Shown: positions 1-64,000 of the stretch, one piece after another
Layout: every line of letters starts with the position of its first letter
Position numbering within the stretch: the stretch's first letter is position 1
DNA from: Fredinandcohnia onubensis
GTDB taxonomy: Bacteria > Bacillota > Bacilli > Bacillales > Bacillaceae_L
Assembly (NCBI RefSeq): GCF_031181385.1
Contig: NZ_JAPSKV010000012.1
Location: forward strand, 62,001-126,000
Reading direction: 5' to 3'
Length of the DNA stretch: 64,000 nucleotides
Notes under the pieces: generated by a model
Databases searched by the model: none
Told to the model about the DNA's origin: nothing
The model's input: only the letters and a program-made list of their open reading frames with translations
Translations under genes and position numbers: made by a program

Positions 1-1923
1 GATGAAATTCTAAGAATTATGGATGATAGCGGTCTTTCGAAGACGGAGGGTGGGTATTACTTGCATAATGAGGAACTTGAGTATGAGTTTTTGTATCATA
101 TCGTTCCAGAGCTGCAACCTCATTGTCAGATTTATGCTACAACAGCTATTCGAAATCGCATTTTACCTAAAAGTGAACATCCGAAAATAAGGGTGAAAAT
201 AAAAAAAGAACGTACAAATTGGCTTGAGTTTAAATTCGAGATGAAGGGCATTGCCGACCAGGAAATTCGCGAAATTTTAGGTGCCCTTGAGGAAAAACGA
301 AAATATTACCGCTTGAAAAATGGTTCATTGCTCTCACTTGAAACGAGGGAAATGGAGGAAATTCAGCGATTTTTAAAGGCTGTTCCAATTCAGGACGATG
401 ATTTCGAATCAACCTTAAACATGCCAATGCTTGAGGCTCTATCCATTTTAGATTCGTTCGATGACAATGAAATCTATACAGCTGAGGAATCATTCCGCCA
501 ATTTCTTGATTCAATTCGAAATCCTAGTAATTTGAGTATAGAAGTTCCACACCATTTAGATACCATTTTACGAGATTATCAAAAACAAGGCTTTAAATGG
601 ATGAAGACTCTCGCAAGTTATGGATTTGGTGGTGTACTTGCTGATGATATGGGGCTTGGAAAAACAGTACAAAGTATTACATTTATTGTTTCTGAGCTTC
701 AAACGATTCGAGAAAGAAAGCATCCAGTTCTTATTGTTTGCCCATCATCGTTAACATACAACTGGCTTCATGAAATCTTGAAATTTGCTCCTGAACTTCA
801 AGCAATTATAATTGATGGCGATAAAGCCGAGCGAAGAGCGCTTCAAAAAGAAACTGAAGATATGGATGTTCTTATCACGTCCTATCCGTTATTGAGACGT
901 GATATTAAATGGTATGAGTCTATTAATTTCCACACCGTTTTCCTCGATGAGGCTCAAGCCTTTAAAAATCCAGTTACCCAAACTGCCAGAGCTGTTAAAA
1001 AACTAAAAGCGGATCATCGATTTGGATTAACTGGGACACCGGTTGAAAATTCAATTGAAGAGCTTTGGTCCATTTACTATGTTGTTTTTCCACAGCTTTT
1101 TAAGGGGTTAAAGGAATATAGTCATTTTACAAGGAAAGATATCGCAAGAAAGGTTCGCCCATTTTTACTTCGCCGTGTGAAAGAAGACGTTCTTGCAGAG
1201 TTGCCGGAGAAAGTTGATATCCTGGAATCATCAGAGCTTTTACCAGAACAAAAGAAGCTCTATGCTGCCTATTTAGCGAAGCTACGCCATGATACATTAA
1301 AGCATCTTGATAAAGACACTATACGAAAGAATCGGATACGGATCCTTGCTGGAATCACAAGGCTAAGACAAATTTGTTGTCATCCTGCATTATTTGTTGA
1401 CGGTTATAAGGGAAGTTCTGCGAAATTTGAGCAACTTTTACAAATCATCGAGGAATCCAAACTTTCTGGAAGGAGAGTTTTGATTTTCTCACAATTTACG
1501 AAAATGCTTGGACTGATTGGAAGGGAATTGTCTAGTAGAGGGCATACTTTTTTCTATCTTGATGGACAAACACCTACAGACGAACGGGTGGAACTATGCC
1601 AACGTTTTAATGTTGGAGAACGAGAGCTCTTTTTAATATCTTTAAAAGCAGGAGGTACGGGTCTAAATCTAACAGGAGCGGATACTGTCATTTTATATGA
1701 CCTTTGGTGGAATCCCGCTGTCGAGGAACAGGCTGCTGACCGTGCCCACCGAATCGGTCAGAAGAAGGTCGTCCAAGTGATAAAGCTTTTTGCACGCGGC
1801 ACAATTGAGGAAAAGATGAATGAATTACAGGAGAAAAAGCGTGACCTCATTTCGGATATTATTGATTCTGAGGAAAAAACGACATTGACAGAAGAAGATA
1901 TCCGGGAACTTCTCATGTTATAA
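1..1923 (+). CDS. SNF2-family DEAD/DEAH helicase, C-terminal part (5' end outside window)
   Basis: The reading frame is open from base 1, so the start lies upstream; the first in-window ATG at 19 has no ribosome site and is not the start. About 640 residues are visible. They hold a bacterial SNF2-associated region, then the Swi2/Snf2 ATPase: motif I DDMGLGKT near residue 215, motif II DEAQ near 315, motif III GLTGTP near 340, then the second RecA lobe with GGTGLNL and the motif VI region DRAHRIGQ. Such proteins are ATP-dependent DNA translocases. B. subtilis YwqA is the likely kind of relative, and a SWIM zinc-finger N-terminus may lie upstream. The biological role is not established. A terminator follows the stop. 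Confidence 0.9.
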   Translation, partial: DEILRIMDDSGLSKTEGGYYLHNEELEYEFLYHIVPELQPHCQIYATTAIRNRILPKSEHPKIRVKIKKERTNWLEFKFEMKGIADQEIREILGALEEKRKYYRLKNGSLLSLETREMEEIQRFLKAVPIQDDDFESTLNMPMLEALSILDSFDDNEIYTAEESFRQFLDSIRNPSNLSIEVPHHLDTILRDYQKQGFKWMKTLASYGFGGVLADDMGLGKTVQSITFIVSELQTIRERKHPVLIVCPSSLTYNWLHEILKFAPELQAIIIDGDKAERRALQKETEDMDVLITSYPLLRRDIKWYESINFHTVFLDEAQAFKNPVTQTARAVKKLKADHRFGLTGTPVENSIEELWSIYYVVFPQLFKGLKEYSHFTRKDIARKVRPFLLRRVKEDVLAELPEKVDILESSELLPEQKKLYAAYLAKLRHDTLKHLDKDTIRKNRIRILAGITRLRQICCHPALFVDGYKGSSAKFEQLLQIIEESKLSGRRVLIFSQFTKMLGLIGRELSSRGHTFFYLDGQTPTDERVELCQRFNVGERELFLISLKAGGTGLNLTGADTVILYDLWWNPAVEEQAADRAHRIGQKKVVQVIKLFARGTIEEKMNELQEKKRDLISDIIDSEEKTTLTEEDIRELLML

Positions 1924-1924
1924 C

Positions 1925-1959
1925 AAATCGACAAGGCAAAGGCACTTGTCGATTTTTTT
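1925..1959 (+). terminator. Rho-independent terminator after the helicase
   Basis: An 11-bp stem (1925-1935 with 1945-1955) is followed by a T run. It sits between convergent genes; the T run favours the + strand. Confidence 0.8.
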
Positions 1960-1968
1960 AGTTGGTTA

Positions 1969-2988
1969 TTAAAGCCAACCGCGTTCGTATTGTTTTGGAC
2001 TATCAATTGAAACACCAAGCTCTTTAGCAGCCGTTCTTGGCCAATAGGGGTCACGTAATAATTCTCGAGCAATAAATATTAAATCAGCCCGATTGTTTTT
2101 TAAAATCTCTTCAGCTTGAATAGCTTTGGTGATCAGCCCCACAGCACCAGTAGGGATATTGGCTTCATTGCGAATTTTATCTGCAAAACTAACCTGATAG
2201 CCTGGATAGGCATCAATTTTTGCGGGTACAACAGCACCAGAGCTGACATCGATTAGGTCCACACCTTGGTCTTTCATGCGTTTTGCATATTGCACATAAT
2301 CGGCAGGAGTCAAACCACCTTCAGCATAATCATTCGCTGATACACGAACAAATAGTGGACCATCCCATACTTCTTTCATTGCATCAATTACCTCTTCTAG
2401 GAAGCGGTAGCGATTTTCGGGACTCCCGCCATATTCATCTTCACGTTTATTTGAAAGTGGAGACAAAAATTCATTTATTAAATAGCCGTGTGCCCCATGG
2501 ATTTCAATAATATCAAAGCCAGCTTCTTTTGCACGTCTTGCTCCTGCCTTGAATGCAGCAATGGTTTCCTTTATTTCATGACTTGTTAATTCCTTTGGTG
2601 TTTTATATCTTTCATTAAATGCAATTGCAGAAGGAGCAACAATATCTCCTGAAACAGTTGCTTTCCGTCCGGCATGGGCAATTTGAATCGATGTTTTTGA
2701 GCCATTTGCTTTAATCATCTCAACTAGCTTTTTTAATCCCGGTACATGATCATCGCTCCAAATTCCTAAATCCTGTGGCGAGATTCTTCCTTGCGGGGTT
2801 ACTGCGGTTGCTTCTACCATGATGAGCCCAACCTGACCAACTGCACGGCTAACGTAATGGGTATAATGCCAATCCTGCAACATCCCATCCTCATTATGAC
2901 TTGAGTACATACACATCGGTGACATAACAATTCTATTTTTTAAGGTTACATTTTTAATCGTATATGGTGAAAATAATGCTGATTCCAT
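1969..2988 (-). CDS. namA: NADPH dehydrogenase NamA (YqjM), old yellow enzyme
   Basis: This is an FMN-dependent ene-reductase that reduces activated C=C bonds of enones, nitro compounds and other electrophiles using NADPH, in the cytosol. It has 339 residues against 338 for B. subtilis YqjM. It keeps the class hallmarks: Cys26-Met-Tyr28 in the MSPMCMYSS segment, the substrate-binding His pair in the EIHGAHGYL segment, and the FMN-binding HAGRK segment. The start is ATG with a purine-rich site upstream. It is a single gene converging on the helicase. In B. subtilis yqjM also lies near proI and yqjPQ, so the position is syntenic. Confidence 0.95.
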
Positions 2989-3053
2989 GAGATTAAAGCC
3001 TCCTATTTATTTCGTGATGCTAAATATTATATCATTCCCGTCTTGCATTTTAA

Positions 3054-3085
3054 AAAAATAAGCATCGACTTTATCTCGTCGATGC
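3054..3085 (-). terminator. Terminator of the 3092-3904 gene
   Basis: An 8-bp stem (3062-3069 with 3078-3085) is followed on the minus strand by a T-rich tract, just past the stop. Confidence 0.75.
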
Positions 3086-3091
3086 CTTTCC

Positions 3092-3904
3092 TTATTTAAC
3101 GGGTGCTTCAGTTAATTTCTTTCCTGTTTCTTTACTTATGAGTGCCACTTTTGTTGGCACGTATTTTTGATTTTGCTTATCAAAAATATATCTTGTTTCG
3201 AAATAAGCAATTACGTCATAGTGGGCAATTCCAGAAACAGCCTGAATTGCGACAATTTCTTGCGGCTTCATTTTGGTTAATTTATCGAAACGATATCCCG
3301 AAGCTGGATCCACCCATGTCTCCATTTCTTGCAGTCGATTCTGTAGTTCCTTTTTATCAGGAAAATCCCGGTAGCGCTCTTCTGATAATGGTATGACTGA
3401 TTCCAAGCTATTTTGCTTATCATTAAATTCGACTTGATAATCGCCCCTGTATTTCATTGAAAAACGCTTTTTTGCTTCGTCAAACCATCCTGAAGTATTG
3501 GGGTCAGTAAAGATTTCCTCCACTTTTTCACCCGTATAGCTTAGGACAGTTAAACCAGTGATACCTCCACTTCCGATAGAACGAAAATAGAGGAGAATAT
3601 CCTGTTTCCCGTTTTGAATGACATCTGCAAACTGCATTTCAGCCAGCTGATATAAATCCTGTTTATTATGATAGGTTCCTACTTGGTCCCCATTGATTTT
3701 TAAATACCATTCATTCGCAAGGTTATATTGATTTTTTCGTGCGTAAAGCTCAATGATGTCCTTTTTACCATCACCGTCTAAATCAACATACTCTTTTTGA
3801 ACAATTGTAAAAGGGCCATATTCAACATCGTTCTGCCCGGCAAGAGTTACACTGTGAAAGCCACTAAGAAGGCCTAAAAATAATAAAAAACGTATCAGTT
3901 TCAC
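3092..3904 (-). CDS. Secreted protein with an FG-GAP/EF-hand-like calcium motif
   Basis: A 270-residue protein with an N-terminal signal peptide (KLIRFLLFLGLLSG, probable cleavage after the SVTLAG region) and no lipobox cysteine. Residues 41-51 read DLDGDGKKDI, a DxDxDG calcium loop of the kind found in FG-GAP/VCBS repeats. Only one clear copy is visible, so a complete propeller is not supported. The rest is hydrophilic and rich in aromatic residues. I do not recognise a named family. It precedes, on the same strand, another exported protein (CAP domain) by about 55 bases in map terms, but has its own ribosome site. Confidence 0.7.
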   Translation of the reverse strand: MKLIRFLLFLGLLSGFHSVTLAGQNDVEYGPFTIVQKEYVDLDGDGKKDIIELYARKNQYNLANEWYLKINGDQVGTYHNKQDLYQLAEMQFADVIQNGKQDILLYFRSIGSGGITGLTVLSYTGEKVEEIFTDPNTSGWFDEAKKRFSMKYRGDYQVEFNDKQNSLESVIPLSEERYRDFPDKKELQNRLQEMETWVDPASGYRFDKLTKMKPQEIVAIQAVSGIAHYDVIAYFETRYIFDKQNQKYVPTKVALISKETGKKLTEAPVK

Positions 3905-3960
3905 AAAATCACCTCTTTGGTAGGATAACCAAAAATTGAGAGGGATATAGGTGAAATGCC

Positions 3961-5100
3961 TTATTTTGTGTAAAAGTTTTCTGTATAATAGGGGTGAGAC
4001 TCCGAATTAAAGGCGACCCCCACACCTAAATATTTATATTCTTCTTTTAAAATATTTTCTCGATGTCCCATTGAGTTCATCAAACCTTCATGGGCAAAAA
4101 TACTGCTAAATTGTCCATAAGCAAGGTTTTCACCAGCAATGGTAAATAAAATTTCATCCTCAATCATTCGATCAAACGGAGACTGTCCTTGTAAATTAGT
4201 GTGGCTAAAATAATCGTTTTCCGCCATATCTAAGCTATGCTTTCGAGCCGTCTCCTTCACATGATCATCCCATGTTAGAACCCCTAGTCCATGATTTACT
4301 CTAGATGCATTTGTAAGGTCAAATAATTGATATTCAAACCCTTCTTTCAACTGCTCACTTGCATCGGTGTAAAAATCTGCTCTTTTTTGTTCTAGGGCTT
4401 CTGAAACAATTTGAATCGAGGTCACCGTGTTATTCTGATGTATATCATAAAAAAGGGTGACATAGGTGTTATCTATGTGGAAGACATCATAGTCCCGATC
4501 CTGTTGAAATTCATAATAGACAAACCCTTTTTGAATTCGCGTCATGGGTTCACCCAGTAGATTAAGTGCTTCTTGTTTGGGGGTCCCATATTTGATTCCT
4601 TTTGTTGATGAAACGAGATCTTGATTCGTATATAAACCTATAACTTTATTCTCCGAATTATAAGCGACCAACATAAAATTGTGATAGTCTTTATGATACG
4701 TATACCAGTTCGTTCCATATTCATTTAAAGACACTCGTTTTGGATCCCCAAGTTTCGCTTCTACTGTCTGTTTACTTTCCCCAAGCTCGATATTGTGAAT
4801 GGAAAAGGCCTGTTCACTTGGTGCGTTTAATTCTGGTTTCTCCACTTCATTTTTGTCTATAATCGAATTTTCTGGTGCCTTTTCTTCAAAGGTTTGCAGT
4901 AATGTTTCGATATAGTGTATGCCTTCATTAAGTTTGTCTTTTATATTTGCGAGTTCTTCAGATTCAGATACTCTGTCTATTTCAGTCGTAATAGTATCTA
5001 AAACTGATTGATTATCAGTTTTTGCAGCTAGTTTATCTACTACTGTCCAACCGGCATATAGGAAAAATAAAAAAGATATAAATAGAAGGATTCTCCTCAT
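3961..5100 (-). CDS. CAP/SCP-domain secreted protein (YlbC-like)
   Basis: A 379-residue protein with an N-terminal hydrophobic anchor or signal (residues 3-18), a charged helical linker, a CAP-associated domain (about 95-235) and a C-terminal CAP/SCP domain (about 255-375). The CAP signature appears as LTNASRVNHG, ARKHSLDMAENDYFSHTN, AGENLAYG and MNSMGHRENIL. These are the His/Glu-containing motifs of the CRISP/Antigen 5/PR-1 fold. B. subtilis YlbC has the same architecture. Bacillus CAP proteins are extracytoplasmic and some are spore-associated; the biochemical role is unknown. RBS GGAGG precedes the ATG. Confidence 0.85.
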   Translation of the reverse strand: MRRILLFISFLFFLYAGWTVVDKLAAKTDNQSVLDTITTEIDRVSESEELANIKDKLNEGIHYIETLLQTFEEKAPENSIIDKNEVEKPELNAPSEQAFSIHNIELGESKQTVEAKLGDPKRVSLNEYGTNWYTYHKDYHNFMLVAYNSENKVIGLYTNQDLVSSTKGIKYGTPKQEALNLLGEPMTRIQKGFVYYEFQQDRDYDVFHIDNTYVTLFYDIHQNNTVTSIQIVSEALEQKRADFYTDASEQLKEGFEYQLFDLTNASRVNHGLGVLTWDDHVKETARKHSLDMAENDYFSHTNLQGQSPFDRMIEDEILFTIAGENLAYGQFSSIFAHEGLMNSMGHRENILKEEYKYLGVGVAFNSESHPYYTENFYTK

Positions 5101-5195
5101 AAGTCAACCTCCAATCCCTAAGATTCATTCTATCCAATTTTTTTCGAAACGATAAGGGATTTAAAATCAAAAAGGAAAAAAGGGACTATTGCCCC

Positions 5196-6389
5196 TTAAT
5201 CTGAAGTATTATTTTTTCCAATCCATGTAAAATAAAGCAAAATGGAAATTAGCACAGATATTGCAGAGGCGATGTAGATTGATTGGTATCCTAATAAATA
5301 GGCGATTTGACCAAAGGCAATCGCACCAATCCCCACTCCTAAATCAAAAGAAGAGAAAAAAGTCGCGTTCGCCATCCCTTTTCGATTTTCTGGAGCAGTT
5401 TGTACAGCCCATGCTTGTAGGGCAGGCTGCAATGCACCGAAACCTAAACCGTAAATAAAAGCTGCTATGTAAAGGACAAGACTACTAGGTAACCAGGCTA
5501 ATAGCAACATAGCTAATACAATCGAAAAAGCACCTGGTGCAAACACGGCTCGATGTCCTTTCAAATCATAAAGGCGCCCGGCAAAGGTTCGAGAAATCAT
5601 TAAAGCGACTGCAAATAAAAGAAAATACCATTCAATCCCGGATATTCCCTTTTGTACAGTATATAAAGGTAAAAAGGCTGCAATACCTCCAAATGAAACA
5701 GTTATAAAGAATAATAGAATCGAAGGAGGAAGCGCGGTTTCTTCATAAAAGTCCCATTTTCTAGGATTTTCTTTTACTGGTTCGATTTTTTTATAGTGGA
5801 TTCTAGATGATAGGATGAGTGCAACTAAACCTAGAATGGCGCAAATGGAAAAGAGTTTTGTATAGGATATTGTACCAGCAAGTGTAAGGCCTAACGAAGG
5901 ACCAAAAGCTAGTGCGATATTTCCGAACAGACCAAAATAGCCCATTCCTTCACCACGTCTTTTGGCAGGGATTAAGTCTGTTGCGATGGTTCCCGAAGCT
6001 GTTGTTGAAAAGCCCCAGCCAATCCCTTGAACCATTCGAAACAAAAATAAAAAGAGTAAACTTGAAATGATTCCGTAGGTGCCAACAGATAGGACGAAAA
6101 TGGCAAGCCCAAGTAAATATACGAAGCGTCGTCCTCTTATTTCTAGTTGATGGCCAGCGAAGGGTCTGATTAACAGTGCGGAAAAGGTGAAAATTCCAAC
6201 GACTAATCCAATGAGCTGTTCATTACCTCCAAGATGTTCTACAAATAGTGGAATTGTCGGCAATGTCATCTGAAAGCCGAGAAAAATAAAGAAGTTTGAT
6301 ATGCAGATTAGGGTAAAATCACGGGTCCAAATTTTTTCTGTAGTCGTACTTAGTTGTGGTGGTGTTTCTTTAATAAGCGGTGCACTCAT
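5196..6389 (-). CDS. MFS transporter, 12 transmembrane segments
   Basis: A 397-residue hydrophobic protein with the major-facilitator layout: about twelve membrane helices in two six-helix halves. The loop 2-3 motif A region reads RPFAGHQLEIRGRR, and a second copy in the C-terminal half reads RTFAGRLYDLKGHR. The TM5 area (GEGMGYFGLFGNIALAFGP) resembles motif C of drug:proton antiporters of the Bmr/YfkF/YttB type. It is probably an exporter of small molecules; the substrate cannot be read from sequence. It is a single gene with its own ribosome site. Confidence 0.85.
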   Translation of the reverse strand: MSAPLIKETPPQLSTTTEKIWTRDFTLICISNFFIFLGFQMTLPTIPLFVEHLGGNEQLIGLVVGIFTFSALLIRPFAGHQLEIRGRRFVYLLGLAIFVLSVGTYGIISSLLFLFLFRMVQGIGWGFSTTASGTIATDLIPAKRRGEGMGYFGLFGNIALAFGPSLGLTLAGTISYTKLFSICAILGLVALILSSRIHYKKIEPVKENPRKWDFYEETALPPSILLFFITVSFGGIAAFLPLYTVQKGISGIEWYFLLFAVALMISRTFAGRLYDLKGHRAVFAPGAFSIVLAMLLLAWLPSSLVLYIAAFIYGLGFGALQPALQAWAVQTAPENRKGMANATFFSSFDLGVGIGAIAFGQIAYLLGYQSIYIASAISVLISILLYFTWIGKNNTSD

Positions 6390-6518
6390 AGAATCTCCCC
6401 ATCATGATTTATTTCGGTACTCTAAATAATAGTATATCAAAAATGCCAGTAAAATCCTACCAATAGAAAACCACTTTTTCTTGATTGGTAAGACACTACT
6501 GACTTCGATATCATACAT

Positions 6519-7364
6519 CTAATTCTTTTCTGAAACAGATTGGAGCATAGCTTCACCAAGTTCGGCAGAGCGAGCGGTAGCACGTTTTATGCAAGACACC
6601 ATTGCTTGTTGGTAGTTAAATTGCTCCAATACTTTTATACCAGCTTCGGTTGTACCGCCTGGACTTGTTACTTCTTTTCGCAAAGTAGCAGGTGGCTTTG
6701 GTGAACTTTTAAGCATTTCCGCTGCACCAATAATCGTTTGAAGGATTAATTCCTTGGCAATTCCTTTTTCAAGACCGATATCGTCAGCTGCTTTTTCCAT
6801 CGCTTCCACTAAATAATATACATATGCAGGACCACTTCCAGAAAGACCTGTGACCGCATGAAGGTCTTTTTCTGCGACTGTTGTAACAATCCCAATTGTT
6901 TCAAATAATTGACGTGCAATGAGTAAATGGTCTTCGTTTGCGTACATTCCGACGGATAAGGCAGTAGCAGATTTTCCAATGGTTGCAGATGTATTTGGCA
7001 TAGCGCGGACTACTGCAACTTCTTTGTTCAGTAAGTCGGTGATGGTTGTAGTCGATACTCCTGCTAATACAGAGATGATGAGTTGGTTCTCATTGACGTG
7101 ATCCTTAATTGCTAAAACAGCTTCTGCAACGTCCTTAGGCTTTATCGCTAGAAGGATGACTCCAGCATTTTCAATCGTTTCTTGTTTGTTTTGGCTTATG
7201 GTTACACCATATTCTTTGTTTAGACCTTCTAATCGTTCATAATTGGAGCGATTCATTACAGAAATTTGATTGGGCAAGAAGAGCTCCTTTTGTAGCATTC
7301 CAGAAATCATTGCCTCAGCCATTGATCCGGCTCCAACAAACACGATATTTTGTCTCATTTCCAT
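6519..7364 (-). CDS. proI: Pyrroline-5-carboxylate reductase ProI
   Basis: Catalyses the last step of proline synthesis, NAD(P)H-dependent reduction of 1-pyrroline-5-carboxylate. The 281 residues show the N-terminal Rossmann motif FVGAGSMAEAM and the C-terminal P5CR signature SGSGPAYVYYLVEAME. The start ATG at 7364 has GGAGG seven bases upstream. A T-box leader precedes it on the same strand, so expression should rise when tRNA-Pro is uncharged. In B. subtilis proI (yqjO) is in the same neighbourhood next to yqjP. Confidence 0.96.
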   Translation of the reverse strand: MEMRQNIVFVGAGSMAEAMISGMLQKELFLPNQISVMNRSNYERLEGLNKEYGVTISQNKQETIENAGVILLAIKPKDVAEAVLAIKDHVNENQLIISVLAGVSTTTITDLLNKEVAVVRAMPNTSATIGKSATALSVGMYANEDHLLIARQLFETIGIVTTVAEKDLHAVTGLSGSGPAYVYYLVEAMEKAADDIGLEKGIAKELILQTIIGAAEMLKSSPKPPATLRKEVTSPGGTTEAGIKVLEQFNYQQAMVSCIKRATARSAELGEAMLQSVSEKN

Positions 7365-7406
7365 AACTATCCCTCCGTAATATAAAATCTGAATTGAAAA
7401 TAAAAA

Positions 7407-7665
7407 GACCTACTCCATCCTTGTTAAAGGACGGAATAGGTCTGCTATCCGCGGTACCACCTTACTTAACATCTTGAAAAAAGCTAATTTTTCGATGTTC
7501 CACTCGAACCCGTATCGTGGGGGAGACGGTTAGGTTTTCCTAACAGCTCATAGGTAGGTTCAATCAAGAAGCGGGCTACGAGATCTTTCAGCCGATGGAT
7601 CTCACTCTCTTATTGCCATTACATGATTTACTAGTCCTAATCATTGCTCTACGAAATTTATATTA
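7407..7665 (-). promoter_or_regulatory. T-box riboswitch, proline-specific, upstream of proI
   Basis: Read on the minus strand, the leader has the AG-bulge region (AAGAGAGTGAGATC), a Stem I with two CCU triplets followed by A near 7549-7561, the conserved T-box GGTGGTACCGCG at about 7448-7463, and a 14-bp terminator stem (7407-7420 with 7429-7442) followed by T residues. CCU is a proline codon, which agrees with the downstream gene. Uncharged tRNA-Pro should stabilise the antiterminator. Which CCU is the specifier cannot be fixed without folding. Confidence 0.93.
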
Positions 7666-7671
7666 ATGGTC

Positions 7672-7700
7672 ATTATGCACTGATTTTATCTGGATGTCAA
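7672..7700 (-). promoter_or_regulatory. Sigma-A promoter for the T-box/proI transcript
   Basis: The minus strand has TTGACA (7695-7700), a 17-base spacer and CATAAT (7672-7677), just upstream of the T-box leader. Confidence 0.75.
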
Positions 7701-7849
7701 TACCTTCTTTTTGTAAAACGAGCCCAATTACAGTTACATAATAGAGAAGTTATTCGAATATAATGACAAAATAAGATGAAAAAGGTAAACTAAAAATGGA
7801 TAAACGTAACGATACTTTATTGATATAGTACAAAGGAGATTTCTTATCT

Positions 7850-8815
7850 ATGAATAAACTTACCACGACCAAGGATGTTTTTAAAATAACCCTGCCAACA
7901 CCTTTTGCTGTCGGAGATGTAAATGTGTATGTTGTGAAGGGAGAAGCTTTAACATTAATAGATGCTGGTGCAAAAACGGAGGAAGCGTGGCAATCCTTTA
8001 ATGAGCAGCTTGCTCAGTTAGGCTATACACCATCCGATATTGACCAAATTGTAATCACTCATCATCACCCGGACCATGTAGGGCTTCTCGATTATTTTAA
8101 TAAGGATATCCCAATTTTAGGTCACCAAAAAAACCAACCATGGATAAGTCAGGATAAGCAATTTTTTGTAGAGAATGAGCCGTTTTATAATGAACTATTT
8201 CTTCAATTAGGTCTTGATCCCGCATTTATCAACTTAATTGATATGGATGAAGAACTTGAATATTCTTGTCGTAGATCACTTACAAAATCGATAGGAGAAG
8301 GAGATACCATCGATGGTATGGCAGGTTTTAAGGTGTTAGAAACGCCCGGACACGCACAAAGCCATATTGTTTTGTACCGTGAAGAGGATGGAATGCTTAT
8401 TGCAGGAGATACTCTCTTAGCTAAAATCTCACCAAATCCATTGCTTGAACCACCTCAATTTGGTGAAACCGCTAGACCGAGACCATTAGTCCAGTACAAT
8501 AATTCTTTACGTAAACTTCTAACACTTGATATGTCAAAGGTTGTAACGGGTCATGGAGCCGATATTATGAACCCTCATGAGCTTATTCAAGAGAGATTTG
8601 TCTCACAAAAAGAGCGGGCATATCACGTTCTACAAATGATTCAGAAAAAGCCAATGACTGCCTTTGAGGTGTGTACTAAGTTATTCCCAAAAGTATACTT
8701 AAAGCAACCTCTCTTTACGGTATCTGAAACAGTTGGTCAACTTGACTTCCTTGAAGAAATAGGTGAAATTAAGATAGAAGTCGTGAACGGACAACATATC
8801 TATCACGCCAATTAA
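7850..8815 (+). CDS. yqjP: Metallo-beta-lactamase-fold hydrolase YqjP
   Basis: A 321-residue member of the MBL superfamily. The metal site is ITHHHPDHVG (HxHxDH), with a further His in the ETPGHAQSH segment, Asp in IAGDTLL and a C-terminal ligand His in VTGHGAD. A C-terminal winged-helix-like extension (from about residue 255) follows, as in the glyoxalase-II/RNase-Z-like YqjP group. The substrate is unknown. RBS AAAGGAG lies before the ATG. It is followed after 25 bases by yqjQ, so the two are probably one operon, as in B. subtilis. Confidence 0.9.
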   Translation: MNKLTTTKDVFKITLPTPFAVGDVNVYVVKGEALTLIDAGAKTEEAWQSFNEQLAQLGYTPSDIDQIVITHHHPDHVGLLDYFNKDIPILGHQKNQPWISQDKQFFVENEPFYNELFLQLGLDPAFINLIDMDEELEYSCRRSLTKSIGEGDTIDGMAGFKVLETPGHAQSHIVLYREEDGMLIAGDTLLAKISPNPLLEPPQFGETARPRPLVQYNNSLRKLLTLDMSKVVTGHGADIMNPHELIQERFVSQKERAYHVLQMIQKKPMTAFEVCTKLFPKVYLKQPLFTVSETVGQLDFLEEIGEIKIEVVNGQHIYHAN

Positions 8816-8840
8816 AATTCCCTGAGGTGAAAAAGGCCGA

Positions 8841-9635
8841 ATGAATTCAAGACTTAAAGGAAAGAAGATTGTTATTACTGGGGCTTCGAGCGGGATTGGC
8901 GAAAAAATTGCCTACCTTGTTGCAGAGCAAGGAGCATATCCAATCCTTTTAGCCCGAAGCTATGATCAGTTAGAAAAAATTGCTCAAAACATTCAAGAAA
9001 AATACAGTATCAACTGCTTATTTTATAAGCTCGATGTTCGTGATACAGAAAATGTAAATGATGTATTTGAGGACATATTACGAAATGTAAACACGATTGA
9101 TGTGCTTGTTAATAATGCTGGGTTTGGTGTGTTTGCAAATGTTGTGGATGCACAAATAGAGCAGATGAAAGCAATGTTTGAGGTTAATGTATTTGGACTC
9201 ATTTCATGTACAAAGATGGTTCTACCTGCAATGATCCAGCAAAATTCAGGCCATATTATTAATATCGCATCACAGGCTGGAAAAATCGCGACACCAAAAT
9301 CAAGTGTTTATTCGGCTACAAAACATGCGGTACTTGGGTTTACGAATAGCCTTCGGATGGAGCTTTCAAGCACAAATATCCATGTAACAGCTGTGAATCC
9401 AGGACCGATTCGGACTCGTTTTTTTGACATTGCCGATGAGTCAGGTACATATGCGAAAAATGTAAATCGGTTTATGCTTGATCCTGATTTCGTCGCTTCG
9501 AAAATTGTTCAAGCAATGTTTACATCTAAGCGTGAACTCAATCTGCCAGGTTGGATGAATGCGGGCAGTGTGTTTTATACCTTGTTTCCTCGACTCGTTG
9601 AAAAAGTAGGGGGAAAAGCATTTTTTAAAAAATAA
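8841..9635 (+). CDS. yqjQ: Short-chain dehydrogenase/reductase YqjQ
   Basis: A 264-residue classical SDR. The cofactor motif is TGASSGIG (residues 13-20), followed by NNAG, a Ser in the INIASQAG segment and the catalytic YSATK motif. It is an NAD(P)-dependent oxidoreductase of unknown substrate. The RBS GAGGTG overlaps the short gap after yqjP. A terminator follows. Confidence 0.92.
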
Positions 9636-9645
9636 TAGTACCATC

Positions 9646-9673
9646 AATACTCCTTTTATTAGGGGTATTTTTT
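9646..9673 (+). terminator. Terminator after yqjQ
   Basis: A stem of about 8 bp (9646-9653 with 9662-9669, one G-U pair) is followed by a T run. Confidence 0.7.
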
Positions 9674-9714
9674 ATCTATTTATTAAATTCGACCATGTGT
9701 ACTTTAGTACATAA

Positions 9715-10093
9715 ACGCAACTGAGCTAATCGGTATACAATCATATCGCAAAACGATAAATGATATCCCGCAACAGAGCTAATCGGTATATCACCACACC
9801 GTAAAACGATAAATGGTATACCGCAAAGGAGCTAATCGGTATATCACCACACCGTAAAACGATAAATGGTATACCGCAAAGGAGCTAATCGGTATACCAT
9901 CACACCGTAAAACGATAAATGATATCCCGCAACAGAGCTAATCGGTATATCACCACACCGTAAAACGATAAATGGTATACCGCAAAGGAGCTAATCGGTA
10001 TACCACCACACCGTAAAACGATAAATGATATCACGCAACAGAGCTAATCGGTATATCACCACACCGCAAAACGATAATTAATATCCCGCAAAT
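9715..10093. repeat. Seven tandem 53-bp units with hairpin junctions
   Basis: The word GAGCTAATCGGTATA recurs at 9723, 9776, 9829, 9882, 9935, 9988 and 10041, exactly 53 bases apart. Units 2 and 3 are identical. Two tail types alternate (GATATCCCGCAACA and GGTATACCGCAAAG), giving a 106-bp higher-order dimer (units 3+4 and 5+6). At each junction the tail pairs with the next head to form a hairpin of about 10 bp with a 13-base loop. No reading frame spans it, because 53 is not a multiple of 3 and stops are frequent. It fills most of the 587-base gap between yqjQ and the next gene. There are no unique spacers. Confidence 0.95.
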
Positions 10094-10222
10094 TAAAAGA
10101 GTTCTTAAGGTCACTTGATTTTTAGGAGTTTATTCCTTGACGTTTATTTTAGATAATGAGTAAATTACATTAAACACATTGAGTTACTATGTTTTAATTT
10201 AAATCTTGAGGGAGAGGATTAC

Positions 10223-11263
10223 ATGTCACAAAATGACCAGACATTTAGCTGTGCGATTCCTGTTGAATCGAACAATGATACATCAAAAAAACCAGTAGAA
10301 ATAAAAGCCGATGGCTCTTTCAATCGTCAAACGAATCGCTTTACTGCACCTTTCGGAAATCAGCCTGGCGAATTACCCGTTGAGTCTGGCCGTTACCGCT
10401 TACTTTGGTCAGCCGCATGTCCATGGGCACATCGCTCTGTGATTGTGCGTAAAATTCTTGGATTAGAAAACGCGATAAGCATAGGGAAAGTTAGTCCAAT
10501 GAGACCAAGAATCGAGCGTGTTGATTGGGAATTTTCCTTAGATGACAATGGAGTTGACCCTGTTCTTAGTGTTCAGTATGTGAGTGAGGTCTATAAGAAT
10601 GCGGACCCTAATTATACGGGTAGACCGACTGTACCAGTCATGGTTGATCTTGAAACCAAACAGGCAGTGAATAATGATTATTTTAAGCTTACCAACTATT
10701 TTGAAACTGTTTGGGCTCCTTTTCATAAGGAAAATGCTCCAGATTTATATCCGAGTGGATTGCGTGAAGAAATCGATGCACTGAACGATGTCATTTTTCA
10801 TGATGTAAATAATGGCGTGTACAAATGTGGGTTCGCTCATTCTCAGGAGGCTTATGAGCAAGCCTATGATCAATTGTTTGCTAGATTAGATGAGTTAGAG
10901 GAGCGTTTGTCAAAACATCGTTTCTTATTTGGGGATTTTATCACGGATTCGGATGTTCGTTTATACACCACTTTGGTTCGCTTTGATGCTGCTTATTATT
11001 CGGCTTTTCGCACAAACCGAAATTTAATTCGTGAGTTTCCTAATCTTTGGGGCTATGCCCGCGATCTGTTCCAGACACCTGGTTTCGGTGAAACGACTGA
11101 TTTTGATGCCATTAAGCGTCATTACCACCTATCCATCACCATTGATCCTACAAAAGGAGAAGTCAATATCCTTCCTAAAGGACCAGACGAGTCGGTATGG
11201 CTTTCCGAACATAACCGTGAAGAATTGAGTAATAAAAAAGAAAAGTTTTTAATAAAAGGATAG
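10223..11263 (+). CDS. Xi-class glutathione S-transferase / glutathionyl-hydroquinone reductase-like protein
   Basis: A 346-residue protein with an N-terminal thioredoxin-like GST domain and a C-terminal all-helical domain (from about residue 170). The catalytic Cys66 lies in CPWAHRS, the Xi-class CPWA motif. GRPTVPVMVD supplies the cis-Pro loop. The next segment is VNNDYF rather than the usual SNESSEI, so the glutathione gamma-glutamyl contact differs. Bacilli normally use bacillithiol, so the cosubstrate may not be glutathione (inference). RBS GGGAGAGG precedes the ATG. A GNAT gene follows after 13 bases, so co-transcription is likely. Confidence 0.85.
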   Translation: MSQNDQTFSCAIPVESNNDTSKKPVEIKADGSFNRQTNRFTAPFGNQPGELPVESGRYRLLWSAACPWAHRSVIVRKILGLENAISIGKVSPMRPRIERVDWEFSLDDNGVDPVLSVQYVSEVYKNADPNYTGRPTVPVMVDLETKQAVNNDYFKLTNYFETVWAPFHKENAPDLYPSGLREEIDALNDVIFHDVNNGVYKCGFAHSQEAYEQAYDQLFARLDELEERLSKHRFLFGDFITDSDVRLYTTLVRFDAAYYSAFRTNRNLIREFPNLWGYARDLFQTPGFGETTDFDAIKRHYHLSITIDPTKGEVNILPKGPDESVWLSEHNREELSNKKEKFLIKG

Positions 11264-11276
11264 GTGAAATTGGAAC

Positions 11277-11777
11277 ATGAAAATTCGTGATGCTAAACAA
11301 GATGAATTGGATTTCATTCGAGAGCAACGAGTTGCTGCTTATTTTGAGCATTCAAAGGCAATTCCTGCTCCTCATTGGCAATCTCTGAAGCAGGCAATTT
11401 CTTCTGAGGCTGACCGTCTTCACGGTTCTGAGCTTATTGTATGTGAGCTTAATGAAAAAATTGTCGGAAGTGTAGTCTTGTTTCCCGCTAAAACGGACGC
11501 ATACGAAGGTAAGTTAGAGGAGTTGGATTATCCTGAAATCCGAATGCTAGCAGTAAATCCTGAGGCTCGTGGCAAGGGTGTTGCCTCAGCTTTGATTGAT
11601 GAATGTATAAATCGTTCCAAAGCGAAAAAGCACCAGTATATTGGATTACATACCGGTGAATTTATGAAACAGGCGATTCAACTATATACAAAGCACGGCT
11701 TCGAGCGTTTGCCGCAATATGATTTTGAGCCTGCAAATGATGGGATTATCGTCAAAGCGTTTCGATTGACCATATAA
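11277..11777 (+). CDS. GNAT N-acetyltransferase
   Basis: A 166-residue acetyltransferase of the GNAT fold. The acetyl-CoA pyrophosphate-binding loop is MLAVNPEARGKGVASAL (R/Q-x-x-G-x-G/A type), and the C-terminal motif B region is LYTKHGFERL. The substrate is not predictable. It lies 13 bases after the Xi-class transferase gene and precedes a terminator, so the two form a small operon. Confidence 0.85.
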   Translation: MKIRDAKQDELDFIREQRVAAYFEHSKAIPAPHWQSLKQAISSEADRLHGSELIVCELNEKIVGSVVLFPAKTDAYEGKLEELDYPEIRMLAVNPEARGKGVASALIDECINRSKAKKHQYIGLHTGEFMKQAIQLYTKHGFERLPQYDFEPANDGIIVKAFRLTI

Positions 11778-11784
11778 GACAAAG

Positions 11785-11819
11785 AACCAATTCGCTATTC
11801 TAAGCGTGTTGGTTTTTTT
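11785..11819 (+). terminator. Terminator after the GNAT gene
   Basis: An interrupted stem AACCAA...CGCT with AGCG...TTGGTT is followed by seven T residues. Confidence 0.75.
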
Positions 11820-11880
11820 ATGTTCTTCTGAATTCGATGTAAACACCATTTTAAATTCTTCTTAAAATTTCCATTGAAAT

Positions 11881-11929
11881 CGAACGTATATTCTCCTATT
11901 ATTAAGAATACAATACGAACATATATTCT
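11881..11929 (+). promoter_or_regulatory. Two LexA-type SOS boxes upstream of yqjW
   Basis: CGAACGTATATTCT (11881-11894) and CGAACATATATTCT (11916-11929) each resemble the Bacillus LexA/DinR box CGAAC-N4-GTTCG, with an intact left half and a weakened right half. They are 35 bases apart and just ahead of a translesion polymerase gene, which is a known SOS target class. Confidence 0.7.
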
Positions 11930-11947
11930 TTTTGGAGATGATGTTAA

Positions 11948-13210
11948 ATGGTGGATTACAGCCAGTTGCCCGTTCAAAAGATTTTATGCGTGGATATAAA
12001 AAGCTTCTATGCAAGCTGTGCTGCAGTTTTATTAGGTCTTGATCCCCTCGAGTGTTATTTAGCCGTTGTTGGAGATACGGAGCGCCAAGGAAGTATTGTG
12101 CTTGCTGCTTCACCAAAGCTAAAGAAGGAATTTGGGATCAAAACAGGATCAAGACTTTTTGAAATCCCTAAGGATCCACGAATTAAAATTGTAAATCCAA
12201 AAATGGCCATGTATTTACGAATTTCAACGGAAATTACGAGACTTTTTAACCGGTATGTACCTAAAAGTGCGATCCATGTGTATAGCGTAGATGAAAGCTT
12301 TATAAAGATTGATGGGACTGAAAAATTATGGGGAGACGCAACAACGATTGCACGTAAAATCAAGCAGGAAATCGAGGCCGAATATGGGCTTGCTTGTGCC
12401 ATTGGTATTGGTCCTAATATGTTGATGTCGAAGCTCTGCTTAGATTTAGAGGCAAAGAAAAAGGGAATTGCAGAATGGACCTATGATGATATCCCAGAAA
12501 AACTATGGACAGTCTCTCCGCTAAGAGAAATGTGGGGGATTGGGGGTAGAGTTGAGAGAACCTTAAATGGGATGGGGATTACAACAGTTGGCCAGCTTGC
12601 CCATTATCCACTTGAACTACTTGAGAAAAAATTCGGAGTCATGGGAAATCAGCTGTATTACCATGCTTGGGGTGTGGATTTATCAGAAATTGGTGCACCA
12701 ATTATACAGGGACAGATCAGTTTTGGGAAAAGCCAAATTCTTATGCGTGATTATCCAGATCCGGAAGAAGTCAAACATGTCATTCTTGAAATGTGCGAAG
12801 ATGTAGCGAGGCGTGCACGAAGACATAAAAAAGCAGGGAGAACAATAAGCCTCGGTATTCATTATAGCCGTGATGAGTTTGGCGGAGGATTTTATCGTTC
12901 GAAAACCATTGATACTCCGACAAATATCACAATGGAGATGTACCGCGTTTGTCTTGAGTTATTTGAGAAATTTTATGCACAGAAGACAGTCCGTAAAATC
13001 TCAATTGCACTTTCTAATATTGAAGATGACACACAAATGCAATTGGATTTGTTTTATCTCAACCGAGTCAAGCAGCATAAGCTTGGTTATGTGATGGATG
13101 GTATTCGTGGGAAATACGGTTCCGATGCAATCCTGCGTGCAGTATCCTACACAAATGCCGGAACATCAAGACACCGTAGTAAGCTCGTCGGTGGACATAA
13201 GGCGGAATAG
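11948..13210 (+). CDS. yqjW: Y-family DNA polymerase IV (PolY2 / UvrX type)
   Basis: A 420-residue translesion polymerase. The palm motif DIKSFYASC (Asp plus steric-gate aromatic), the second carboxylate motif YSVDESF, the helix-hairpin-helix thumb near MWGIGGRVERTLNGMG and the C-terminal little-finger domain are all visible. It is expected to bypass damaged bases after SOS induction, and the LexA-like boxes upstream support that. The start ATG at 11948 has TTGGAG upstream. The YolD-like partner yqjX follows after a structured repeat, as in the B. subtilis yqjW-yqjX pair. Confidence 0.93.
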   Translation: MVDYSQLPVQKILCVDIKSFYASCAAVLLGLDPLECYLAVVGDTERQGSIVLAASPKLKKEFGIKTGSRLFEIPKDPRIKIVNPKMAMYLRISTEITRLFNRYVPKSAIHVYSVDESFIKIDGTEKLWGDATTIARKIKQEIEAEYGLACAIGIGPNMLMSKLCLDLEAKKKGIAEWTYDDIPEKLWTVSPLREMWGIGGRVERTLNGMGITTVGQLAHYPLELLEKKFGVMGNQLYYHAWGVDLSEIGAPIIQGQISFGKSQILMRDYPDPEEVKHVILEMCEDVARRARRHKKAGRTISLGIHYSRDEFGGGFYRSKTIDTPTNITMEMYRVCLELFEKFYAQKTVRKISIALSNIEDDTQMQLDLFYLNRVKQHKLGYVMDGIRGKYGSDAILRAVSYTNAGTSRHRSKLVGGHKAE

Positions 13211-13398
13211 AAACCAAAAGCGCAAGCACCAGAAAGAGGAACATCGACTAAAAACTGCCACGTCCTGTGGCAAACGTCGATGTCAGCACATCCTGTGCAA
13301 GTCCGACAAGCGCTGGGAACCCCGACGAGGAGGCTGTTGCCGCCGCAGGAGGGAGGGGTGAAGCGACCTCGAGGGGCTAGGTGCTGGAGCTAGACGTA
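13211..13398 (+). repeat. Dispersed structured intergenic repeat, copy 1
   Basis: The GC-richer stretch between yqjW and yqjX ends with GACCTCGAGGGGCTAG plus GTGCTGGAGCTAGAC (13366-13395). The same terminal block occurs in reverse orientation at 41864-41895 with one base changed. Internal hairpins are visible: ACATCGAC with GTCGATGT, GCCAC with GTGGC, and GCAC with GTGC. The ends pair with each other (13225-13230 with 13380-13385). Similar sequences are, to my recollection, common in Bacillus intergenic regions. No protein is encoded. Confidence 0.85.
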
Positions 13399-13417
13399 AG
13401 AAAGAAGGTAATTAGCA

Positions 13418-13750
13418 ATGATACGGGATCGCGGATCCATAAAATGGACAGCAATGATGCTGCCAGAGCATGTAAAAATACTTAGAGATTGGACGGAAGA
13501 AGATACGTATGAGCAAAAACCAGACCTTGATGAACAGCAAATTGAAGAGATGAATGGTATTCTTTGTGAGGCAATGGAGGAGGGGAGAGAACTAGTGATC
13601 ACGCATTATGAAGCGAAACACCACAAACTCCTTCTCGGCACTATCCATCATTATGATGCCCTACAAAACAAACTGCATGTCATCGATAAATTTGGGGAAG
13701 TTCACTATATCCCAGCAAACATGTTAGTCGATTTGCGTTTTTCCGGTTAA
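13418..13750 (+). CDS. yqjX: YolD-like protein YqjX
   Basis: A 110-residue YolD-like-family protein. Members are found next to Y-family polymerases of the UvrX/PolY2 type and have been viewed as possible functional equivalents of UmuD; the mechanism is not settled. The family feel is clear from RGSIKWTAMMLPEHV at the N-terminus and DKFGEVHYIPANMLVDLR at the C-terminus. RBS AAGAAGG precedes the ATG. It lies 207 bases after yqjW, with the dispersed repeat in the gap. Confidence 0.9.
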   Translation: MIRDRGSIKWTAMMLPEHVKILRDWTEEDTYEQKPDLDEQQIEEMNGILCEAMEEGRELVITHYEAKHHKLLLGTIHHYDALQNKLHVIDKFGEVHYIPANMLVDLRFSG

Positions 13751-13767
13751 TACTTTTTTTAAAAAAG

Positions 13768-13791
13768 GCGTGATTTAAAAATCACGCTTTC
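13768..13791. terminator. Bidirectional terminator between yqjX and the iron operon
   Basis: An 8-bp stem (13768-13775 with 13780-13787) is flanked by A and T runs. It overlaps the stop codon of the minus-strand permease gene. Confidence 0.8.
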
Positions 13792-14792
13792 TTCAGCAAA
13801 AGATAAATAAAATAAGGTGCTCCTATAAGAGCAGTCATAATTCCAGCAGCAATACCTTCTGGTTCCACAATATTGCGCCCGATTGTATCAGCAAATAATA
13901 ATAGCCACCCACCAATCAGCACGGCAAGTGGGATAAAAAGCTGATGACGTGCTCCTATTAATGTTTTTGCAATATGTGGAGCTATTAAACCAATAAAGGC
14001 AATGCCACCAGTAACAGAAACCGCGGCAGCGGCTAATGCAACTGCTGTTAATAGTAAAAGCAGCCTTTCTTTTTCAATGGAGATACCTAGCCCAATTGCG
14101 GTTGTCTCACTTAAATTAAGGATATTCAAGCGATTCGCTTTAAAAAGAGTAAAGGGAATCAGAACAAGCAACCAAGGTAGGAGTGCCAGTATAAATGGCC
14201 AGTCAGTCCCCCATATATTCCCCGCTAACCATCGGGCAATAAAGTCTACTTTTTCCCGCTCAGAGGAGGAAATGAGTAGGACCATTGTGCCTGATAAAGC
14301 CATTGAAAACCCAACTCCTATTAAGATTAGCCTTACTGGTTGGAGGCCTTCACTTTTGCTATATGAAAATAGATAAATTAAGCATGCTGTTATGAGGGCA
14401 CCGATAAACGCTACAACAGGAAGTAAATAAATAAATGATCCGACATCAATCGGAGCATACAAAAAGAAGACCGAAATGGCTACACCTGCCCCAGAATTAA
14501 TTCCAATGATTCCAGGATCTGCGAGATCATTTCGAGTAATTCCTTGTAAGATAGCCCCGGATAGGGCGAGTGCCATTCCGGCAAGAAGTGTGATAACAAT
14601 ACGTGGTAAACGTACAGAGAATAACACAAATTCTTCTTTAAAAGACCCTTCTCCTAAAAGTGTAGGAATCAGCCTATTATAAGACAAGGAGAAGTATCCT
14701 ATTCCCATACTAACGATAGTTGTTATGGTGATCATTACAAAGATTCCAATAAGTAAAAAGCGATGTTTGTTACGTAAACTTGGATGGATCAT
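13782..14792 (-). CDS. FecCD-family siderophore ABC permease (second)
   Basis: A 336-residue polytopic permease of the BtuC/FecCD family with about ten membrane helices. Family motifs include RLPRIVITLLAGMALALSGAILQG at the TM2 region, the coupling-helix GLGISIE segment and GLIAPHIAKTLIGARH near the C-terminus. It should pair with the upstream FecCD protein to form the heterodimeric membrane channel. Its ATG overlaps the end of the first permease gene by four bases, indicating translational coupling. It resembles the YfhA/FhuG class. Confidence 0.92.
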   Translation of the reverse strand: MIHPSLRNKHRFLLIGIFVMITITTIVSMGIGYFSLSYNRLIPTLLGEGSFKEEFVLFSVRLPRIVITLLAGMALALSGAILQGITRNDLADPGIIGINSGAGVAISVFFLYAPIDVGSFIYLLPVVAFIGALITACLIYLFSYSKSEGLQPVRLILIGVGFSMALSGTMVLLISSSEREKVDFIARWLAGNIWGTDWPFILALLPWLLVLIPFTLFKANRLNILNLSETTAIGLGISIEKERLLLLLTAVALAAAAVSVTGGIAFIGLIAPHIAKTLIGARHQLFIPLAVLIGGWLLLFADTIGRNIVEPEGIAAGIMTALIGAPYFIYLLLKKA

Positions 14793-15796
14793 GAAAAAAC
14801 CTTACCTCCTTTATGGACAATGAACAGGAAGAAGGGAAGCCCTAATATGGCTACAATCGCAGGCACTGGTGTTTCAAAGGGAGCATTTAAATTGCGTCCA
14901 AGCGTATCTGCAAATACCATAAAAGTAGCACCAGCAACAGCTGACATCGGAAGAATATAGCGATAATCTGTTCCAACAATGGCTCTTACAATATGGGGAA
15001 TCATCAAACCAAGAAAGGTAAGATTTCCAACGAGTGCAACCGATGCACCTGCTAACATGATAACGATTACGAATAATAAAACCTTAATCAGTAAAATTTT
15101 TTGACCTAACCCTATCGCAATTTCCTCATTTAGACTAAGAATCGTCAGCTGTCTCGAGAGAAACAGAGAAATCAAAATGCCTATTATGATAAAAGGAACG
15201 ATGACTTGAAGTTGAGCCCAAGTAGTTCCGATAATACCACCAGCACTCCACATTGAAACGTCTTTAGAAATATTAAAATATAGTGCAATCCCGTCGGCGA
15301 CTGCATAGAGAAAAGCAGATACAGCAGCCCCAGCTAACACAATTCGAAGTGGAGAAAACCCTCCTTTTTTGGCCGAGCTAATACTTATGACCAAAACGGT
15401 TCCAATGCTGGCTCCAATAAAACAGGCAAGCATAATAGCAAAATAGTTAGCAGTAGGAACCAAAGCAATGGTTAAGGCAAGAGCTGCATTAGCACCAGCC
15501 GTTAATCCAAGTATGCTAGGGTCTGCCAGAGGATTTCTCGTTACACCTTGCATAATAGCGCCTGCTACCGAAAGGCCGGATCCAACAAAAACGGCTGCTA
15601 TTTCTCTAGGAACACGGATTTCGCGAATCATGGTGATGGTGTCAGTCTTTACGTTAGTTGAAAGAGCTAGCCATACCTCTTTCAAAGTTGTCTCAGCAGC
15701 ACCAAATACCAATGAAATAATGAACACGATTATGAAGAGCAGGATGCCCAAGGTAAGTTTCAGAATAAACGGAACTGAAATTGTGTATTTTGTCAT
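14789..15796 (-). CDS. FecCD-family siderophore ABC permease (first)
   Basis: A 335-residue FecCD permease with about ten membrane helices, REIRVPREIAAVFVGSG before TM2, ATP-binding-protein contact at IAIGLGQ, and GLMIPHIVRAIVGTDYR near the end. It resembles the YfiZ/FhuB class. It starts 71 bases after the binding-protein gene stop. That gap can form a weak hairpin, which may set the higher level of the binding protein (inference). It overlaps the second permease gene. Confidence 0.92.
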   Translation of the reverse strand: MTKYTISVPFILKLTLGILLFIIVFIISLVFGAAETTLKEVWLALSTNVKTDTITMIREIRVPREIAAVFVGSGLSVAGAIMQGVTRNPLADPSILGLTAGANAALALTIALVPTANYFAIMLACFIGASIGTVLVISISSAKKGGFSPLRIVLAGAAVSAFLYAVADGIALYFNISKDVSMWSAGGIIGTTWAQLQVIVPFIIIGILISLFLSRQLTILSLNEEIAIGLGQKILLIKVLLFVIVIMLAGASVALVGNLTFLGLMIPHIVRAIVGTDYRYILPMSAVAGATFMVFADTLGRNLNAPFETPVPAIVAILGLPFFLFIVHKGGKVFS

Positions 15797-15867
15797 AGTA
15801 TCTCATCTTTTCCTTTTCAGAATAAAAGAAGAGGAATTCTTGTCATAAGAACTCCCCCATATATACA

Positions 15868-16785
15868 TTAGTTGCCAAGAAATGATTCAATGAAAAATTC
15901 TAGTTGATATTCAAGTGTAATTGGATCATTAAAGTAAAATTCCTTTGCATTTGCTACATAAGCTTGGTTGTTTTTAACAGCAGGAATATTTTTATACGTT
16001 TCTGAATCCATAAAGGAAGTTTCTGTATCTTCTGCTTTACTTACAATTAAATAATCTCCAACAAACTCTGGAAGTACCTCTAAAGATAATGAATAGTAAC
16101 CTGCTTCTAGTGCCATTTCTTTTACCTTTTCTGGCATGTTCAATTTCATTTCTTGATATAAAATCTCTGTACCGCGTGCCCAGTTATCACCAAAGACATA
16201 AAGTTCCTTATCGAAGTTTTCAATGACTGTAACTGTAGCGTCTTCACCAATTTTAGCCTTTATTTTTTCTCCAGCATCTTTGGCACGCTTTTTAAAGTCA
16301 TCAATCCATTTTTGTGCTTCAGCTTCTTTGTTTACTAACTTACCGATTTCCAATTGTTGAGACAAATAATCCAATTTTCCATAAGTAAACGTTACTACAG
16401 GTGCAATTTCTTTTAATTTATCCACGTTTTTCATTGTAGAGAGACCAATGATTAAGTCCGGCTCTAGTTCAATGATTTTCTCTAAGTTTTCATCTGTTAC
16501 TTCCTCGACACCGTCTAATTTATATCGAGGATTTCCTTTAGACCAAGAATCGACACCTACGACTGGTACATCCAAGGCCAGAACATTTCCTGCAAAAGTG
16601 GAAAGCACAACCACACGTTGTGGATTTGCGGGCACTTCAACAGGTCCATTCTCAGATTGATATGTAATTGTATCAGAAGAACTTTCTTCTTTTGAGGTAC
16701 CGTTTGATTCACTGGTGCTGCCACCACAAGCTGCTAGACTAAATAGTAACAAGATTAGTAGAAAGGGGATTGATAGTTTGTTCAT
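15868..16785 (-). CDS. fhuD: Hydroxamate-siderophore-binding lipoprotein (FhuD/YxeB-like)
   Basis: A 305-residue class III substrate-binding lipoprotein. The signal ends in a lipobox SLAAC-GG (Cys20). The helical-backbone siderophore-binding fold shows NPQRVVVLS, LEPDLIIGLS and a C-terminal FYFNDPITLEYQLEFF segment that closely follows B. subtilis FhuD. I therefore favour ferric hydroxamates (ferrichrome, schizokinen class) as ligand; this is inference from family resemblance. RBS AAGGAG precedes the ATG, and the start overlaps the end of the ATPase gene by 47 bases. Confidence 0.87.
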   Translation of the reverse strand: MNKLSIPFLLILLLFSLAACGGSTSESNGTSKEESSSDTITYQSENGPVEVPANPQRVVVLSTFAGNVLALDVPVVGVDSWSKGNPRYKLDGVEEVTDENLEKIIELEPDLIIGLSTMKNVDKLKEIAPVVTFTYGKLDYLSQQLEIGKLVNKEAEAQKWIDDFKKRAKDAGEKIKAKIGEDATVTVIENFDKELYVFGDNWARGTEILYQEMKLNMPEKVKEMALEAGYYSLSLEVLPEFVGDYLIVSKAEDTETSFMDSETYKNIPAVKNNQAYVANAKEFYFNDPITLEYQLEFFIESFLGN

Positions 16786-17581
16786 TTGATTTTTCTCCTT
16801 TTAATAAATGATAAGTTAGACACATAGGTTTATTTGTTCGTGGATCTTTCCCAATGAGAGCATCAATATGAAACACTTCTCTTAGGACTTCGTTCGTAAT
16901 CACATCTTCAGAAGTACCAGCCTTTACGATTTGACCATGTTTTAGAGCAATTATGTAATCAGCAAAACGTGCGGCATGATTTAAATCATGTAGAACCATT
17001 ACGATCGTCCGCTTCTGTTCTTGGTTAAGCTTATGTAAGAGCTCTAATATCTCGAGTTGATGCGCCATATCAAGGTAAGTTGTAGGTTCATCTAGAAAAA
17101 TCATCTCCGTTTCTTGAGCTAAAGCCATGGCAATCCATACACGTTGGCGTTGTCCGCCAGAAAGTGCATCGACAGGGTGATATTTAAAAAACGATGTCCC
17201 CGTAACGTAGAGCGCCCAGTTTATTATCTCAATGTCCTTATTTGTTAGTCGGCCAAATCCTTTTTGATAGGGAAAACGTCCGTAAGAAACGATTTCTCCA
17301 ACTGTCAAGCCACTAGCGCTTTCAGGACTTTGAGGGAGTATAGCTAGCTTTTTTGCGAGTTTTTTCGTATTTTCCCTTGAGATACTTTCTCCATCCAAAA
17401 TAATCGAACCAGATTGATGTGGGATTACACGTGACATCGCTTTTAACAGAGTAGATTTTCCGCAGCCGTTTGATCCAATAATCGTTGTAATCTTTTGATC
17501 AGGAATTTCAATACTTAAATCCTTAACGATTAACCGGTCGCCATAGCCAATATGCAAATCCTTTGTAAAAAGACGAACCAT
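16739..17581 (-). CDS. fhuC: Siderophore ABC transporter ATP-binding protein (FhuC/YusV-like)
   Basis: A 280-residue ATPase. Walker A is GSNGCGKST, the signature is LSGGQRQRVWIAMAL, Walker B is MIFLDEPTTYLD, and the H-loop is VLHDLNHA. It energises the FecCD permeases. The true start is ATG 17581 with GGAGG six bases upstream. An in-frame ATG at 17632 has no ribosome site and falls at the edge of the perfect Fur box, so it was rejected. It is the first gene of a four-gene iron-uptake operon (ATPase, binding protein, two permeases). Confidence 0.92.
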   Translation of the reverse strand: MVRLFTKDLHIGYGDRLIVKDLSIEIPDQKITTIIGSNGCGKSTLLKAMSRVIPHQSGSIILDGESISRENTKKLAKKLAILPQSPESASGLTVGEIVSYGRFPYQKGFGRLTNKDIEIINWALYVTGTSFFKYHPVDALSGGQRQRVWIAMALAQETEMIFLDEPTTYLDMAHQLEILELLHKLNQEQKRTIVMVLHDLNHAARFADYIIALKHGQIVKAGTSEDVITNEVLREVFHIDALIGKDPRTNKPMCLTYHLLKGEKSNEQTINPLSTNLVTI

Positions 17582-17616
17582 GATATTCCTCCAGTTGTAA
17601 GATTTGAAAACGATAT

Positions 17617-17631
17617 TGATAATCATTATCA
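17617..17631. promoter_or_regulatory. Fur box 1 (fhu-like operon)
   Basis: TGATAATCATTATCA is a perfect 7-1-7 inverted repeat matching the Bacillus Fur consensus. It lies 36 bases upstream of the ATPase start codon. Confidence 0.92.
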
Positions 17632-17661
17632 CTATAAGTTATAATGATACTATAATTCTAT

Positions 17662-17676
17662 TGAGAATCATTGTCA
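17662..17676. promoter_or_regulatory. Fur box 2 (divergent reductase gene)
   Basis: TGAGAATCATTGTCA matches the 7-1-7 Fur consensus at 13 of 15 positions. It lies 67 bases upstream of the reductase start and 31 bases from box 1. Confidence 0.8.
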
Positions 17677-17742
17677 ACTAGGTTTTTCGCAATAAATAAT
17701 TTGTTATGAATTTTATAGAAATATATTCGAGGAGTGTTTTGA

Positions 17743-18792
17743 ATGCGGAAACATGAATGTTATGATGTGACAATTATTGGCGGGGGACCAGCTGGTCTTT
17801 ACTCTGCGTTTTATAGTGGATTACGGCAAATGAAAACAAAAATAGTCGACTTTCAACCATATTTAGGCGGGAAAATACACATTTATCCTGAAAAGATGAT
17901 TTGGGATATAGGGGGACTAACTCCTCTACCAGGTGCAAAGTTAATCGAGCAGCTAGTTAAGCAAGGTCTAACATTCAATCCTACAGTTGTTCTAAATGAA
18001 CGAATCACTTCGATCACCAAGAATGAAGCTGGATTGTTTGTAATGAAGTCGGCTTCTGGTAAGGAACATTATTCGAAAACAGTGATAGTTGCCGTAGGGA
18101 GTGGAATCTTAAAGCATCAAAAGTTAGATATTCAAGGTGCGGAGCGGTTTGAGGTCTCAAATCTTCATTACACGGTCAAATCTCTTCAGCATTTTAAAGA
18201 TAAGATTATTATTATATCAGGTGGTGGTAATACGGCGCTTGATTGGGCCAACGAGTTGGAGCCAATTGCGAAGGAAATATATGTGATTCATCGCAAATCG
18301 AAGTTTTCTGGACATGAATCCCAAATTACAAATCTAGAAAATAGTACAGTCAAATGCTATTTTAATACCACTATTACAAAGCTCATTGCGACTGATAACC
18401 GTGATGAAATTAGGAGAGTAGAATTAACAAACAACGAAACAGGTGATACCGATTTATTATCAGTTGATGATGTGGTGATAAACCATGGTTTTGAACAAGA
18501 TACATCATTACTGCAAAACAGTGAACTTGAAATTGAAATGCTAGAAAATTTTTATATAGCTGGAAACGCTCAATGTGAAACATCTATAGAGGGACTATAT
18601 GCAGCAGGGGATATCATTAAATATGAAGGTAAAGTAAACTTGATTGCGGGTGCATTTCAAGATGCAGCAAATGCTGTAAACAAAGCGAAAAAATTTATTG
18701 AACCGAGTGCGAATGAAGCAGCAATGGTTTCGTCCCATAATGAAGTGTTTAATCAGAGGAATCGGGAATTAATAAGCGAGATGTTGAAATAG
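17743..18792 (+). CDS. Ferredoxin/flavodoxin--NADP+ reductase, YcgT/YumC family
   Basis: A 349-residue thioredoxin-reductase-like FAD protein without the redox CxxC. The FAD motif GGGPAGLYSAFYSG, the NADPH motif ISGGGNTALDWA and the C-terminal GLYAAGDI segment are clear. This family moves electrons between NADPH and ferredoxin or flavodoxin. Its Fur box and divergent pairing with a siderophore importer suggest it helps release iron from siderophores reductively (inference). RBS GAGGAG precedes the ATG. B. subtilis YcgT is the iron-regulated relative. Confidence 0.9.
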   Translation: MRKHECYDVTIIGGGPAGLYSAFYSGLRQMKTKIVDFQPYLGGKIHIYPEKMIWDIGGLTPLPGAKLIEQLVKQGLTFNPTVVLNERITSITKNEAGLFVMKSASGKEHYSKTVIVAVGSGILKHQKLDIQGAERFEVSNLHYTVKSLQHFKDKIIIISGGGNTALDWANELEPIAKEIYVIHRKSKFSGHESQITNLENSTVKCYFNTTITKLIATDNRDEIRRVELTNNETGDTDLLSVDDVVINHGFEQDTSLLQNSELEIEMLENFYIAGNAQCETSIEGLYAAGDIIKYEGKVNLIAGAFQDAANAVNKAKKFIEPSANEAAMVSSHNEVFNQRNRELISEMLK

Positions 18793-18886
18793 GGTTTTTT
18801 ACATATCTTTGTCTCTTGATTATTGAAGGAATTTAATGACTAGAGGTAGAAGAATAATAGGATACAAGAATGGGGGAACAGGAGCT

Positions 18887-19435
18887 ATGTTTGTATACAA
18901 AATTGACGAAGAACTATCCTTAAAACTAACAGAGTTAAGTGATGCTGAGAGAATTTTTGAATTAACAGATCAGTCAAGAGCCTACCTACGAGAATGGCTA
19001 CCATGGCTCGATATGACAACGAAGGTAGAGGACACAAAAGCATATATCGAATCATGTAGGAAAAGTTATGCAGAAAATAAAGGGCTACATACCGTTATCG
19101 TCTATAAAAATGAAATCGTTGGGGTAGCAAGCTTTAACGAAATCGACTGGACCAATAAAATAGCCTTTATCGGCTACTGGCTTGGTCAGCAGTACCAAGG
19201 AAATGGAATAATGACAAGGGTAGCAAAAGCATTGACAGATTTTGCTCTTGACCACTTGAAATTAAATCGAGTTGAAATCCGTGCAGCGGTCGAAAATCAT
19301 AAGAGTCGGTCGATTCCGGAAAGACTGGGCTTCGTGAATGAAGGCAAAGTAAGGCAAAGTGAGTGGCTATATGATCACTATGTAGACCATGTTGTATATG
19401 GCATGATTGCAAAAGATTGGAATCCAGAAAAATAG
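18887..19435 (+). CDS. RimJ/RimL-type N-acetyltransferase
   Basis: A GNAT protein of 182 residues from the preferred start ATG 18887 (GGGGGAACAGGAG upstream). A longer frame from 18836 lacks a good ribosome site and adds a non-conserved basic stretch. Features are the LREWLPWLD segment typical of RimJ/RimL-like ribosomal-protein-serine acetyltransferases, GYWLGQQYQGNGIMT as the acetyl-CoA loop, and SIPERLGFVNEG. It may acetylate a ribosomal protein or another amine; the target is unknown. Confidence 0.85.
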   Translation: MFVYKIDEELSLKLTELSDAERIFELTDQSRAYLREWLPWLDMTTKVEDTKAYIESCRKSYAENKGLHTVIVYKNEIVGVASFNEIDWTNKIAFIGYWLGQQYQGNGIMTRVAKALTDFALDHLKLNRVEIRAAVENHKSRSIPERLGFVNEGKVRQSEWLYDHYVDHVVYGMIAKDWNPEK

Positions 19436-19436
19436 G

Positions 19437-19462
19437 AAAGGAGCCCCTGAAGCTCCTTTTAC
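19437..19462. terminator. Bidirectional terminator
   Basis: The 8-bp stem AAAGGAGC with GCTCCTTT lies between two converging genes. Confidence 0.75.
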
Positions 19463-21252
19463 ATATCCTTGCCTATATGAAAAAATCGGTACGTCATTAT
19501 AAGTCCAATTAGGAACAAACAAATGGCAAAGTAAGCAGGAAGCAGATGGATAAAGGTTGTATATCCAATCGCAAAATGAATCCAAATCCCGGCGAAAAAG
19601 GCTGGAAGTCCGCCAATGAGTAAGGTCCACCAAACCCATTTATTCCCTTGCTGAAATCCCCAGAGAGAAATCGTCAGGACTAACAATCCAACACTGAGTA
19701 GTGCACTTCCAAACCCCGCACGATCATGAGCAATCACTGATATCAATTTATGATTAAACAAATCAAGCACTTCGGGTGGCATACAAAGATATAAAATGTC
19801 AGTTGCAACAAACACCTTCGTTATTCCAATAATAGAAATCACAATCCCGCCCAACACGAAAGAAAAACCAAGAATGACAAAGGCCAATTGCCCTATTATA
19901 CTATGTTTCCAAACGCGGTGATTACGGGTGTTAAGCGATGTTGGGGTCCCTTTAAGGGATCTTGTTTTCATAAACCCAATTAGATAAATTGGAAGTAAAA
20001 TAAGCCAAAATATCAAATGTAACCAATCAAAATAGCCGTATCCGATAAAAAGGAAAATACCTAAAAAGCCGAGAATGGCTGCTAAATCGATGGCCTGCTT
20101 TGCCCAAAGAATTTGGTTGCGTACTCCAAAACGCGCCAATGCCATATAGACGATACCACCGGAAATCATTGTCCCAGCGAGTGTCATCCGGTCATGTGCC
20201 ATAAAATAAAGAATCCGATCATTAAACAAGAGGATTTCTTCTCGTTGTATCCCAAGAAACAGTTCATCATAAGGGAGAATAATGGTTGTCAGACTGAAAA
20301 GAACAGCAATTATTCCACCAATAAGAATGGACAATCCAAATAGCCAATACCAAATCCATCCGGGTTGAACCGGAGGCTTAGGCTGAAGTTTGTGTGTTAG
20401 AGCTTCATTAATACGCTTTGTTAGGCCAGGTCCAGAGAAGACATAGCCTCCTGAAAGTAGAACAAGATCGGCCCCAGCTTCGAAAAGTGCAAGAGCATCG
20501 GCAGGTTCATAGATGCCACCAACTGTAATGACAGGTAGGGAGAAACCATGTTGCCTTAAATAATAGAGCGAATCTAGTAATTCACTCCTATATTTTTCAT
20601 TCGGTAGATTCGGGGGTTCATCTACTACTATTCCAGAAAAACAGGTCTGAACACGATTGAAATCCAAGTTTCTAATTTTATCTGCTGGGACAGACAGATA
20701 AACAGGGCGATCTGTTGAACAACGAAGGTCCATTGAAGAAGTGACAAACGCTGCAACACAGGACTCTAATCTCGTTATTAAATAGTGTAGTTCTTCGTCC
20801 GTTCCATCCAATCTTGCCAAAACGGGTTGTATTGGTTTCCACTTTTCAAGCGTTTGAACCGTTCTTTCAATTCCGATAGATTCATAATTTACAGGAAAAT
20901 CAATTTGCTGCTTTCGCCAATCAACGATTGGTAGAGTAGGGTCAGTTGTGGGCTCTATCGTCACTGGACCAATTTCAATCAGACCAAATCCAAGATTTGA
21001 AAAAGCTCTAGAACCAGTTAAAAGCGGATCGGTTTTTCCAGAAAGGCCAATCGGATTTGCGTAGCTCACACCTTGGATTTCTTTTTTTACAAGTTCAGAA
21101 GATTCCTCTCTACCAAGAAAATGAATCAACCGATGTCCTCCTGGTATGGAGGCAACCAGATTCATACCTCTGTGGATAAATTCCCGAGATTGATAGGGAG
21201 AAATTCGAGATAAAATAGGTTTAAATAGTATATGATACGACCAATCAGGCAT
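19459..21252 (-). CDS. Fusion of a dihydroorotate-dehydrogenase-like TIM barrel and a polytopic membrane domain
   Basis: A 597-residue protein. Residues 1-300 follow class 2 dihydroorotate dehydrogenase: an N-terminal amphipathic region (PYQSREFIHRGM), PIGLSGKTDPL at the FMN site, NLGFGLIEIGPVT, and a C-terminal phosphate-binding VGGIYEPADAL...LLSGGYVFSGP. The expected lysine of the AAGFDKN-type motif and the Asn-rich orotate loop are missing, so activity as PyrD is doubtful. Residues 310-597 hold about eight membrane helices in two similar halves, each containing an AHDR motif (FMAHDRMTLAG and VIAHDRAGFGS). RBS GGAGG precedes the ATG. The function is unknown. Confidence 0.8.
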   Translation of the reverse strand: MPDWSYHILFKPILSRISPYQSREFIHRGMNLVASIPGGHRLIHFLGREESSELVKKEIQGVSYANPIGLSGKTDPLLTGSRAFSNLGFGLIEIGPVTIEPTTDPTLPIVDWRKQQIDFPVNYESIGIERTVQTLEKWKPIQPVLARLDGTDEELHYLITRLESCVAAFVTSSMDLRCSTDRPVYLSVPADKIRNLDFNRVQTCFSGIVVDEPPNLPNEKYRSELLDSLYYLRQHGFSLPVITVGGIYEPADALALFEAGADLVLLSGGYVFSGPGLTKRINEALTHKLQPKPPVQPGWIWYWLFGLSILIGGIIAVLFSLTTIILPYDELFLGIQREEILLFNDRILYFMAHDRMTLAGTMISGGIVYMALARFGVRNQILWAKQAIDLAAILGFLGIFLFIGYGYFDWLHLIFWLILLPIYLIGFMKTRSLKGTPTSLNTRNHRVWKHSIIGQLAFVILGFSFVLGGIVISIIGITKVFVATDILYLCMPPEVLDLFNHKLISVIAHDRAGFGSALLSVGLLVLTISLWGFQQGNKWVWWTLLIGGLPAFFAGIWIHFAIGYTTFIHLLPAYFAICLFLIGLIMTYRFFHIGKDM

Positions 21253-21311
21253 GTTTCGTCCTCCATGATAGGCTTTTATCCGTATTGTATCATAATTATA
21301 AATCTTATAAC

Positions 21312-21340
21312 GAAAAAACCGAATGCGTAGTGCACTCGGT
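21312..21340 (-). terminator. Terminator of the CDGSH gene
   Basis: The minus strand has ACCGAGTGC pairing with GCATTCGGT (one G-T pair), followed by six T residues. Confidence 0.75.
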
Positions 21341-21350
21341 CTAATAAGGA

Positions 21351-21554
21351 TTATTCTTTTGGAGCTCGTACGACAGATTCGAAATTTCCCTTATGCGAAC
21401 CGTCGCAAAAGGGTTTATTTTTAGACAAACCGCATCTGCATAATGAGAAGGTTTGTTTTGTAGGGAACTTATTCCCTTCCTTATCCACTAAATCAACGTC
21501 ACCTGTGATCCTTAATGAACCATTATCATTTACCTTAATCGTAACCTTTGACAT
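21351..21554 (-). CDS. CDGSH-type iron-sulfur protein
   Basis: A 67-residue protein with the single CDGSH motif CRCGLSKNKPFCDGSH. The three Cys and one His are the known ligands of the redox-active, acid-labile [2Fe-2S] cluster of mitoNEET-type proteins. The physiological role in Bacillus is unknown. RBS near AAGGAGGG precedes the ATG. It is divergent from yqkB, another Fe-S-related gene. Confidence 0.92.
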   Translation of the reverse strand: MSKVTIKVNDNGSLRITGDVDLVDKEGNKFPTKQTFSLCRCGLSKNKPFCDGSHKGNFESVVRAPKE

Positions 21555-21714
21555 CTCTTGAATCCCTCCTTAATCTAATTGTATTACTATTGATAGTAGT
21601 TCAACATTTACCAAAACTCAAATAGTTTGTGAAGTGGCGAGTTATTGTAATGATATGTAGTTGGAAACAAGATATGTTAGAATAGTCATAAAATGAAAGA
21701 AAGAGGAGAACGAA

Positions 21715-22059
21715 ATGAATGTAACATTTTCAGAACGTGCGATTGAAAAACTAAACTCCCAAATAAAAAATAAAGATAACAAGTTAAAATTAAAATATGA
21801 AACAGAGGGCTGTGGTTGTGTGATGAGCGGAGTTACTGCATTATGGCTTGTAGACTCTGGGGATGAAGATGATCTAATCCTAGAAACAAATTATCAACCA
21901 TTATTAGTCGAAAAATCTAAAATGGTGTTCTTAGATGAGAATATGACTGTTGATTATATTGAAACAGCAAATTGTTTTATGTTAAAGAGTCCAAACGAGA
22001 TTCTGAATCCGCGTTTACGGTTAGTAGAAATGAGTGGTGTACATGAGTTCCAAGCTTAA
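21715..22059 (+). CDS. yqkB: A-type/HesB-like iron-sulfur protein YqkB
   Basis: A 114-residue HesB/IscA-superfamily protein (YqkB; 107 residues in B. subtilis). The [13 protein letters not shown] segment carries cysteines near the middle, and the C-terminal CxC of true IscA is absent; one Cys lies in ETANCFML. It probably belongs to Fe-S metabolism but is not a canonical A-type carrier. RBS AGAGGAG precedes the ATG. It overlaps yqkC. Confidence 0.88.
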
Positions 22060-22285
22060 AACGATACGAAATATTGCAGAAGATAAAACATGGGTTTCTT
22101 TTTTACATGATAATCATCCGTATAGTCTCTTGCACTGGTCAATTGCAGGAGTGAATCATGATCAAAAGGATGTTTGGTTGCTTCAGGATGAAGTAACCTT
22201 TAAGGTTCAGGAATTTGAAACGATCGAACTCGCATTAACTTGGATTGATGAGAACTTGAAAGATATAACAGATATATTAGGTTAG
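22043..22285 (+). CDS. yqkC: YqkC, small protein of unknown function
   Basis: An 80-residue protein from ATG 22043; GTG codons at 22034 and 22037 would lengthen it slightly. It overlaps the end of yqkB by 17 bases, so translation is likely coupled. It has [17 protein letters not shown] and a C-terminal acidic helix. Position and length match B. subtilis YqkC (79 residues). I know of no assigned function. Confidence 0.8.
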
Positions 22286-22309
22286 GGGACTGAAAAAAAT
22301 CAGTCCCTT
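22285..22309. terminator. Bidirectional terminator between yqkC and yqkD
   Basis: GGGACTGA pairs with TCAGTCCC around an A-rich loop. The stem overlaps the last codons of the minus-strand yqkD. Confidence 0.8.
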
Positions 22310-23217
22310 ATATAGTTGGCAAAAAAATCATCAATTACTTTTTCATAGGCTTCTTTGTTATCAGCAAAGGAGTATGCATGCTTTCCTTTTTCGGCAATCA
22401 ACATTTGCTTGGGTCCTTCTTTCATTTTATAAAGCTCCATTGTCATTTCAGGCAAAATATAATCATCCTTAGCACTGTGGATAAATAATACAGGATTTTT
22501 AATATTTTGAATCACAGAAACGGGGGAAACATCCTTGATGCTATACCCATCCCGAAGCTTTAAAAATATATTTGCAAAAGGAAGTACAAGTGGAGCCGGA
22601 ATTTTATAATCAACTTTTAAAAGATACTTCAGTTGTGCTTCAAAATCGGAAAACGGGCAGTCCACAATATAAAAATCAGCTCCATCTTCAATCATCCCAG
22701 CATACAGTAGAGTCGTCACAGCCCCCATAGATTCCCCGTGAATACCAATGGTGCTATTTTCCCCGTATTTTTCCTTAACCCAAGTAACAACCGATTCTAA
22801 ATCGAATTTTTCATAGTGACCATAGCTCGTTGTTTTTCCACCAGTTTCTCCATGACGTCGATGATCGTATAAAAGGACATTCCAATCACGCTCCAAGAAA
22901 AGCTTCATGTATTTAATTGAATTTAATTTGTTTTGAGTCACACCGTGAGAGATAATAATAAATTTTTTTTTATTCGTCCCTTTAACAAGCCAGCCTTTAA
23001 TCGGGTATCCGAATTTCGATTGGATGGAGATGTCTTCCTTTTGAAGAGACTGGACCTCATCCAATGTCAAACGACCTTCTCTCGTTTCACGTTCAAGAAT
23101 TTCATCATCGGTTTTCTTCTTCATGAACATCACAATGTTTGTAAAAATCATTCCAATTGTGGCCATATAACCGATGAGAATACCAAATAAGATGAATATC
23201 TTTTTCATTCTTTTCAT
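22300..23217 (-). CDS. yqkD: Alpha/beta hydrolase YqkD
   Basis: A 305-residue alpha/beta hydrolase with an N-terminal membrane anchor or uncleaved signal (residues 5-30). The nucleophile elbow is GIHGESMGA (GxSxG). The oxyanion segment is ISHGVTQN, Asp lies in SAKDDYILPE and the catalytic His in EKGKHAYSF. It matches the B. subtilis YqkD length and position. The substrate is unknown; it is likely a cell-surface or membrane-bound esterase/peptidase-like enzyme. Confidence 0.88.
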   Translation of the reverse strand: MKRMKKIFILFGILIGYMATIGMIFTNIVMFMKKKTDDEILERETREGRLTLDEVQSLQKEDISIQSKFGYPIKGWLVKGTNKKKFIIISHGVTQNKLNSIKYMKLFLERDWNVLLYDHRRHGETGGKTTSYGHYEKFDLESVVTWVKEKYGENSTIGIHGESMGAVTTLLYAGMIEDGADFYIVDCPFSDFEAQLKYLLKVDYKIPAPLVLPFANIFLKLRDGYSIKDVSPVSVIQNIKNPVLFIHSAKDDYILPEMTMELYKMKEGPKQMLIAEKGKHAYSFADNKEAYEKVIDDFFANYIRD

Positions 23218-23422
23218 GGAAAAACGCCCCTTTTAAAAATCCGATATAAATGTAAGCCCTCTTTATTATATCCTTTTTCTAATGATTCTCCATAATTTTC
23301 CTAAGTCTTAAGTCTTACATCAAGATAAATCTCCGGATCGTTATGCCATTTTCCTTATGACGATATGATTAATTTATACAAAAGTACTAAATTTTACCTA
23401 TTAAGGAAAGAGGAGATGGATT

Positions 23423-26400
23423 GTGAAGCTATTGAAATTTATTGTACAACGGAAAATTCTGATTACGCTAATGATCTTTTTAGTAACTGTAGTTGGTAGC
23501 TATTCATTATTAAAAGTAGACAAAGAGCTAATGCCGCCCGTGAAGCTAGATGGAGCCTTTGTTGAGATTTACGCAGGTGAAATGGCAGCAATTGAAGTGG
23601 AGAGAACCATTACAACGCCCATTGAACAAAAGATCTTAGCAATAGAAGGAGTTGAGGGTGTTCAGTCAACGACAAATATCGGTAGGACTACTCTAAATTT
23701 AAGCTTTGAAGCAGGGCGTGGCGAAGAGATTTATAAAGAGGTAGAATCAGCCATTGCATCTGCTAAGTCAGAGTATCCTGGTGTTACCGATGTTACATCA
23801 GGCCAATATGGCGGAAGTCAAAGCTATGAATTTTTTATGGATGTTTCGGGTGGAAACATGCAGGATATGTCTGCATTTGCAAAAGACATTTTAGAACCAA
23901 GATTAGAAGCCTTGCCTGAGGTAAGAGATGTTTTACTAACGGGAATAGAGGAGCAAGAGGTCGCAATTAAAATTGACCGTGAAAAATTACAAGAGCATCA
24001 TCTTGATGTAAACCAGGTAATCGCGGCAATTCAACATTCTAACAGTGAAGCAACGTTAGGAGAATTACAAGATGACAAGGATTCACCTTCCTTAAGATGG
24101 AGTTCTGAGGTGGAAAATGTTAGGGATATTGAAAATATTTCGATCCCAACGCAAAATGGTTTTATTCATCTAAAGGGTGTTGCAAACATAACAATTCAGT
24201 CGCTCGAGAATAACTCGTATGTATGGAAAAACGGTTCTCAAGATTTCCTTCTTGTACAAATCGGACGCGTACCCAATGTCACACAAATCGAGATGGCCAA
24301 AGCAATACGTGCAGAAGTAAAGAAAATTCAAAACGAAAATCTTGTGAAGAATTTTGAATTAAACGAAGTTGTGGCCCAAGCAGATTATGTCAGTGATTCA
24401 ATAGATGGAGTGAAAGATAATATTTTGATTGGTGGAGTCATTGCCATTGTTATTTTATTACTATTTCTACGTAATATTAGGGCAACCTTTATTATCGGTT
24501 TATCAATCCCTTCTTCTGTTCTTTTAACCTTTACAGCGATGTGGTTGTTTGATTATAGCTTTAATATGCTAACACTACTTGGACTTGGACTAGGAATAGG
24601 GATGATGGTGGATTCCTCTATTGTAATCCTAGAAGCTATTTATAAGAAGAAGGAACTTGGCCTGGGTAGGTTCGAAGCGGTTATTGAGGGGACTAAGGAA
24701 GTAGCCTCGGCGGTTATTGCATCTATGCTGACAACCATCGTGGTTTTCCTACCAATTGGGTTAATCGGTGGGGAGATGGGGGAGTTTGTCATTATGCTGT
24801 CAGCTGTAGTGGCAATAACCTTAATAAGTTCTGTAGTGATATCTTTTACATTGATTCCGTCTCTATCAGAAACATTTTTAAAGCTTAGAAGACCTTCTAA
24901 ATTGAAAAAAGACTCCATTTTGATGAAGGGCTATCGTAACGTTGTGACTTGGGTGATTAGAAAGAAAAGAAATAGCTTTGCCGTAATCACACTGTTTCTC
25001 TTGATGCTGATCAGTTCTCTATTTCTTGTAACGAAAATCCCGATGACAATCTTGCCTGATATGTTGAACCGATATTCAGAGCTCGCTGTAGACTTAGAAC
25101 CAGGTTTATCTTTGGAGGAAAAACAAAGTGTAGTTAATGAAATAAATCAGAGGCTACAGAAAGTGGAAGATGTAGAAACGAATTATGTAATGGATAATGG
25201 AACCATGCTATACACCATTATTAATATGACAAAGGGCGATCAAATAACGGTTGAGCAAAAGGAAGTAAATGAAAATATTCTTGAGGCGTTACGAGATATG
25301 CAGGAAGAACATCCAATTTCGGGTGTTCAAAGTGCAATGGCAGGCGGTGGCGGGTTTCCTGTCCAAATAAATATTAAAGGTGATAGTTTTGAGCAACTTC
25401 AAACCATTTCAAACAAATTCACTGATGAGCTTCAGAAAGTAGATGGGGTTTCGGCAATTACAAATTCAAATGAAAGAACCTCTGAAGAACAAATTATCGT
25501 TATAAAAGAAAAAGAAATTGAGAAGGCCGGCTTATTTCCTTCACAAATTAAACAATTTATTGAAGAATCCTTTATTCAAATGCCGGTCGGCACGTTGCAA
25601 AACCAGGATGAAACAATGCCTTTAACTCTTAGTTGGGCAAAAACACCTGCTACAAAAGCGGATTTATTGGATATGAAAATGTCTATTAATGGCGGGGAAG
25701 AACCACTTTCTTCATATATTGAGCTTACAAGTGTTCAAACACCAAATGAGATTATTCATTCAGATGGGGAAAGACTTGTTACGATATCAGCGGATATTAA
25801 GAACCGTGATCTCGGTGCTGTAAATCGAGACATTCAAAAAATAATTGAAAGTTTCGAAACGCCTACTGGGTATACACTTACCGCTGGTGGTGATTTAGAG
25901 CAACAGCAAGAATTAATGACCGATATGATTTTTGTATTTGCGATTTCCATTTTTCTCGTTTATTTGGTGATGGCCGTTCAATTTAACCACTTTGGGCATC
26001 CATTGCTTGTCATGTCCGTTATTCCGATTACAATCATTGGTGTGATTTTAGGATTGTTTATAACACAAATGGAATTAAACCTTATCTCGGGAATGGGGAT
26101 TATTATGCTAATTGGTATTGTCTTGAATAATGCCATATTGCTTATCGACAGAACAAACCAACTGCGGAAGGAAGGCAATTCGATTCAAGAAGCTCTTATA
26201 GGAGCCGGCAATGATCGGATTCGACCGATTTTTATGACGACCTTGACAACAGTTGGTGGTATGCTTCCACTAGCCCTTGAATCCGGAGCCTCTGGGAATT
26301 ATCAGGCTCCAATGGCAACTGTCATAATCTCAGGACTTTCATTTGCAACTTTAATTACATTGTTTTTAATTCCTGCTGTTTACCGATTGTTTTCATTTTC

Positions 26401-26482
26401 AAAGTCAAAGGTATCTCGTAAAGAAAGAAGTGAAGTAAGATCGAAAGCTAAGGTAAAGGCGGAAATAGTACCTAAAATCTAA
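23423..26482 (+). CDS. RND-family efflux transporter (SwrC/AcrB-like)
   Basis: A 1019-residue HAE1/RND transporter. One membrane helix precedes a large periplasmic-type domain (about 35-325). Helices TM2-6 follow, including the conserved TM4 Asp in GIGMMVDSSIVILEA, then a second extracellular domain and TM8-12 ending near GLSFATLITLFLIPAVY. It is driven by the proton gradient. B. subtilis SwrC (YerP), which gives surfactin resistance, is the characterised relative. No membrane-fusion protein lies beside it. It starts at GTG 23423 with GGAGATGG upstream and is monocistronic. Confidence 0.9.
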   Translation: MKLLKFIVQRKILITLMIFLVTVVGSYSLLKVDKELMPPVKLDGAFVEIYAGEMAAIEVERTITTPIEQKILAIEGVEGVQSTTNIGRTTLNLSFEAGRGEEIYKEVESAIASAKSEYPGVTDVTSGQYGGSQSYEFFMDVSGGNMQDMSAFAKDILEPRLEALPEVRDVLLTGIEEQEVAIKIDREKLQEHHLDVNQVIAAIQHSNSEATLGELQDDKDSPSLRWSSEVENVRDIENISIPTQNGFIHLKGVANITIQSLENNSYVWKNGSQDFLLVQIGRVPNVTQIEMAKAIRAEVKKIQNENLVKNFELNEVVAQADYVSDSIDGVKDNILIGGVIAIVILLLFLRNIRATFIIGLSIPSSVLLTFTAMWLFDYSFNMLTLLGLGLGIGMMVDSSIVILEAIYKKKELGLGRFEAVIEGTKEVASAVIASMLTTIVVFLPIGLIGGEMGEFVIMLSAVVAITLISSVVISFTLIPSLSETFLKLRRPSKLKKDSILMKGYRNVVTWVIRKKRNSFAVITLFLLMLISSLFLVTKIPMTILPDMLNRYSELAVDLEPGLSLEEKQSVVNEINQRLQKVEDVETNYVMDNGTMLYTIINMTKGDQITVEQKEVNENILEALRDMQEEHPISGVQSAMAGGGGFPVQINIKGDSFEQLQTISNKFTDELQKVDGVSAITNSNERTSEEQIIVIKEKEIEKAGLFPSQIKQFIEESFIQMPVGTLQNQDETMPLTLSWAKTPATKADLLDMKMSINGGEEPLSSYIELTSVQTPNEIIHSDGERLVTISADIKNRDLGAVNRDIQKIIESFETPTGYTLTAGGDLEQQQELMTDMIFVFAISIFLVYLVMAVQFNHFGHPLLVMSVIPITIIGVILGLFITQMELNLISGMGIIMLIGIVLNNAILLIDRTNQLRKEGNSIQEALIGAGNDRIRPIFMTTLTTVGGMLPLALESGASGNYQAPMATVIISGLSFATLITLFLIPAVYRLFSFSKSKVSRKERSEVRSKAKVKAEIVPKI

Positions 26483-26483
26483 A

Positions 26484-26526
26484 AAATCCCCTGGTCAGTT
26501 CATTTAAACGAGACCAGGGGATTTTG
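26484..26526. terminator. Bidirectional terminator after the RND gene
   Basis: A 12-bp stem AATCCCCTGGTC with GACCAGGGGATT is followed by TTTT on the + strand and A-rich sequence on the other. Confidence 0.85.
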
Positions 26527-26655
26527 CTATTGCTCCGAATTTTGTCGGTTTGTAGGGTGAATGGCTTTTTCCATTTCCTCAGCAGCCATTGTATTATTTG
26601 TCGTATCAGCATTCGGTTTTCCTTTTTGAGAACGACCTTTGTCTCGTTTTGCCAA
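26527..26655 (-). CDS. Small basic hydrophilic protein, unknown
   Basis: A 42-residue frame starting at TTG 26655, beginning MAKRDKGRSQKGKPNAD and ending NRQNSEQ. GGAG lies nine bases upstream. An in-frame ATG at 26670 would add five residues but has poor spacing. It is rich in K, R, N and Q with no hydrophobic segment, like many small Bacillus spore or stress proteins. I do not recognise the family. It ends against the RND terminator. Confidence 0.5.
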   Translation of the reverse strand: MAKRDKGRSQKGKPNADTTNNTMAAEEMEKAIHPTNRQNSEQ

Positions 26656-26723
26656 TGGTAACAACTCCATTCCTAAAGGGATGTTAAAAAATTCATGGAT
26701 AGGTTATGGAGTTTTCTAATAAA

Positions 26724-27623
26724 TTATTCCTGATTAGTAGATTGTAACCTGTAATATTTACTTTCAATAGGTCGGGTAAGATAGGGTTTAATGACATCAA
26801 CAGCCTCCACAAGTTTTGAAAGTTCAAGGCCTGTTTGTATCCCCATCTCTTCGAGCATATACACAACGTCTTCAGTAGCAACATTGCCAGTCGCCCCAGG
26901 TGCAAACGGGCATCCACCTAATCCACCTGCTGATGTGTCAAAACGATTAACTCCGGCTTGGAGAGCAGCTAACACATTTGCAAGTGCCATCCCACGGGTA
27001 TCATGGAAATGAGCAGTCAAAAGTGTATTTGATAACTCATTTTTTAGTTTTGAAAAAAGAGAAAAAACTTCTTTAGGAGTTGCTTTTCCTATCGTGTCAG
27101 CAACACTTAATTCATCAACCCCATATTGGACAAAGGTAGAGCATAGCTTTAAAACGGCTTCTTCATCCACCTTTCCCTCATACGGACAATAAAAGGCGGT
27201 CGATATACAGGCACGTACAAAATAACCCTTTGATTTTAATTCCTGAATAAGAGGTTTTAGTTCCTCCATACTCTCTGTTGTTGTTTTATTGATATTTTTC
27301 TTATTGAAGCTTTCGCTAACACCAACAAAAACAGCAACTGATTTACACTTTGTATCGTATAGTCTTTCCATACCTTTGCGATTTGGCGCGAGAACAATAT
27401 TTCGAGTACTGTCTAAGCATGATGTAATAATTTCTTTTGCATCCTTCATTTGTGGAACCCATTTCGGTGAAACAAATGAGGTAAGCTCCATTTCTTGCAG
27501 GCCAGCAAGTTTTAGTTTATGAATAAAATCAATTTTTACTTCGGTAGGTATTAAGCTTTTTTCGTTTTGCAGTCCATCTCTTGGTCCTACTTCAATAATC
27601 GTGACTTGCTCAGGTAATTGCAT
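26724..27623 (-). CDS. Hydroxymethylglutaryl-CoA lyase (YngG-like)
   Basis: A 299-residue DRE-TIM metallolyase. GPRDGLQNEK is the catalytic Arg/Asp start of the barrel, HFHDTRGMALAN supplies metal-binding His residues, and GGLGGCPFAPGATGN contains the active-site loop Cys. It cleaves HMG-CoA to acetoacetate and acetyl-CoA, the last step of leucine breakdown. ATG 27623 has GGAGGG six bases upstream; the TTG at 27629 would leave no spacing. It is divergent from acetoacetate-handling genes, which fits a shared catabolic route. Confidence 0.92.
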   Translation of the reverse strand: MQLPEQVTIIEVGPRDGLQNEKSLIPTEVKIDFIHKLKLAGLQEMELTSFVSPKWVPQMKDAKEIITSCLDSTRNIVLAPNRKGMERLYDTKCKSVAVFVGVSESFNKKNINKTTTESMEELKPLIQELKSKGYFVRACISTAFYCPYEGKVDEEAVLKLCSTFVQYGVDELSVADTIGKATPKEVFSLFSKLKNELSNTLLTAHFHDTRGMALANVLAALQAGVNRFDTSAGGLGGCPFAPGATGNVATEDVVYMLEEMGIQTGLELSKLVEAVDVIKPYLTRPIESKYYRLQSTNQE

Positions 27624-27792
27624 ATACAACCCTCCAGCAAAATGCCTTATTCTTACTCTTATTCTATTAGAGGCATTTCGTGAAAAGCAAGAATTATAGG
27701 AAAATAGACAAAATAAGAGGTATTTCGAAAAAAATCAAGAAATATATATGGTATTGAATACATAAAACGTAACAGTAAAGGGAGATGTTGAA

Positions 27793-28980
27793 ATGAATAA
27801 TGATGTTGTGATTGTAAGCGCTGTCAGGACAGCGATCGGTAGTTTTGGAGGGAGTTTACAATCTGTTTCAGCCCCAGACCTAGGTGCTGTCGTGATTAAA
27901 GGAGCATTGGAAAAGGCAGGTGTGGATTCCAAGCTTGTAGATGAAGTTATTATGGGGAATGTTCTGCAGGCTGGAGTAGGACAAAATCCAGCAAGGCAGG
28001 CTGCTATAAAAGCTGGATTACTACAGGAAACACCGGCAATGACTATTAACAAGGTTTGTGGTTCAGGATTAAAAGCTGTGCACTTGGCGTCACAGGCAAT
28101 CATAGCAGGTGATGCGGATGTGATTGTGGCTGGTGGGATGGAGAATATGAGTCAGGCTCCTTATCTTTTAAAGGGAGCACGAAATGGATTTAAAATGGGC
28201 AACCAAAAAATGATTGATAGCATGATTTCCGATGGGTTATGGTGCGCGTTTAATGACTATCATATGGGAATTACGGCAGAAAATTTATGCGATAAATATG
28301 AGATTACAAGAGAAGAACAAGATCGTTTCTCTGCAAGGAGCCAGGAAAGAGCAGTTGCGGCAATTGAGGCAGGAAAATTTAAAGATGAAATTGTGCCCGT
28401 AGAAATTCCACAACGTAAAAAAGAAAGCATTGTCTTTGATACAGATGAATACCCTAAAGCAGGTACTACTGTTGATAAATTAGGGAACTTACGTCCAGCA
28501 TTCAAAAAGGACGGTTCTGTAACCGCTGGGAATGCATCAGGAATAAATGACGGAGCGGCCGCATTCGTTATCATGAGTAAGAAAAAAGCGATGGAGCTTG
28601 GCATTAAAGGATTAGTCACCATTAAAGCAAACGGAAATGCCGGTGTTGACCCAAGTATAATGGGGATCGGTCCAGTTGCTGCGGTGAAAAAGGCGATGGA
28701 AAAAGCTAGATTAAGTGTTAGTGATATGAATTTAATTGAGGCTAATGAAGCGTTTGCTGCCCAGTCAATTGCGGTTGACCGTGAACTGCATTTTAACCAT
28801 GATATTTTAAATGTAAATGGGGGAGCGATTGCCCTTGGACATCCAATTGGTGCTAGTGGTGCAAGAATTCTAGTCACTCTTATTCATGAACTAAAGCGTC
28901 GTAATGAGCGCTACGGATTAGCGACCCTATGTATTGGCGGCGGTCAAGGTGTTGCAACAATTGTTGAAAATATCGAATAG
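27793..28980 (+). CDS. Acetyl-CoA acetyltransferase (thiolase)
   Basis: A 395-residue type II thiolase. The acyl-accepting Cys is in [10 protein letters not shown], the conserved NEAFAAQ and [18 protein letters not shown] motifs follow, and the second catalytic Cys is in CIGGGQG. It interconverts acetoacetyl-CoA and two acetyl-CoA. RBS GGAGATG precedes the ATG. It starts a three-gene operon with CoA-transferase subunits A and B, so acetoacetate can be activated and then split to acetyl-CoA. Confidence 0.94.
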
Positions 28981-28992
28981 TGGGGTGTACAA

Positions 28993-29682
28993 ATGAAACC
29001 AATATATTCCTCGTTTCAGGAAGCTATAGAGCAAATCAAGGACGGTTCCACGATTATGGTTGGTGGATTTGGCTTATGTGGGATCCCAGAAAATTTAATC
29101 TTAGCATTGGCCGAGTCTGGGGTTAAGGACTTAACTGTAATTTCTAATAACTGCGGTGTTGATGATTGGGGTCTTGGTTTGCTTTTACAAAACAAACAGA
29201 TTTCAAAAATGATAGGTTCATATGTTGGTGAAAACAAAGAATTCGAACGACAGGCATTATCGGGAGAACTTGCGGTTGAACTTGTCCCACAGGGAACACT
29301 GGCTGAAAAGATACGAGCCGGTGGAGCGGGGATTCCTGCATTTTATACACCTGCAGGAGTTGGAACACCTATTGCTGATGGAAAAGAAACCCGTGTCTTT
29401 AATGGAAAAGAATATGTATTAGAAGAGGCTTTCATAGCTGACTTCAGCCTGGTTCGTGCAGAAAAGGCAGATAAAATGGGGAATTTGATCTATAACAAGA
29501 CAGCTCGAAATTTCAACCCAATGATGGCCGCTGCAGGAAAGGTTACAATCGCTGAGGTTGATGAGCTCTATGAGATTGGTGAACTTGATCCAAATAGGAT
29601 TCATACCCCAAGTATCTATGTCCAGGGAATTATTGTGGGTGAACAAACGAAGCGAATTGAACGATTAACAATATCTAAATAA
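28993..29682 (+). CDS. scoA: Succinyl-CoA:3-oxoacid CoA-transferase subunit A
   Basis: A 229-residue family I CoA-transferase alpha subunit with the [13 protein letters not shown] coenzyme A signature near the N-terminus. With ScoB it transfers CoA from succinyl-CoA to acetoacetate. It starts 12 bases after the thiolase stop with GGGGTG upstream, and subunit B follows after 13 bases. Confidence 0.94.
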
Positions 29683-29695
29683 GGGGGAGAAGGCG

Positions 29696-30352
29696 ATGAC
29701 AAATACTCGAGAAAAGATTGCGAAGAGGGCTGAAAAGGAAATTGAAAATGGCTTTTATGTAAATCTTGGAATCGGCATGCCAACCCTTGTTGCAAACTAT
29801 ATTTCTTCAAATAAACAGGTCGTTCTCCAATCAGAGAATGGGTTACTTGGGATTGGTCCATATCCAACCGAAGAAAATGTAGACCCTGATTTAATTAATG
29901 CCGGAAAAGAAACCGTCACCGCTATTCCTGGTGCAGCTTACTTTGACAGTGCTGAATCATTTGCGATGATTCGCGGGGGGCATATTAATATTGCCATTCT
30001 CGGCGGAATGGAGGTTTCAGAGACAGGGGACCTCGCAAATTGGATGATTCCGGGAAAAATGATTAAGGGAATGGGCGGAGCAATGGATCTCGTTCATGGG
30101 GCTCAAAAAATCATTGTTATCATGGACCATGTTAATAAAAAAGGTGAAGCGAAAATTCTCAAAACATGTACACTTCCTTTAACTGGTAAAGGAGTTGTAA
30201 ATCGGATTATTACAGATCGTGCCGTACTCGATGTAACTGAAAATGGTTTAAAATTAGTAGAGGTAGCTAAAGGATTTTCTGTTGAAGATATAAAGTCTTC
30301 TACAGAGCCTGATCTTCTTGTTAGTGATAATGTTATCCTAAACGCGTACTAG
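29696..30352 (+). CDS. scoB: Succinyl-CoA:3-oxoacid CoA-transferase subunit B
   Basis: A 218-residue family I CoA-transferase beta subunit. [13 protein letters not shown] and [13 protein letters not shown] are present; the Glu of the SENG motif forms the glutamyl-CoA thioester intermediate in this family. GGGGGAGAAGG gives a strong ribosome site. It is the last gene of the operon and is followed by a terminator. Confidence 0.94.
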
Positions 30353-30362
30353 TGTAGACATA

Positions 30363-30398
30363 TTGGCGAATAACCACCGAGCGGTTATTCGCCTTTTT
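30363..30398 (+). terminator. Terminator after scoB
   Basis: An 11-bp stem GGCGAATAACC with GGTTATTCGCC and a short loop is followed by TTTTT. Confidence 0.88.
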
Positions 30399-30442
30399 AT
30401 GATATAATAGCTGAGAAATGGTTGACGTATGGAGGGAATAAT

Positions 30443-30691
30443 ATGGCTAAAAAGAAACAAAAGCCATCTGCTAAAAAGCAAAAAGATGAAAAGCTAAGTC
30501 TTGGAGATTTACTCAATGAGGATATTGTTTCTAAACTAAAAAATACACAACAGCAGTTAAAGGAAGAAGAGCAAAAGAAACAAGAAGAGGCGCTTGAAAG
30601 ACAAAGGGAAGAGCGCAGACAGCGTGAAAAGAACAAATCATTTGAGGAACTATTGGAAGAAAGTAGCCTTAAATGGTCAGATTTTAAATAA
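30443..30691 (+). CDS. yqkE: YqkE, small charged coiled-coil protein
   Basis: An 82-residue protein from ATG 30443 (GGAGGGAATAAT upstream); the in-frame ATG-like start at 30422 lacks a ribosome site. It has a lysine-rich N-terminus and a long E/K/Q/R helix (residues 30-70) predicted to be coiled coil. It ends SLKWSDFK. Size and place match B. subtilis YqkE, ahead of yqkF. The function is unknown. Confidence 0.8.
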   Translation: MAKKKQKPSAKKQKDEKLSLGDLLNEDIVSKLKNTQQQLKEEEQKKQEEALERQREERRQREKNKSFEELLEESSLKWSDFK

Positions 30692-30722
30692 GAATACCCC
30701 CACAGGTCCTGTGGGGGTATTC
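30692..30722. terminator. Bidirectional terminator between yqkE and yqkF
   Basis: A perfect palindrome, GAATACCCCCACAGG with its complement, separates two converging genes. Confidence 0.88.
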
Positions 30723-30723
30723 A

Positions 30724-31644
30724 TTATCTATGTTGTTCGTAAATGGATGCCTTTGTAAGGTCTCTAATTTTCTGAACCTGTTCATCTGTAAGAGGTGTTG
30801 AATTTACTGCTGCGACATTATTTTTGATTTGTTCAAGAGAGCTCGCACCTGTCACAACTGAAGCAACAGTATCGTCAAACAAGCAATATTGCAATGCAAC
30901 TTCTGTTAAAGAACGCTCTCCTGCTACGTCCTTTAGTCCTGAAATTACAGCTTCAAGCTCTTCAAAAGCATAATCAAGATAACCATTTTGTTTCATACTT
31001 TGACTGGCATTCTCCATTGGACGCTTGGTAAGTAACCCTTTAGCCACTGGGCCACGTGCTACTACACTAATTTGATGATCATTTAGATAGGGAAGTATTT
31101 GCTCTTCTGGGCGACGGTCAAGAATACTATATTGCATCATTACACTTACAATGGATGATTTCGTTACAAATTCTCGGATTACATTCGGACGAATTGAGGA
31201 GATTCCATAGTAGCGTATGACACCTTCTTGTGTTAATTCTTCGAACGCTTCAATGGTCTCATCAATAGGATCCTCCAGTGTTCCCCCATGGAGCTGGTAG
31301 AGATCGATATAATCTGTTTGCAAGCGTTGCAAGCTATCCTTTACAGCCGATTTTATGTATTTTTTTGAAGGGTCCCAGGACCATACCTTTTTCCCCTTCT
31401 CAAATCGGTTTCCCACTTTAGTGGCAAGGATGATATCTTGTCTTTTCTGTTTAATGGCTTTTCCTACAAATTCCTCATTTAGCCCTTGATCGTATAGATC
31501 AGCAGTATCCAAATAGTTGATTCCCATATCTAAGGCGGAATCAATAATATGTAGTGCCTTTTTTTCCTCAGTTCCAACAGACATACAGCCTAAACCGATT
31601 TTACTGACATATAAATCGGAAGCGCCAATTCTTTTTTTTTCCAT
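30724..31644 (-). CDS. yqkF: Aldo/keto reductase YqkF
   Basis: A 306-residue NADPH-dependent aldo/keto reductase. Catalytic tetrad residues are visible: Asp and Tyr in YLDTADLYDQGLNEE, Lys in LATKVG and His in YQLHGG. The C-terminal cofactor region contains VVTGASSLEQIKNN. The physiological substrate is unknown. Length and neighbours match B. subtilis YqkF. RBS GGAGGGG precedes the ATG. Confidence 0.92.
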   Translation of the reverse strand: MEKKRIGASDLYVSKIGLGCMSVGTEEKKALHIIDSALDMGINYLDTADLYDQGLNEEFVGKAIKQKRQDIILATKVGNRFEKGKKVWSWDPSKKYIKSAVKDSLQRLQTDYIDLYQLHGGTLEDPIDETIEAFEELTQEGVIRYYGISSIRPNVIREFVTKSSIVSVMMQYSILDRRPEEQILPYLNDHQISVVARGPVAKGLLTKRPMENASQSMKQNGYLDYAFEELEAVISGLKDVAGERSLTEVALQYCLFDDTVASVVTGASSLEQIKNNVAAVNSTPLTDEQVQKIRDLTKASIYEQHR

Positions 31645-31743
31645 ACTGTCCCCTCCAACATTTAGTTTCCTTCTAGCATCTAGTCATATCTTATCCTTTT
31701 CATTACAGAACCACAAATAATATGAAGGGGACGTATAGCGGGA

Positions 31744-31887
31744 TTATTTTTTCTCTTGCTTTCCTTTTCCTTGATCAATCCACTCCTGAACTGTTCGGTA
31801 GGAACGGCTATATTCCTTAAGTTTTGCACGAATTTCCCAAGCCTTTCCTACTAGAGCTACCCGATTTTCACCAATCACAATTTTCAT
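31744..31887 (-). CDS. mciZ: MciZ, mother-cell inhibitor of FtsZ
   Basis: A 47-residue peptide. Its core LVGKAWEIRAKLKEYSR is nearly identical to the B. subtilis MciZ core, and it lies between yqkF and nudF exactly as in B. subtilis. MciZ binds the C-terminal polymerising face of FtsZ and blocks Z-ring formation in the mother cell during sporulation. This copy starts ATGAAAATTGTG after a GGGGG ribosome site. It is longer than the 40-residue B. subtilis peptide because of a lysine-rich tail (GKGKQEKK). CATACATT at 31933-31940 on the minus strand matches a sigma-E -10 element, though no good -35 is visible. Confidence 0.9.
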   Translation of the reverse strand: MKIVIGENRVALVGKAWEIRAKLKEYSRSYRTVQEWIDQGKGKQEKK

Positions 31888-31976
31888 AGCAACCCCCTAT
31901 GAACTTTTAAAATAAGAAAAGAACTATGCTAAAATGTATGAAGTAGTATGATTTAGTAGAACAAGGAGCTGGCGAA

Positions 31977-32528
31977 ATGGATCACTTACTAGAAAAGACA
32001 ATAAAGAGGGAAGTACTTTTTGAAGGAAAGGTTATTGATTTACATATAGAAGAGGTAGAATTGCCTAATGGACATACGAGTAGAAGAGAGCTTATCAAGC
32101 ATCCAGGTGCTGTTGCAATTCTTGCAATAACGGATGAAAAGAAGATTGTAATGGTACAGCAGTATCGAAAAGCACTTGATAAGGTTATTGTTGAGATTCC
32201 TGCTGGAAAACTTGAAAAAGGCGAAGCACCTGAAGTTACTGCAAAAAGAGAATTAGAAGAAGAAACAGGTTATGGTTGTGAAACACTGACACCTCTGATT
32301 TCTTTTTATACTTCACCAGGTTTTGCTGATGAATTGGTTCATCTTTTTATCGCGAAAGACTTAAAGAAGATTGAAAATCCAGCAAGTTTGGATGAAGATG
32401 AATTTGTCGATGTTCTTGAGGTATCATTGGATGAAGCACTTGAGCTTATAAGAGAGAAGAAAATCTACGATGCTAAAACAGCTTTTGCAGTACAGTACCT
32501 CCAATTACAGCAAGCAATAGGGGAATAA
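31977..32528 (+). CDS. nudF: ADP-ribose pyrophosphatase NudF
   Basis: A 183-residue Nudix hydrolase splitting ADP-ribose to AMP and ribose 5-phosphate. The Nudix box lies in GKLEKGEAPEVTAKRELEEE followed by TGY (GX5EX7REUXEEXGU). The ADPRase-type Pro residue region TSPGFADEL follows about 15 residues later. RBS AAGGAG precedes the ATG. It is followed after six bases by the endonuclease Q homologue, so the two are co-transcribed. Confidence 0.94.
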   Translation: MDHLLEKTIKREVLFEGKVIDLHIEEVELPNGHTSRRELIKHPGAVAILAITDEKKIVMVQQYRKALDKVIVEIPAGKLEKGEAPEVTAKRELEEETGYGCETLTPLISFYTSPGFADELVHLFIAKDLKKIENPASLDEDEFVDVLEVSLDEALELIREKKIYDAKTAFAVQYLQLQQAIGE

Positions 32529-32534
32529 GCTAAG

Positions 32535-33701
32535 ATGAACAATTATTATGTAGATCTCCATATCCATATTGGGAGAACGAATTCGGGTAGACCCGTAAAA
32601 ATCACAGGTGCTAAATCACTTACAATTGGAAATATCCTTCATGAATCCACCGAAATCAAAGGGATGGACATGATAGGTGTAATTGATTGCCATGTTCCAG
32701 AAGTCATTGGGGAGCTTGAAACTTTAATCGATAGTGGAGAAGTGTATTCCTATGAGGAAGGCGGACTGCGCTTTAAGAATGTTACCCTCATTTTGGGAAG
32801 TGAGCTTGAAATCTATGATGAGAACTGTAAAGGACCCATTCATGTTCTCGCTTTTATGCCAACGATTGAAAAGATGAAAGAATTTTCGATGTGGCTATCT
32901 CAACGAATGAAAAACATAACCTTAAGCTCACAAAGAATATATGTAGGTGCTAGAGAACTGCAAACTAAGGTTAAGGAGTTAACTGGAATTTTTATTCCTG
33001 CACATGTATTCACCCCCTATAAAAGTATGTATGGTCGGGGAGTGAAACAATCGTTAACTGAAGTATTTGATGAGAATTTAATTGATGGAATCGAACTTGG
33101 ATTAAGCTCGAATACTGATATGGCTGACCAAATAAAAGAATTGCATAAATTCACTTTTGTTTCTAATTCAGATGCTCATTCGTTACCGAAGATTGCTAGG
33201 GAATATCAGATTATGAAAATGAAAGAGCCAACTTTTGAAGAACTAAGGCTTGCACTCCATCAACAAGATGGAAGGGAAGTTGTTGCGAATTATGGGTTAG
33301 ATCCTTTATTAGGGAAATATCATAAAACAACATGTGATAAATGTTTAACCATAATTGAGGATGTAACAGCCGAGGTTTGTCCTAACTGCATTCATAAAGG
33401 TTTTGTCAAAGGAGTGTTTGATAGGCTTCAGGAGTTAAAAAATACTGACGAATCAAATCCAAATCGACCTCCATATGTACACCAGGTTCCGCTCGAATTT
33501 ATTCCAGGGCTAGGACCAAAAACCTTACAAAAACTTAGAGATTATTTTAAAACAGAGATGGCCATCCTTCACGAGGTTCCCGAAGAAGAACTTAGACGTG
33601 TCGTCAAAGGCCCAATTGTCGATGTTATCATTCAAGCTAGAGAAGGAAAACTTCGTCTAAAATCAGGTGGAGGCGGGAAATATGGAAAAGTTGACTCCTA
33701 A
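32535..33701 (+). CDS. Endonuclease Q (EndoQ) homologue, PHP-domain nuclease
   Basis: A 388-residue protein. The N-terminal PHP metal-binding fold shows DLHIHI, GVIDCH, GSELEIYD and SNSDAHS. A four-Cys zinc site (CDKC...CPNC, about residues 270-290) follows, then a helix-hairpin-helix FIPGLGPKTLQKL. This is the EndoQ architecture. EndoQ was described from Thermococcales and some Bacillus; it nicks DNA 5' of deaminated bases (uracil, hypoxanthine, xanthine) and abasic sites. Its operon with nudF links it to nucleotide damage control (inference). Confidence 0.88.
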   Translation: MNNYYVDLHIHIGRTNSGRPVKITGAKSLTIGNILHESTEIKGMDMIGVIDCHVPEVIGELETLIDSGEVYSYEEGGLRFKNVTLILGSELEIYDENCKGPIHVLAFMPTIEKMKEFSMWLSQRMKNITLSSQRIYVGARELQTKVKELTGIFIPAHVFTPYKSMYGRGVKQSLTEVFDENLIDGIELGLSSNTDMADQIKELHKFTFVSNSDAHSLPKIAREYQIMKMKEPTFEELRLALHQQDGREVVANYGLDPLLGKYHKTTCDKCLTIIEDVTAEVCPNCIHKGFVKGVFDRLQELKNTDESNPNRPPYVHQVPLEFIPGLGPKTLQKLRDYFKTEMAILHEVPEEELRRVVKGPIVDVIIQAREGKLRLKSGGGGKYGKVDS

Positions 33702-33709
33702 AAAGGAGT
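33692..33709 (+). terminator. Weak terminator-like hairpin at the EndoQ stop
   Basis: GACTCCT pairs with AGGAGTC around AAAA. A short T-rich tract follows, so it is only a candidate. Confidence 0.45.
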
Positions 33710-33870
33710 CTATCGGTTATTTTTGTAGAAACTTTGTTACTGCATAGTATTTAATACAGTCACAAAACGTTATGTAATAAGTACCCTTATTAGCAACTTG
33801 ACGATAGCAATTGTTGTCGTGCAAATAAGGGTATTTTGCACTCTCAAGGAACATTATATTCGTTTTTGGA

Positions 33871-34268
33871 ATCACTTTTACCTTTTTTTAGATTTTGTGA
33901 ATGGCTTCGTACTGTCCATCTATCTAAAAGCATACGCATTCCTTTTTTACGTATGCTTTTATCATGATTTTACTTAAAAACGATACATAAATGGATAATT
34001 TTTACATTTTAGGCTCTTTTGAAATCATTTTTACCTTTTTCTGGATTTTGTGAATGGATTCATACTGTCCATCTATTTAAAAGCATACGCATTCCTTTTT
34101 TACGTATGCTTTTATCGTGATTTTACTTAAAAACGATACACAAGTGGATAATTTTTACATTTTTGTCTCTATTGAAATCATTTTTACCTTTTTTTACTTT
34201 GAAAATCGATTTATTCTATCAATCTATATAAAACAGGCACATTCCTTGTTACGTGCTGAAAATATATC
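33871..34268. repeat. Three 153-bp direct repeats, each with a hairpin
   Basis: ATCA(C/T)TTTTACC recurs at 33871, 34024 and 34177, exactly 153 bases apart. Units 1 and 2 are nearly identical through GGATAATTTTTACATTTT; unit 3 is diverged and shorter. Units 1 and 2 each carry the perfect 12-bp inverted repeat TAAAAGCATACG / CGTATGCTTTTA around a 13-base loop. No gene lies in the 670-base gap from 33702 to 34371. A further hairpin with arms near 33780 (TACCCTTATT) and 33823 (AATAAGGGTA) precedes the repeats. Confidence 0.9.
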
Positions 34269-34371
34269 CAATGATAAATTTTTGATTTACTAGAAATACT
34301 TTTGGCAAGTTGTCATAGAAGTCTATTTTTCCTCATAGAATCTAGTAGAAGATTGATAGGAGGAACGATAG

Positions 34372-35019
34372 ATGAGAAAGCAACAGCCCTATAAAAAAAT
34401 TGTAGCTAGCCACTTTCGGGAACATTCATCCATATATTTATTTATTTCTGTACTATTCCTAATGGGTGTCATCTTTGGAGCAATCGTTGTAAATAGTCTA
34501 AATTTCAGTCAAAAAGAAGATCTCTTTTTCTACTTAAGCCGATTTTTTGGAGAAGTATCTGAAGGAACCTATGCCAATTCAGGCGATATGTTCAAACAAA
34601 GCTTCCTTCATAATCTGAAATATGTGGGACTTATGTGGATACTGGGAATCTCAATTATCGGGCTACCAATTATCCTTATTCTCTTATTCTTAAAAGGGGT
34701 AGTCGTTGGGTTTACAGTAGGCTTTCTCGTCAATCAAATGGATTGGAGCGGATTTCTCTTATCATTTGTTGCCGTACTACCACAAAACTTATTAATCATC
34801 CCAACATTTATTATAGTAGGAACAATTGCCGTCTCATTCTCATTAAAGATGATTCGCCAGCAATTTATGAAACGAATGAACGAACCGATATTACAATTAC
34901 TTACACGATATTCAATCTTGATGGTCGCCGTCAGTTTTGTCATTCTAATTGCATCGGCTGTTGAGGCATTTGCTTCACCGGTACTAATGAAAGAGGTAAT
35001 AGATGTGATTAATAAATAA
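34372..35019 (+). CDS. spoIIM: Stage II sporulation protein M
   Basis: A 215-residue integral membrane protein with about five hydrophobic helices, matching SpoIIM (214 residues in B. subtilis). SpoIIM joins SpoIID and SpoIIP in the DMP machine that thins septal peptidoglycan and drives engulfment. The family segment [14 protein letters not shown] and the [24 protein letters not shown] helix are clear. RBS AGGAGG precedes the ATG. It lies directly upstream of fur, as in B. subtilis. Confidence 0.94.
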
Positions 35020-35056
35020 TAATGATTATTAAATGAAAATGATTATTATTTGTTAT

Positions 35057-35100
35057 TTATAATTATTTTATTTGGACAGTGACCCTTCTTCTGGTATAAT
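35057..35100 (+). promoter_or_regulatory. PerR-like box and sigma-A promoter of fur
   Basis: TTATAATTATTTTAT (35057-35071) matches the Per box TTATAATNATTATAA at 13 of 15 positions. It abuts TTGGAC (35072-35077), a 17-base spacer and TATAAT (35095-35100). PerR control of fur is known in B. subtilis. A/T-rich Fur-like motifs also lie at 35020-35050. Confidence 0.75.
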
Positions 35101-35133
35101 AATGAAGTAACGGCGAGGGAGGGGCAGTTTTAC

Positions 35134-35604
35134 ATGGAAAATCGGATTGATCGAATTAAGAAACAGTTGCATTCGTCTAGCTATAAGCTTACACCACAGC
35201 GTGAGGCGACCGTTCGGGTACTGCTTGAACATGAAGAAGATCATTTAAGTGCCGAAGACGTTTACCTCCTTGTAAAAGAAAAGTCGCCAGAAATCGGCTT
35301 AGCAACTGTTTATCGGACACTTGAATTACTTACCGAATTAAAGATCGTTGATAAAATAAATTTTGGAGATGGTGTATCTAGATACGACCTTCGCCAAGAA
35401 GGAGCAGCACATTTCCATCATCACCTTGTATGTATCGAATGTGGTGCTGTTGACGAAATTCAAGAGGATTTACTTGAGAACGTGGAAGAAATTGTTGAAA
35501 AGAACTGGAACTTTATCATTAAGGACCATCGTTTAACTTTCCATGGAATTTGTCATCGTTGTCATGATAAACAAACTAAAGTAGAAACTGATAATCTCGA
35601 ATAA
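35134..35604 (+). CDS. fur: Ferric uptake regulator Fur
   Basis: A 156-residue winged-helix repressor (149 in B. subtilis). The DNA-binding domain shows KLTPQREATVRVLLE and GLATVYRTLELL. The metal site includes HFHHHLVCIECG, and a second CxxC is in ICHRCHD. It represses iron-uptake genes with Fe2+ as corepressor; the boxes at 17.6 kb in this window are probable targets. RBS GAGGGAGGGG precedes the ATG. Confidence 0.95.
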   Translation: MENRIDRIKKQLHSSSYKLTPQREATVRVLLEHEEDHLSAEDVYLLVKEKSPEIGLATVYRTLELLTELKIVDKINFGDGVSRYDLRQEGAAHFHHHLVCIECGAVDEIQEDLLENVEEIVEKNWNFIIKDHRLTFHGICHRCHDKQTKVETDNLE

Positions 35605-35606
35605 AG

Positions 35607-35640
35607 TACCCTTTTCCTTTAGAGGAGAGGGGTTTTTTTA
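35607..35640 (+). terminator. Terminator after fur
   Basis: An imperfect stem, CCCTTTTCCT with AGGAGAGGGG, is followed by seven T residues. Confidence 0.7.
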
Positions 35641-35736
35641 TTTTCATAACTTACTAGGATGTAAAGAAATTAGAAAAAATGGGATAAGCGTGTATAAAAC
35701 CATGTAAAATTGGCATATCTTCTAATAGACAATGTA

Positions 35737-35850
35737 TTAACTTTATTCAGGCGCAATTTAAATTCGCCTGAATAAAGTTAAAGCCTCCGGCGGATGCCAC
35801 AGATTTTCAAAGGAAGTTTATCGAGCAAGCTCGATAAAATCTGGGCGCAA
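35737..35850. repeat. Palindromic intergenic element between fur and yqzK
   Basis: A perfect 17-bp inverted repeat (35737-35753 with 35765-35781, 11-base loop) is followed by GCCTCCGGCGGATG and a nested hairpin in which TTATCGAGC pairs with GCTCGATAA inside CAGATTT...AAATCTG. The GCCTCCGGCGGATG block resembles sequences I recall as recurrent in Bacillus intergenic DNA. Only one copy occurs in this window. Confidence 0.75.
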
Positions 35851-35885
35851 ATAAGCCAAGGCGTATTTGATTGGAGGATTACTAG

Positions 35886-36113
35886 ATGAGACAATGGTTT
35901 CGTGTTGTATATGATACGTTAAAGGTTTTTGTATTGTTTACTGGATGCACAATTCTTTTTTATTATGGTATTATATGGATTAATGAGGAATATCAAAATT
36001 ATCACAAGTATGATGAGCCAGAAGGTTCCTCAGTGAAGGCAACCTCAATGATTGAAGAGAAAGAGGAAGGCCTATTAGACAGATTACTGTTTTTTTACCG
36101 AAATGGGGAGTAG
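35886..36113 (+). CDS. yqzK: YqzK, DUF4227 membrane protein
   Basis: A 75-residue protein with one membrane helix (about residues 13-31, [17 protein letters not shown]) and an acidic cytosolic or external tail. It occupies the fur-xerD position of B. subtilis YqzK. The function is unknown. It ends six bases before xerD, so it is probably co-transcribed with it. Confidence 0.85.
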
Positions 36114-36119
36114 AGACCA

Positions 36120-37010
36120 GTGGAAGATCAACTAAAGGATTATTTGCATTATTTAGTTGTCGAAAGAAGACTTGCAACAAATACAGTAAAATCCTATGAG
36201 CGAGATTTAAAAAAGTATTATCAGTATGTTACCAAGGTTGAAAATATTACTGCCTTTAATGATGTAAATCGTCTTCACGTTATTCATTTTTTGAAGCATT
36301 TAAAGGAACAAGGGAATTCATCAAGAACATTGGCTAGACATATTGCGTCGATACGGTCATTTCATAAGTTTTTGTTTCGTGATAAATTAACTGACCATGA
36401 TCCTACTGAACAGATTGAAACGCCGCAAGCAGAACGTAAATTGCCCAAGGTATTAAACATTTCTGAAGTAGAGGCATTGTTAGATGCACCTAAATTGGAC
36501 AACCCACTTGGAATCCGCGATAAGGCAATGCTTGAGCTCTTATATGCGACAGGCCTTCGGGTTAGCGAACTCATAAACTTAAATTTAGCCGATATCCACT
36601 TATCGATGGGTTTCATTAGATGTCTTGGAAAAGGGAATAAGGAGCGAATTGTCCCACTTGGAAGTGTTGCAACAAAGGCATTACAAGCTTATTTAGATAA
36701 TGGTCGCGCTCAACTAGTGAAACGAAAAAAAATAGACGCTTTTTTTGTGAATCATCATGGTAATCGCTTGACAAGACAAGGCTTCTGGAAAAATTTAAAG
36801 AAAATTGCTAAAGAGGCTCAAATTGAAAAAGAACTTACACCACATACCCTTCGTCACTCATTTGCGACTCATCTTTTGGAAAATGGTGCAGACCTACGAG
36901 CCGTGCAAGAAATGCTCGGACATGCAGATATTTCAACCACGCAAATATATACACATGTTACAAAGACGCGTCTTAAAGATGTTTATAAAACGTATCATCC
37001 ACGTGCTTAG
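36120..37010 (+). CDS. xerD: Tyrosine recombinase XerD
   Basis: A 296-residue site-specific recombinase (RipX/XerD) that with XerC resolves chromosome dimers at dif. The N-terminal SAM-like core-binding domain (1-90) is followed by the catalytic domain with Arg in ATGLRVSEL, Lys near [26 protein letters not shown] and the nucleophile Tyr in [11 protein letters not shown] 36120 is the start, with GGGGAG upstream. The order fur-yqzK-xerD-deoB is conserved in Bacillus. Confidence 0.95.
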
Positions 37011-37015
37011 TAGAT

Positions 37016-37042
37016 TGCTAGACAAATCGTCTAGCTTTTTTT
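37016..37042 (+). terminator. Terminator after xerD
   Basis: GCTAGAC pairs with GTCTAGC, followed by seven T residues. Confidence 0.85.
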
Positions 37043-37222
37043 GTTATAATAATGTTATCAATTGACTATTACACTCATAATCTACTTGAAAATACATACT
37101 CTCACACGTATACTTTGAGATGTCAGACTTCTGACTACTGTATATGTATGAAATAATGAGTAACTTGAAGCTAGAAGGGAAAAATACAGCATAAGTATAG
37201 AATATATTCGGGAGGGATTTAC

Positions 37223-38416
37223 ATGTCTGGTTATACATATAAGCGAATTTTTCTAATTGTCATGGACTCTGTTGGAATTGGAGAAGCGCCTGATGCAAAA
37301 AAATTTGGTGATGAAGGTTCAGATACATTAGGACATATTGCGGAAAAAATGGATGGTTTACATATGCCGAACATGGCGAAGCTTGGCCTAAGTAATATCA
37401 GAGAAATAAAGGGAATACCTGTACAAGACGAGCCACTTGCTTACTATACGAAAATGCAAGAGGCATCAAATGGAAAAGATACAATGACTGGACATTGGGA
37501 AATCATGGGTCTACATATCGAAACACCATTTAAAGTTTTCCCTGATGGTTTTCCGAAAGAATTATTAGATGAAATTGAAAAACGTACTGGACGAGGAATA
37601 TTAGGGAATAAACCAGCATCAGGTACCGAAATTCTTGATGAGCTTGGTGAAGATCATATGAAGACGGGGAAATTAATTATCTATACTTCCGCGGATTCAG
37701 TTTTACAAATTGCCGCGCATGAGGAAATTGTACCTATAGATGAGCTTTATAAAATTTGTGAAATTGCACGTGAATTAACCCTGGATGAAAAATATATGGT
37801 AGGACGTATTATTGCTCGTCCATTCGTTGGGGAACCTGGTAATTTCACGAGAACATCAAACCGTCATGATTATGCCTTAAAGCCATTTGAACGAACTGTA
37901 ATGAATGAGTTAAGTGATAGTGGGCTTGATGTAATTGCAATCGGTAAAATATCAGATATTTATGATGGAGAAGGCGTTACTCAGTCACTGCGAACAAAGT
38001 CAAATATGGATGGAATTGATAAATTAGTCGAAACACTTGATATGGATTTTACAGGCTTAAGCTTCTTAAATTTGGTTGATTTTGATGCATTGTTTGGACA
38101 TCGCAGGGATCCTGTAGGCTATGGAAAGGCTTTAGAGGAGTATGATGCTCGTTTACCTGAAGTATTTGAAAATCTTACGGATGACGATTTATTGATTATC
38201 ACAGCAGACCATGGAAACGACCCGGTCCATTCTGGAACAGATCATACACGAGAATATGTTCCATTATTGGTGTACACCAAAAAAATGAATGGCGGAAAGG
38301 AATTACCATTACGTTCAACGTTTGCGGATGTTGGTGCAACAGTAGCAGATAATTTTAATGTAACACCACCTAAACACGGAAAAAGCTTTCTAGCAGAAAT
38401 TAATGGAGGAAATTAG
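37223..38416 (+). CDS. deoB: Phosphopentomutase DeoB (Drm)
   Basis: A 397-residue alkaline-phosphatase-superfamily phosphopentomutase that interconverts (deoxy)ribose 1- and 5-phosphates. Metal-binding motifs [22 protein letters not shown] (phosphorylated Thr), [11 protein letters not shown] and TADHGND are present. RBS GGGAGGG precedes the ATG. It opens a salvage operon with pupG and pdp. Confidence 0.96.
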
Positions 38417-38417
38417 A

Positions 38418-39230
38418 ATGGATAAGAATGTTATTGAAAAATCAGTACAATTTTTAAAAGAGAAAAGCCCTACTACACCTGAAATTGGGTTAATACTAGG
38501 TTCAGGACTTGGTGTTTTGGCGGATGAAATTGAAAATCCAATAAAAGTGCCTTATGACCAAATTCCTGAGTTTCCAGTGTCTACTGTTGAGGGTCATGCT
38601 GGTCAACTCGTATTTGGTACATTACAAGGAAAATCAGTTGTTGCAATGCAGGGACGTTTTCACTTTTACGAAGGTTATAGTCTAGATAAAGTCACATTCC
38701 CTGTTCGCGTTATGAAAGAGCTAGGTGTCACAACTCTAGTTGTTACGAATGCTGCGGGTGGAGTGAATGAATCGTTTCAACCTGGTGATTTAATGATTAT
38801 TTCAGATCATTTGAATTTCGGTCAAAACCCATTAATTGGACCAAACGATTCAAGATTTGGAGCAAGATTTCCGGATATGTCAGAAGCATATACAAAGGAA
38901 CTCAGAACAATTACTAAAGAAGTAGCGAATGAATTGAATATTTCAATCAAGGAAGGCGTCTATGTTGGGATGACGGGACCATCTTATGAAACACCTGCAG
39001 AAATTAAAATGCTTCGTACACTTGGGGGCGATGCAGTTGGAATGTCAACAGTTCCCGAGGTGATTGTTGCACGTCATGCAAATTTAAAGGTACTAGGAAT
39101 TTCCTGTATTTCAAATATGGCAGCAGGTATTTTAGATCAGCCCCTAACCCATGATGAAGTAATTGAAACAACGGAAAAAGTAAAAACTGACTTTTTATCA
39201 CTAGTTAAACAGATTGTTAAAAAAATCTAG
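38418..39230 (+). CDS. pupG: Purine nucleoside phosphorylase (trimeric type) PupG
   Basis: A 270-residue PNP family 2 enzyme cleaving purine (deoxy)nucleosides with phosphate. The phosphate loop [27 protein letters not shown] and VTNAAGG motifs are visible. ATG 38418 is preceded by GGAGG; an in-frame ATG at 38403 would overlap deoB and use no ribosome site. Only one base separates it from the deoB stop. Confidence 0.95.
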
Positions 39231-39270
39231 GTCAAACCACTAAAGAAGAGAATAGAAAAAGGTGAAAACA

Positions 39271-40572
39271 ATGAGAATGGTGGATTTAATCGAAAAAAAA
39301 CGTGATGGTAAGGAATTAACATCAGAAGAAATTTCATTTGTTGTTGCCGGATATACAAATGGTGAAATCCCTGATTATCAAATGAGTGCTTTTACGATGG
39401 CTGTTTTTTTTAAGGGAATGACAAAGCAGGAACAAGCGGATTTTACAATGGCAATGGTTCAGTCTGGTGATACGATTGACCTTTCAGGTATTGAAGGGAT
39501 CAAAGTTGATAAGCATAGCACGGGTGGTGTAGGTGATACGACCACGTTGGTGCTTGCTCCACTCGTTGCGTCTGTGGGGGTACCAGTTGCAAAAATGTCA
39601 GGTAGAGGGTTAGGACATACTGGTGGAACGATCGATAAACTAGAATCAGTTTCAGGCTTTCATGTAGAAATTAATAATGATGAATTTATTCGTCTTGTCA
39701 ATCAAAATAAGGTAGCTGTCATCGGTCAAAGTGGAAATTTAACACCTGCAGATAAAAAATTATATGCGTTAAGGGATGTTACAGCCACTGTAAACAGCAT
39801 TCCTTTGATTGCGAGCTCAATCATGAGTAAGAAAATTGCAGCGGGAGCAGATGCTATTGTTTTAGATGTGAAAACAGGAGCAGGTGCATTTATGAAGGAT
39901 TTAGATGATGCAAAGGAATTAGCAAAAACAATGGTTGATATCGGGAATAATGTAGGCAGGAATACGATGGCGATTATTTCAGATATGAGCCAACCGCTTG
40001 GGTTTGCGATTGGTAATGCACTGGAGGTTAAAGAGGCGATTGATACGCTAAAAGGGGAAGGTCCTGATGATTTACAAGAGCTTTGCCTCGTTTTAGGAAG
40101 TCAAATGGTGTTACTTGCAAAAAAAGCGAACTCTCTTGAAGAAGCTAGAGGCTTGCTTGAGGAATCCATTAAAAATGGTAAAGCACTAGAATCCTTTAAA
40201 ACTTTTTTATCTTCACAAGGTGGAGATCCATCTGTCGTAGATTCACCGGATAAACTTCCAAAAGCAACATACAAATTTGAATTTGAAGCTGAATCAGAAG
40301 GCTATGTTTCAGAGATTATTGCAGATTCCATCGGGACTGCCGCGATGCTTTTAGGTGCGGGAAGAGCAACAAAGGAATCATCTATTGATTTGGCTGTTGG
40401 GCTTGTACTCCGAAAGAAAATTGGCGACAAAGTTTCAAAAGGGGAAAGCTTGGTAACCATTCATAGTAATTTTGAAAATATTAATGAGATTAAAAAGAAA
40501 CTCTCAGAAAGTATCATGATCTCACGAGAACCAGTAACAGCACCAACATTAATCATTGATAAAATTTCATGA
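39271..40572 (+). CDS. pdp: Pyrimidine-nucleoside phosphorylase Pdp
   Basis: A 433-residue enzyme, the same length as B. subtilis Pdp, phosphorolysing uridine and thymidine. The family signature [19 protein letters not shown] is present, with the glycine-rich phosphate loop [11 protein letters not shown] and a C-terminal alpha/beta hammerhead domain. ATG 39271 has AAGGTG upstream; the upstream in-frame GTG at 39262 is part of that site. Confidence 0.96.
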
Positions 40573-40584
40573 ATTCACATGCAT

Positions 40585-40613
40585 GCCGAGGATAAAATCC
40601 TCGGTTTTTTTAT
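40585..40613 (+). terminator. Terminator after pdp
   Basis: CCGAGGA pairs with TCCTCGG, followed by a T run. It ends the deoB-pupG-pdp transcript. Confidence 0.85.
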
Positions 40614-40676
40614 TTTTTGTATATTTTTTAATTTCTTGGAAAAAATGGGAAGGTATAAAGAATGGAGGGTTTGGAG

Positions 40677-41840
40677 ATGAAACGCGTATTTTTTAGTCTG
40701 TTAATTTCAACACTGATAATTTTTACTTTTAGCCCTTTCGCTTCCGCACAGGAATCAACTGTTGATTTAGCGAATAATGCAAAATCTGCAATTCTTATTG
40801 AACGTGATACAGGAAAGGTTCTTTACGAGAAAAATAGTGATGAAAAGCTTTCCCCTGCAAGTATGACAAAAATCATGACAATGCTGTTAATCATGGAAGC
40901 CTTAGATAAAGGTAGTATCACCTATTCTGAGAAAGTTAGAACAAGTGAACACGCCGCATCCATGGGTGGATCACAAATATTCCTTGAGCCAGGCGAAGAA
41001 ATGACGGTTGAAGAAATGCTAAAAGGAATTGCAATCGGTTCGGGAAATGATGCATCAGTAGCCATGGCAGAAAAAATAGCTGGTTCAGAAGAAGCTTTCG
41101 TTGAAATGATGAATAATAAGGTGGAGGAATTAGGCCTTAAAAATACATTATTTCAAAATCCAACTGGCCTTCCTGCGGAAAATCATTATAGCTCAGCCCA
41201 CGACATGGCAATCATGGCAAAGGAATTGCTAAAATACGAGGATATTACTAAATTCACGGGTCAATACGAGGATTATTTACGTCAAAACACTGAAAATAAG
41301 TTTTGGCTTGTTAATACCAATCGCCTTGTACGATTTTATCCAGGTGTGGATGGTTTAAAAACTGGCTTTACAACAGAGGCAAAATATTGCTTAACAGCTA
41401 CTGCTGAAAAGGAAGATATGCGTCTAATCTCTGTTATCTTTGGAGCTCCAACACCAAAGGATCGTAATGCTCAAGTATCAAAAATGCTTGACTATGGCTT
41501 TAGTCAGTACAAGACACACCCTTTATATGAGCGCAATCAGGAAGTTGCTGAAGCAAAGGTAAGTAAGGGTAGTGAAAAGAAGATAAAGCTTGTTACATCA
41601 GAACCAATTTCCCTTTTAACGAAAAAAGGTGAAAAAGTTGATGATGTACAAAAAGAAGTGGTTGTAGCTGAAAAGCTGAATGCGCCTATTAAAAAAGGTG
41701 ACGAAATAGGAAAACTGGTTATTAAAAAAGATGGAAAAGTACTAAGTGAAAGCCCACTTGTTGCTGACAAAGATATTGATTCTGCTAGTTGGTGGAAATT
41801 ATTTAAGCGCACGATGGGATCGTTTAATAAAACTCCTTAA
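40677..41840 (+). CDS. dacF: D-alanyl-D-alanine carboxypeptidase DacF
   Basis: A 387-residue low-molecular-weight PBP, class C type 5. The signal peptide ends near FASAQ. The active-site tetrad is S62-M-T-K65, then SGN in GSGND and KTG in DGLKTGF. The C-terminal beta-rich PBP5 domain and a terminal amphipathic helix (WWKLFKRTMGSF) anchor it to the membrane. DacF trims D-Ala from forespore peptidoglycan stems; in B. subtilis it is sigma-F dependent and lies just upstream of spoIIA, as here. ATG 40677 has GGAGG eight bases upstream. Confidence 0.95.
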   Translation: MKRVFFSLLISTLIIFTFSPFASAQESTVDLANNAKSAILIERDTGKVLYEKNSDEKLSPASMTKIMTMLLIMEALDKGSITYSEKVRTSEHAASMGGSQIFLEPGEEMTVEEMLKGIAIGSGNDASVAMAEKIAGSEEAFVEMMNNKVEELGLKNTLFQNPTGLPAENHYSSAHDMAIMAKELLKYEDITKFTGQYEDYLRQNTENKFWLVNTNRLVRFYPGVDGLKTGFTTEAKYCLTATAEKEDMRLISVIFGAPTPKDRNAQVSKMLDYGFSQYKTHPLYERNQEVAEAKVSKGSEKKIKLVTSEPISLLTKKGEKVDDVQKEVVVAEKLNAPIKKGDEIGKLVIKKDGKVLSESPLVADKDIDSASWWKLFKRTMGSFNKTP

Positions 41841-41861
41841 GAATTTTCAATATAGTTCTTG

Positions 41862-41990
41862 GTGTCTAGCTCCAGCGCCTAGCCCCTCGAGGTCACAAGC
41901 CAATCTGTCAAGAAGGTTAAAGAACAACCTTCTAGCCAGCTCGTCTTGTGCTTGTCGGGGCTGTTCAAGGCACTTGCGCATTTCTGATTT
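41862..41990 (-). repeat. Dispersed structured intergenic repeat, copy 2 (inverted)
   Basis: Read on the minus strand, this ends with GACCTCGAGGGGCTAG plus GCGCTGGAGCTAGAC, the same block that ends copy 1 at 13366-13395. Both copies begin with GCGCAAG. The interior differs but again folds: AGAAGGTT pairs with AACCTTCT. The ends pair (41874-41879 with 41969-41974). It lies between dacF and the spoIIA promoter. Confidence 0.85.
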
Positions 41991-42023
41991 TTTTGCCGAA
42001 TGAACACTAGTTTTGTCATCTAG

Positions 42024-42050
42024 AAGGATTCTACCATGTAAATAGCGAAA
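42024..42050 (+). promoter_or_regulatory. Probable sigma-H promoter of spoIIA
   Basis: AAGGATT (42024-42030) and AGCGAAA (42044-42050), about 13 bases apart, resemble the sigma-H elements AGGAWWW and RNNGAAT. The spoIIA operon is sigma-H dependent in B. subtilis. Confidence 0.6.
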
Positions 42051-42085
42051 AGACTCACTATACGATTTTAAGGAGGCATTGTAAA

Positions 42086-42436
42086 GTGAGTCTTGGTATT
42101 GAACTTGAGGTAAAACACAATGTGTTATGTATTCGGCTTACAGGTGAGCTAGACCATCATACAGCTGAAGAATTGAGGTTAAAGGTAACAGATACGATTG
42201 AAAGTAATCAAATTAATCACATCTTATTGAATCTTGAAAAGCTTAGTTTTATGGATAGCTCAGGATTAGGTGTCATTTTAGGAAGATACAAACAAATCAA
42301 AAATTTAGGAGGAGAAATGGTTGTTTGTTCAATTTCTCCGCAGGTCGAACGTTTATTTGAAATGTCAGGCCTTTTCAAAATCATTCGACTAGAGCGTAGT
42401 GAGTCGTTCGCGCTACAGTCATTGGGGGTGGCGTAA
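42086..42436 (+). CDS. spoIIAA: Anti-sigma-F factor antagonist SpoIIAA
   Basis: A 116-residue STAS-domain protein. The phosphorylation-site serine is in [14 protein letters not shown]. The unphosphorylated form displaces sigma-F from SpoIIAB; SpoIIE dephosphorylates it. It starts at GTG 42086 with GGAGG upstream. Its TAA overlaps the spoIIAB ATG by one base, so translation is coupled. Confidence 0.97.
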
Positions 42437-42876
42437 TGAAAAACGAAATGCACCTTCAGTTTTCTGCACTAAGCCAAAACGAATCATTTGCTCGTGTTGC
42501 AGTAGCAGCATTTATTACACAACTCGATCCAACCTTAGACGAACTTACAGAAATTAAGACAGTTGTGTCTGAGGCCGTAACAAACTCAATTATTCATGGA
42601 TATGAAAGTGACCCAAGCGGGATTGTTTATATTTCATGCACAATTGAAGACAGTACTGTATATATCACCATTAGAGATGAAGGAATTGGAATTAATAATC
42701 TCGATGAAGCAAGGCAGCCATTGTTTACAACAAAGCCGGAACTTGAACGCTCGGGTATGGGCTTTACAATCATGGAAAATTTCATGGATGAGTTTGATGT
42801 GGAAACAGGTACAGCTAGAGGTACAACTTTACGGCTAACAAAGCATTTATCAAAGAGTAAAGCGTTATGCAATTAA
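42436..42876 (+). CDS. spoIIAB: Anti-sigma-F factor / serine kinase SpoIIAB
   Basis: A 146-residue GHKL-fold kinase that binds sigma-F and phosphorylates SpoIIAA with ATP. The N box is [13 protein letters not shown], the G1 box RDEGIGI and the G2 region [14 protein letters not shown]. It is overlapped by spoIIAA and followed closely by sigF. Confidence 0.97.
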
Positions 42877-42888
42877 GGAGACTTGCCA

Positions 42889-43647
42889 ATGGATGTGGAG
42901 GTCAAGAACACCAAAAGTGAAACGTATTTAAAAGATAATGAAGTTAAGAATTTAATCAAACTCAGTCAAGAAGGACGACAAGAAGCGCGTGATTTAATCG
43001 TCCAAAAGAATATGAGGTTAGTTTGGTCTGTTGTACAAAGGTTTTTAAATCGAGGCTATGAACCAGATGATTTGTTTCAAATAGGCTGCATTGGACTTTT
43101 GAAGTCAGTTGATAAATTTGATTTATCATATGACGTGAAATTTTCAACCTACGCTGTACCAATGATTATCGGTGAAATTCAACGTTTTATACGAGATGAT
43201 GGAACGGTAAAAGTAAGTCGTTCCTTAAAGGAGACCGGAAATAAAATCCGAAAAGCCAAGGATGAATTGTCAAAGCAGTTTGGTAGGGTTCCTACGATTG
43301 CAGAGATTGCTGAATACTTGGAAATTACTCCCGAGGATGTTGTTTTAGCACAAGAGGCAAGTCGAGCACCTTCATCGATTCATGAAACGGTATATGAAAA
43401 TGATGGTGATCCGATTACTTTACTTGATCAAATAGCGGATAATAATGAAACAAAATGGTTTGATAAAATTGCTTTAAAAGAAGCAATTCGCGAGTTAGAC
43501 GAGCGTGAGAGACTAATCGTTTTTCTTCGCTATTACAAGGATCAAACCCAATCTGAAGTCGCAACTAGGCTAGGTATATCCCAAGTTCAAGTATCGCGGC
43601 TAGAGAAAAAAATATTGCAGCAAATGAAAGACCGAATGGACGTTTGA
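42889..43647 (+). CDS. sigF: RNA polymerase sigma-F factor
   Basis: A 252-residue sigma-70-family factor, the first forespore-specific sigma. Region 2 is seen as RLVWSVVQRFLNRGYEPDDLFQ...KFDLSYDVKFSTYAVPMI, region 3 as KVSRSLKETGNKIRK, and region 4 ends in the helix-turn-helix SEVATRLGISQVQVSRLEK. ATG 42889 has AAGGAG eight bases upstream; the TTG at 42883 is too close. A terminator overlaps the stop. Confidence 0.97.
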   Translation: MDVEVKNTKSETYLKDNEVKNLIKLSQEGRQEARDLIVQKNMRLVWSVVQRFLNRGYEPDDLFQIGCIGLLKSVDKFDLSYDVKFSTYAVPMIIGEIQRFIRDDGTVKVSRSLKETGNKIRKAKDELSKQFGRVPTIAEIAEYLEITPEDVVLAQEASRAPSSIHETVYENDGDPITLLDQIADNNETKWFDKIALKEAIRELDERERLIVFLRYYKDQTQSEVATRLGISQVQVSRLEKKILQQMKDRMDV

Positions 43648-43666
43648 TCCATTCGGTTTTTTGTTT
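43631..43666 (+). terminator. Terminator of the spoIIA operon
   Basis: A perfect 10-bp stem, ACCGAATGGA with TCCATTCGGT, is followed by TTTTTTG. The loop contains the sigF stop. Confidence 0.88.
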
Positions 43667-43715
43667 TTGCTCATTTAATAAAGCCGTGGTAATTCTTGGA
43701 GTTTGCTGTCTAATC

Positions 43716-43744
43716 GCATTAGAAAATAAAGATTTAACATACTA
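43716..43744 (+). promoter_or_regulatory. Probable sigma-G promoter of spoVA
   Basis: GCATT (43716-43720), a 17-base spacer and CATACTA (43738-43744) fit the sigma-G pattern (GHATR and CATNHTA). spoVA is sigma-G dependent in B. subtilis. Confidence 0.65.
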
Positions 43745-43781
43745 CTTATATAAGGAAAACAATGTGTAGGGTGTGAAAGTG

Positions 43782-44402
43782 ATGGAAAAATCAATTTATC
43801 TCCGAATGCGCCATCGCGTACTAGTACAACCCAATGCCACAATAAAAATAGGACAAATCGTACAGATTAGTGCGGAAGAAAAGGTTGCACAGGAAATTAA
43901 AAATATCATCATTCATCAAGTAAGTAAAAAAGACAAAAACATTGTTGTCATTGATGTAATGAAGGTAATCGATCAAATCAGAAGACAATTTCCTCAAATT
44001 GACGTTCAGACTGTAGGACCTGCCCAAACAATCATTGAAATTGCCATAAAGAAAAGAAGGTTTACACCTGCACTATTTGTGGCAGTTTGGTTTTTATTAT
44101 TTGTAGGAGCTGCACTTACCATGATGAATTTCCATGAAGATGTATCAATGAGGGAGGTTCATATTCGCATCTATACGATGATTACTGGTGATGAGGTTCT
44201 AAAACCATTGCTTTTCCAAATTCCGTATTCAATAGGTTTAGGTCTAGGGATGATTTTATTTTTTAATCACTTCTTCCGCAAACGTCTTAACGAAGAACCA
44301 AGTCCACTTGAAGTAGAAATGTTTAATTACCAACAGGATTTAGATAATTATCTCATTATTACAGAAAATAAAGAAAGCATGAAACACATCGATGACAATT
44401 AA
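43782..44402 (+). CDS. spoVAA: Stage V sporulation protein AA
   Basis: A 206-residue protein with a soluble N-terminal half and two membrane helices (about residues 92-112 and 140-165). NFHEDVSMREVHIRIY and RLNEEPSPLEVEMFNYQ are nearly invariant in the family. SpoVA proteins carry dipicolinic acid into the forespore and out at germination. GTG codons at 43773 and 43779 are alternative starts; ATG 43782 matches the B. subtilis N-terminus best. Confidence 0.95.
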   Translation: MEKSIYLRMRHRVLVQPNATIKIGQIVQISAEEKVAQEIKNIIIHQVSKKDKNIVVIDVMKVIDQIRRQFPQIDVQTVGPAQTIIEIAIKKRRFTPALFVAVWFLLFVGAALTMMNFHEDVSMREVHIRIYTMITGDEVLKPLLFQIPYSIGLGLGMILFFNHFFRKRLNEEPSPLEVEMFNYQQDLDNYLIITENKESMKHIDDN

Positions 44403-44811
44403 GGTCCTTCTTATTATTTTTCTAGGATTAGGAAGTGGACTAGCGGTTGGTGGCGGTTTTGTTGCCTTTCTGGCAGTATTAGGGATCATCCCAAGGCTTA
44501 CACAATTAACGAAGACGATGAAATTCATTCGTTTTTATGAATGGGGTGTAGTGCTCGGTGCTGTATTTGGTAGCTGGTTTACTCTGAATAAACAAATCTT
44601 TAATTTATGGGATTTAGTAGTACTTCCAGTGGGATTAGCGAGTGGGATCTTCGTTGGAATGTTGGCTGCTGCTCTTACTGAGGTACTGAATGTTTTTCCG
44701 ATATTAGCTAAGAGAATTGGAATTGAAAATAAAATCGTAATATTGGTCATGGCGATTGTTTTCGGAAAAATTGTAGGGTCCTTGTTCCAATGGATTTACT
44801 ATGTAAAATAA
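44392..44811 (+). CDS. spoVAB: Stage V sporulation protein AB
   Basis: A 139-residue membrane protein with about four helices and the glycine-rich LGLGSGLAVGGGFVAFL start. It belongs to the SpoVA dipicolinate channel set. Its ATG lies inside the end of spoVAA (11-base overlap). Confidence 0.95.
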   Translation: MTIKVLLIIFLGLGSGLAVGGGFVAFLAVLGIIPRLTQLTKTMKFIRFYEWGVVLGAVFGSWFTLNKQIFNLWDLVVLPVGLASGIFVGMLAAALTEVLNVFPILAKRIGIENKIVILVMAIVFGKIVGSLFQWIYYVK

Positions 44812-44848
44812 CATATTCTTAATTTTGCACGCGAGGAGTGAACATAAA

Positions 44849-45310
44849 GTGGCTACTAAGAAAAAGATTAAAGACGATTATAAAAATAGTATTAAGAAGT
44901 ACCAGCCAAAGCCACGATATTTTATTAATTGTGTTAAAGCATTTCTTGTAGGTGGAGCGATATGCTGTGTCGGACAAGGAATCCAAAATTTCTATATGAC
45001 AGTCTTTCATTTTTCAGAAAAAGATGTTGGAAATCCAACTGTAGCAACCCTTATTTTAATTTCTTCCTTGCTAACAGGTTTAGGTCTATACGATAAACTT
45101 GGTCAGTTTGCAGGAGCGGGGTCTGCAGTCCCTGTTACAGGATTTGCCAATTCAATGACAAGTGCCGCAATGGAATATAAAAGTGAAGGTATCGTATTAG
45201 GGATCGCTACAAATATGTTTAAGCTAGCAGGAAGTGTTATCGTATTTGGAGCAGTTTCTGCGTATATTGTGGGGATCATTCGATACTTCTTTAAACTCAC
45301 AATTTCTTGA
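44849..45310 (+). CDS. spoVAC: Stage V sporulation protein AC
   Basis: A 153-residue membrane protein and the mechanosensitive-type channel component of Spo[24 protein letters not shown] and FAGAGSAVPVTGFANSM are family hallmarks. The preferred start is GTG 44849 with GAGGAG upstream; a longer frame from 44825 is not conserved. Confidence 0.95.
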   Translation: MATKKKIKDDYKNSIKKYQPKPRYFINCVKAFLVGGAICCVGQGIQNFYMTVFHFSEKDVGNPTVATLILISSLLTGLGLYDKLGQFAGAGSAVPVTGFANSMTSAAMEYKSEGIVLGIATNMFKLAGSVIVFGAVSAYIVGIIRYFFKLTIS

Positions 45311-45332
45311 TGATTGCTAGGAGTGGACTTTA

Positions 45333-46349
45333 ATGAGGCTAGTTGGAAAACAAACATGGGTATATCAAAATCAAATCTATTTAAATTCAACGGGTACGGC
45401 GGTGGGACCAAAAGAAGGTCAAGGTCCTTTAGGCACTAGTTTCGATATAAAGTATGATGATTTGCATTGTGGTGAAGATTCCTGGGAATTAGCTGAAAGA
45501 AGACTAATGGTTGAATCTGTTGATTCTTGTCTGCAAAAAGTGAACTTAACGAATGATGATATAGATTTCTTTTTAGCAGGTGATTTGTTAAATCAAAACG
45601 TGACGACGAACTATACAGCGAGACACCACCAAATCCCTCTAATTTGTATGTTTGGTGCTTGTTCAACTTCTATGGAAACATTGGCTGTTGGATCTGCATT
45701 AGTTGATGGTGGTTTTGCGAACCGTATACTAGCATCTACTAGCAGTCATAATGCAACAGCAGAAAGGCAATTCCGATATCCAACCGAATATGGTGGACAA
45801 AAGCCTGATTCTGCAACATTTACAGCTACCGGTGGGGGAACTGCTCTTGTAAGTAAAGAGAAAGGTCCGATCCGTATTACATCAGCAACGATTGGAAGAG
45901 TCATGGATTTAGGAATAACAAATCCATTTGATATGGGTTCTGCAATGGCACCAGCTGCTGCAGATACCATCACTCGACATTTTAAGGATTTAAATATCAC
46001 TCAAGATGAATATGATTTGATTGTCACAGGTGACTTATCAGGGGTAGGAAGCCCTATTTTGAAGGAAATGGTAAAAGAAGAAGGCTATGATTTAGGCAAT
46101 AAATATAATGATTGTGGGCTTATGTTGTATCAATCAGACCAAGAAGTTTTTGCGGGTGGAAGTGGTTGTGCTTGTTCAGCAATTGTAACCTATGGACATA
46201 TTGTGAAAGAAATAATTAGCGGAAATTTAAATAAAGTTTTCGTTGTCGCAACGGGTGCACTCCTTAGCCCAACCATGATACAGCAAAAAGAAACGATTCC
46301 TACAATCGCACATGGTGTTGTTTTGGAACGAGTACAGGGTGGTGAGTAA
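45333..46349 (+). CDS. spoVAD: Stage V sporulation protein AD
   Basis: A 338-residue thiolase-fold protein that binds dipicolinic acid and acts in its uptake during sporulation. [20 protein letters not shown] marks the thiolase-like fold. It has no membrane helices and is a peripheral inner-membrane protein. RBS GGAGTGG lies upstream of the ATG, and spoVAEB follows after two bases. Confidence 0.96.
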
Positions 46350-46351
46350 GA

Positions 46352-46702
46352 ATGGAATATTTATACGCATTTTTAGTCGGTGGAGCAATATGTATTGTTG
46401 GACAACTCTTACTTGATTTTGCAAAATTAACACCTGCTCATGTAATGAGTATTTTTGTCGTACTTGGGTCAATTTTAGATGGATTTGATTTATACGACAA
46501 TCTAATCAGATTTGCAGGGGCTGGTGCAACTGTTCCAATTACTAGCTTTGGTCATTCCCTTTTACATGGTGCTATGCAAAGTGCAGAAGAGCATGGTTTT
46601 ATTGGAATCGCCATGGGAATTTTTGAATTGACGTCTGCTGGTATATCCTCAGCAATATTGTTCTCTTTCTTAGTTGCACTGATCTTCAGAGCGAAAGGAT
46701 AG
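46352..46702 (+). CDS. spoVAEB: Stage V sporulation protein AEB
   Basis: A 116-residue membrane protein homologous to SpoVAC ([21 protein letters not shown]), with three or four helices. It is part of the core SpoVAC-D-E channel that all dipicolinate-containing spores keep. Confidence 0.95.
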
Positions 46703-46707
46703 CATAT

Positions 46708-47298
46708 ATGGATGAAACTAGAAGAAGAGTTATTCTAGTAACAGATGGTGACGAATATGCACAAAAAACTTTAGAATATATTGCAAAAGAAGTGGGAGGA
46801 CGGTGTATTTCTAAATCACAAGGAAACCCAACCACCTTAACGGGAAATGAAATGGTGGAATACATCCTTCAATCCTCCCATGACCCTGTTTTCGTGATGT
46901 TTGATGATAGTGGTTATTTAGGTGAAGGGGCTGGCGAGCAGGCATTAAAGTATGTCGCAACGCATCCGAAAATTGAAGTGTTAGGCATTATTGCAGTGGC
47001 ATCGAAAACTCATCAAACAGAATGGGCAAAAGTTGATATTAGTATTGACCGGGACGGCAATCTAACGGAATACGGTGTTGACAAGAGTGGGCTAACGGAA
47101 TTTGACATTGGTCGACTAAACGGAGATACCGTTTATTGTTTAGACCAACTGGATGTTCCAATAATTGTGGGTATTGGAGATATTGGCAAAATGGCACGTA
47201 AGGATGATATTAAAATGGGTGCCCCTATTACAAGAAAAGCAGTGGATCTAATACTCGAAAGGAGTGGTTACGATCGGAAAGGAAACACAAACAACTAA
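46708..47298 (+). CDS. spoVAEA: Stage V sporulation protein AEA
   Basis: A 196-residue soluble protein. [18 protein letters not shown] and [18 protein letters not shown] are typical of SpoVAEa, and the family is found in the longer, seven-gene spoVA operons. Its exact role is not known. Its 3' end overlaps the spoVAF frame by about 35 bases. Confidence 0.94.
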
Positions 47299-48748
47299 TA
47301 CTCCAATCTCTCCTGATATTGTAAAAAATGATAACTTTTTTAAAACACATATAGGTATGGGTACGGGAAGCTTTGATATCGGAGTTAGAAAGATAAAAAT
47401 TTTAAAGAAAGATGTTCATCTCTATTATCTAAATGGACTTTGCGATACCAATTTTATTGTTCAACTTTTAAAGGAACTAGTCAATGTTAATGATAAAGAA
47501 ACGAACGTAAATCAGGCATTCCAAGTAATTGAAAACCGGCTTGTACATCAACAGGTAAGTACAATTAAGAATTTAGATGAGGGAGTAGATCAATTACTTT
47601 CAGGGCTCATCCTAATTTTAGTCGAAGGAGAAGACTCAGGATTAGCCGTAGATGTGAGAAGCTACCCAGGAAGAACACCACAGGAGCCCGATACTGAAAA
47701 AGTAATTCGCGGTTCACGGGATGGCTATGTGGAAAACATTATTGTCAATTGTGCTTTAACGAGAAGAAGGATAAGAGATGAAAGACTTCGCCATGAAATT
47801 ATGCAAGTTGGAGAAAGATCGAAAACGGATATATGTATCTCTTATATTAAAGATGTAGCTGACCCAAATTTAGTGGAGATTATTCGAAAAGAACTAAAGA
47901 GCATTAACGTCGATGGATTAACAATGGCAGATAAAACGATTGAAGAATTCATCGTAAACCAAGGGTTTAATCCATATCCATTAGTTCGATATACGGAACG
48001 TCCAGATGTAGCGGCAACTCACTTACTTGAAGGACATGTTGTGATTATGGTTGACACATCTCCAAGTGTCATTATTACTCCAACTACAATGTTTCATCAT
48101 GTGCAGCATGCTGAGGAATATCGCCAAGCACCCGCCGTTGGTACATTGTTAAGGTGGACAAGATTTATTGGAATTTTAGCATCAATCTTTCTTTTACCGC
48201 TTTGGTTTTTATTAGTTTTAGAACCTGACATGATTCCGAAAGCCATTGATTATATTGGTCCAAATGAGAAATCAAATATACCGATTGTTGTTCAAATATT
48301 TCTCGCTGATATGGGAATTGAATTCTTAAGAATGGCGGCCATACATACGCCAACCCCATTATCAACAGCAATGGGTTTAATTGCAGCAGCATTAATTGGC
48401 CAAATTGCAATTGATGTTGGCTTGTTTGTTCCAGAGGTAATTCTATATGTAGCGATTGCTGCAATTGGAACATTTGCAACACCAAGCTATGAATTAAGTG
48501 CTGCAAATAAGATAGCAAGATTGTTCCTATTGATACTCGTGGCCATTTTTAAAACACCTGGTTTTGTCATAGGTTGTACAATCTATGTCTTGTTCCTAGC
48601 TAATATTCGTTCTCTTAACACACCTTATTTATGGCCATTTTTGCCATTTAATGCGAAAGCTTTATTACAAATCTTCATTCGAACATCGGTTCCTGGGGCT
48701 AAACTAAGACCAAGTATTGTACATCCTCAAAAACCTTTCAAACAATAG
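47264..48748 (+). CDS. spoVAF: Stage V sporulation protein AF
   Basis: A 494-residue GerA-family A-type protein: a cytosolic N-terminal region (about 1-290) including [21 protein letters not shown] and [16 protein letters not shown], then about five membrane helices. SpoVAF works with the FigP (YqhR) partner to boost germination in B. subtilis. The start is uncertain: GTG 47264 overlaps its own GGAG site. The operon's last gene; no clear terminator directly after it. Confidence 0.92.
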
Positions 48749-48810
48749 TTGCACCATAGTTTACGTTGTGTTAATCTATTTTTCATATAGCACAGCGTTA
48801 AAGAAGGATA

Positions 48811-48843
48811 GACAGCTGATGACTATATCAGCTGTCTTTTCTT
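48811..48843 (+). terminator. Terminator between spoVAF and lysA
   Basis: A perfect 10-bp stem, GACAGCTGAT with ATCAGCTGTC, is followed by TTTTCTTCTTT. Confidence 0.85.
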
Positions 48844-48922
48844 CTTTAATGATGGTGTGGCACGAAAGTGTGCTTAACGAAAATGGCTCTGATGAGTACT
48901 TTACAGAAAAGAGGGGAATTAG

Positions 48923-50242
48923 ATGTATCTACACGGAACAAGCAAGGTAAATGATAAAAACCACTTAGAAATTGGTGGGGTCGATACAGTAGAATTAGCA
49001 AAACAATACGGAACACCTTTATATGTGTATGACGTGGCACTTATCAGAGAACGTGCAAGAGGTTTTTTTGAAACATTCAACCAATTGGGTATTCCGGCAC
49101 AGGTTGCGTATGCAAGTAAAGCCTTTTCAACAATCGCAATGTTTCAGCTAGCTGAAGAAGAAGGGCTTTCCCTAGATGTCGTTTCTGGCGGAGAATTATT
49201 TACTGCGTTACAAGCAGGATTCCCAGTAGAAAGAATCCACTTCCACGGGAATAATAAAAGCTATGAAGAAATAGATATGGCGATAAAAAATAAGATTGGT
49301 TGTATTGTTGTTGACAACTATTATGAACTTTCATTATTAGAACAGGTTTGTATCGAAAATAAAACAACGGTAAAGATTTTATTACGTGTAACGCCTGGAG
49401 TGGAAGCACACACCCATGATTATATTACTACTGGTCAAGATGATTCAAAATTTGGATTTGGACTAGAAAATGGACAGGCAGACAAAGCTGTTGAGTTGGC
49501 TCTTCAGTCAGAATCTATAAACTTATTGGGAATTCATTCTCATATTGGTTCACAGATTTTCGAGACAACAGGGTTCTTAGTTGCTGCAGGCAAAATGTTT
49601 GGTAAACTCAAGGAATGGAAAGATCGTTTCGGTTTTACACCTAAAGTATTAAATTTAGGCGGCGGCTTTGGTATTCGCTACACTGAAGAAGACAAACCAC
49701 TACCACCTTCACAGTATGTAGAAGCAATCATTGGAGAAGTTAAGAAACATGCAGATGACCTTTCCATTGATATACCAGAAATTTGGATTGAGCCAGGTAG
49801 ATCAATTGTAGGGGACGCAGGGACAACCATCTATTCTGTAGGCTCTCGAAAAGAAGTTCCAAATATCCGACAATACCTTGCTGTTGACGGAGGCATGACA
49901 GATAATATTAGACCCGCATTATATCAGGCAAAATATGAGGCTGTTTTAGCTAATCGTGTACAGGATCCGGTAGAGGAAACTGTATCAATTGCTGGAAAAT
50001 GCTGTGAGTCTGGGGATATGCTAATTTGGGATTTACCATTACCAAAAGCAAGTTCAGATGATATGTTAGCGGTGTTCTGTACTGGTGCATACGGATACGC
50101 TATGGCTAATAATTATAACCGTATTCCAAGACCTGCAGTTGTGTTTGTAGAGAATGGAGAAGCACAGTTAGTGGTTCAACGTGAAAGCTATGAGGATCTT
50201 GTAAGATTAGACATTCCATTAAAATCAAAAGTAGTTGAATAA
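48923..50242 (+). CDS. lysA: Diaminopimelate decarboxylase LysA
   Basis: A 439-residue PLP fold-type III decarboxylase, the last step of lysine synthesis. The PLP lysine is in VAYASKAFSTIAM, the phosphate-binding loop is NLGGGFGIRY, and the C-terminal CCESGDML supplies the Cys/Glu of the dimer active site. RBS GAGGGG precedes the ATG. No lysine riboswitch is visible in the 174-base leader. In B. subtilis lysA also follows spoVAF. Confidence 0.96.
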   Translation: MYLHGTSKVNDKNHLEIGGVDTVELAKQYGTPLYVYDVALIRERARGFFETFNQLGIPAQVAYASKAFSTIAMFQLAEEEGLSLDVVSGGELFTALQAGFPVERIHFHGNNKSYEEIDMAIKNKIGCIVVDNYYELSLLEQVCIENKTTVKILLRVTPGVEAHTHDYITTGQDDSKFGFGLENGQADKAVELALQSESINLLGIHSHIGSQIFETTGFLVAAGKMFGKLKEWKDRFGFTPKVLNLGGGFGIRYTEEDKPLPPSQYVEAIIGEVKKHADDLSIDIPEIWIEPGRSIVGDAGTTIYSVGSRKEVPNIRQYLAVDGGMTDNIRPALYQAKYEAVLANRVQDPVEETVSIAGKCCESGDMLIWDLPLPKASSDDMLAVFCTGAYGYAMANNYNRIPRPAVVFVENGEAQLVVQRESYEDLVRLDIPLKSKVVE

Positions 50243-50251
50243 ATAGAGTGC

Positions 50252-50282
50252 AAAAAACCCACGATTATTCGTGGGTTTTTAT
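50252..50282. terminator. Bidirectional terminator between lysA and ypuA
   Basis: AACCCACGA pairs with TCGTGGGTT. A and T runs flank both sides. Confidence 0.85.
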
Positions 50283-50293
50283 TATAGAGCCAA

Positions 50294-51163
50294 TTATTTA
50301 AACAGACCTTTAATAGCATCTATTAGGTTGACAAAGAATTCTTTCAGTTTATCAAGAAAACTTTGCCCTTCTTCAGACTCAAGGAAATTTGTTAACTTTT
50401 CCTTGGCTAGATTTAGTTGTTCTCCAACTTGATTCCAGTCAATATTGAGTTCCAATAACTTATTGAACAGCTCCATTAGTCTAGTTATGTCAGCATCAGT
50501 TAGTGTGATTCCTAAGTCATTGGCAGCATTAACGATAATAGTCCTAAGTTCCTCATCATTTTTGGGAGCATTTTTTGCAATTTCATCTTTTATTTTTGCC
50601 ATTAATGCCGCAGCATCTTCGGCCCCAATTTTTTCACTTAATTTTGTTGTTTCTACCATCTCTTCATTTGCAATCTGCTTCACTTCTTCAGGAATAGCTT
50701 TATCTGAAGATACTTCATAGGCTTTAATAATACCAGTTAGTGCAGCGGTTCCAGAAACATTACCAGGTCCGGTAACAAAAATTTTTGCATCCTTTACACC
50801 AGCTGTAATTAAAGCATTTGCATACATTTCCTCAGTAATTAAGGTGATATGTTCCGTTATGGTTACATCTAATCCTGATCCTTTTTCTCCAATGGTGATT
50901 GAAGCAGAGGATAAGGCCTTGTTTCCAATTCTAGCCTTTGGAATGTATTGGCCAAGGTATTGGTGCTCTTCTTCGTTTGTAACAACCACAATTTGTGGAT
51001 TCTCAGGTGCGTTCATTTCGTTTAAAATCGTTTCTTTTTGAGTTTCTGTTAGGTCTTGACCAAGTGTAATAATCACATCTCCAGGTGTTGCGTCTGCGAA
51101 GCTTAGTGATGGAAAAGTGAGTGAAAATACAAGTAAAAATGAGAGTATAAGTTTATTTTTCAA
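50294..51163 (-). CDS. ypuA: YpuA, secreted DUF1002 protein
   Basis: A 289-residue DUF1002 protein with an N-terminal signal peptide (KLILSFLLVFSLTFPSLSFA) and a C-terminal helix FLDKLKEFFVNLIDAIKGLF. B. subtilis YpuA has 290 residues. TTG 51163 is the start, with GGAGG eight bases upstream. An upstream ATG at 51220 would put 19 charged residues before the signal and was rejected. In B. subtilis the gene is cell-envelope-stress (sigma-M) associated; the function is unknown. Confidence 0.9.
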   Translation of the reverse strand: MKNKLILSFLLVFSLTFPSLSFADATPGDVIITLGQDLTETQKETILNEMNAPENPQIVVVTNEEEHQYLGQYIPKARIGNKALSSASITIGEKGSGLDVTITEHITLITEEMYANALITAGVKDAKIFVTGPGNVSGTAALTGIIKAYEVSSDKAIPEEVKQIANEEMVETTKLSEKIGAEDAAALMAKIKDEIAKNAPKNDEELRTIIVNAANDLGITLTDADITRLMELFNKLLELNIDWNQVGEQLNLAKEKLTNFLESEEGQSFLDKLKEFFVNLIDAIKGLFK

Positions 51164-51355
51164 ACTAGTTTCCTCCTTTATTTTTCGAAAAACAAGGTAT
51201 CCATCGTACATATTATACATTATTCTTTACAAGAAACATCTTTTTGACTGTATTTAGGAAAAACTCCCCCTTTCGTATTGGATTATTACAACCATTTGTA
51301 GTAAAATGAACTCGTTCAATACATATGGACTAAAGAAAATGAGCGGAGGTTTCAA

Positions 51356-51790
51356 ATGAAAAAAGCAAGCATTGAATTCGAAAATGGAGAAAAAATCGTA
51401 ATTGAGTTATATTCAAATGAAGCACCTGGTACTGTAGCAAATTTTGAAAAACTTGCTAATGAAGGTTTCTATAATGGACTTACATTTCACCGTGTAATCC
51501 CAGGCTTCGTTGCACAAGGTGGTTGCCCACGTGGAAACGGAACTGGTGGACCAGGTTATTCTATAAAGTGTGAAACGGAAGGAAATCCACATAAGCATGT
51601 GGCTGGAGCGTTATCAATGGCGCACGCTGGAAAAGACACTGGTGGAAGCCAATTTTTCATCGTACATGAGCCACAACCGCATTTAGATGGAGTACATACT
51701 GTATTCGGTCAGGTGATTGAAGGATTAGAGTCTGTTTACCGCATTAAACAAGGCGATGTTATGAAAGAAGTTAAAGTTTGGGAAGAATAA
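51356..51790 (+). CDS. ppiB: Peptidyl-prolyl cis-trans isomerase B (cyclophilin)
   Basis: A 144-residue cyclophilin (143 in B. subtilis). The active-site [13 protein letters not shown] (Arg, Phe, Gln) and SQFFI motifs are intact. It is a cytosolic proline isomerase that helps protein folding. RBS GCGGAGG precedes the ATG. Confidence 0.96.
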
Positions 51791-51803
51791 TAGTAGATTT
51801 TAT

Positions 51804-51836
51804 GACACAACAGGTGATTCTTGTTGTGTCTTTTTC
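51804..51836 (+). terminator. Terminator after ppiB
   Basis: GACACAACA pairs with TGTTGTGTC, followed by TTTTTCTTTT. Confidence 0.85.
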
Positions 51837-51873
51837 TTTTATTGTCCTATAATAATTCTTGAGGTGAAACTAG

Positions 51874-51960
51874 ATGGGAAAAGGAAAATGGACAGTATTT
51901 TTTGTTCTGCTATTATTATCTTTGGTATGGGGAGTCATTTATTGGTTGTTTATTGTCTAA
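51874..51960 (+). CDS. Possible 28-residue single-pass membrane peptide
   Basis: ATG 51874 with GAGGTG seven bases upstream opens a frame of 28 codons. It starts MGKGKW and is followed by a strongly hydrophobic helix rich in L, V and W to the end. It sits between the ppiB terminator and the FMN riboswitch promoter. No named family was recognised; the clear ribosome site is the main support. Confidence 0.5.
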   Translation: MGKGKWTVFFVLLLLSLVWGVIYWLFIV

Positions 51961-52045
51961 TTTGTATGTAGAAGTGTAAAATTCGACAAAATAAGAATAC
52001 TTTATGTTATACTGTTTTAAATCGCTATAATTATAATTAAATATT

Positions 52046-52247
52046 TCCTTCGGGGTTAGGTGAAATTCCTTACCGACGGTGATGAACATTTTGTTCTAAG
52101 CCCGTGACCCATTTTAATGCCACATATTATGTAGGTAGGCACTTTTGCCATAAAAACACAATGTTTTGGTTTTTTATTTAAAATGGTGGACTTGGTGAGA
52201 ATCCAAGGCCGACAGTTAAAGTCTGGATGGGAGAAGGATGTTAGGTA
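52046..52247 (+). promoter_or_regulatory. FMN riboswitch (RFN element)
   Basis: The conserved RFN blocks are present: CTTCGGGGTTAGGTGAAATT at the 5' side, CCTTACCGACGGTGAT, AGCCCGTGACCC, GGTGGACTTGGTGAGAATCC, CCGACAGTTAAAGTCTGGATG and GGGAGAAGGATG at the 3' side. A possible -10 TATACT lies at 52008-52013. FMN binding should cause termination at the hairpin at 52334, ahead of ribD. Confidence 0.97.
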
Positions 52248-52333
52248 CGTACAGGTATGTGAAAAAATTTGCTCAATATACCCTTATTTGTGTTGGGCGA
52301 AAATACATATTGTGTTACTTGATTACATCTACA

Positions 52334-52365
52334 GACCCCGGATTGTTTTCCGAGGTCTTTTTTAT
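52334..52365 (+). terminator. FMN-controlled terminator ahead of ribD
   Basis: GACCCCGGA pairs with TCCGAGGTC (one mismatch), followed by a TTTTTTATTTT tract. Confidence 0.85.
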
Positions 52366-52427
52366 TTTAGTAACTAAGATAGAAACTCCCTAATAAGTAA
52401 AAGATAAAAGAAAGGAGCGTAGTAAAA

Positions 52428-53519
52428 ATGAGAGATCAGGATTATATGAATTTAGCGATAAATGTTGCAAAAGCAGGGGTCGGTCAAACAACTCCAAACC
52501 CTGTTGTGGGTGCAGTTATTGTAAATGACGGACGTGTTGTTGGAATCGGAGCACATCTGAAATCGGGAGAACCTCATGCAGAGGTGCATGCCGTTAGGAT
52601 GGCAGGAGATAAGGCACAAAATGCGACAGCCTATGTCACGTTGGAGCCATGCAGTCACCATGGAAAAACCCCACCTTGTGCGGATTTGTTAATAACAAGT
52701 AAAGTAAAAAGAGTTGTAGTTGCAACCACTGACCCCAATCCACTCGTTGCTGGAAAAGGCATTGCCAAATTAAAAGAAGCAGGGATTGAAGTAGAGGTTG
52801 GGGTTTGTAAGGAACAAGCTGATGCATTAAACGCAGTCTTTTTTCACTATTTAGATAAAAAACGACCCTTCGTAACCCTAAAATCGGCTACCACTCTTGA
52901 TGGTAAAATAGCGACCGTTACTGGTGAGAGCAAATGGATAACAGGTGAGGCTGCAAGACAAGACGTTCATTTATATCGTAGTATACATGACGCCATTCTT
53001 GTTGGTGTAAACACGGTACTTATGGACAACCCAAGCCTAACAACAAGACTTCCAAATGGTACAGGGAAAAATCCTATTCGTGTTATCTTGGATTCAAAAT
53101 TACGTACACCATTGGATTCGCAAATTGTAAATGACGGTAAAGCTGAGACATGGATTATTGTTTCTAATCAAGTTAACCAGGAGAAAATGAACGAGTTCTC
53201 CGGAAAAAAAGGCGTTCGAATTATTCAATTACAAGAGGATAATTTAGCTATCAGCACCATGTTAACACGGTTAGGTGAAGAAGGTATTTCCTCTATTTTT
53301 GTGGAAGGTGGAGCCGAAGTGAACGGCAGCTTTTTGAAGGAAAAAGCAATTAACCAGGTTATCGTGTATCTAGCACCTAAACTATTTGGTGGTAAGCAAG
53401 CGCCAACTGCAGTTGGTGGCTTTGGAATTGAGTCAATTGATGATTCATTACAATTAACAATTAAATCGGTAGAACAACTTGGAGAAGATGTGAAAATCAT
53501 AGCCGAACCGGTATTGTAG
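52428..53519 (+). CDS. ribD: Bifunctional riboflavin deaminase/reductase RibD
   Basis: A 363-residue enzyme. The N-terminal zinc deaminase shows HAEVHAVRM and EPCSHHGKTPPCADLL. The C-terminal NADPH reductase starts near residue 145 (PFVTLKSATTLDGKIA) and contains FVEGGAEVNGSF. It carries out the second and third steps of the pathway from the GTP cyclohydrolase II product. First gene of the FMN-riboswitch-controlled operon; RBS AAAGGAG. Confidence 0.96.
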   Translation: MRDQDYMNLAINVAKAGVGQTTPNPVVGAVIVNDGRVVGIGAHLKSGEPHAEVHAVRMAGDKAQNATAYVTLEPCSHHGKTPPCADLLITSKVKRVVVATTDPNPLVAGKGIAKLKEAGIEVEVGVCKEQADALNAVFFHYLDKKRPFVTLKSATTLDGKIATVTGESKWITGEAARQDVHLYRSIHDAILVGVNTVLMDNPSLTTRLPNGTGKNPIRVILDSKLRTPLDSQIVNDGKAETWIIVSNQVNQEKMNEFSGKKGVRIIQLQEDNLAISTMLTRLGEEGISSIFVEGGAEVNGSFLKEKAINQVIVYLAPKLFGGKQAPTAVGGFGIESIDDSLQLTIKSVEQLGEDVKIIAEPVL

Positions 53520-53527
53520 GTGAAAAA

Positions 53528-54184
53528 ATGTTTACAGGAATTGTGGAAGAAATCGGGAAAATCAAGGCGATAAATGGATCCCAGGATTCGGTTGAAATGG
53601 TCATTAAAGCTAGAAAAATTCTTGATGATGTGAATCTGGGTGATAGTATTTCTGTTAATGGTGTTTGTCTAACGGTGACTGAATTTACATCAGATGGATT
53701 CACAGTCGATGTAATGCCAGAAACGGTTAAATCAACCTCGTTACGTGATTTACAACGGAATGATGATGTCAACCTCGAAAGAGCAATGTCTGCAAATGGG
53801 CGTTTTGGAGGACATATCGTTTCAGGACATGTGGATGGTATCGGAAAAATTGTTCGAAAAGAACCCAAAGGGAATGCGGTGTATTATGAAATCGAAATCC
53901 CTGAAGAACTTCTCCAGTTCATGATTTATAAAGGGTCAGTAACAGTTGATGGAACGAGTTTAACGATCTTTGGGCTGACGAAAAACACATTTACTCTCTC
54001 GCTAATACCCCATACGCTAACAGAAACAATTTTGCGAAAAAAAGGAGTAGGAGACATTGTAAACATCGAGTGTGACATGCTTGGCAAATATGTCAGTCAG
54101 TTTATGAAAAGGTCTTTTGGAAATGAAAAATCAACTGAATCAAGGATTACAGCGAGTTTTTTAGAAGAAAATGGTTTTAAATAA
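53528..54184 (+). CDS. ribE: Riboflavin synthase alpha chain RibE
   Basis: A 218-residue enzyme with two lumazine-binding repeats starting [10 protein letters not shown] and [12 protein letters not shown]. It dismutates two dimethyl-ribityl-lumazine molecules to riboflavin. NGVCLTV and DGTSLTI mark the two ligand sites. It begins eight bases after ribD. Confidence 0.96.
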
Positions 54185-54203
54185 AAATAAAGGGGGGACT
54201 ACA

Positions 54204-55373
54204 GTGTTTGATCCAATTGAAGAAGCACTTGAAGAACTAAAACAAGGAAAAGTAATCATTGTATGCGATGATGAAGATCGTGAAAATGAAGGAGATTTTA
54301 TCGCGATTGCGGATAAAGCAACCCCAGAGGTCATTAATTTTATGATCACCCATGGACGTGGACTCGTATGTACTCCCATTACAGAGTCTCTTGCGAAAAA
54401 ACTAAATCTTGAGCCAATGGTGACGCATAATACGGATCCACATGGAACAGCTTTTACAGTGAGTATTGACCATAAAACAACTACAACTGGAATTAGTGCA
54501 ATAGAACGTTCCACAACAATAATGGAGTTACTTAATCCGGAATCAAAAGCATCCGACTTCAAAAGACCTGGTCACGTCTTTCCTTTGATTGCTAAAGAAG
54601 GTGGAGTTCTTCGAAGAGCCGGTCATACCGAAGCAGCTGTTGACTTAGCCGCGCTTGCAGGAGCAGAGCCTGCAGGAGTGATTTGTGAAATTGTCAAAGA
54701 AGACGGAACAATGGCTAGAGTTCCTGATTTACGGAAGTTTGCCGATGAATTTAACTTAAAAATGATTACGATTGAAGACTTAATTCGATATCGAAATCAA
54801 AAAGAAAAATTGGTTAAAAGAGAAATTGAAGTAACCCTACCAACAGAATATGGAGATTTTAAAGCGATTGGATATACTAGTCTTATTGATAATAAGGAAC
54901 ATGTTGCACTTATAAAAGGTGAGATTAATGAAACAGAACCAATGTTAGTTAGAGTACATTCAGAATGCTTAGCTGGGGATGTATTCGGTTCAAAGCAATG
55001 CACATGTGGACCACAGCTTCATGCTGCATTACGCCAAATCGAGCAAGTGGGCTCGGGAATTCTCTTATATATGCGTCAAGAGGGTAGAGGCCCTGGTTTA
55101 ATTAATAAAATGCGTGCCTATAAACTCCAAGAAGAAGGGCATGACTCTGCTGAAATCACAAAAAAACTTGGGGGATTACCAGAATTAAGGGATTATGGGA
55201 TTGGTGCTCAAATCCTTAGAGACTTAGGCATTAAGAAAATGAAGCTTTTAACGAATAACCCAAGAAAAATTGCTGGCCTTGAGGGATATAATTTGGAGAT
55301 AGTAGATCGTATTCCAATTCAATTAGATGAAACAAAAAGAACTGAAAATGTAGGGCATATACTTCATTTTTAA
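54204..55373 (+). CDS. ribBA: Bifunctional DHBP synthase / GTP cyclohydrolase II RibBA
   Basis: A 389-residue fusion. The DHBP synthase domain (1-200) shows [11 protein letters not shown] and HTEAAVDLA. The GTP cyclohydrolase II domain (from about 205) shows [17 protein letters not shown] plus TCG, the zinc Cys triad, and [12 protein letters not shown] 54204 is the start, with GGGGGG upstream; the ATG at 54171 lies inside ribE and has no ribosome site. Confidence 0.96.
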
Positions 55374-55412
55374 TAAAATAGAACAAATAACTTATAACAT
55401 AGGAGGATCATA

Positions 55413-55880
55413 ATGAATAAAATTTATGAAGGACATTTAGTTGGTACAGGTTTAAGAGTAGGGATTGTAGTTGCGCGTTTTAATGAATTTATAACAGCAA
55501 AGCTACTAAGCGGTTCACTTGATGCACTTAAAAGACATGGTGTTGCAGATGAAGATGTTGAAATTGCTTGGGTTCCAGGAGCATTTGAACTTCCGTTAAT
55601 TGCTAAAAAGATGGCTGAATCGAACAAATATGATGCAGTTATTGCGTTAGGAACTGTTATTAGAGGTTCAACTTCTCACTATGATTATGTTTGTAACGAA
55701 GTAGCAAAAGGATTGGCTGCAACTGCCCTATCGACTGGAAAACCTGTTATGTTTGGTGTTTTAACAACAGATACAATTGAACAAGCAATCGAAAGAGCAG
55801 GAACAAAAGCAGGAAATAAAGGATGGGATTCTGCGGTTACTGCAATTGAAATGGCGAATCTATCCCGTGCTTTTGAATAA
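55413..55880 (+). CDS. ribH: 6,7-dimethyl-8-ribityllumazine synthase RibH
   Basis: A 155-residue lumazine synthase that condenses the RibD-pathway pyrimidine (after an unassigned phosphatase step) with DHBP. It forms a 60-subunit shell around RibE trimers in B. subtilis. [17 protein letters not shown] and [14 protein letters not shown] (catalytic His) are present. RBS AGGAGG precedes the ATG. Confidence 0.97.
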
Positions 55881-56058
55881 TAAATAAGTTTTTGTATGAA
55901 ATTATAAGATTTTGGTAATAATTTAAATTTAAGGGTATTCCAAAAAGACTATGGAAAAAAAGAATAGAAAATGGTACTCTTAATTAATGTAATGAGGTTA
56001 GTCCAAAAGTAGTAGAATGTTTGAAAAATATACTACTCGGAAAGTTTTTCGATAATGA

Positions 56059-56456
<398 letters not shown>

Positions 56457-56461
<5 letters not shown>

Positions 56462-56999
56462 TTTCGTTCCTTAATTTTTGCTTTTTGAGGAATTGTTTTT
56501 GTCGCTCTGCGATGATATCACTTCTGTCACGTAATTTATGTTTGTGAATTAATCCTTTATTGGAAAAGTCACTTGGAGCTCCCCAAGGTTGCCCAATTTG
56601 TAAAGCTTGGGAAACACAAGTTTCTATAAGGATTTGATCATGAAGTGGTAAGTTAATACTTTCATAGGGTTCGCCGATTTCTATATCATGATATTTCTTT
56701 TGTAATATTTCAATCAACTTATCAACTTGTAGACCTAACTGAGCTAAGGCAGTTTTTTGGGCCTTACATATCGTTAATGCACTTTTCATCATTCGTAAGG
56801 CACCTGCATGATTTCCACGCCGGTGATGATAAAGAGAAACTGCAATTTGAATTAAACCGACCCAATATTGCTTTCTTTCTGCAACAGGGTCTTCTTTCCA
56901 ATGATCCTCTAATATTTCATGGCATTCAAAATAGTCGCGGTCACAATGGAAGTGGATTAGATATTCAATATAAGCTTGAGGGTACAAGTGGCTTAACAC
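56457..56999 (-). CDS. ypuF: YpuF, DUF309 protein
   Basis: A 180-residue DUF309 protein with the family motif HFHCDRDYFECHEILEDHWK (His/Glu-rich, likely helical bundle) and VSLYHHRRGNHAGALRMM. It lies after ribT and before scpA as in B. subtilis. The function is unknown. The C-terminal 30 residues are strongly basic. Confidence 0.88.
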
Positions 57000-57062
57000 A
57001 CTCCTTTAACAATATGTATATGTAGTTTATCATAATTTTCATATCCATAACATGGAATAAAC

Positions 57063-57091
57063 AAGGTGTTCAGCAAAATGCCGAACACCTT
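57063..57091 (-). terminator. Terminator of the YjcZ-type gene
   Basis: AAGGTGTTC pairs with GAACACCTT; the minus-strand transcript reads on into a T-rich tract. Confidence 0.75.
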
Positions 57092-57112
57092 ATTGTCAAA
57101 TTTTAGTTTTTC

Positions 57113-57202
57113 TTAGAACCAAGCTGCACCAACAATAATTAAAAGAATAAACAATACTACGATTAAGGCAAATCCGCCTCCGAAGTTATATCCGTCACCC
57201 AT
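57113..57202 (-). CDS. YjcZ-family sporulation peptide
   Basis: A 29-residue peptide starting MGDGYNFGGGFALIVV and continuing as a hydrophobic helix ending GAAWF. This is the YjcZ family layout (Gly/Tyr-rich head plus one membrane helix), found widely in Bacillus and linked to sporulation and spore coat assembly (SscA-like). AAGGAGG lies upstream of the ATG, a very strong ribosome site. Confidence 0.88.
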   Translation of the reverse strand: MGDGYNFGGGFALIVVLFILLIIVGAAWF

Positions 57203-57418
57203 TTAAAATACCTCCTTAATTTTCTTGGTTACACAGTTATAGTATGACTTTTAGTCCTTCATGTGTGGGCGATTGTCCGTATCGACATCATTTTTTTTGA
57301 AAACTTTTGGGGCAAATATCCAAAAACCTTATATGGCTTGAATGCAAATTATGTTCTATACTAATTATTGTGTTAAAATTAACAATATGAAATTGCGATG
57401 AAGGGTATTTTTGGTGAG

Positions 57419-58183
57419 ATGAGCGAGGAATTACATTACAGCGTAAAAATTGACTCTTTTGAAGGTCCATTAGACCTTCTTTTACATTTAATCAATCGAT
57501 TAGAAATTGATATTTATGATATACCAGTAGCGGAAATTACTGAACAATACTTAATTTATATACATGCTATGAAAGTATTACAATTAGATATAGCAAGCGA
57601 ATATCTTGTCATGGCTGCTACGCTTTTAGCGATTAAAAGCAAAATGCTACTTCCAAAGCAGGAAGAAGAGCTGATTGACGAAAATTCCGAATTTGAATTT
57701 GAAGAAGACCCACGAGAAGACTTAATGAATCGCTTGATTGAATACCGTAAATATAAAAATGCTGCCGATGACCTAAAACACCTAGAAGAAGAACGGTCTC
57801 AATTATTTACGAAACCTCCAAGTGATTTAAGTGAATTCACAAAGGATGTTACAATCGATCATTCATTAGATGTCAATATCTATGACATGCTTGGAGCCTT
57901 TCAAAAGCTAATGCGCCGTAAAAAATTGCAGAGACCATTAGCGACAAGAATCACAAGACAAGAAATACCTATCGAGAAAAGGATGGAAGAGATTATTCAT
58001 GAATTAAAAGGGTATCGTGGAAAAAAGAAATTCACAGAGCTTTTTCCATACCATGATAAAAACCATATGGTTGTCACATTCCTTGCGCTTCTTGAATTAA
58101 TGAAAAAGAATGCTGTGTTAATTGAACAACAGAACAATTTTTCAGAGATTTATATATCGAGTTTGGAAAGGGATTTTATGTAA
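57419..58183 (+). CDS. scpA: Segregation and condensation protein A
   Basis: A 254-residue kleisin of the SMC-ScpAB condensin. The N-terminal SMC-neck-binding part [12 protein letters not shown] and the C-terminal winged helix ending FSEIYISS are clear. ATG 57419 agrees best with known ScpA N-termini; an in-frame ATG at 57398 has no ribosome site either. It overlaps scpB by one base. Confidence 0.94.
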
Positions 58184-58773
58184 TGAAATTAATAGATTGG
58201 AAAGCCGTTATCGAAGGGCTTCTTTTTGCTGCTGGTGATGAGGGTTTGACATTAAAACAAATGGCACTTGTTTTAGAGATTAATGAAAGTACGGCATTAG
58301 ATATCATAAATGAGCTAATTAATGATTATAAGCAAACTGACAGAGGTATTAATTTAGTTGAAGTAGCTGGAACCTACCAACTCACCACAAAAAAGGAACA
58401 TGCCGTTTATCTGAAAAAACTAGTAGAATCACCTTCATCCTCTTCATTATCACAGGCTGCCTTAGAGACACTAGCAATTATTGCGTATCGTCAGCCGATT
58501 ACGCGTGCAGAGGTCGAAGAAATCCGTGGAGTGAAGACGGAAAGGCCGATTCAAACCTTAATAGCAAAGGCATTGATCAAAGAAGTTGGCCGTGTTGAAG
58601 GGACAGGAAGGGCTATTTTATATGGCACAACGAAGGAGTTTTTAGAGTATTTCGGTTTAAAAACATTAAAAGAATTACCTCCACTTCCTGAAAAAGTAGA
58701 TGAAGAGTATGTCCAAGAGGAAGCAGACCTGTTTTTTGAAAGATTTCAAGAAACGATAGAAGATTCAAATTAA
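58183..58773 (+). CDS. scpB: Segregation and condensation protein B
   Basis: A 196-residue protein with two winged-helix domains: [19 protein letters not shown] in the first, [21 protein letters not shown] in the second. ScpB dimers bind the central part of ScpA. The start overlaps the scpA stop (TAATG), implying coupled translation. Confidence 0.96.
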
Positions 58774-58848
58774 TTCACCTTAGATAAGTTAACTATGGTA
58801 ATATGAAGATATATCTAAATGGAAAATGATGGCTGATGAGGTGAAATT

Positions 58849-59262
58849 GTGTTAATTAAAAAATGTAGTGGATTTGAGCTTGAGAAAACGTTAAAAAATA
58901 CTTTTGAAGATTTCTTTAATCAATCTGAAGTCACATTTGTAGAAGATGGAGAAGAAAAAACATTACAAGTCCTTTATTTACGTTATTTTGATGAACAATT
59001 TACATCATTTACACCTTTTACTGAAGACCCGGTATTTAAAATTGATTCGAATGAAGTTTATTTCAAGGATCTCGTAGCATTAGTATGTTTACTTAAGAAT
59101 CCTGGGTACCGTCATCGTAAACGGGTATATCTCAATGAACAAAAACAATTTGAAGAGCATTTTAAAGATGTACAATTTGAGAGATTGAAAGAAATTTTTA
59201 CGCATCTCCATCATAAAAACAGCTATGAAATAAAATCACCACTGGAATTTATTCAACCATAA
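58849..59262 (+). CDS. Hypothetical protein, 137 residues
   Basis: A GTG-initiated frame with GAGGTG upstream. It codes for a soluble, acidic then basic protein with many aromatic residues (FEDFFNQ, YLRYFDEQFTSF) and an HLHHKNSYEI segment near the end. I do not recognise the family. In B. subtilis the gene after scpB is ypuI, but this sequence does not resemble what I recall of YpuI. A terminator follows. Confidence 0.75.
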   Translation: MLIKKCSGFELEKTLKNTFEDFFNQSEVTFVEDGEEKTLQVLYLRYFDEQFTSFTPFTEDPVFKIDSNEVYFKDLVALVCLLKNPGYRHRKRVYLNEQKQFEEHFKDVQFERLKEIFTHLHHKNSYEIKSPLEFIQP

Positions 59263-59265
59263 CAA

Positions 59266-59305
59266 CGAACCCCAATTGCAGTTCTTTTAAGCAATTGGGG
59301 TTTTC
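59266..59305. terminator. Bidirectional terminator
   Basis: AACCCCAATTGC pairs with GCAATTGGGGTT between two converging genes. Confidence 0.85.
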
Positions 59306-59307
59306 TA

Positions 59308-60120
59308 TTATTCTTGAACGCGCGGCTTTGTTGGATCACAATTTGGTGGATTGATTTCCTGTGTGGATTGCGCTAATTTTATTAAGTAATAACATTCTTC
59401 TCTTGCCATATGGTCTGCCATCAGTGGAGTAAGGACTCCTAGGATTTCTTTATTTAATTGCATCTCCTCTAACTCTTCAAGAAAACCTTTGAAAATTTTC
59501 ATCTCTAATTCTACATCATTGTTAAAACGGGTAAGGGCAGGGAAATCATATTGACTGGTACGTAAGAATCCAACCATTTCCACTGCTTTTAAATAAAAAT
59601 CCTCCCACTCCTTAACAAATTTCTCGCTTTTTTTGAGTAACGCTTTCTCCACACGGTCAACATTTGAAGCAATTCCGCCTGCATGTCCTGCAGCATCTAA
59701 TAGCCAAATGAGGTGGTGATGAAGCGCATGAGTTGGTGGTACACTTTTTCCTTCTACTAGAAAGCTGGATACCCGAAGCCATTCATCTAATTCGTTGACC
59801 ATATGATTGACAAAAGAAGGAGTAAGACTAATTTTTACATTTCCAACTAATTGTTCTTTAATAATATCTAATTTTAACATGCGAAGCTGTTCTCCTGCAC
59901 TTCTACCTTCTTTAATGACAGCTATTAATTGATTTGTTTGGAGAGGTTGACGTGCAGTATCTAATAAATAGTCAAATGTGTTTTTAAATTGTTTGGTTTT
60001 GGCAATTTTTGCTTCTTCGATTGGTGCTAATGAATCGTGTAAAAATCGGCTGTGGTCACCTAGAACTTGCATCCAAAACTGGGTTTCAAACAAAGCTTGC
60101 TCTTGAAAAGAATGGTTCAA
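59308..60120 (-). CDS. DUF2935 protein, helical-bundle metal-binding candidate
   Basis: A 270-residue DUF2935 protein with two similar helical domains. The N-terminal FWMQVLGDHSRFLHDSL and EEAKI segments and the C-terminal LMADHMAREECYYLIKL segment carry His/Glu residues in ferritin-like spacing. The family is frequent in Bacillus and Clostridium; its role is unknown. It is divergent from sodF with about 200 bases between, so oxidative-stress relevance is possible (inference). Confidence 0.85.
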   Translation of the reverse strand: MNHSFQEQALFETQFWMQVLGDHSRFLHDSLAPIEEAKIAKTKQFKNTFDYLLDTARQPLQTNQLIAVIKEGRSAGEQLRMLKLDIIKEQLVGNVKISLTPSFVNHMVNELDEWLRVSSFLVEGKSVPPTHALHHHLIWLLDAAGHAGGIASNVDRVEKALLKKSEKFVKEWEDFYLKAVEMVGFLRTSQYDFPALTRFNNDVELEMKIFKGFLEELEEMQLNKEILGVLTPLMADHMAREECYYLIKLAQSTQEINPPNCDPTKPRVQE

Positions 60121-60316
60121 TTCTTATACCCTCCTATATTGTTAAACGAATGCCTTTTTCATAATGATTAGGCGTTTGTCTTGATTTCTATATGTATCTG
60201 TATGTTGAAAGGATTAAAGAGGTGAATCATAAAAAGACATTTTAATCCTCCTTTATAGTCACAAAAGAGGGTTATACGCATACGATAGTGACGATTAAAC
60301 CCTAGGGAGGATAAAG

Positions 60317-61195
60317 ATGAGCACCCCTGAAAAGTATGTAGAAGAAGTGAAACAATGGTTTTTGAAGCTGAAAAGTCAATTTGAAAATGAACGGAATGAA
60401 GACCTGCAATCTTATTTATCAAATTTTTCATCTTTCTTAGATTCAATAGAAGAGAATCTAACACCGACGAGCTTGCTTGAATTGCAGGAGGAAGTGGAGT
60501 TACTTTATAATGCTGGATTAAGATTTGCCGAACAGTCAGAAGAAAATGGAGAGCTCGGAGAAGTAAGAAGGATTGGAATTGGGCAGCATACATTACCACC
60601 TCTCCCATATGACTATGATGCACTCGAGCCATATATATCAAAAGAAATCATGAGACTGCATCATGATAACCACCATAAAAGCTATGTTGACGGTTTAAAT
60701 AAGGCTGAGAAAATGATGGAAAAGGCACGTGACACAGGTGATTACGAATTACTAAAGCATTGGGAAAGAGAAGCTGCTTTTAATGGATCTGGTCACTATT
60801 TGCATACAATTTTTTGGGAAGTTATGAAGCCAAAAGGTGGAGGAATGCCAGGTCGAGAATTGCTTAGGAAGATTAATAGGGATTTTGGAAGTTTTGAGGT
60901 GTTTAAGAGACATTTCAGTGAAGCTGCAAATAAGGTCGAAGGAGTCGGTTGGGCGATTCTGGTATGGTCGCCAAGGGCAGGGCGCTTAGAAATTCTTCAA
61001 TCAGAACGTCATCAGTTCATGACACAATGGGATACGATTCCTTTACTCGTTTTAGATGTCTGGGAACACGCTTATTATCTTCAGTATAAAAATGTTCGTG
61101 CAGATTATGTGAAAAATTGGTGGAATATCGTCAATTGGGATCAAGTTGAACGTCGTTTTAAGGAAGCATCAAAACTTCAGTGGAAACAGTATTAA
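60317..61195 (+). CDS. sodF: Superoxide dismutase Fe/Mn with N-terminal extension (SodF-like)
   Basis: A 292-residue protein. The SOD domain begins at about residue 95 (HTLPPLPYDYDALEP). Metal ligands are His in MRLHHDNHH, His in GSGHYLHTIFW, and Asp and His in DVWEHAYYLQY. Residues 1-90 form an extra charged helical region of unknown role, also present in B. subtilis SodF (281 residues). RBS GGGAGG precedes the ATG. Confidence 0.92.
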   Translation: MSTPEKYVEEVKQWFLKLKSQFENERNEDLQSYLSNFSSFLDSIEENLTPTSLLELQEEVELLYNAGLRFAEQSEENGELGEVRRIGIGQHTLPPLPYDYDALEPYISKEIMRLHHDNHHKSYVDGLNKAEKMMEKARDTGDYELLKHWEREAAFNGSGHYLHTIFWEVMKPKGGGMPGRELLRKINRDFGSFEVFKRHFSEAANKVEGVGWAILVWSPRAGRLEILQSERHQFMTQWDTIPLLVLDVWEHAYYLQYKNVRADYVKNWWNIVNWDQVERRFKEASKLQWKQY

Positions 61196-61210
61196 TTCAA
61201 TATTTGCTAA

Positions 61211-61238
61211 GCTGACCTTGTGTTGGTCAGTTTTTTTG
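61211..61238 (+). terminator. Terminator after sodF
   Basis: CTGACC pairs with GGTCAG, followed by seven T residues. Confidence 0.8.
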
Positions 61239-61297
61239 TGTCCCTTTTACTGTTTAACTCAGGCCTTGGAACTTTTCGATGTTTGTACATATTTTAT

Positions 61298-61327
61298 TCA
61301 TATAGGTGGACATGTTCTGCATACACT
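61298..61327 (+). promoter_or_regulatory. Probable sigma-E promoter of dacB-spmA-spmB
   Basis: TCATATA (61298-61304) and CATACACT (61320-61327), 15 bases apart, match the sigma-E elements KMATATT and CATACAMT at 6 of 7 and 8 of 8 positions. dacB is sigma-E dependent in B. subtilis. Confidence 0.75.
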
Positions 61328-61358
61328 TTTACAAAACAGCAAAAGGGACGGGGATCGA

Positions 61359-62501
61359 ATGACATTTATTCGCAGAAGAATTTTTATACTTATCATCACT
61401 GTTATGGTTCTCTTAGGCTTAGTTCCTCAAAAAACGAGCGCACTTTCTGTTAGTGCAAAAGGTGCGATCTTAATAGAGCAAGAGTCTGGTAGAATTTTGT
61501 TTGAAAAAAATGCACATCAACGAATGAGAATCGCAAGTATTACAAAAATCATGACGGCTATCATCGCCATTGAATCAGGAAAACTAAACGAGATGGTTAA
61601 GGTGAGTAATAAAGCTGTGCGAACAGAAGGCTCCTCCTTATATTTAAAGCCTAATGAACAAATAAAGCTTGAGGATTTAGTTTATGGATTGATGTTACGA
61701 TCTGGTAATGACTCTGCAGTTGCTATCGCTGAGCATGTGGGTGGTAGTTTGGAAGGCTTTGTTTTTATGATGAACCAAAAAGCTGCCGAAATTGGTATGC
61801 AAAACACAGAGTTTGCAAATCCACACGGGTTGGATGACCATGAAAATCACTATTCATCTGCTTATGACATGGCCATTTTAACCCGATATGCGATGATGAA
61901 CGAAAAATATCGGGAGATTGCCGGGACAAAAGTGCATCGTGCCCCTAACCCAACTGAAAAATGGGATCGTGTTTGGAGAAATAAAAATAAGTTACTGACG
62001 AAGCTTTACCCGTATAGCACAGGCGGAAAAACAGGCTATACAAAGCGAGCCAAACGGACCTTGGTATCAACTGCAACAAAGGATGGAATTGATTTAATTG
62101 CTGTAACGATAAATGCCTCTGATGACTGGAATGATCATATGAATATGTTTAACAGAGCTTTTGAAACGTATGATTTAGTAAAGGTCATCAAAGAAGGCGA
62201 TCTTCAAACAGATAATAGTTTTTATAAAGGGAAAGTATTTGTGGATCATGACTTCATGTACCCTCTAAGTGAGGAAGAGAAAAAGAATATTAAGCTCGAC
62301 ATTTCTTTATTGGAACCTGAAAAAGAGTGGCGTAAACCAGAAGCAGTTCCAGACATAGTAGGAACTATTACTGTGAACCTTGGTGATGAGACGATTGAGG
62401 AGATGCCTATCTATTTTGATAACGGCAATGTCGAAAGGTCCAAGGAAACATTTTGGGAAACACTAAAAAGTATTTTTCTAGTAATTTTAGGGGTTAGATG
62501 A
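61359..62501 (+). CDS. dacB: Sporulation D-alanyl-D-alanine carboxypeptidase DacB
   Basis: A 380-residue low-molecular-weight PBP (PBP5*; 382 in B. subtilis) that trims spore-cortex stem peptides and limits cross-linking. The signal peptide ends near KTSALS. The active site is S60-I-T-K63, then SGN in RSGND and KTG in GGKTGY. ATG 61359 has GGGACGGGG upstream; the longer frame from 61146 runs back through the sodF terminator and is spurious. The stop overlaps spmA. Confidence 0.94.
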   Translation: MTFIRRRIFILIITVMVLLGLVPQKTSALSVSAKGAILIEQESGRILFEKNAHQRMRIASITKIMTAIIAIESGKLNEMVKVSNKAVRTEGSSLYLKPNEQIKLEDLVYGLMLRSGNDSAVAIAEHVGGSLEGFVFMMNQKAAEIGMQNTEFANPHGLDDHENHYSSAYDMAILTRYAMMNEKYREIAGTKVHRAPNPTEKWDRVWRNKNKLLTKLYPYSTGGKTGYTKRAKRTLVSTATKDGIDLIAVTINASDDWNDHMNMFNRAFETYDLVKVIKEGDLQTDNSFYKGKVFVDHDFMYPLSEEEKKNIKLDISLLEPEKEWRKPEAVPDIVGTITVNLGDETIEEMPIYFDNGNVERSKETFWETLKSIFLVILGVR

Positions 62502-63103
62502 CGATGGTTAATATCATATGGGTTGCGATGACAATTATTGGGATAATCTTTGCCGTAGTGAATGGAACCATCAGTGAGGTAAATGAAGCGATCTTTAAGG
62601 GAGCATCAGAAGCTGTTACTATTTGTATTGGTTTAATTAGTGTCCTTGTTTTTTGGTTAGGACTCATGAGAATTGCACAAGAGGCTGGTTTATTAGAAAA
62701 ACTCTCAAAATTATTTCGTCCAGTGGTTAGACGGTTATTCCCGGAAGTTCCGGTAGAGCATCCAGCTATGGGATACATCCTCTCAAATATGATTGCCAAT
62801 ATGTTTGGACTCGGAAATGCAGCAACACCCATGGGTATTAAAGCGATGGAGCAATTAAGAGAACTTAATGGCGGCAAAACCTCGGCTAGTCGATCAATGA
62901 TTACGTTTCTAGCGATTAATACTTCGAGTTTAACGCTTATCCCTACTACTGTAATTGCGATTAGGATGACCTACGAATCTACAAATCCGACTGAAATTGT
63001 AGGAACAACCCTCATAGCAACGATTTGTTCGACCATAGGAGCCATACTAATAGATCGATATTTTTATTATCGACGGATGAAGAAGGGTGGCTTTGAAAAA
63101 TGA
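62498..63103 (+). CDS. spmA: Spore maturation protein A
   Basis: A 201-residue membrane protein of the nucleoside-recognition (Gate) family with about five helices and the MFGLGNAATPMGIKAMEQL motif. With SpmB it is needed for proper dehydration of the spore core. Its ATG overlaps the dacB TGA by four bases. Confidence 0.95.
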   Translation: MTMVNIIWVAMTIIGIIFAVVNGTISEVNEAIFKGASEAVTICIGLISVLVFWLGLMRIAQEAGLLEKLSKLFRPVVRRLFPEVPVEHPAMGYILSNMIANMFGLGNAATPMGIKAMEQLRELNGGKTSASRSMITFLAINTSSLTLIPTTVIAIRMTYESTNPTEIVGTTLIATICSTIGAILIDRYFYYRRMKKGGFEK

Positions 63104-63630
63104 GTGTAATCAATTCCATATCACTTTGGTTAATACCTGCGATTATCGGATTTATCCTTCTTTATGGGACATTTAAAAGAATTCCAACCTATGAAACCTT
63201 TGTAGAGGGAGGAAAGGAAGGTATTAAGATATCCTTTTCCATCATCCCTTTTTTGGTTGGGATGTTGGTTTCCATTTCAATCTTTCGAGCATCAGGTGCA
63301 ATGGAGTTTTTCATTAATTTAATTCGCCCAGCGCTTGAATTTGTTGGGTTTCCTGCAGAAGTTGCTCCTTTAGCGCTGATTAGGCCAATATCTGGAACCG
63401 CGGCGTTAGGAATGACGACAGATTTAATAGCTACATATGGCCCTGATTCTTTTATTGGTAGACTTGCTTCAACTATGCAAGGAAGTACAGATACAACTTT
63501 GTATATTTTAACGGTCTATTTCGGAGCCGTAGGAATTAAGAAAATGGGCGATGCGTTAAAGGTCGGTCTTTTGGCAGATTTAGTTGGCATCGTGGCGAGT
63601 ATAATTGTCGTAACTTTAATATTTGGTTAA
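63100..63630 (+). CDS. spmB: Spore maturation protein B
   Basis: A 176-residue membrane protein, also of the Gate family (PISGTAALGMTTDLI, STMQGSTDTTLYIL). It works with SpmA in spore core maturation. Its ATG overlaps the spmA TGA by four bases, so dacB, spmA and spmB form a translationally coupled operon. Confidence 0.95.
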   Translation: MSVINSISLWLIPAIIGFILLYGTFKRIPTYETFVEGGKEGIKISFSIIPFLVGMLVSISIFRASGAMEFFINLIRPALEFVGFPAEVAPLALIRPISGTAALGMTTDLIATYGPDSFIGRLASTMQGSTDTTLYILTVYFGAVGIKKMGDALKVGLLADLVGIVASIIVVTLIFG

Positions 63631-63633
63631 GTA

Positions 63634-63664
63634 GAAAACACGTGAAAACGTGTTTCTTTTTTAT
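63634..63664 (+). terminator. Terminator after spmB
   Basis: GAAAACACGT pairs with ACGTGTTTC around AAA, followed by a T run. Confidence 0.8.
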
Positions 63665-63755
63665 ATAGGAAAGTTCTGGGTTGGGCATACTAGAGAATGT
63701 TTTTATCTTGTGAAAATACAAAGAAACAAGTAAGATGTTTAAGGGGTGAGCATAG

Positions 63756-64000
63756 ATGGAACGTTTACAGAAAGTAATAGCACATGCAGGTGTAGCATCA
63801 AGGAGAAAAGCTGAGGAGCTTATTGTTGCTGGACATGTTAAGGTGAATGGAAAAGTTGTAAAGGAGTTAGGGATTAAAGTAGGCTCAAACGATAAAATTG
63901 AGGTAAGCGGCATTCCACTTGAAAGGGAAGAGCCTGTTTATTTTTTATTTTATAAACCACGTTCTGTGATATCTAGTGTAAGTGATGATAAGGGTAGAAA
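63756..64000 (+). CDS. rluB: 23S rRNA pseudouridine synthase RluB, N-terminal part (runs off the window)
   Basis: The frame is open to the window end (81 full codons). It starts with an S4 RNA-binding domain, MERLQKVIAHAGVASRRKAE, then GHVKVNGKVV and FYKPRSVISSV, the start of the catalytic domain. RluB modifies 23S rRNA at the position equivalent to E. coli U2605. RBS AAGGGGTGAG precedes the ATG. It follows spmB as in B. subtilis ypuL. Confidence 0.93.
   Translation, partial: MERLQKVIAHAGVASRRKAEELIVAGHVKVNGKVVKELGIKVGSNDKIEVSGIPLEREEPVYFLFYKPRSVISSVSDDKGR

Follow-up and report, generated by a model that had tools for sequence, protein, structure and literature searches.

A class 2 dihydroorotate dehydrogenase-like barrel with a seemingly lost active site, fused to an internally duplicated membrane domain in Bacillales

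Introduction

Class 2 dihydroorotate dehydrogenase (DHOD; PyrD) is a TIM-barrel enzyme preceded by N-terminal membrane-associated helices, which form the quinone tunnel. For the roles of individual residues we rely on Escherichia coli PyrD, in which the FMN binders are taken to be a Lys, a Thr, an Asn, a second Lys and a Gly-rich loop, and the catalytic Ser and the orotate-binding Asn residues presumably lie in the loops NRMGF, NISSPN and TNT. The protein described here resembles class 2 PyrD in its N-terminal helices, its TIM barrel, the order of its motifs, the GG turn and the GP loop. It differs in that the assumed FMN and orotate contacts other than the Gly turns are missing, the Gly-rich loop is deleted, a membrane domain of about 300 residues has been added and the gene lies outside the pyr operon. 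A nearly universal enzyme fold appears to have lost its catalytic site while joined to a strongly conserved and apparently undescribed membrane domain. At least one such protein is publicly labelled dihydroorotate dehydrogenase, a label that is probably wrong and could mislead metabolic models and work on DHOD inhibitors. No paper on the protein or the fusion was found in the open PMC literature, where absence does not mean absence in print. Its occurrence in roughly one in four of the order's sampled genomes, as well as in at least one actinobacterium, makes the function of the membrane domain a tractable question. In this study, we analysed the gene in a window of 64,000 nucleotides (the whole stretch of DNA under analysis) from Fredinandcohnia onubensis, together with its relatives.

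Materials and methods

Short patterns from this one protein were used to scan 84,980 species genomes and gave 125 relatives, the best 80 of which were used. Two of these (L046 and L068) end prematurely and were excluded, leaving 79 sequences with the window protein included. Adding 42 of the 43 sequences from positive genomes of the order (the broken L137 was omitted) gave a set of 121, whose members are not independent, since some species may be represented in both collections. Genome searches with the membrane-domain profile were centred on the lineage of the host.

Results

The gene spans exactly 19459–21252 on the minus strand and encodes 597 amino acids from an ATG start codon; according to the open reading frame list, the translation and the structure model, it joins an apparently inactive DHOD-like barrel to a duplicated eight-helix membrane domain. 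The sequence GGAGG at 21260–21264 on the same strand, 7 nt before the ATG, reads as the likely ribosome-binding site. Residues 1–47 (21112–21252) form N-terminal helices like those of class 2 DHOD, and residues 48–290 (20383–21111) align with the class 2 barrel. Membrane repeats 1 (residues 298–440; 19933–20361) and 2 (residues 441–597; 19462–19932) each contain four transmembrane helices by profile alignment and model, all on the minus strand. The predicted structure places helices at residues 11–14, 19–35 and 39–47, followed by the barrel and then by eight long membrane helices separated by short ones. The protein begins MPDWSYH, and M1 to Y6 are the same in all 65 aligned sequences. All of the motifs quoted in the original prediction (GFGLIEIGPVT, VGGI, SGGYVFSGP, SGKTDPL, FMAHDRMTLAG and VIAHDRAGFGS) occur in the translation.

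That the N-terminal half follows class 2 PyrD, as had been proposed, is borne out by the profile searches and by the modelled helices and barrel, an arrangement by which class 2 is recognized. Pfam DHO_dh matches the protein at 38.7 bits, above its gathering cut-off of 27, and ten class 2 NCBIfam models match at 48.6–87 bits, with the best stretches near either end of the barrel, against cut-offs of 200–619; the equivalog cut-off was missed by the best class 2 model (87 bits against 267) and by TIGR01036 (55.1 bits against 200). A search of PDB sequences with the window protein gave 38 matches at E < 0.001, all of them DHODs by name (best E = 2.9e-9), and a profile of 65 N-terminal sequences gave 44, namely 38 DHODs and six weaker IMP dehydrogenases (best E = 4.3e-16). 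On superposition on class 2 PyrD, the five best rows, all bacterial, agree to 2.1–2.3 Å over 273–287 residues. Derivation of the barrel from a class 2 dihydroorotate dehydrogenase is supported.

The active site is another matter. An intact FMN and orotate site was looked for and not found: as the original prediction held, the PyrD residues are lost in most or all of the 121 sequences. The Lys of the DK motif is kept in 1/121, the position of Thr86 is Pro in every sequence (121/121), that of N139 is Asn in only seven of 121, and the first two Gly residues of the GGLSG loop are gapped in 121/121. The Asn-rich loop is gone too, the PyrD residue being nowhere the commonest at its aligned positions and occurring in at most 15 of the 121 sequences where listed. 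At the NRMGF, NISSPN and TNT positions, where the alignment is uncertain, the PyrD residue is likewise the commonest at no examined position and occurs in at most 14 of the 121 sequences where listed, the window protein reading FPVNY, SSMD and DEP. The catalytic position is Ser in 12/121, and scattered members show the PyrD residue in this variable and uncertainly aligned middle. Residues 111–235 contain no invariant column (0/125). The GP loop (121/121), the GG turn (119 and 106 of 121) and D75 of the DK motif (121/121) are kept. From these sequences, the barrel appears to be without a functional DHOD catalytic site.

The host genome carries a pyrK-pyrD-pyrF-pyrE cluster with a class 1B PyrD (354 bits), as well as a PreA-like dihydropyrimidine dehydrogenase, all named from their sequences. 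Each of the 20 other carriers tested (from 95) has a DHO_dh match of 333–357 bits. Since another full-strength DHOD-family gene is present in all 21 carriers tested, the non-pyrimidine role suggested earlier is probable.

The membrane domain is internally duplicated into 2 × 4 helices, as anticipated. Profile alignment of the halves extends over 133 columns with a score of 96.8 and a probability of 98.7%, HDR falling in register with HDR, whereas 24.3 is the highest score that either half reaches against 14 unrelated families of hydrophobic proteins taken from the retrieved loci. When the two halves are placed in one alignment of 54 rows, with 27 of 42 representatives for each half, the residues D, H-D-R, S, Y and H are the same throughout both repeats. 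In the full proteins, repeat 1 has Asp329 (20266–20268), His353-Asp354-Arg355 (20188–20196), S364, Y407 and His412 (20017–20019), and repeat 2 has Asp485 (19798–19800), His509-Asp510-Arg511 (19720–19728), Y564 and His569 (19546–19548), together with His559 (19576–19578), which belongs to repeat 2 only; all lie on the minus strand and each is invariant in 121/121. If helices are counted from a cytoplasmic barrel, these residues would lie on the extracytoplasmic face or close to it, S364 being more deeply placed, and helix order and topology suggest that they cluster into two sites. Four helices per half would make both halves run in the same direction, unlike those of classical inverted-repeat transporters. 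The loop charges fit the positive-inside rule: the predicted inner loops are net positive (374–384, +2.40; 428–448, +3.45; 530–539, +0.61; 590–597, +0.87) and the outer loops net negative (322–346, −1.87; 404–411, −0.96; 477–504, −2.43; 561–568, −0.30), with the inner linker 290–299 (−0.26) as the exception.

Modelled alone, the membrane domain reaches a pLDDT of 92.1. Scans of 65 members gave no convincing Pfam or NCBIfam family, none being matched by more than five, which agrees with the earlier expectation that the domain is not a standard companion of PyrD. The best stray matches were at 0.0028 in Pfam (a family matched by three members) and 0.00063 in NCBIfam (one member, a DNA polymerase model), and residues 297–597 of the window protein have no match in either at E ≤ 1. 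Against PDB sequences the same residues gave no solved relative, the single row being a kinase at E = 1.2. Foldseek found no PDB chain at E ≤ 0.001; 8xqw chain O was the one match to stand out, and no other close fold was found, a result that does not make the fold a new one.

The gene is alive and under purifying selection, which constrains the membrane domain most strongly. Against six relatives, dN/dS of the window gene is 0.047–0.062 in the membrane domain; against five (without L007), it is 0.11–0.19 for residues 1–110, 0.20–0.63 for residues 111–235 and 0.05–0.15 for residues 236–296, synonymous sites being near saturation in several comparisons. Mean column identity among 65 sequences is 47% in the N-terminal part versus 70% in the membrane domain.

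The record titles of the best 80 of the 125 relatives refer to Bacillaceae and to related genera of Bacillales, and two carry the label Paenibacillus. The membrane-domain profile matched 96 of the 396 genomes sampled from the host's order (35 of 135 genera). In 95 of these 96 the domain lies within a frame of 589–679 codons, long enough for the barrel, which is present in all 42 of the 95 that were aligned; G441 is the exception, with a split copy. One stop is recorded within the matched stretch in eight of the 95, yet these keep frames of 596–657 codons, and five of them translated as they stand give 587–610 amino acids. The interrupted copies (L137 from G441, L046 and L068) may reflect dispensability in some lineages or sequencing errors. 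A sample of 398 genomes of the phylum contained two true cases, the host and one member of the same order, and a third match (L085) that was set aside on reading as a CdsA-like protein. A single-repeat profile run on 299 genomes of the phylum returned the host and three false matches (one SpoIIE-like and two RpoB-like). No relative was found in the phage and viral collections, where ten stretches matched by pattern in the viral scan and none was confirmed, and the defence library gave no match.

A plasmid search added two relatives, one from Cytobacillus spongiae, a full-length copy on a 690 kb plasmid (L176:3001–4773) labelled 'dihydroorotate dehydrogenase', and one from Mycobacterium branderi (WP_083132801.1), labelled 'hypothetical protein'. 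The latter shares the PDWTYHP start, IEIGP, GPG and the HDR and His residues, and its membrane domain shows 36% identity across 299 of the 301 columns; neither S364 nor Y407 is conserved in it. The N-terminal part of this protein, with approximately 195 residues instead of 296, is shorter by about 100, has no Pfam DHO_dh match and gives a probability of 0.4% with the class 2 PyrD profile; the match to the profile of the present barrel is marginal (57.8%). In the Mycobacterium protein the barrel may have eroded further, with the membrane residues persisting. A Mycobacterium intracellulare plasmid has a 225 bp gene (L177:2501–2725) that is apparently a remnant: its first 61 codons match the beginning of the M. 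branderi relative (68.9%) and no other part of it.

Discussion

The anatomy by itself, a dead DHOD barrel followed by a duplicated 2 × 4-helix membrane domain, can be stated with high confidence. We favour, at a probability of about 0.42, the fuller reading that a class 2 DHOD with a lost catalytic site has been fused to this tandem-duplicated domain to give a working membrane protein with twin cofactor or head-group sites, because it brings together the DHOD fold, the loss of the FMN and orotate residues, the duplication, purifying selection and the retention of the membrane residues while the barrel diverges. The barrel would be a cytoplasmic base that anchors or regulates, and the C-terminal loop it has retained may hold a ligand with a phosphate group. 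Activity would reside in the membrane domain, at two related outer-face sites composed of Asp, His-Asp-Arg and His, with an extra His in repeat 2; the ligand of these sites would most likely be a cofactor (metal, haem or of quinone type) or else a polar head group, and the reaction a redox or lipid reaction of the membrane. We propose only tentatively that the twin His/Asp sites serve such a reaction. The earlier suggestion of a membrane redox or quinone-linked sensor found no direct backing in a cofactor motif, a neighbour gene or a known relative, and the invariant His residues merely permit it.

The protein could instead be a transporter or a lipid- or envelope-processing enzyme, with the barrel only a cytoplasmic stalk and the two outer-face HDR/His sites binding head groups or ions. 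Its acidic outer loops, the Arg and His at the predicted interface and a duplication of the kind found in many transporters are what such a protein might show, but transporter and envelope-enzyme families gave no convincing match, Foldseek gave no PDB chain at its threshold, and the halves probably do not form an inverted repeat; we consider this reading rather unlikely. A more speculative reading, which we also hold to be unlikely, is a new membrane oxidoreductase or lipid-active family, in which a four-helix tandem repeat would carry two outer-face D/HDR/H cofactor sites and the dead DHOD barrel would serve as a cytoplasmic ligand sensor, the quinone tunnel being kept and the enzyme discarded.

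The conserved N-terminal helices, assumed to correspond to the quinone tunnel, also bear on the view that the barrel is a divergent but active flavoenzyme that still uses the GG and GP loops to bind FMN, or a different cofactor with a phosphate group, and passes electrons to the membrane domain. Retention of both loops and of D75 would suit this, and a different flavin pose in the barrel may be imagined; set against it are the assumed contacts (Lys, Asn, Ser and Thr), which most or all of the members have lost, the deleted GGLSG loop, the lack of invariant columns in residues 111–235 and the truncated N-terminal part of the Mycobacterium member, and we judge it improbable. We give as little weight to a non-catalytic membrane scaffold or assembly factor. 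This is hinted at by one structural match, chain O of the Ycf2-FtsHi chloroplast import motor (8xqw), the sole one to stand out for the membrane domain; no sequence similarity to that chain was detected, and the accessible parts of the open literature, including PMC7768757 and PMC12485368, did not yield its identity.

That the protein is a true quinone-dependent dihydroorotate dehydrogenase that has gained a further membrane anchor, as the label on the C. spongiae relative and the above-threshold Pfam match would have it, is scarcely credible: against an active DHOD stand the loss of catalytic and substrate residues, the class 2 NCBIfam scores far below their cut-offs and the second DHOD-family gene in 21/21 carriers. 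Kinship with haem-copper oxidase subunit I, hinted at by weak VIA-align rows and a reading of TM1–TM2, was not borne out: a COX1 profile limited to the 30 top-scoring matches, and so to the less divergent oxidases, was at background against the membrane domain (hhalign probability 0.3%, with 14 control families reaching up to 2.1%), and full-length frames gave the same result. A pseudogene is ruled out by the 95 of 96 full-size frames and purifying selection.

The surroundings of the gene show no conserved neighbours, the largest neighbour cluster covering 11 of 80 loci, and therefore give no clue to a pathway. In the window, a gene for a 67-residue CDGSH-type iron–sulfur protein lies directly upstream on the same strand (21351–21554, minus); the upstream CDGSH motif recurs in seven of the 80 loci (L001–L007), all close relatives. 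At 15868–18792, genes for a siderophore-type binding protein and an ATPase (minus strand) are followed by a ferredoxin–NADP reductase-like gene (plus strand), as assigned by reading.
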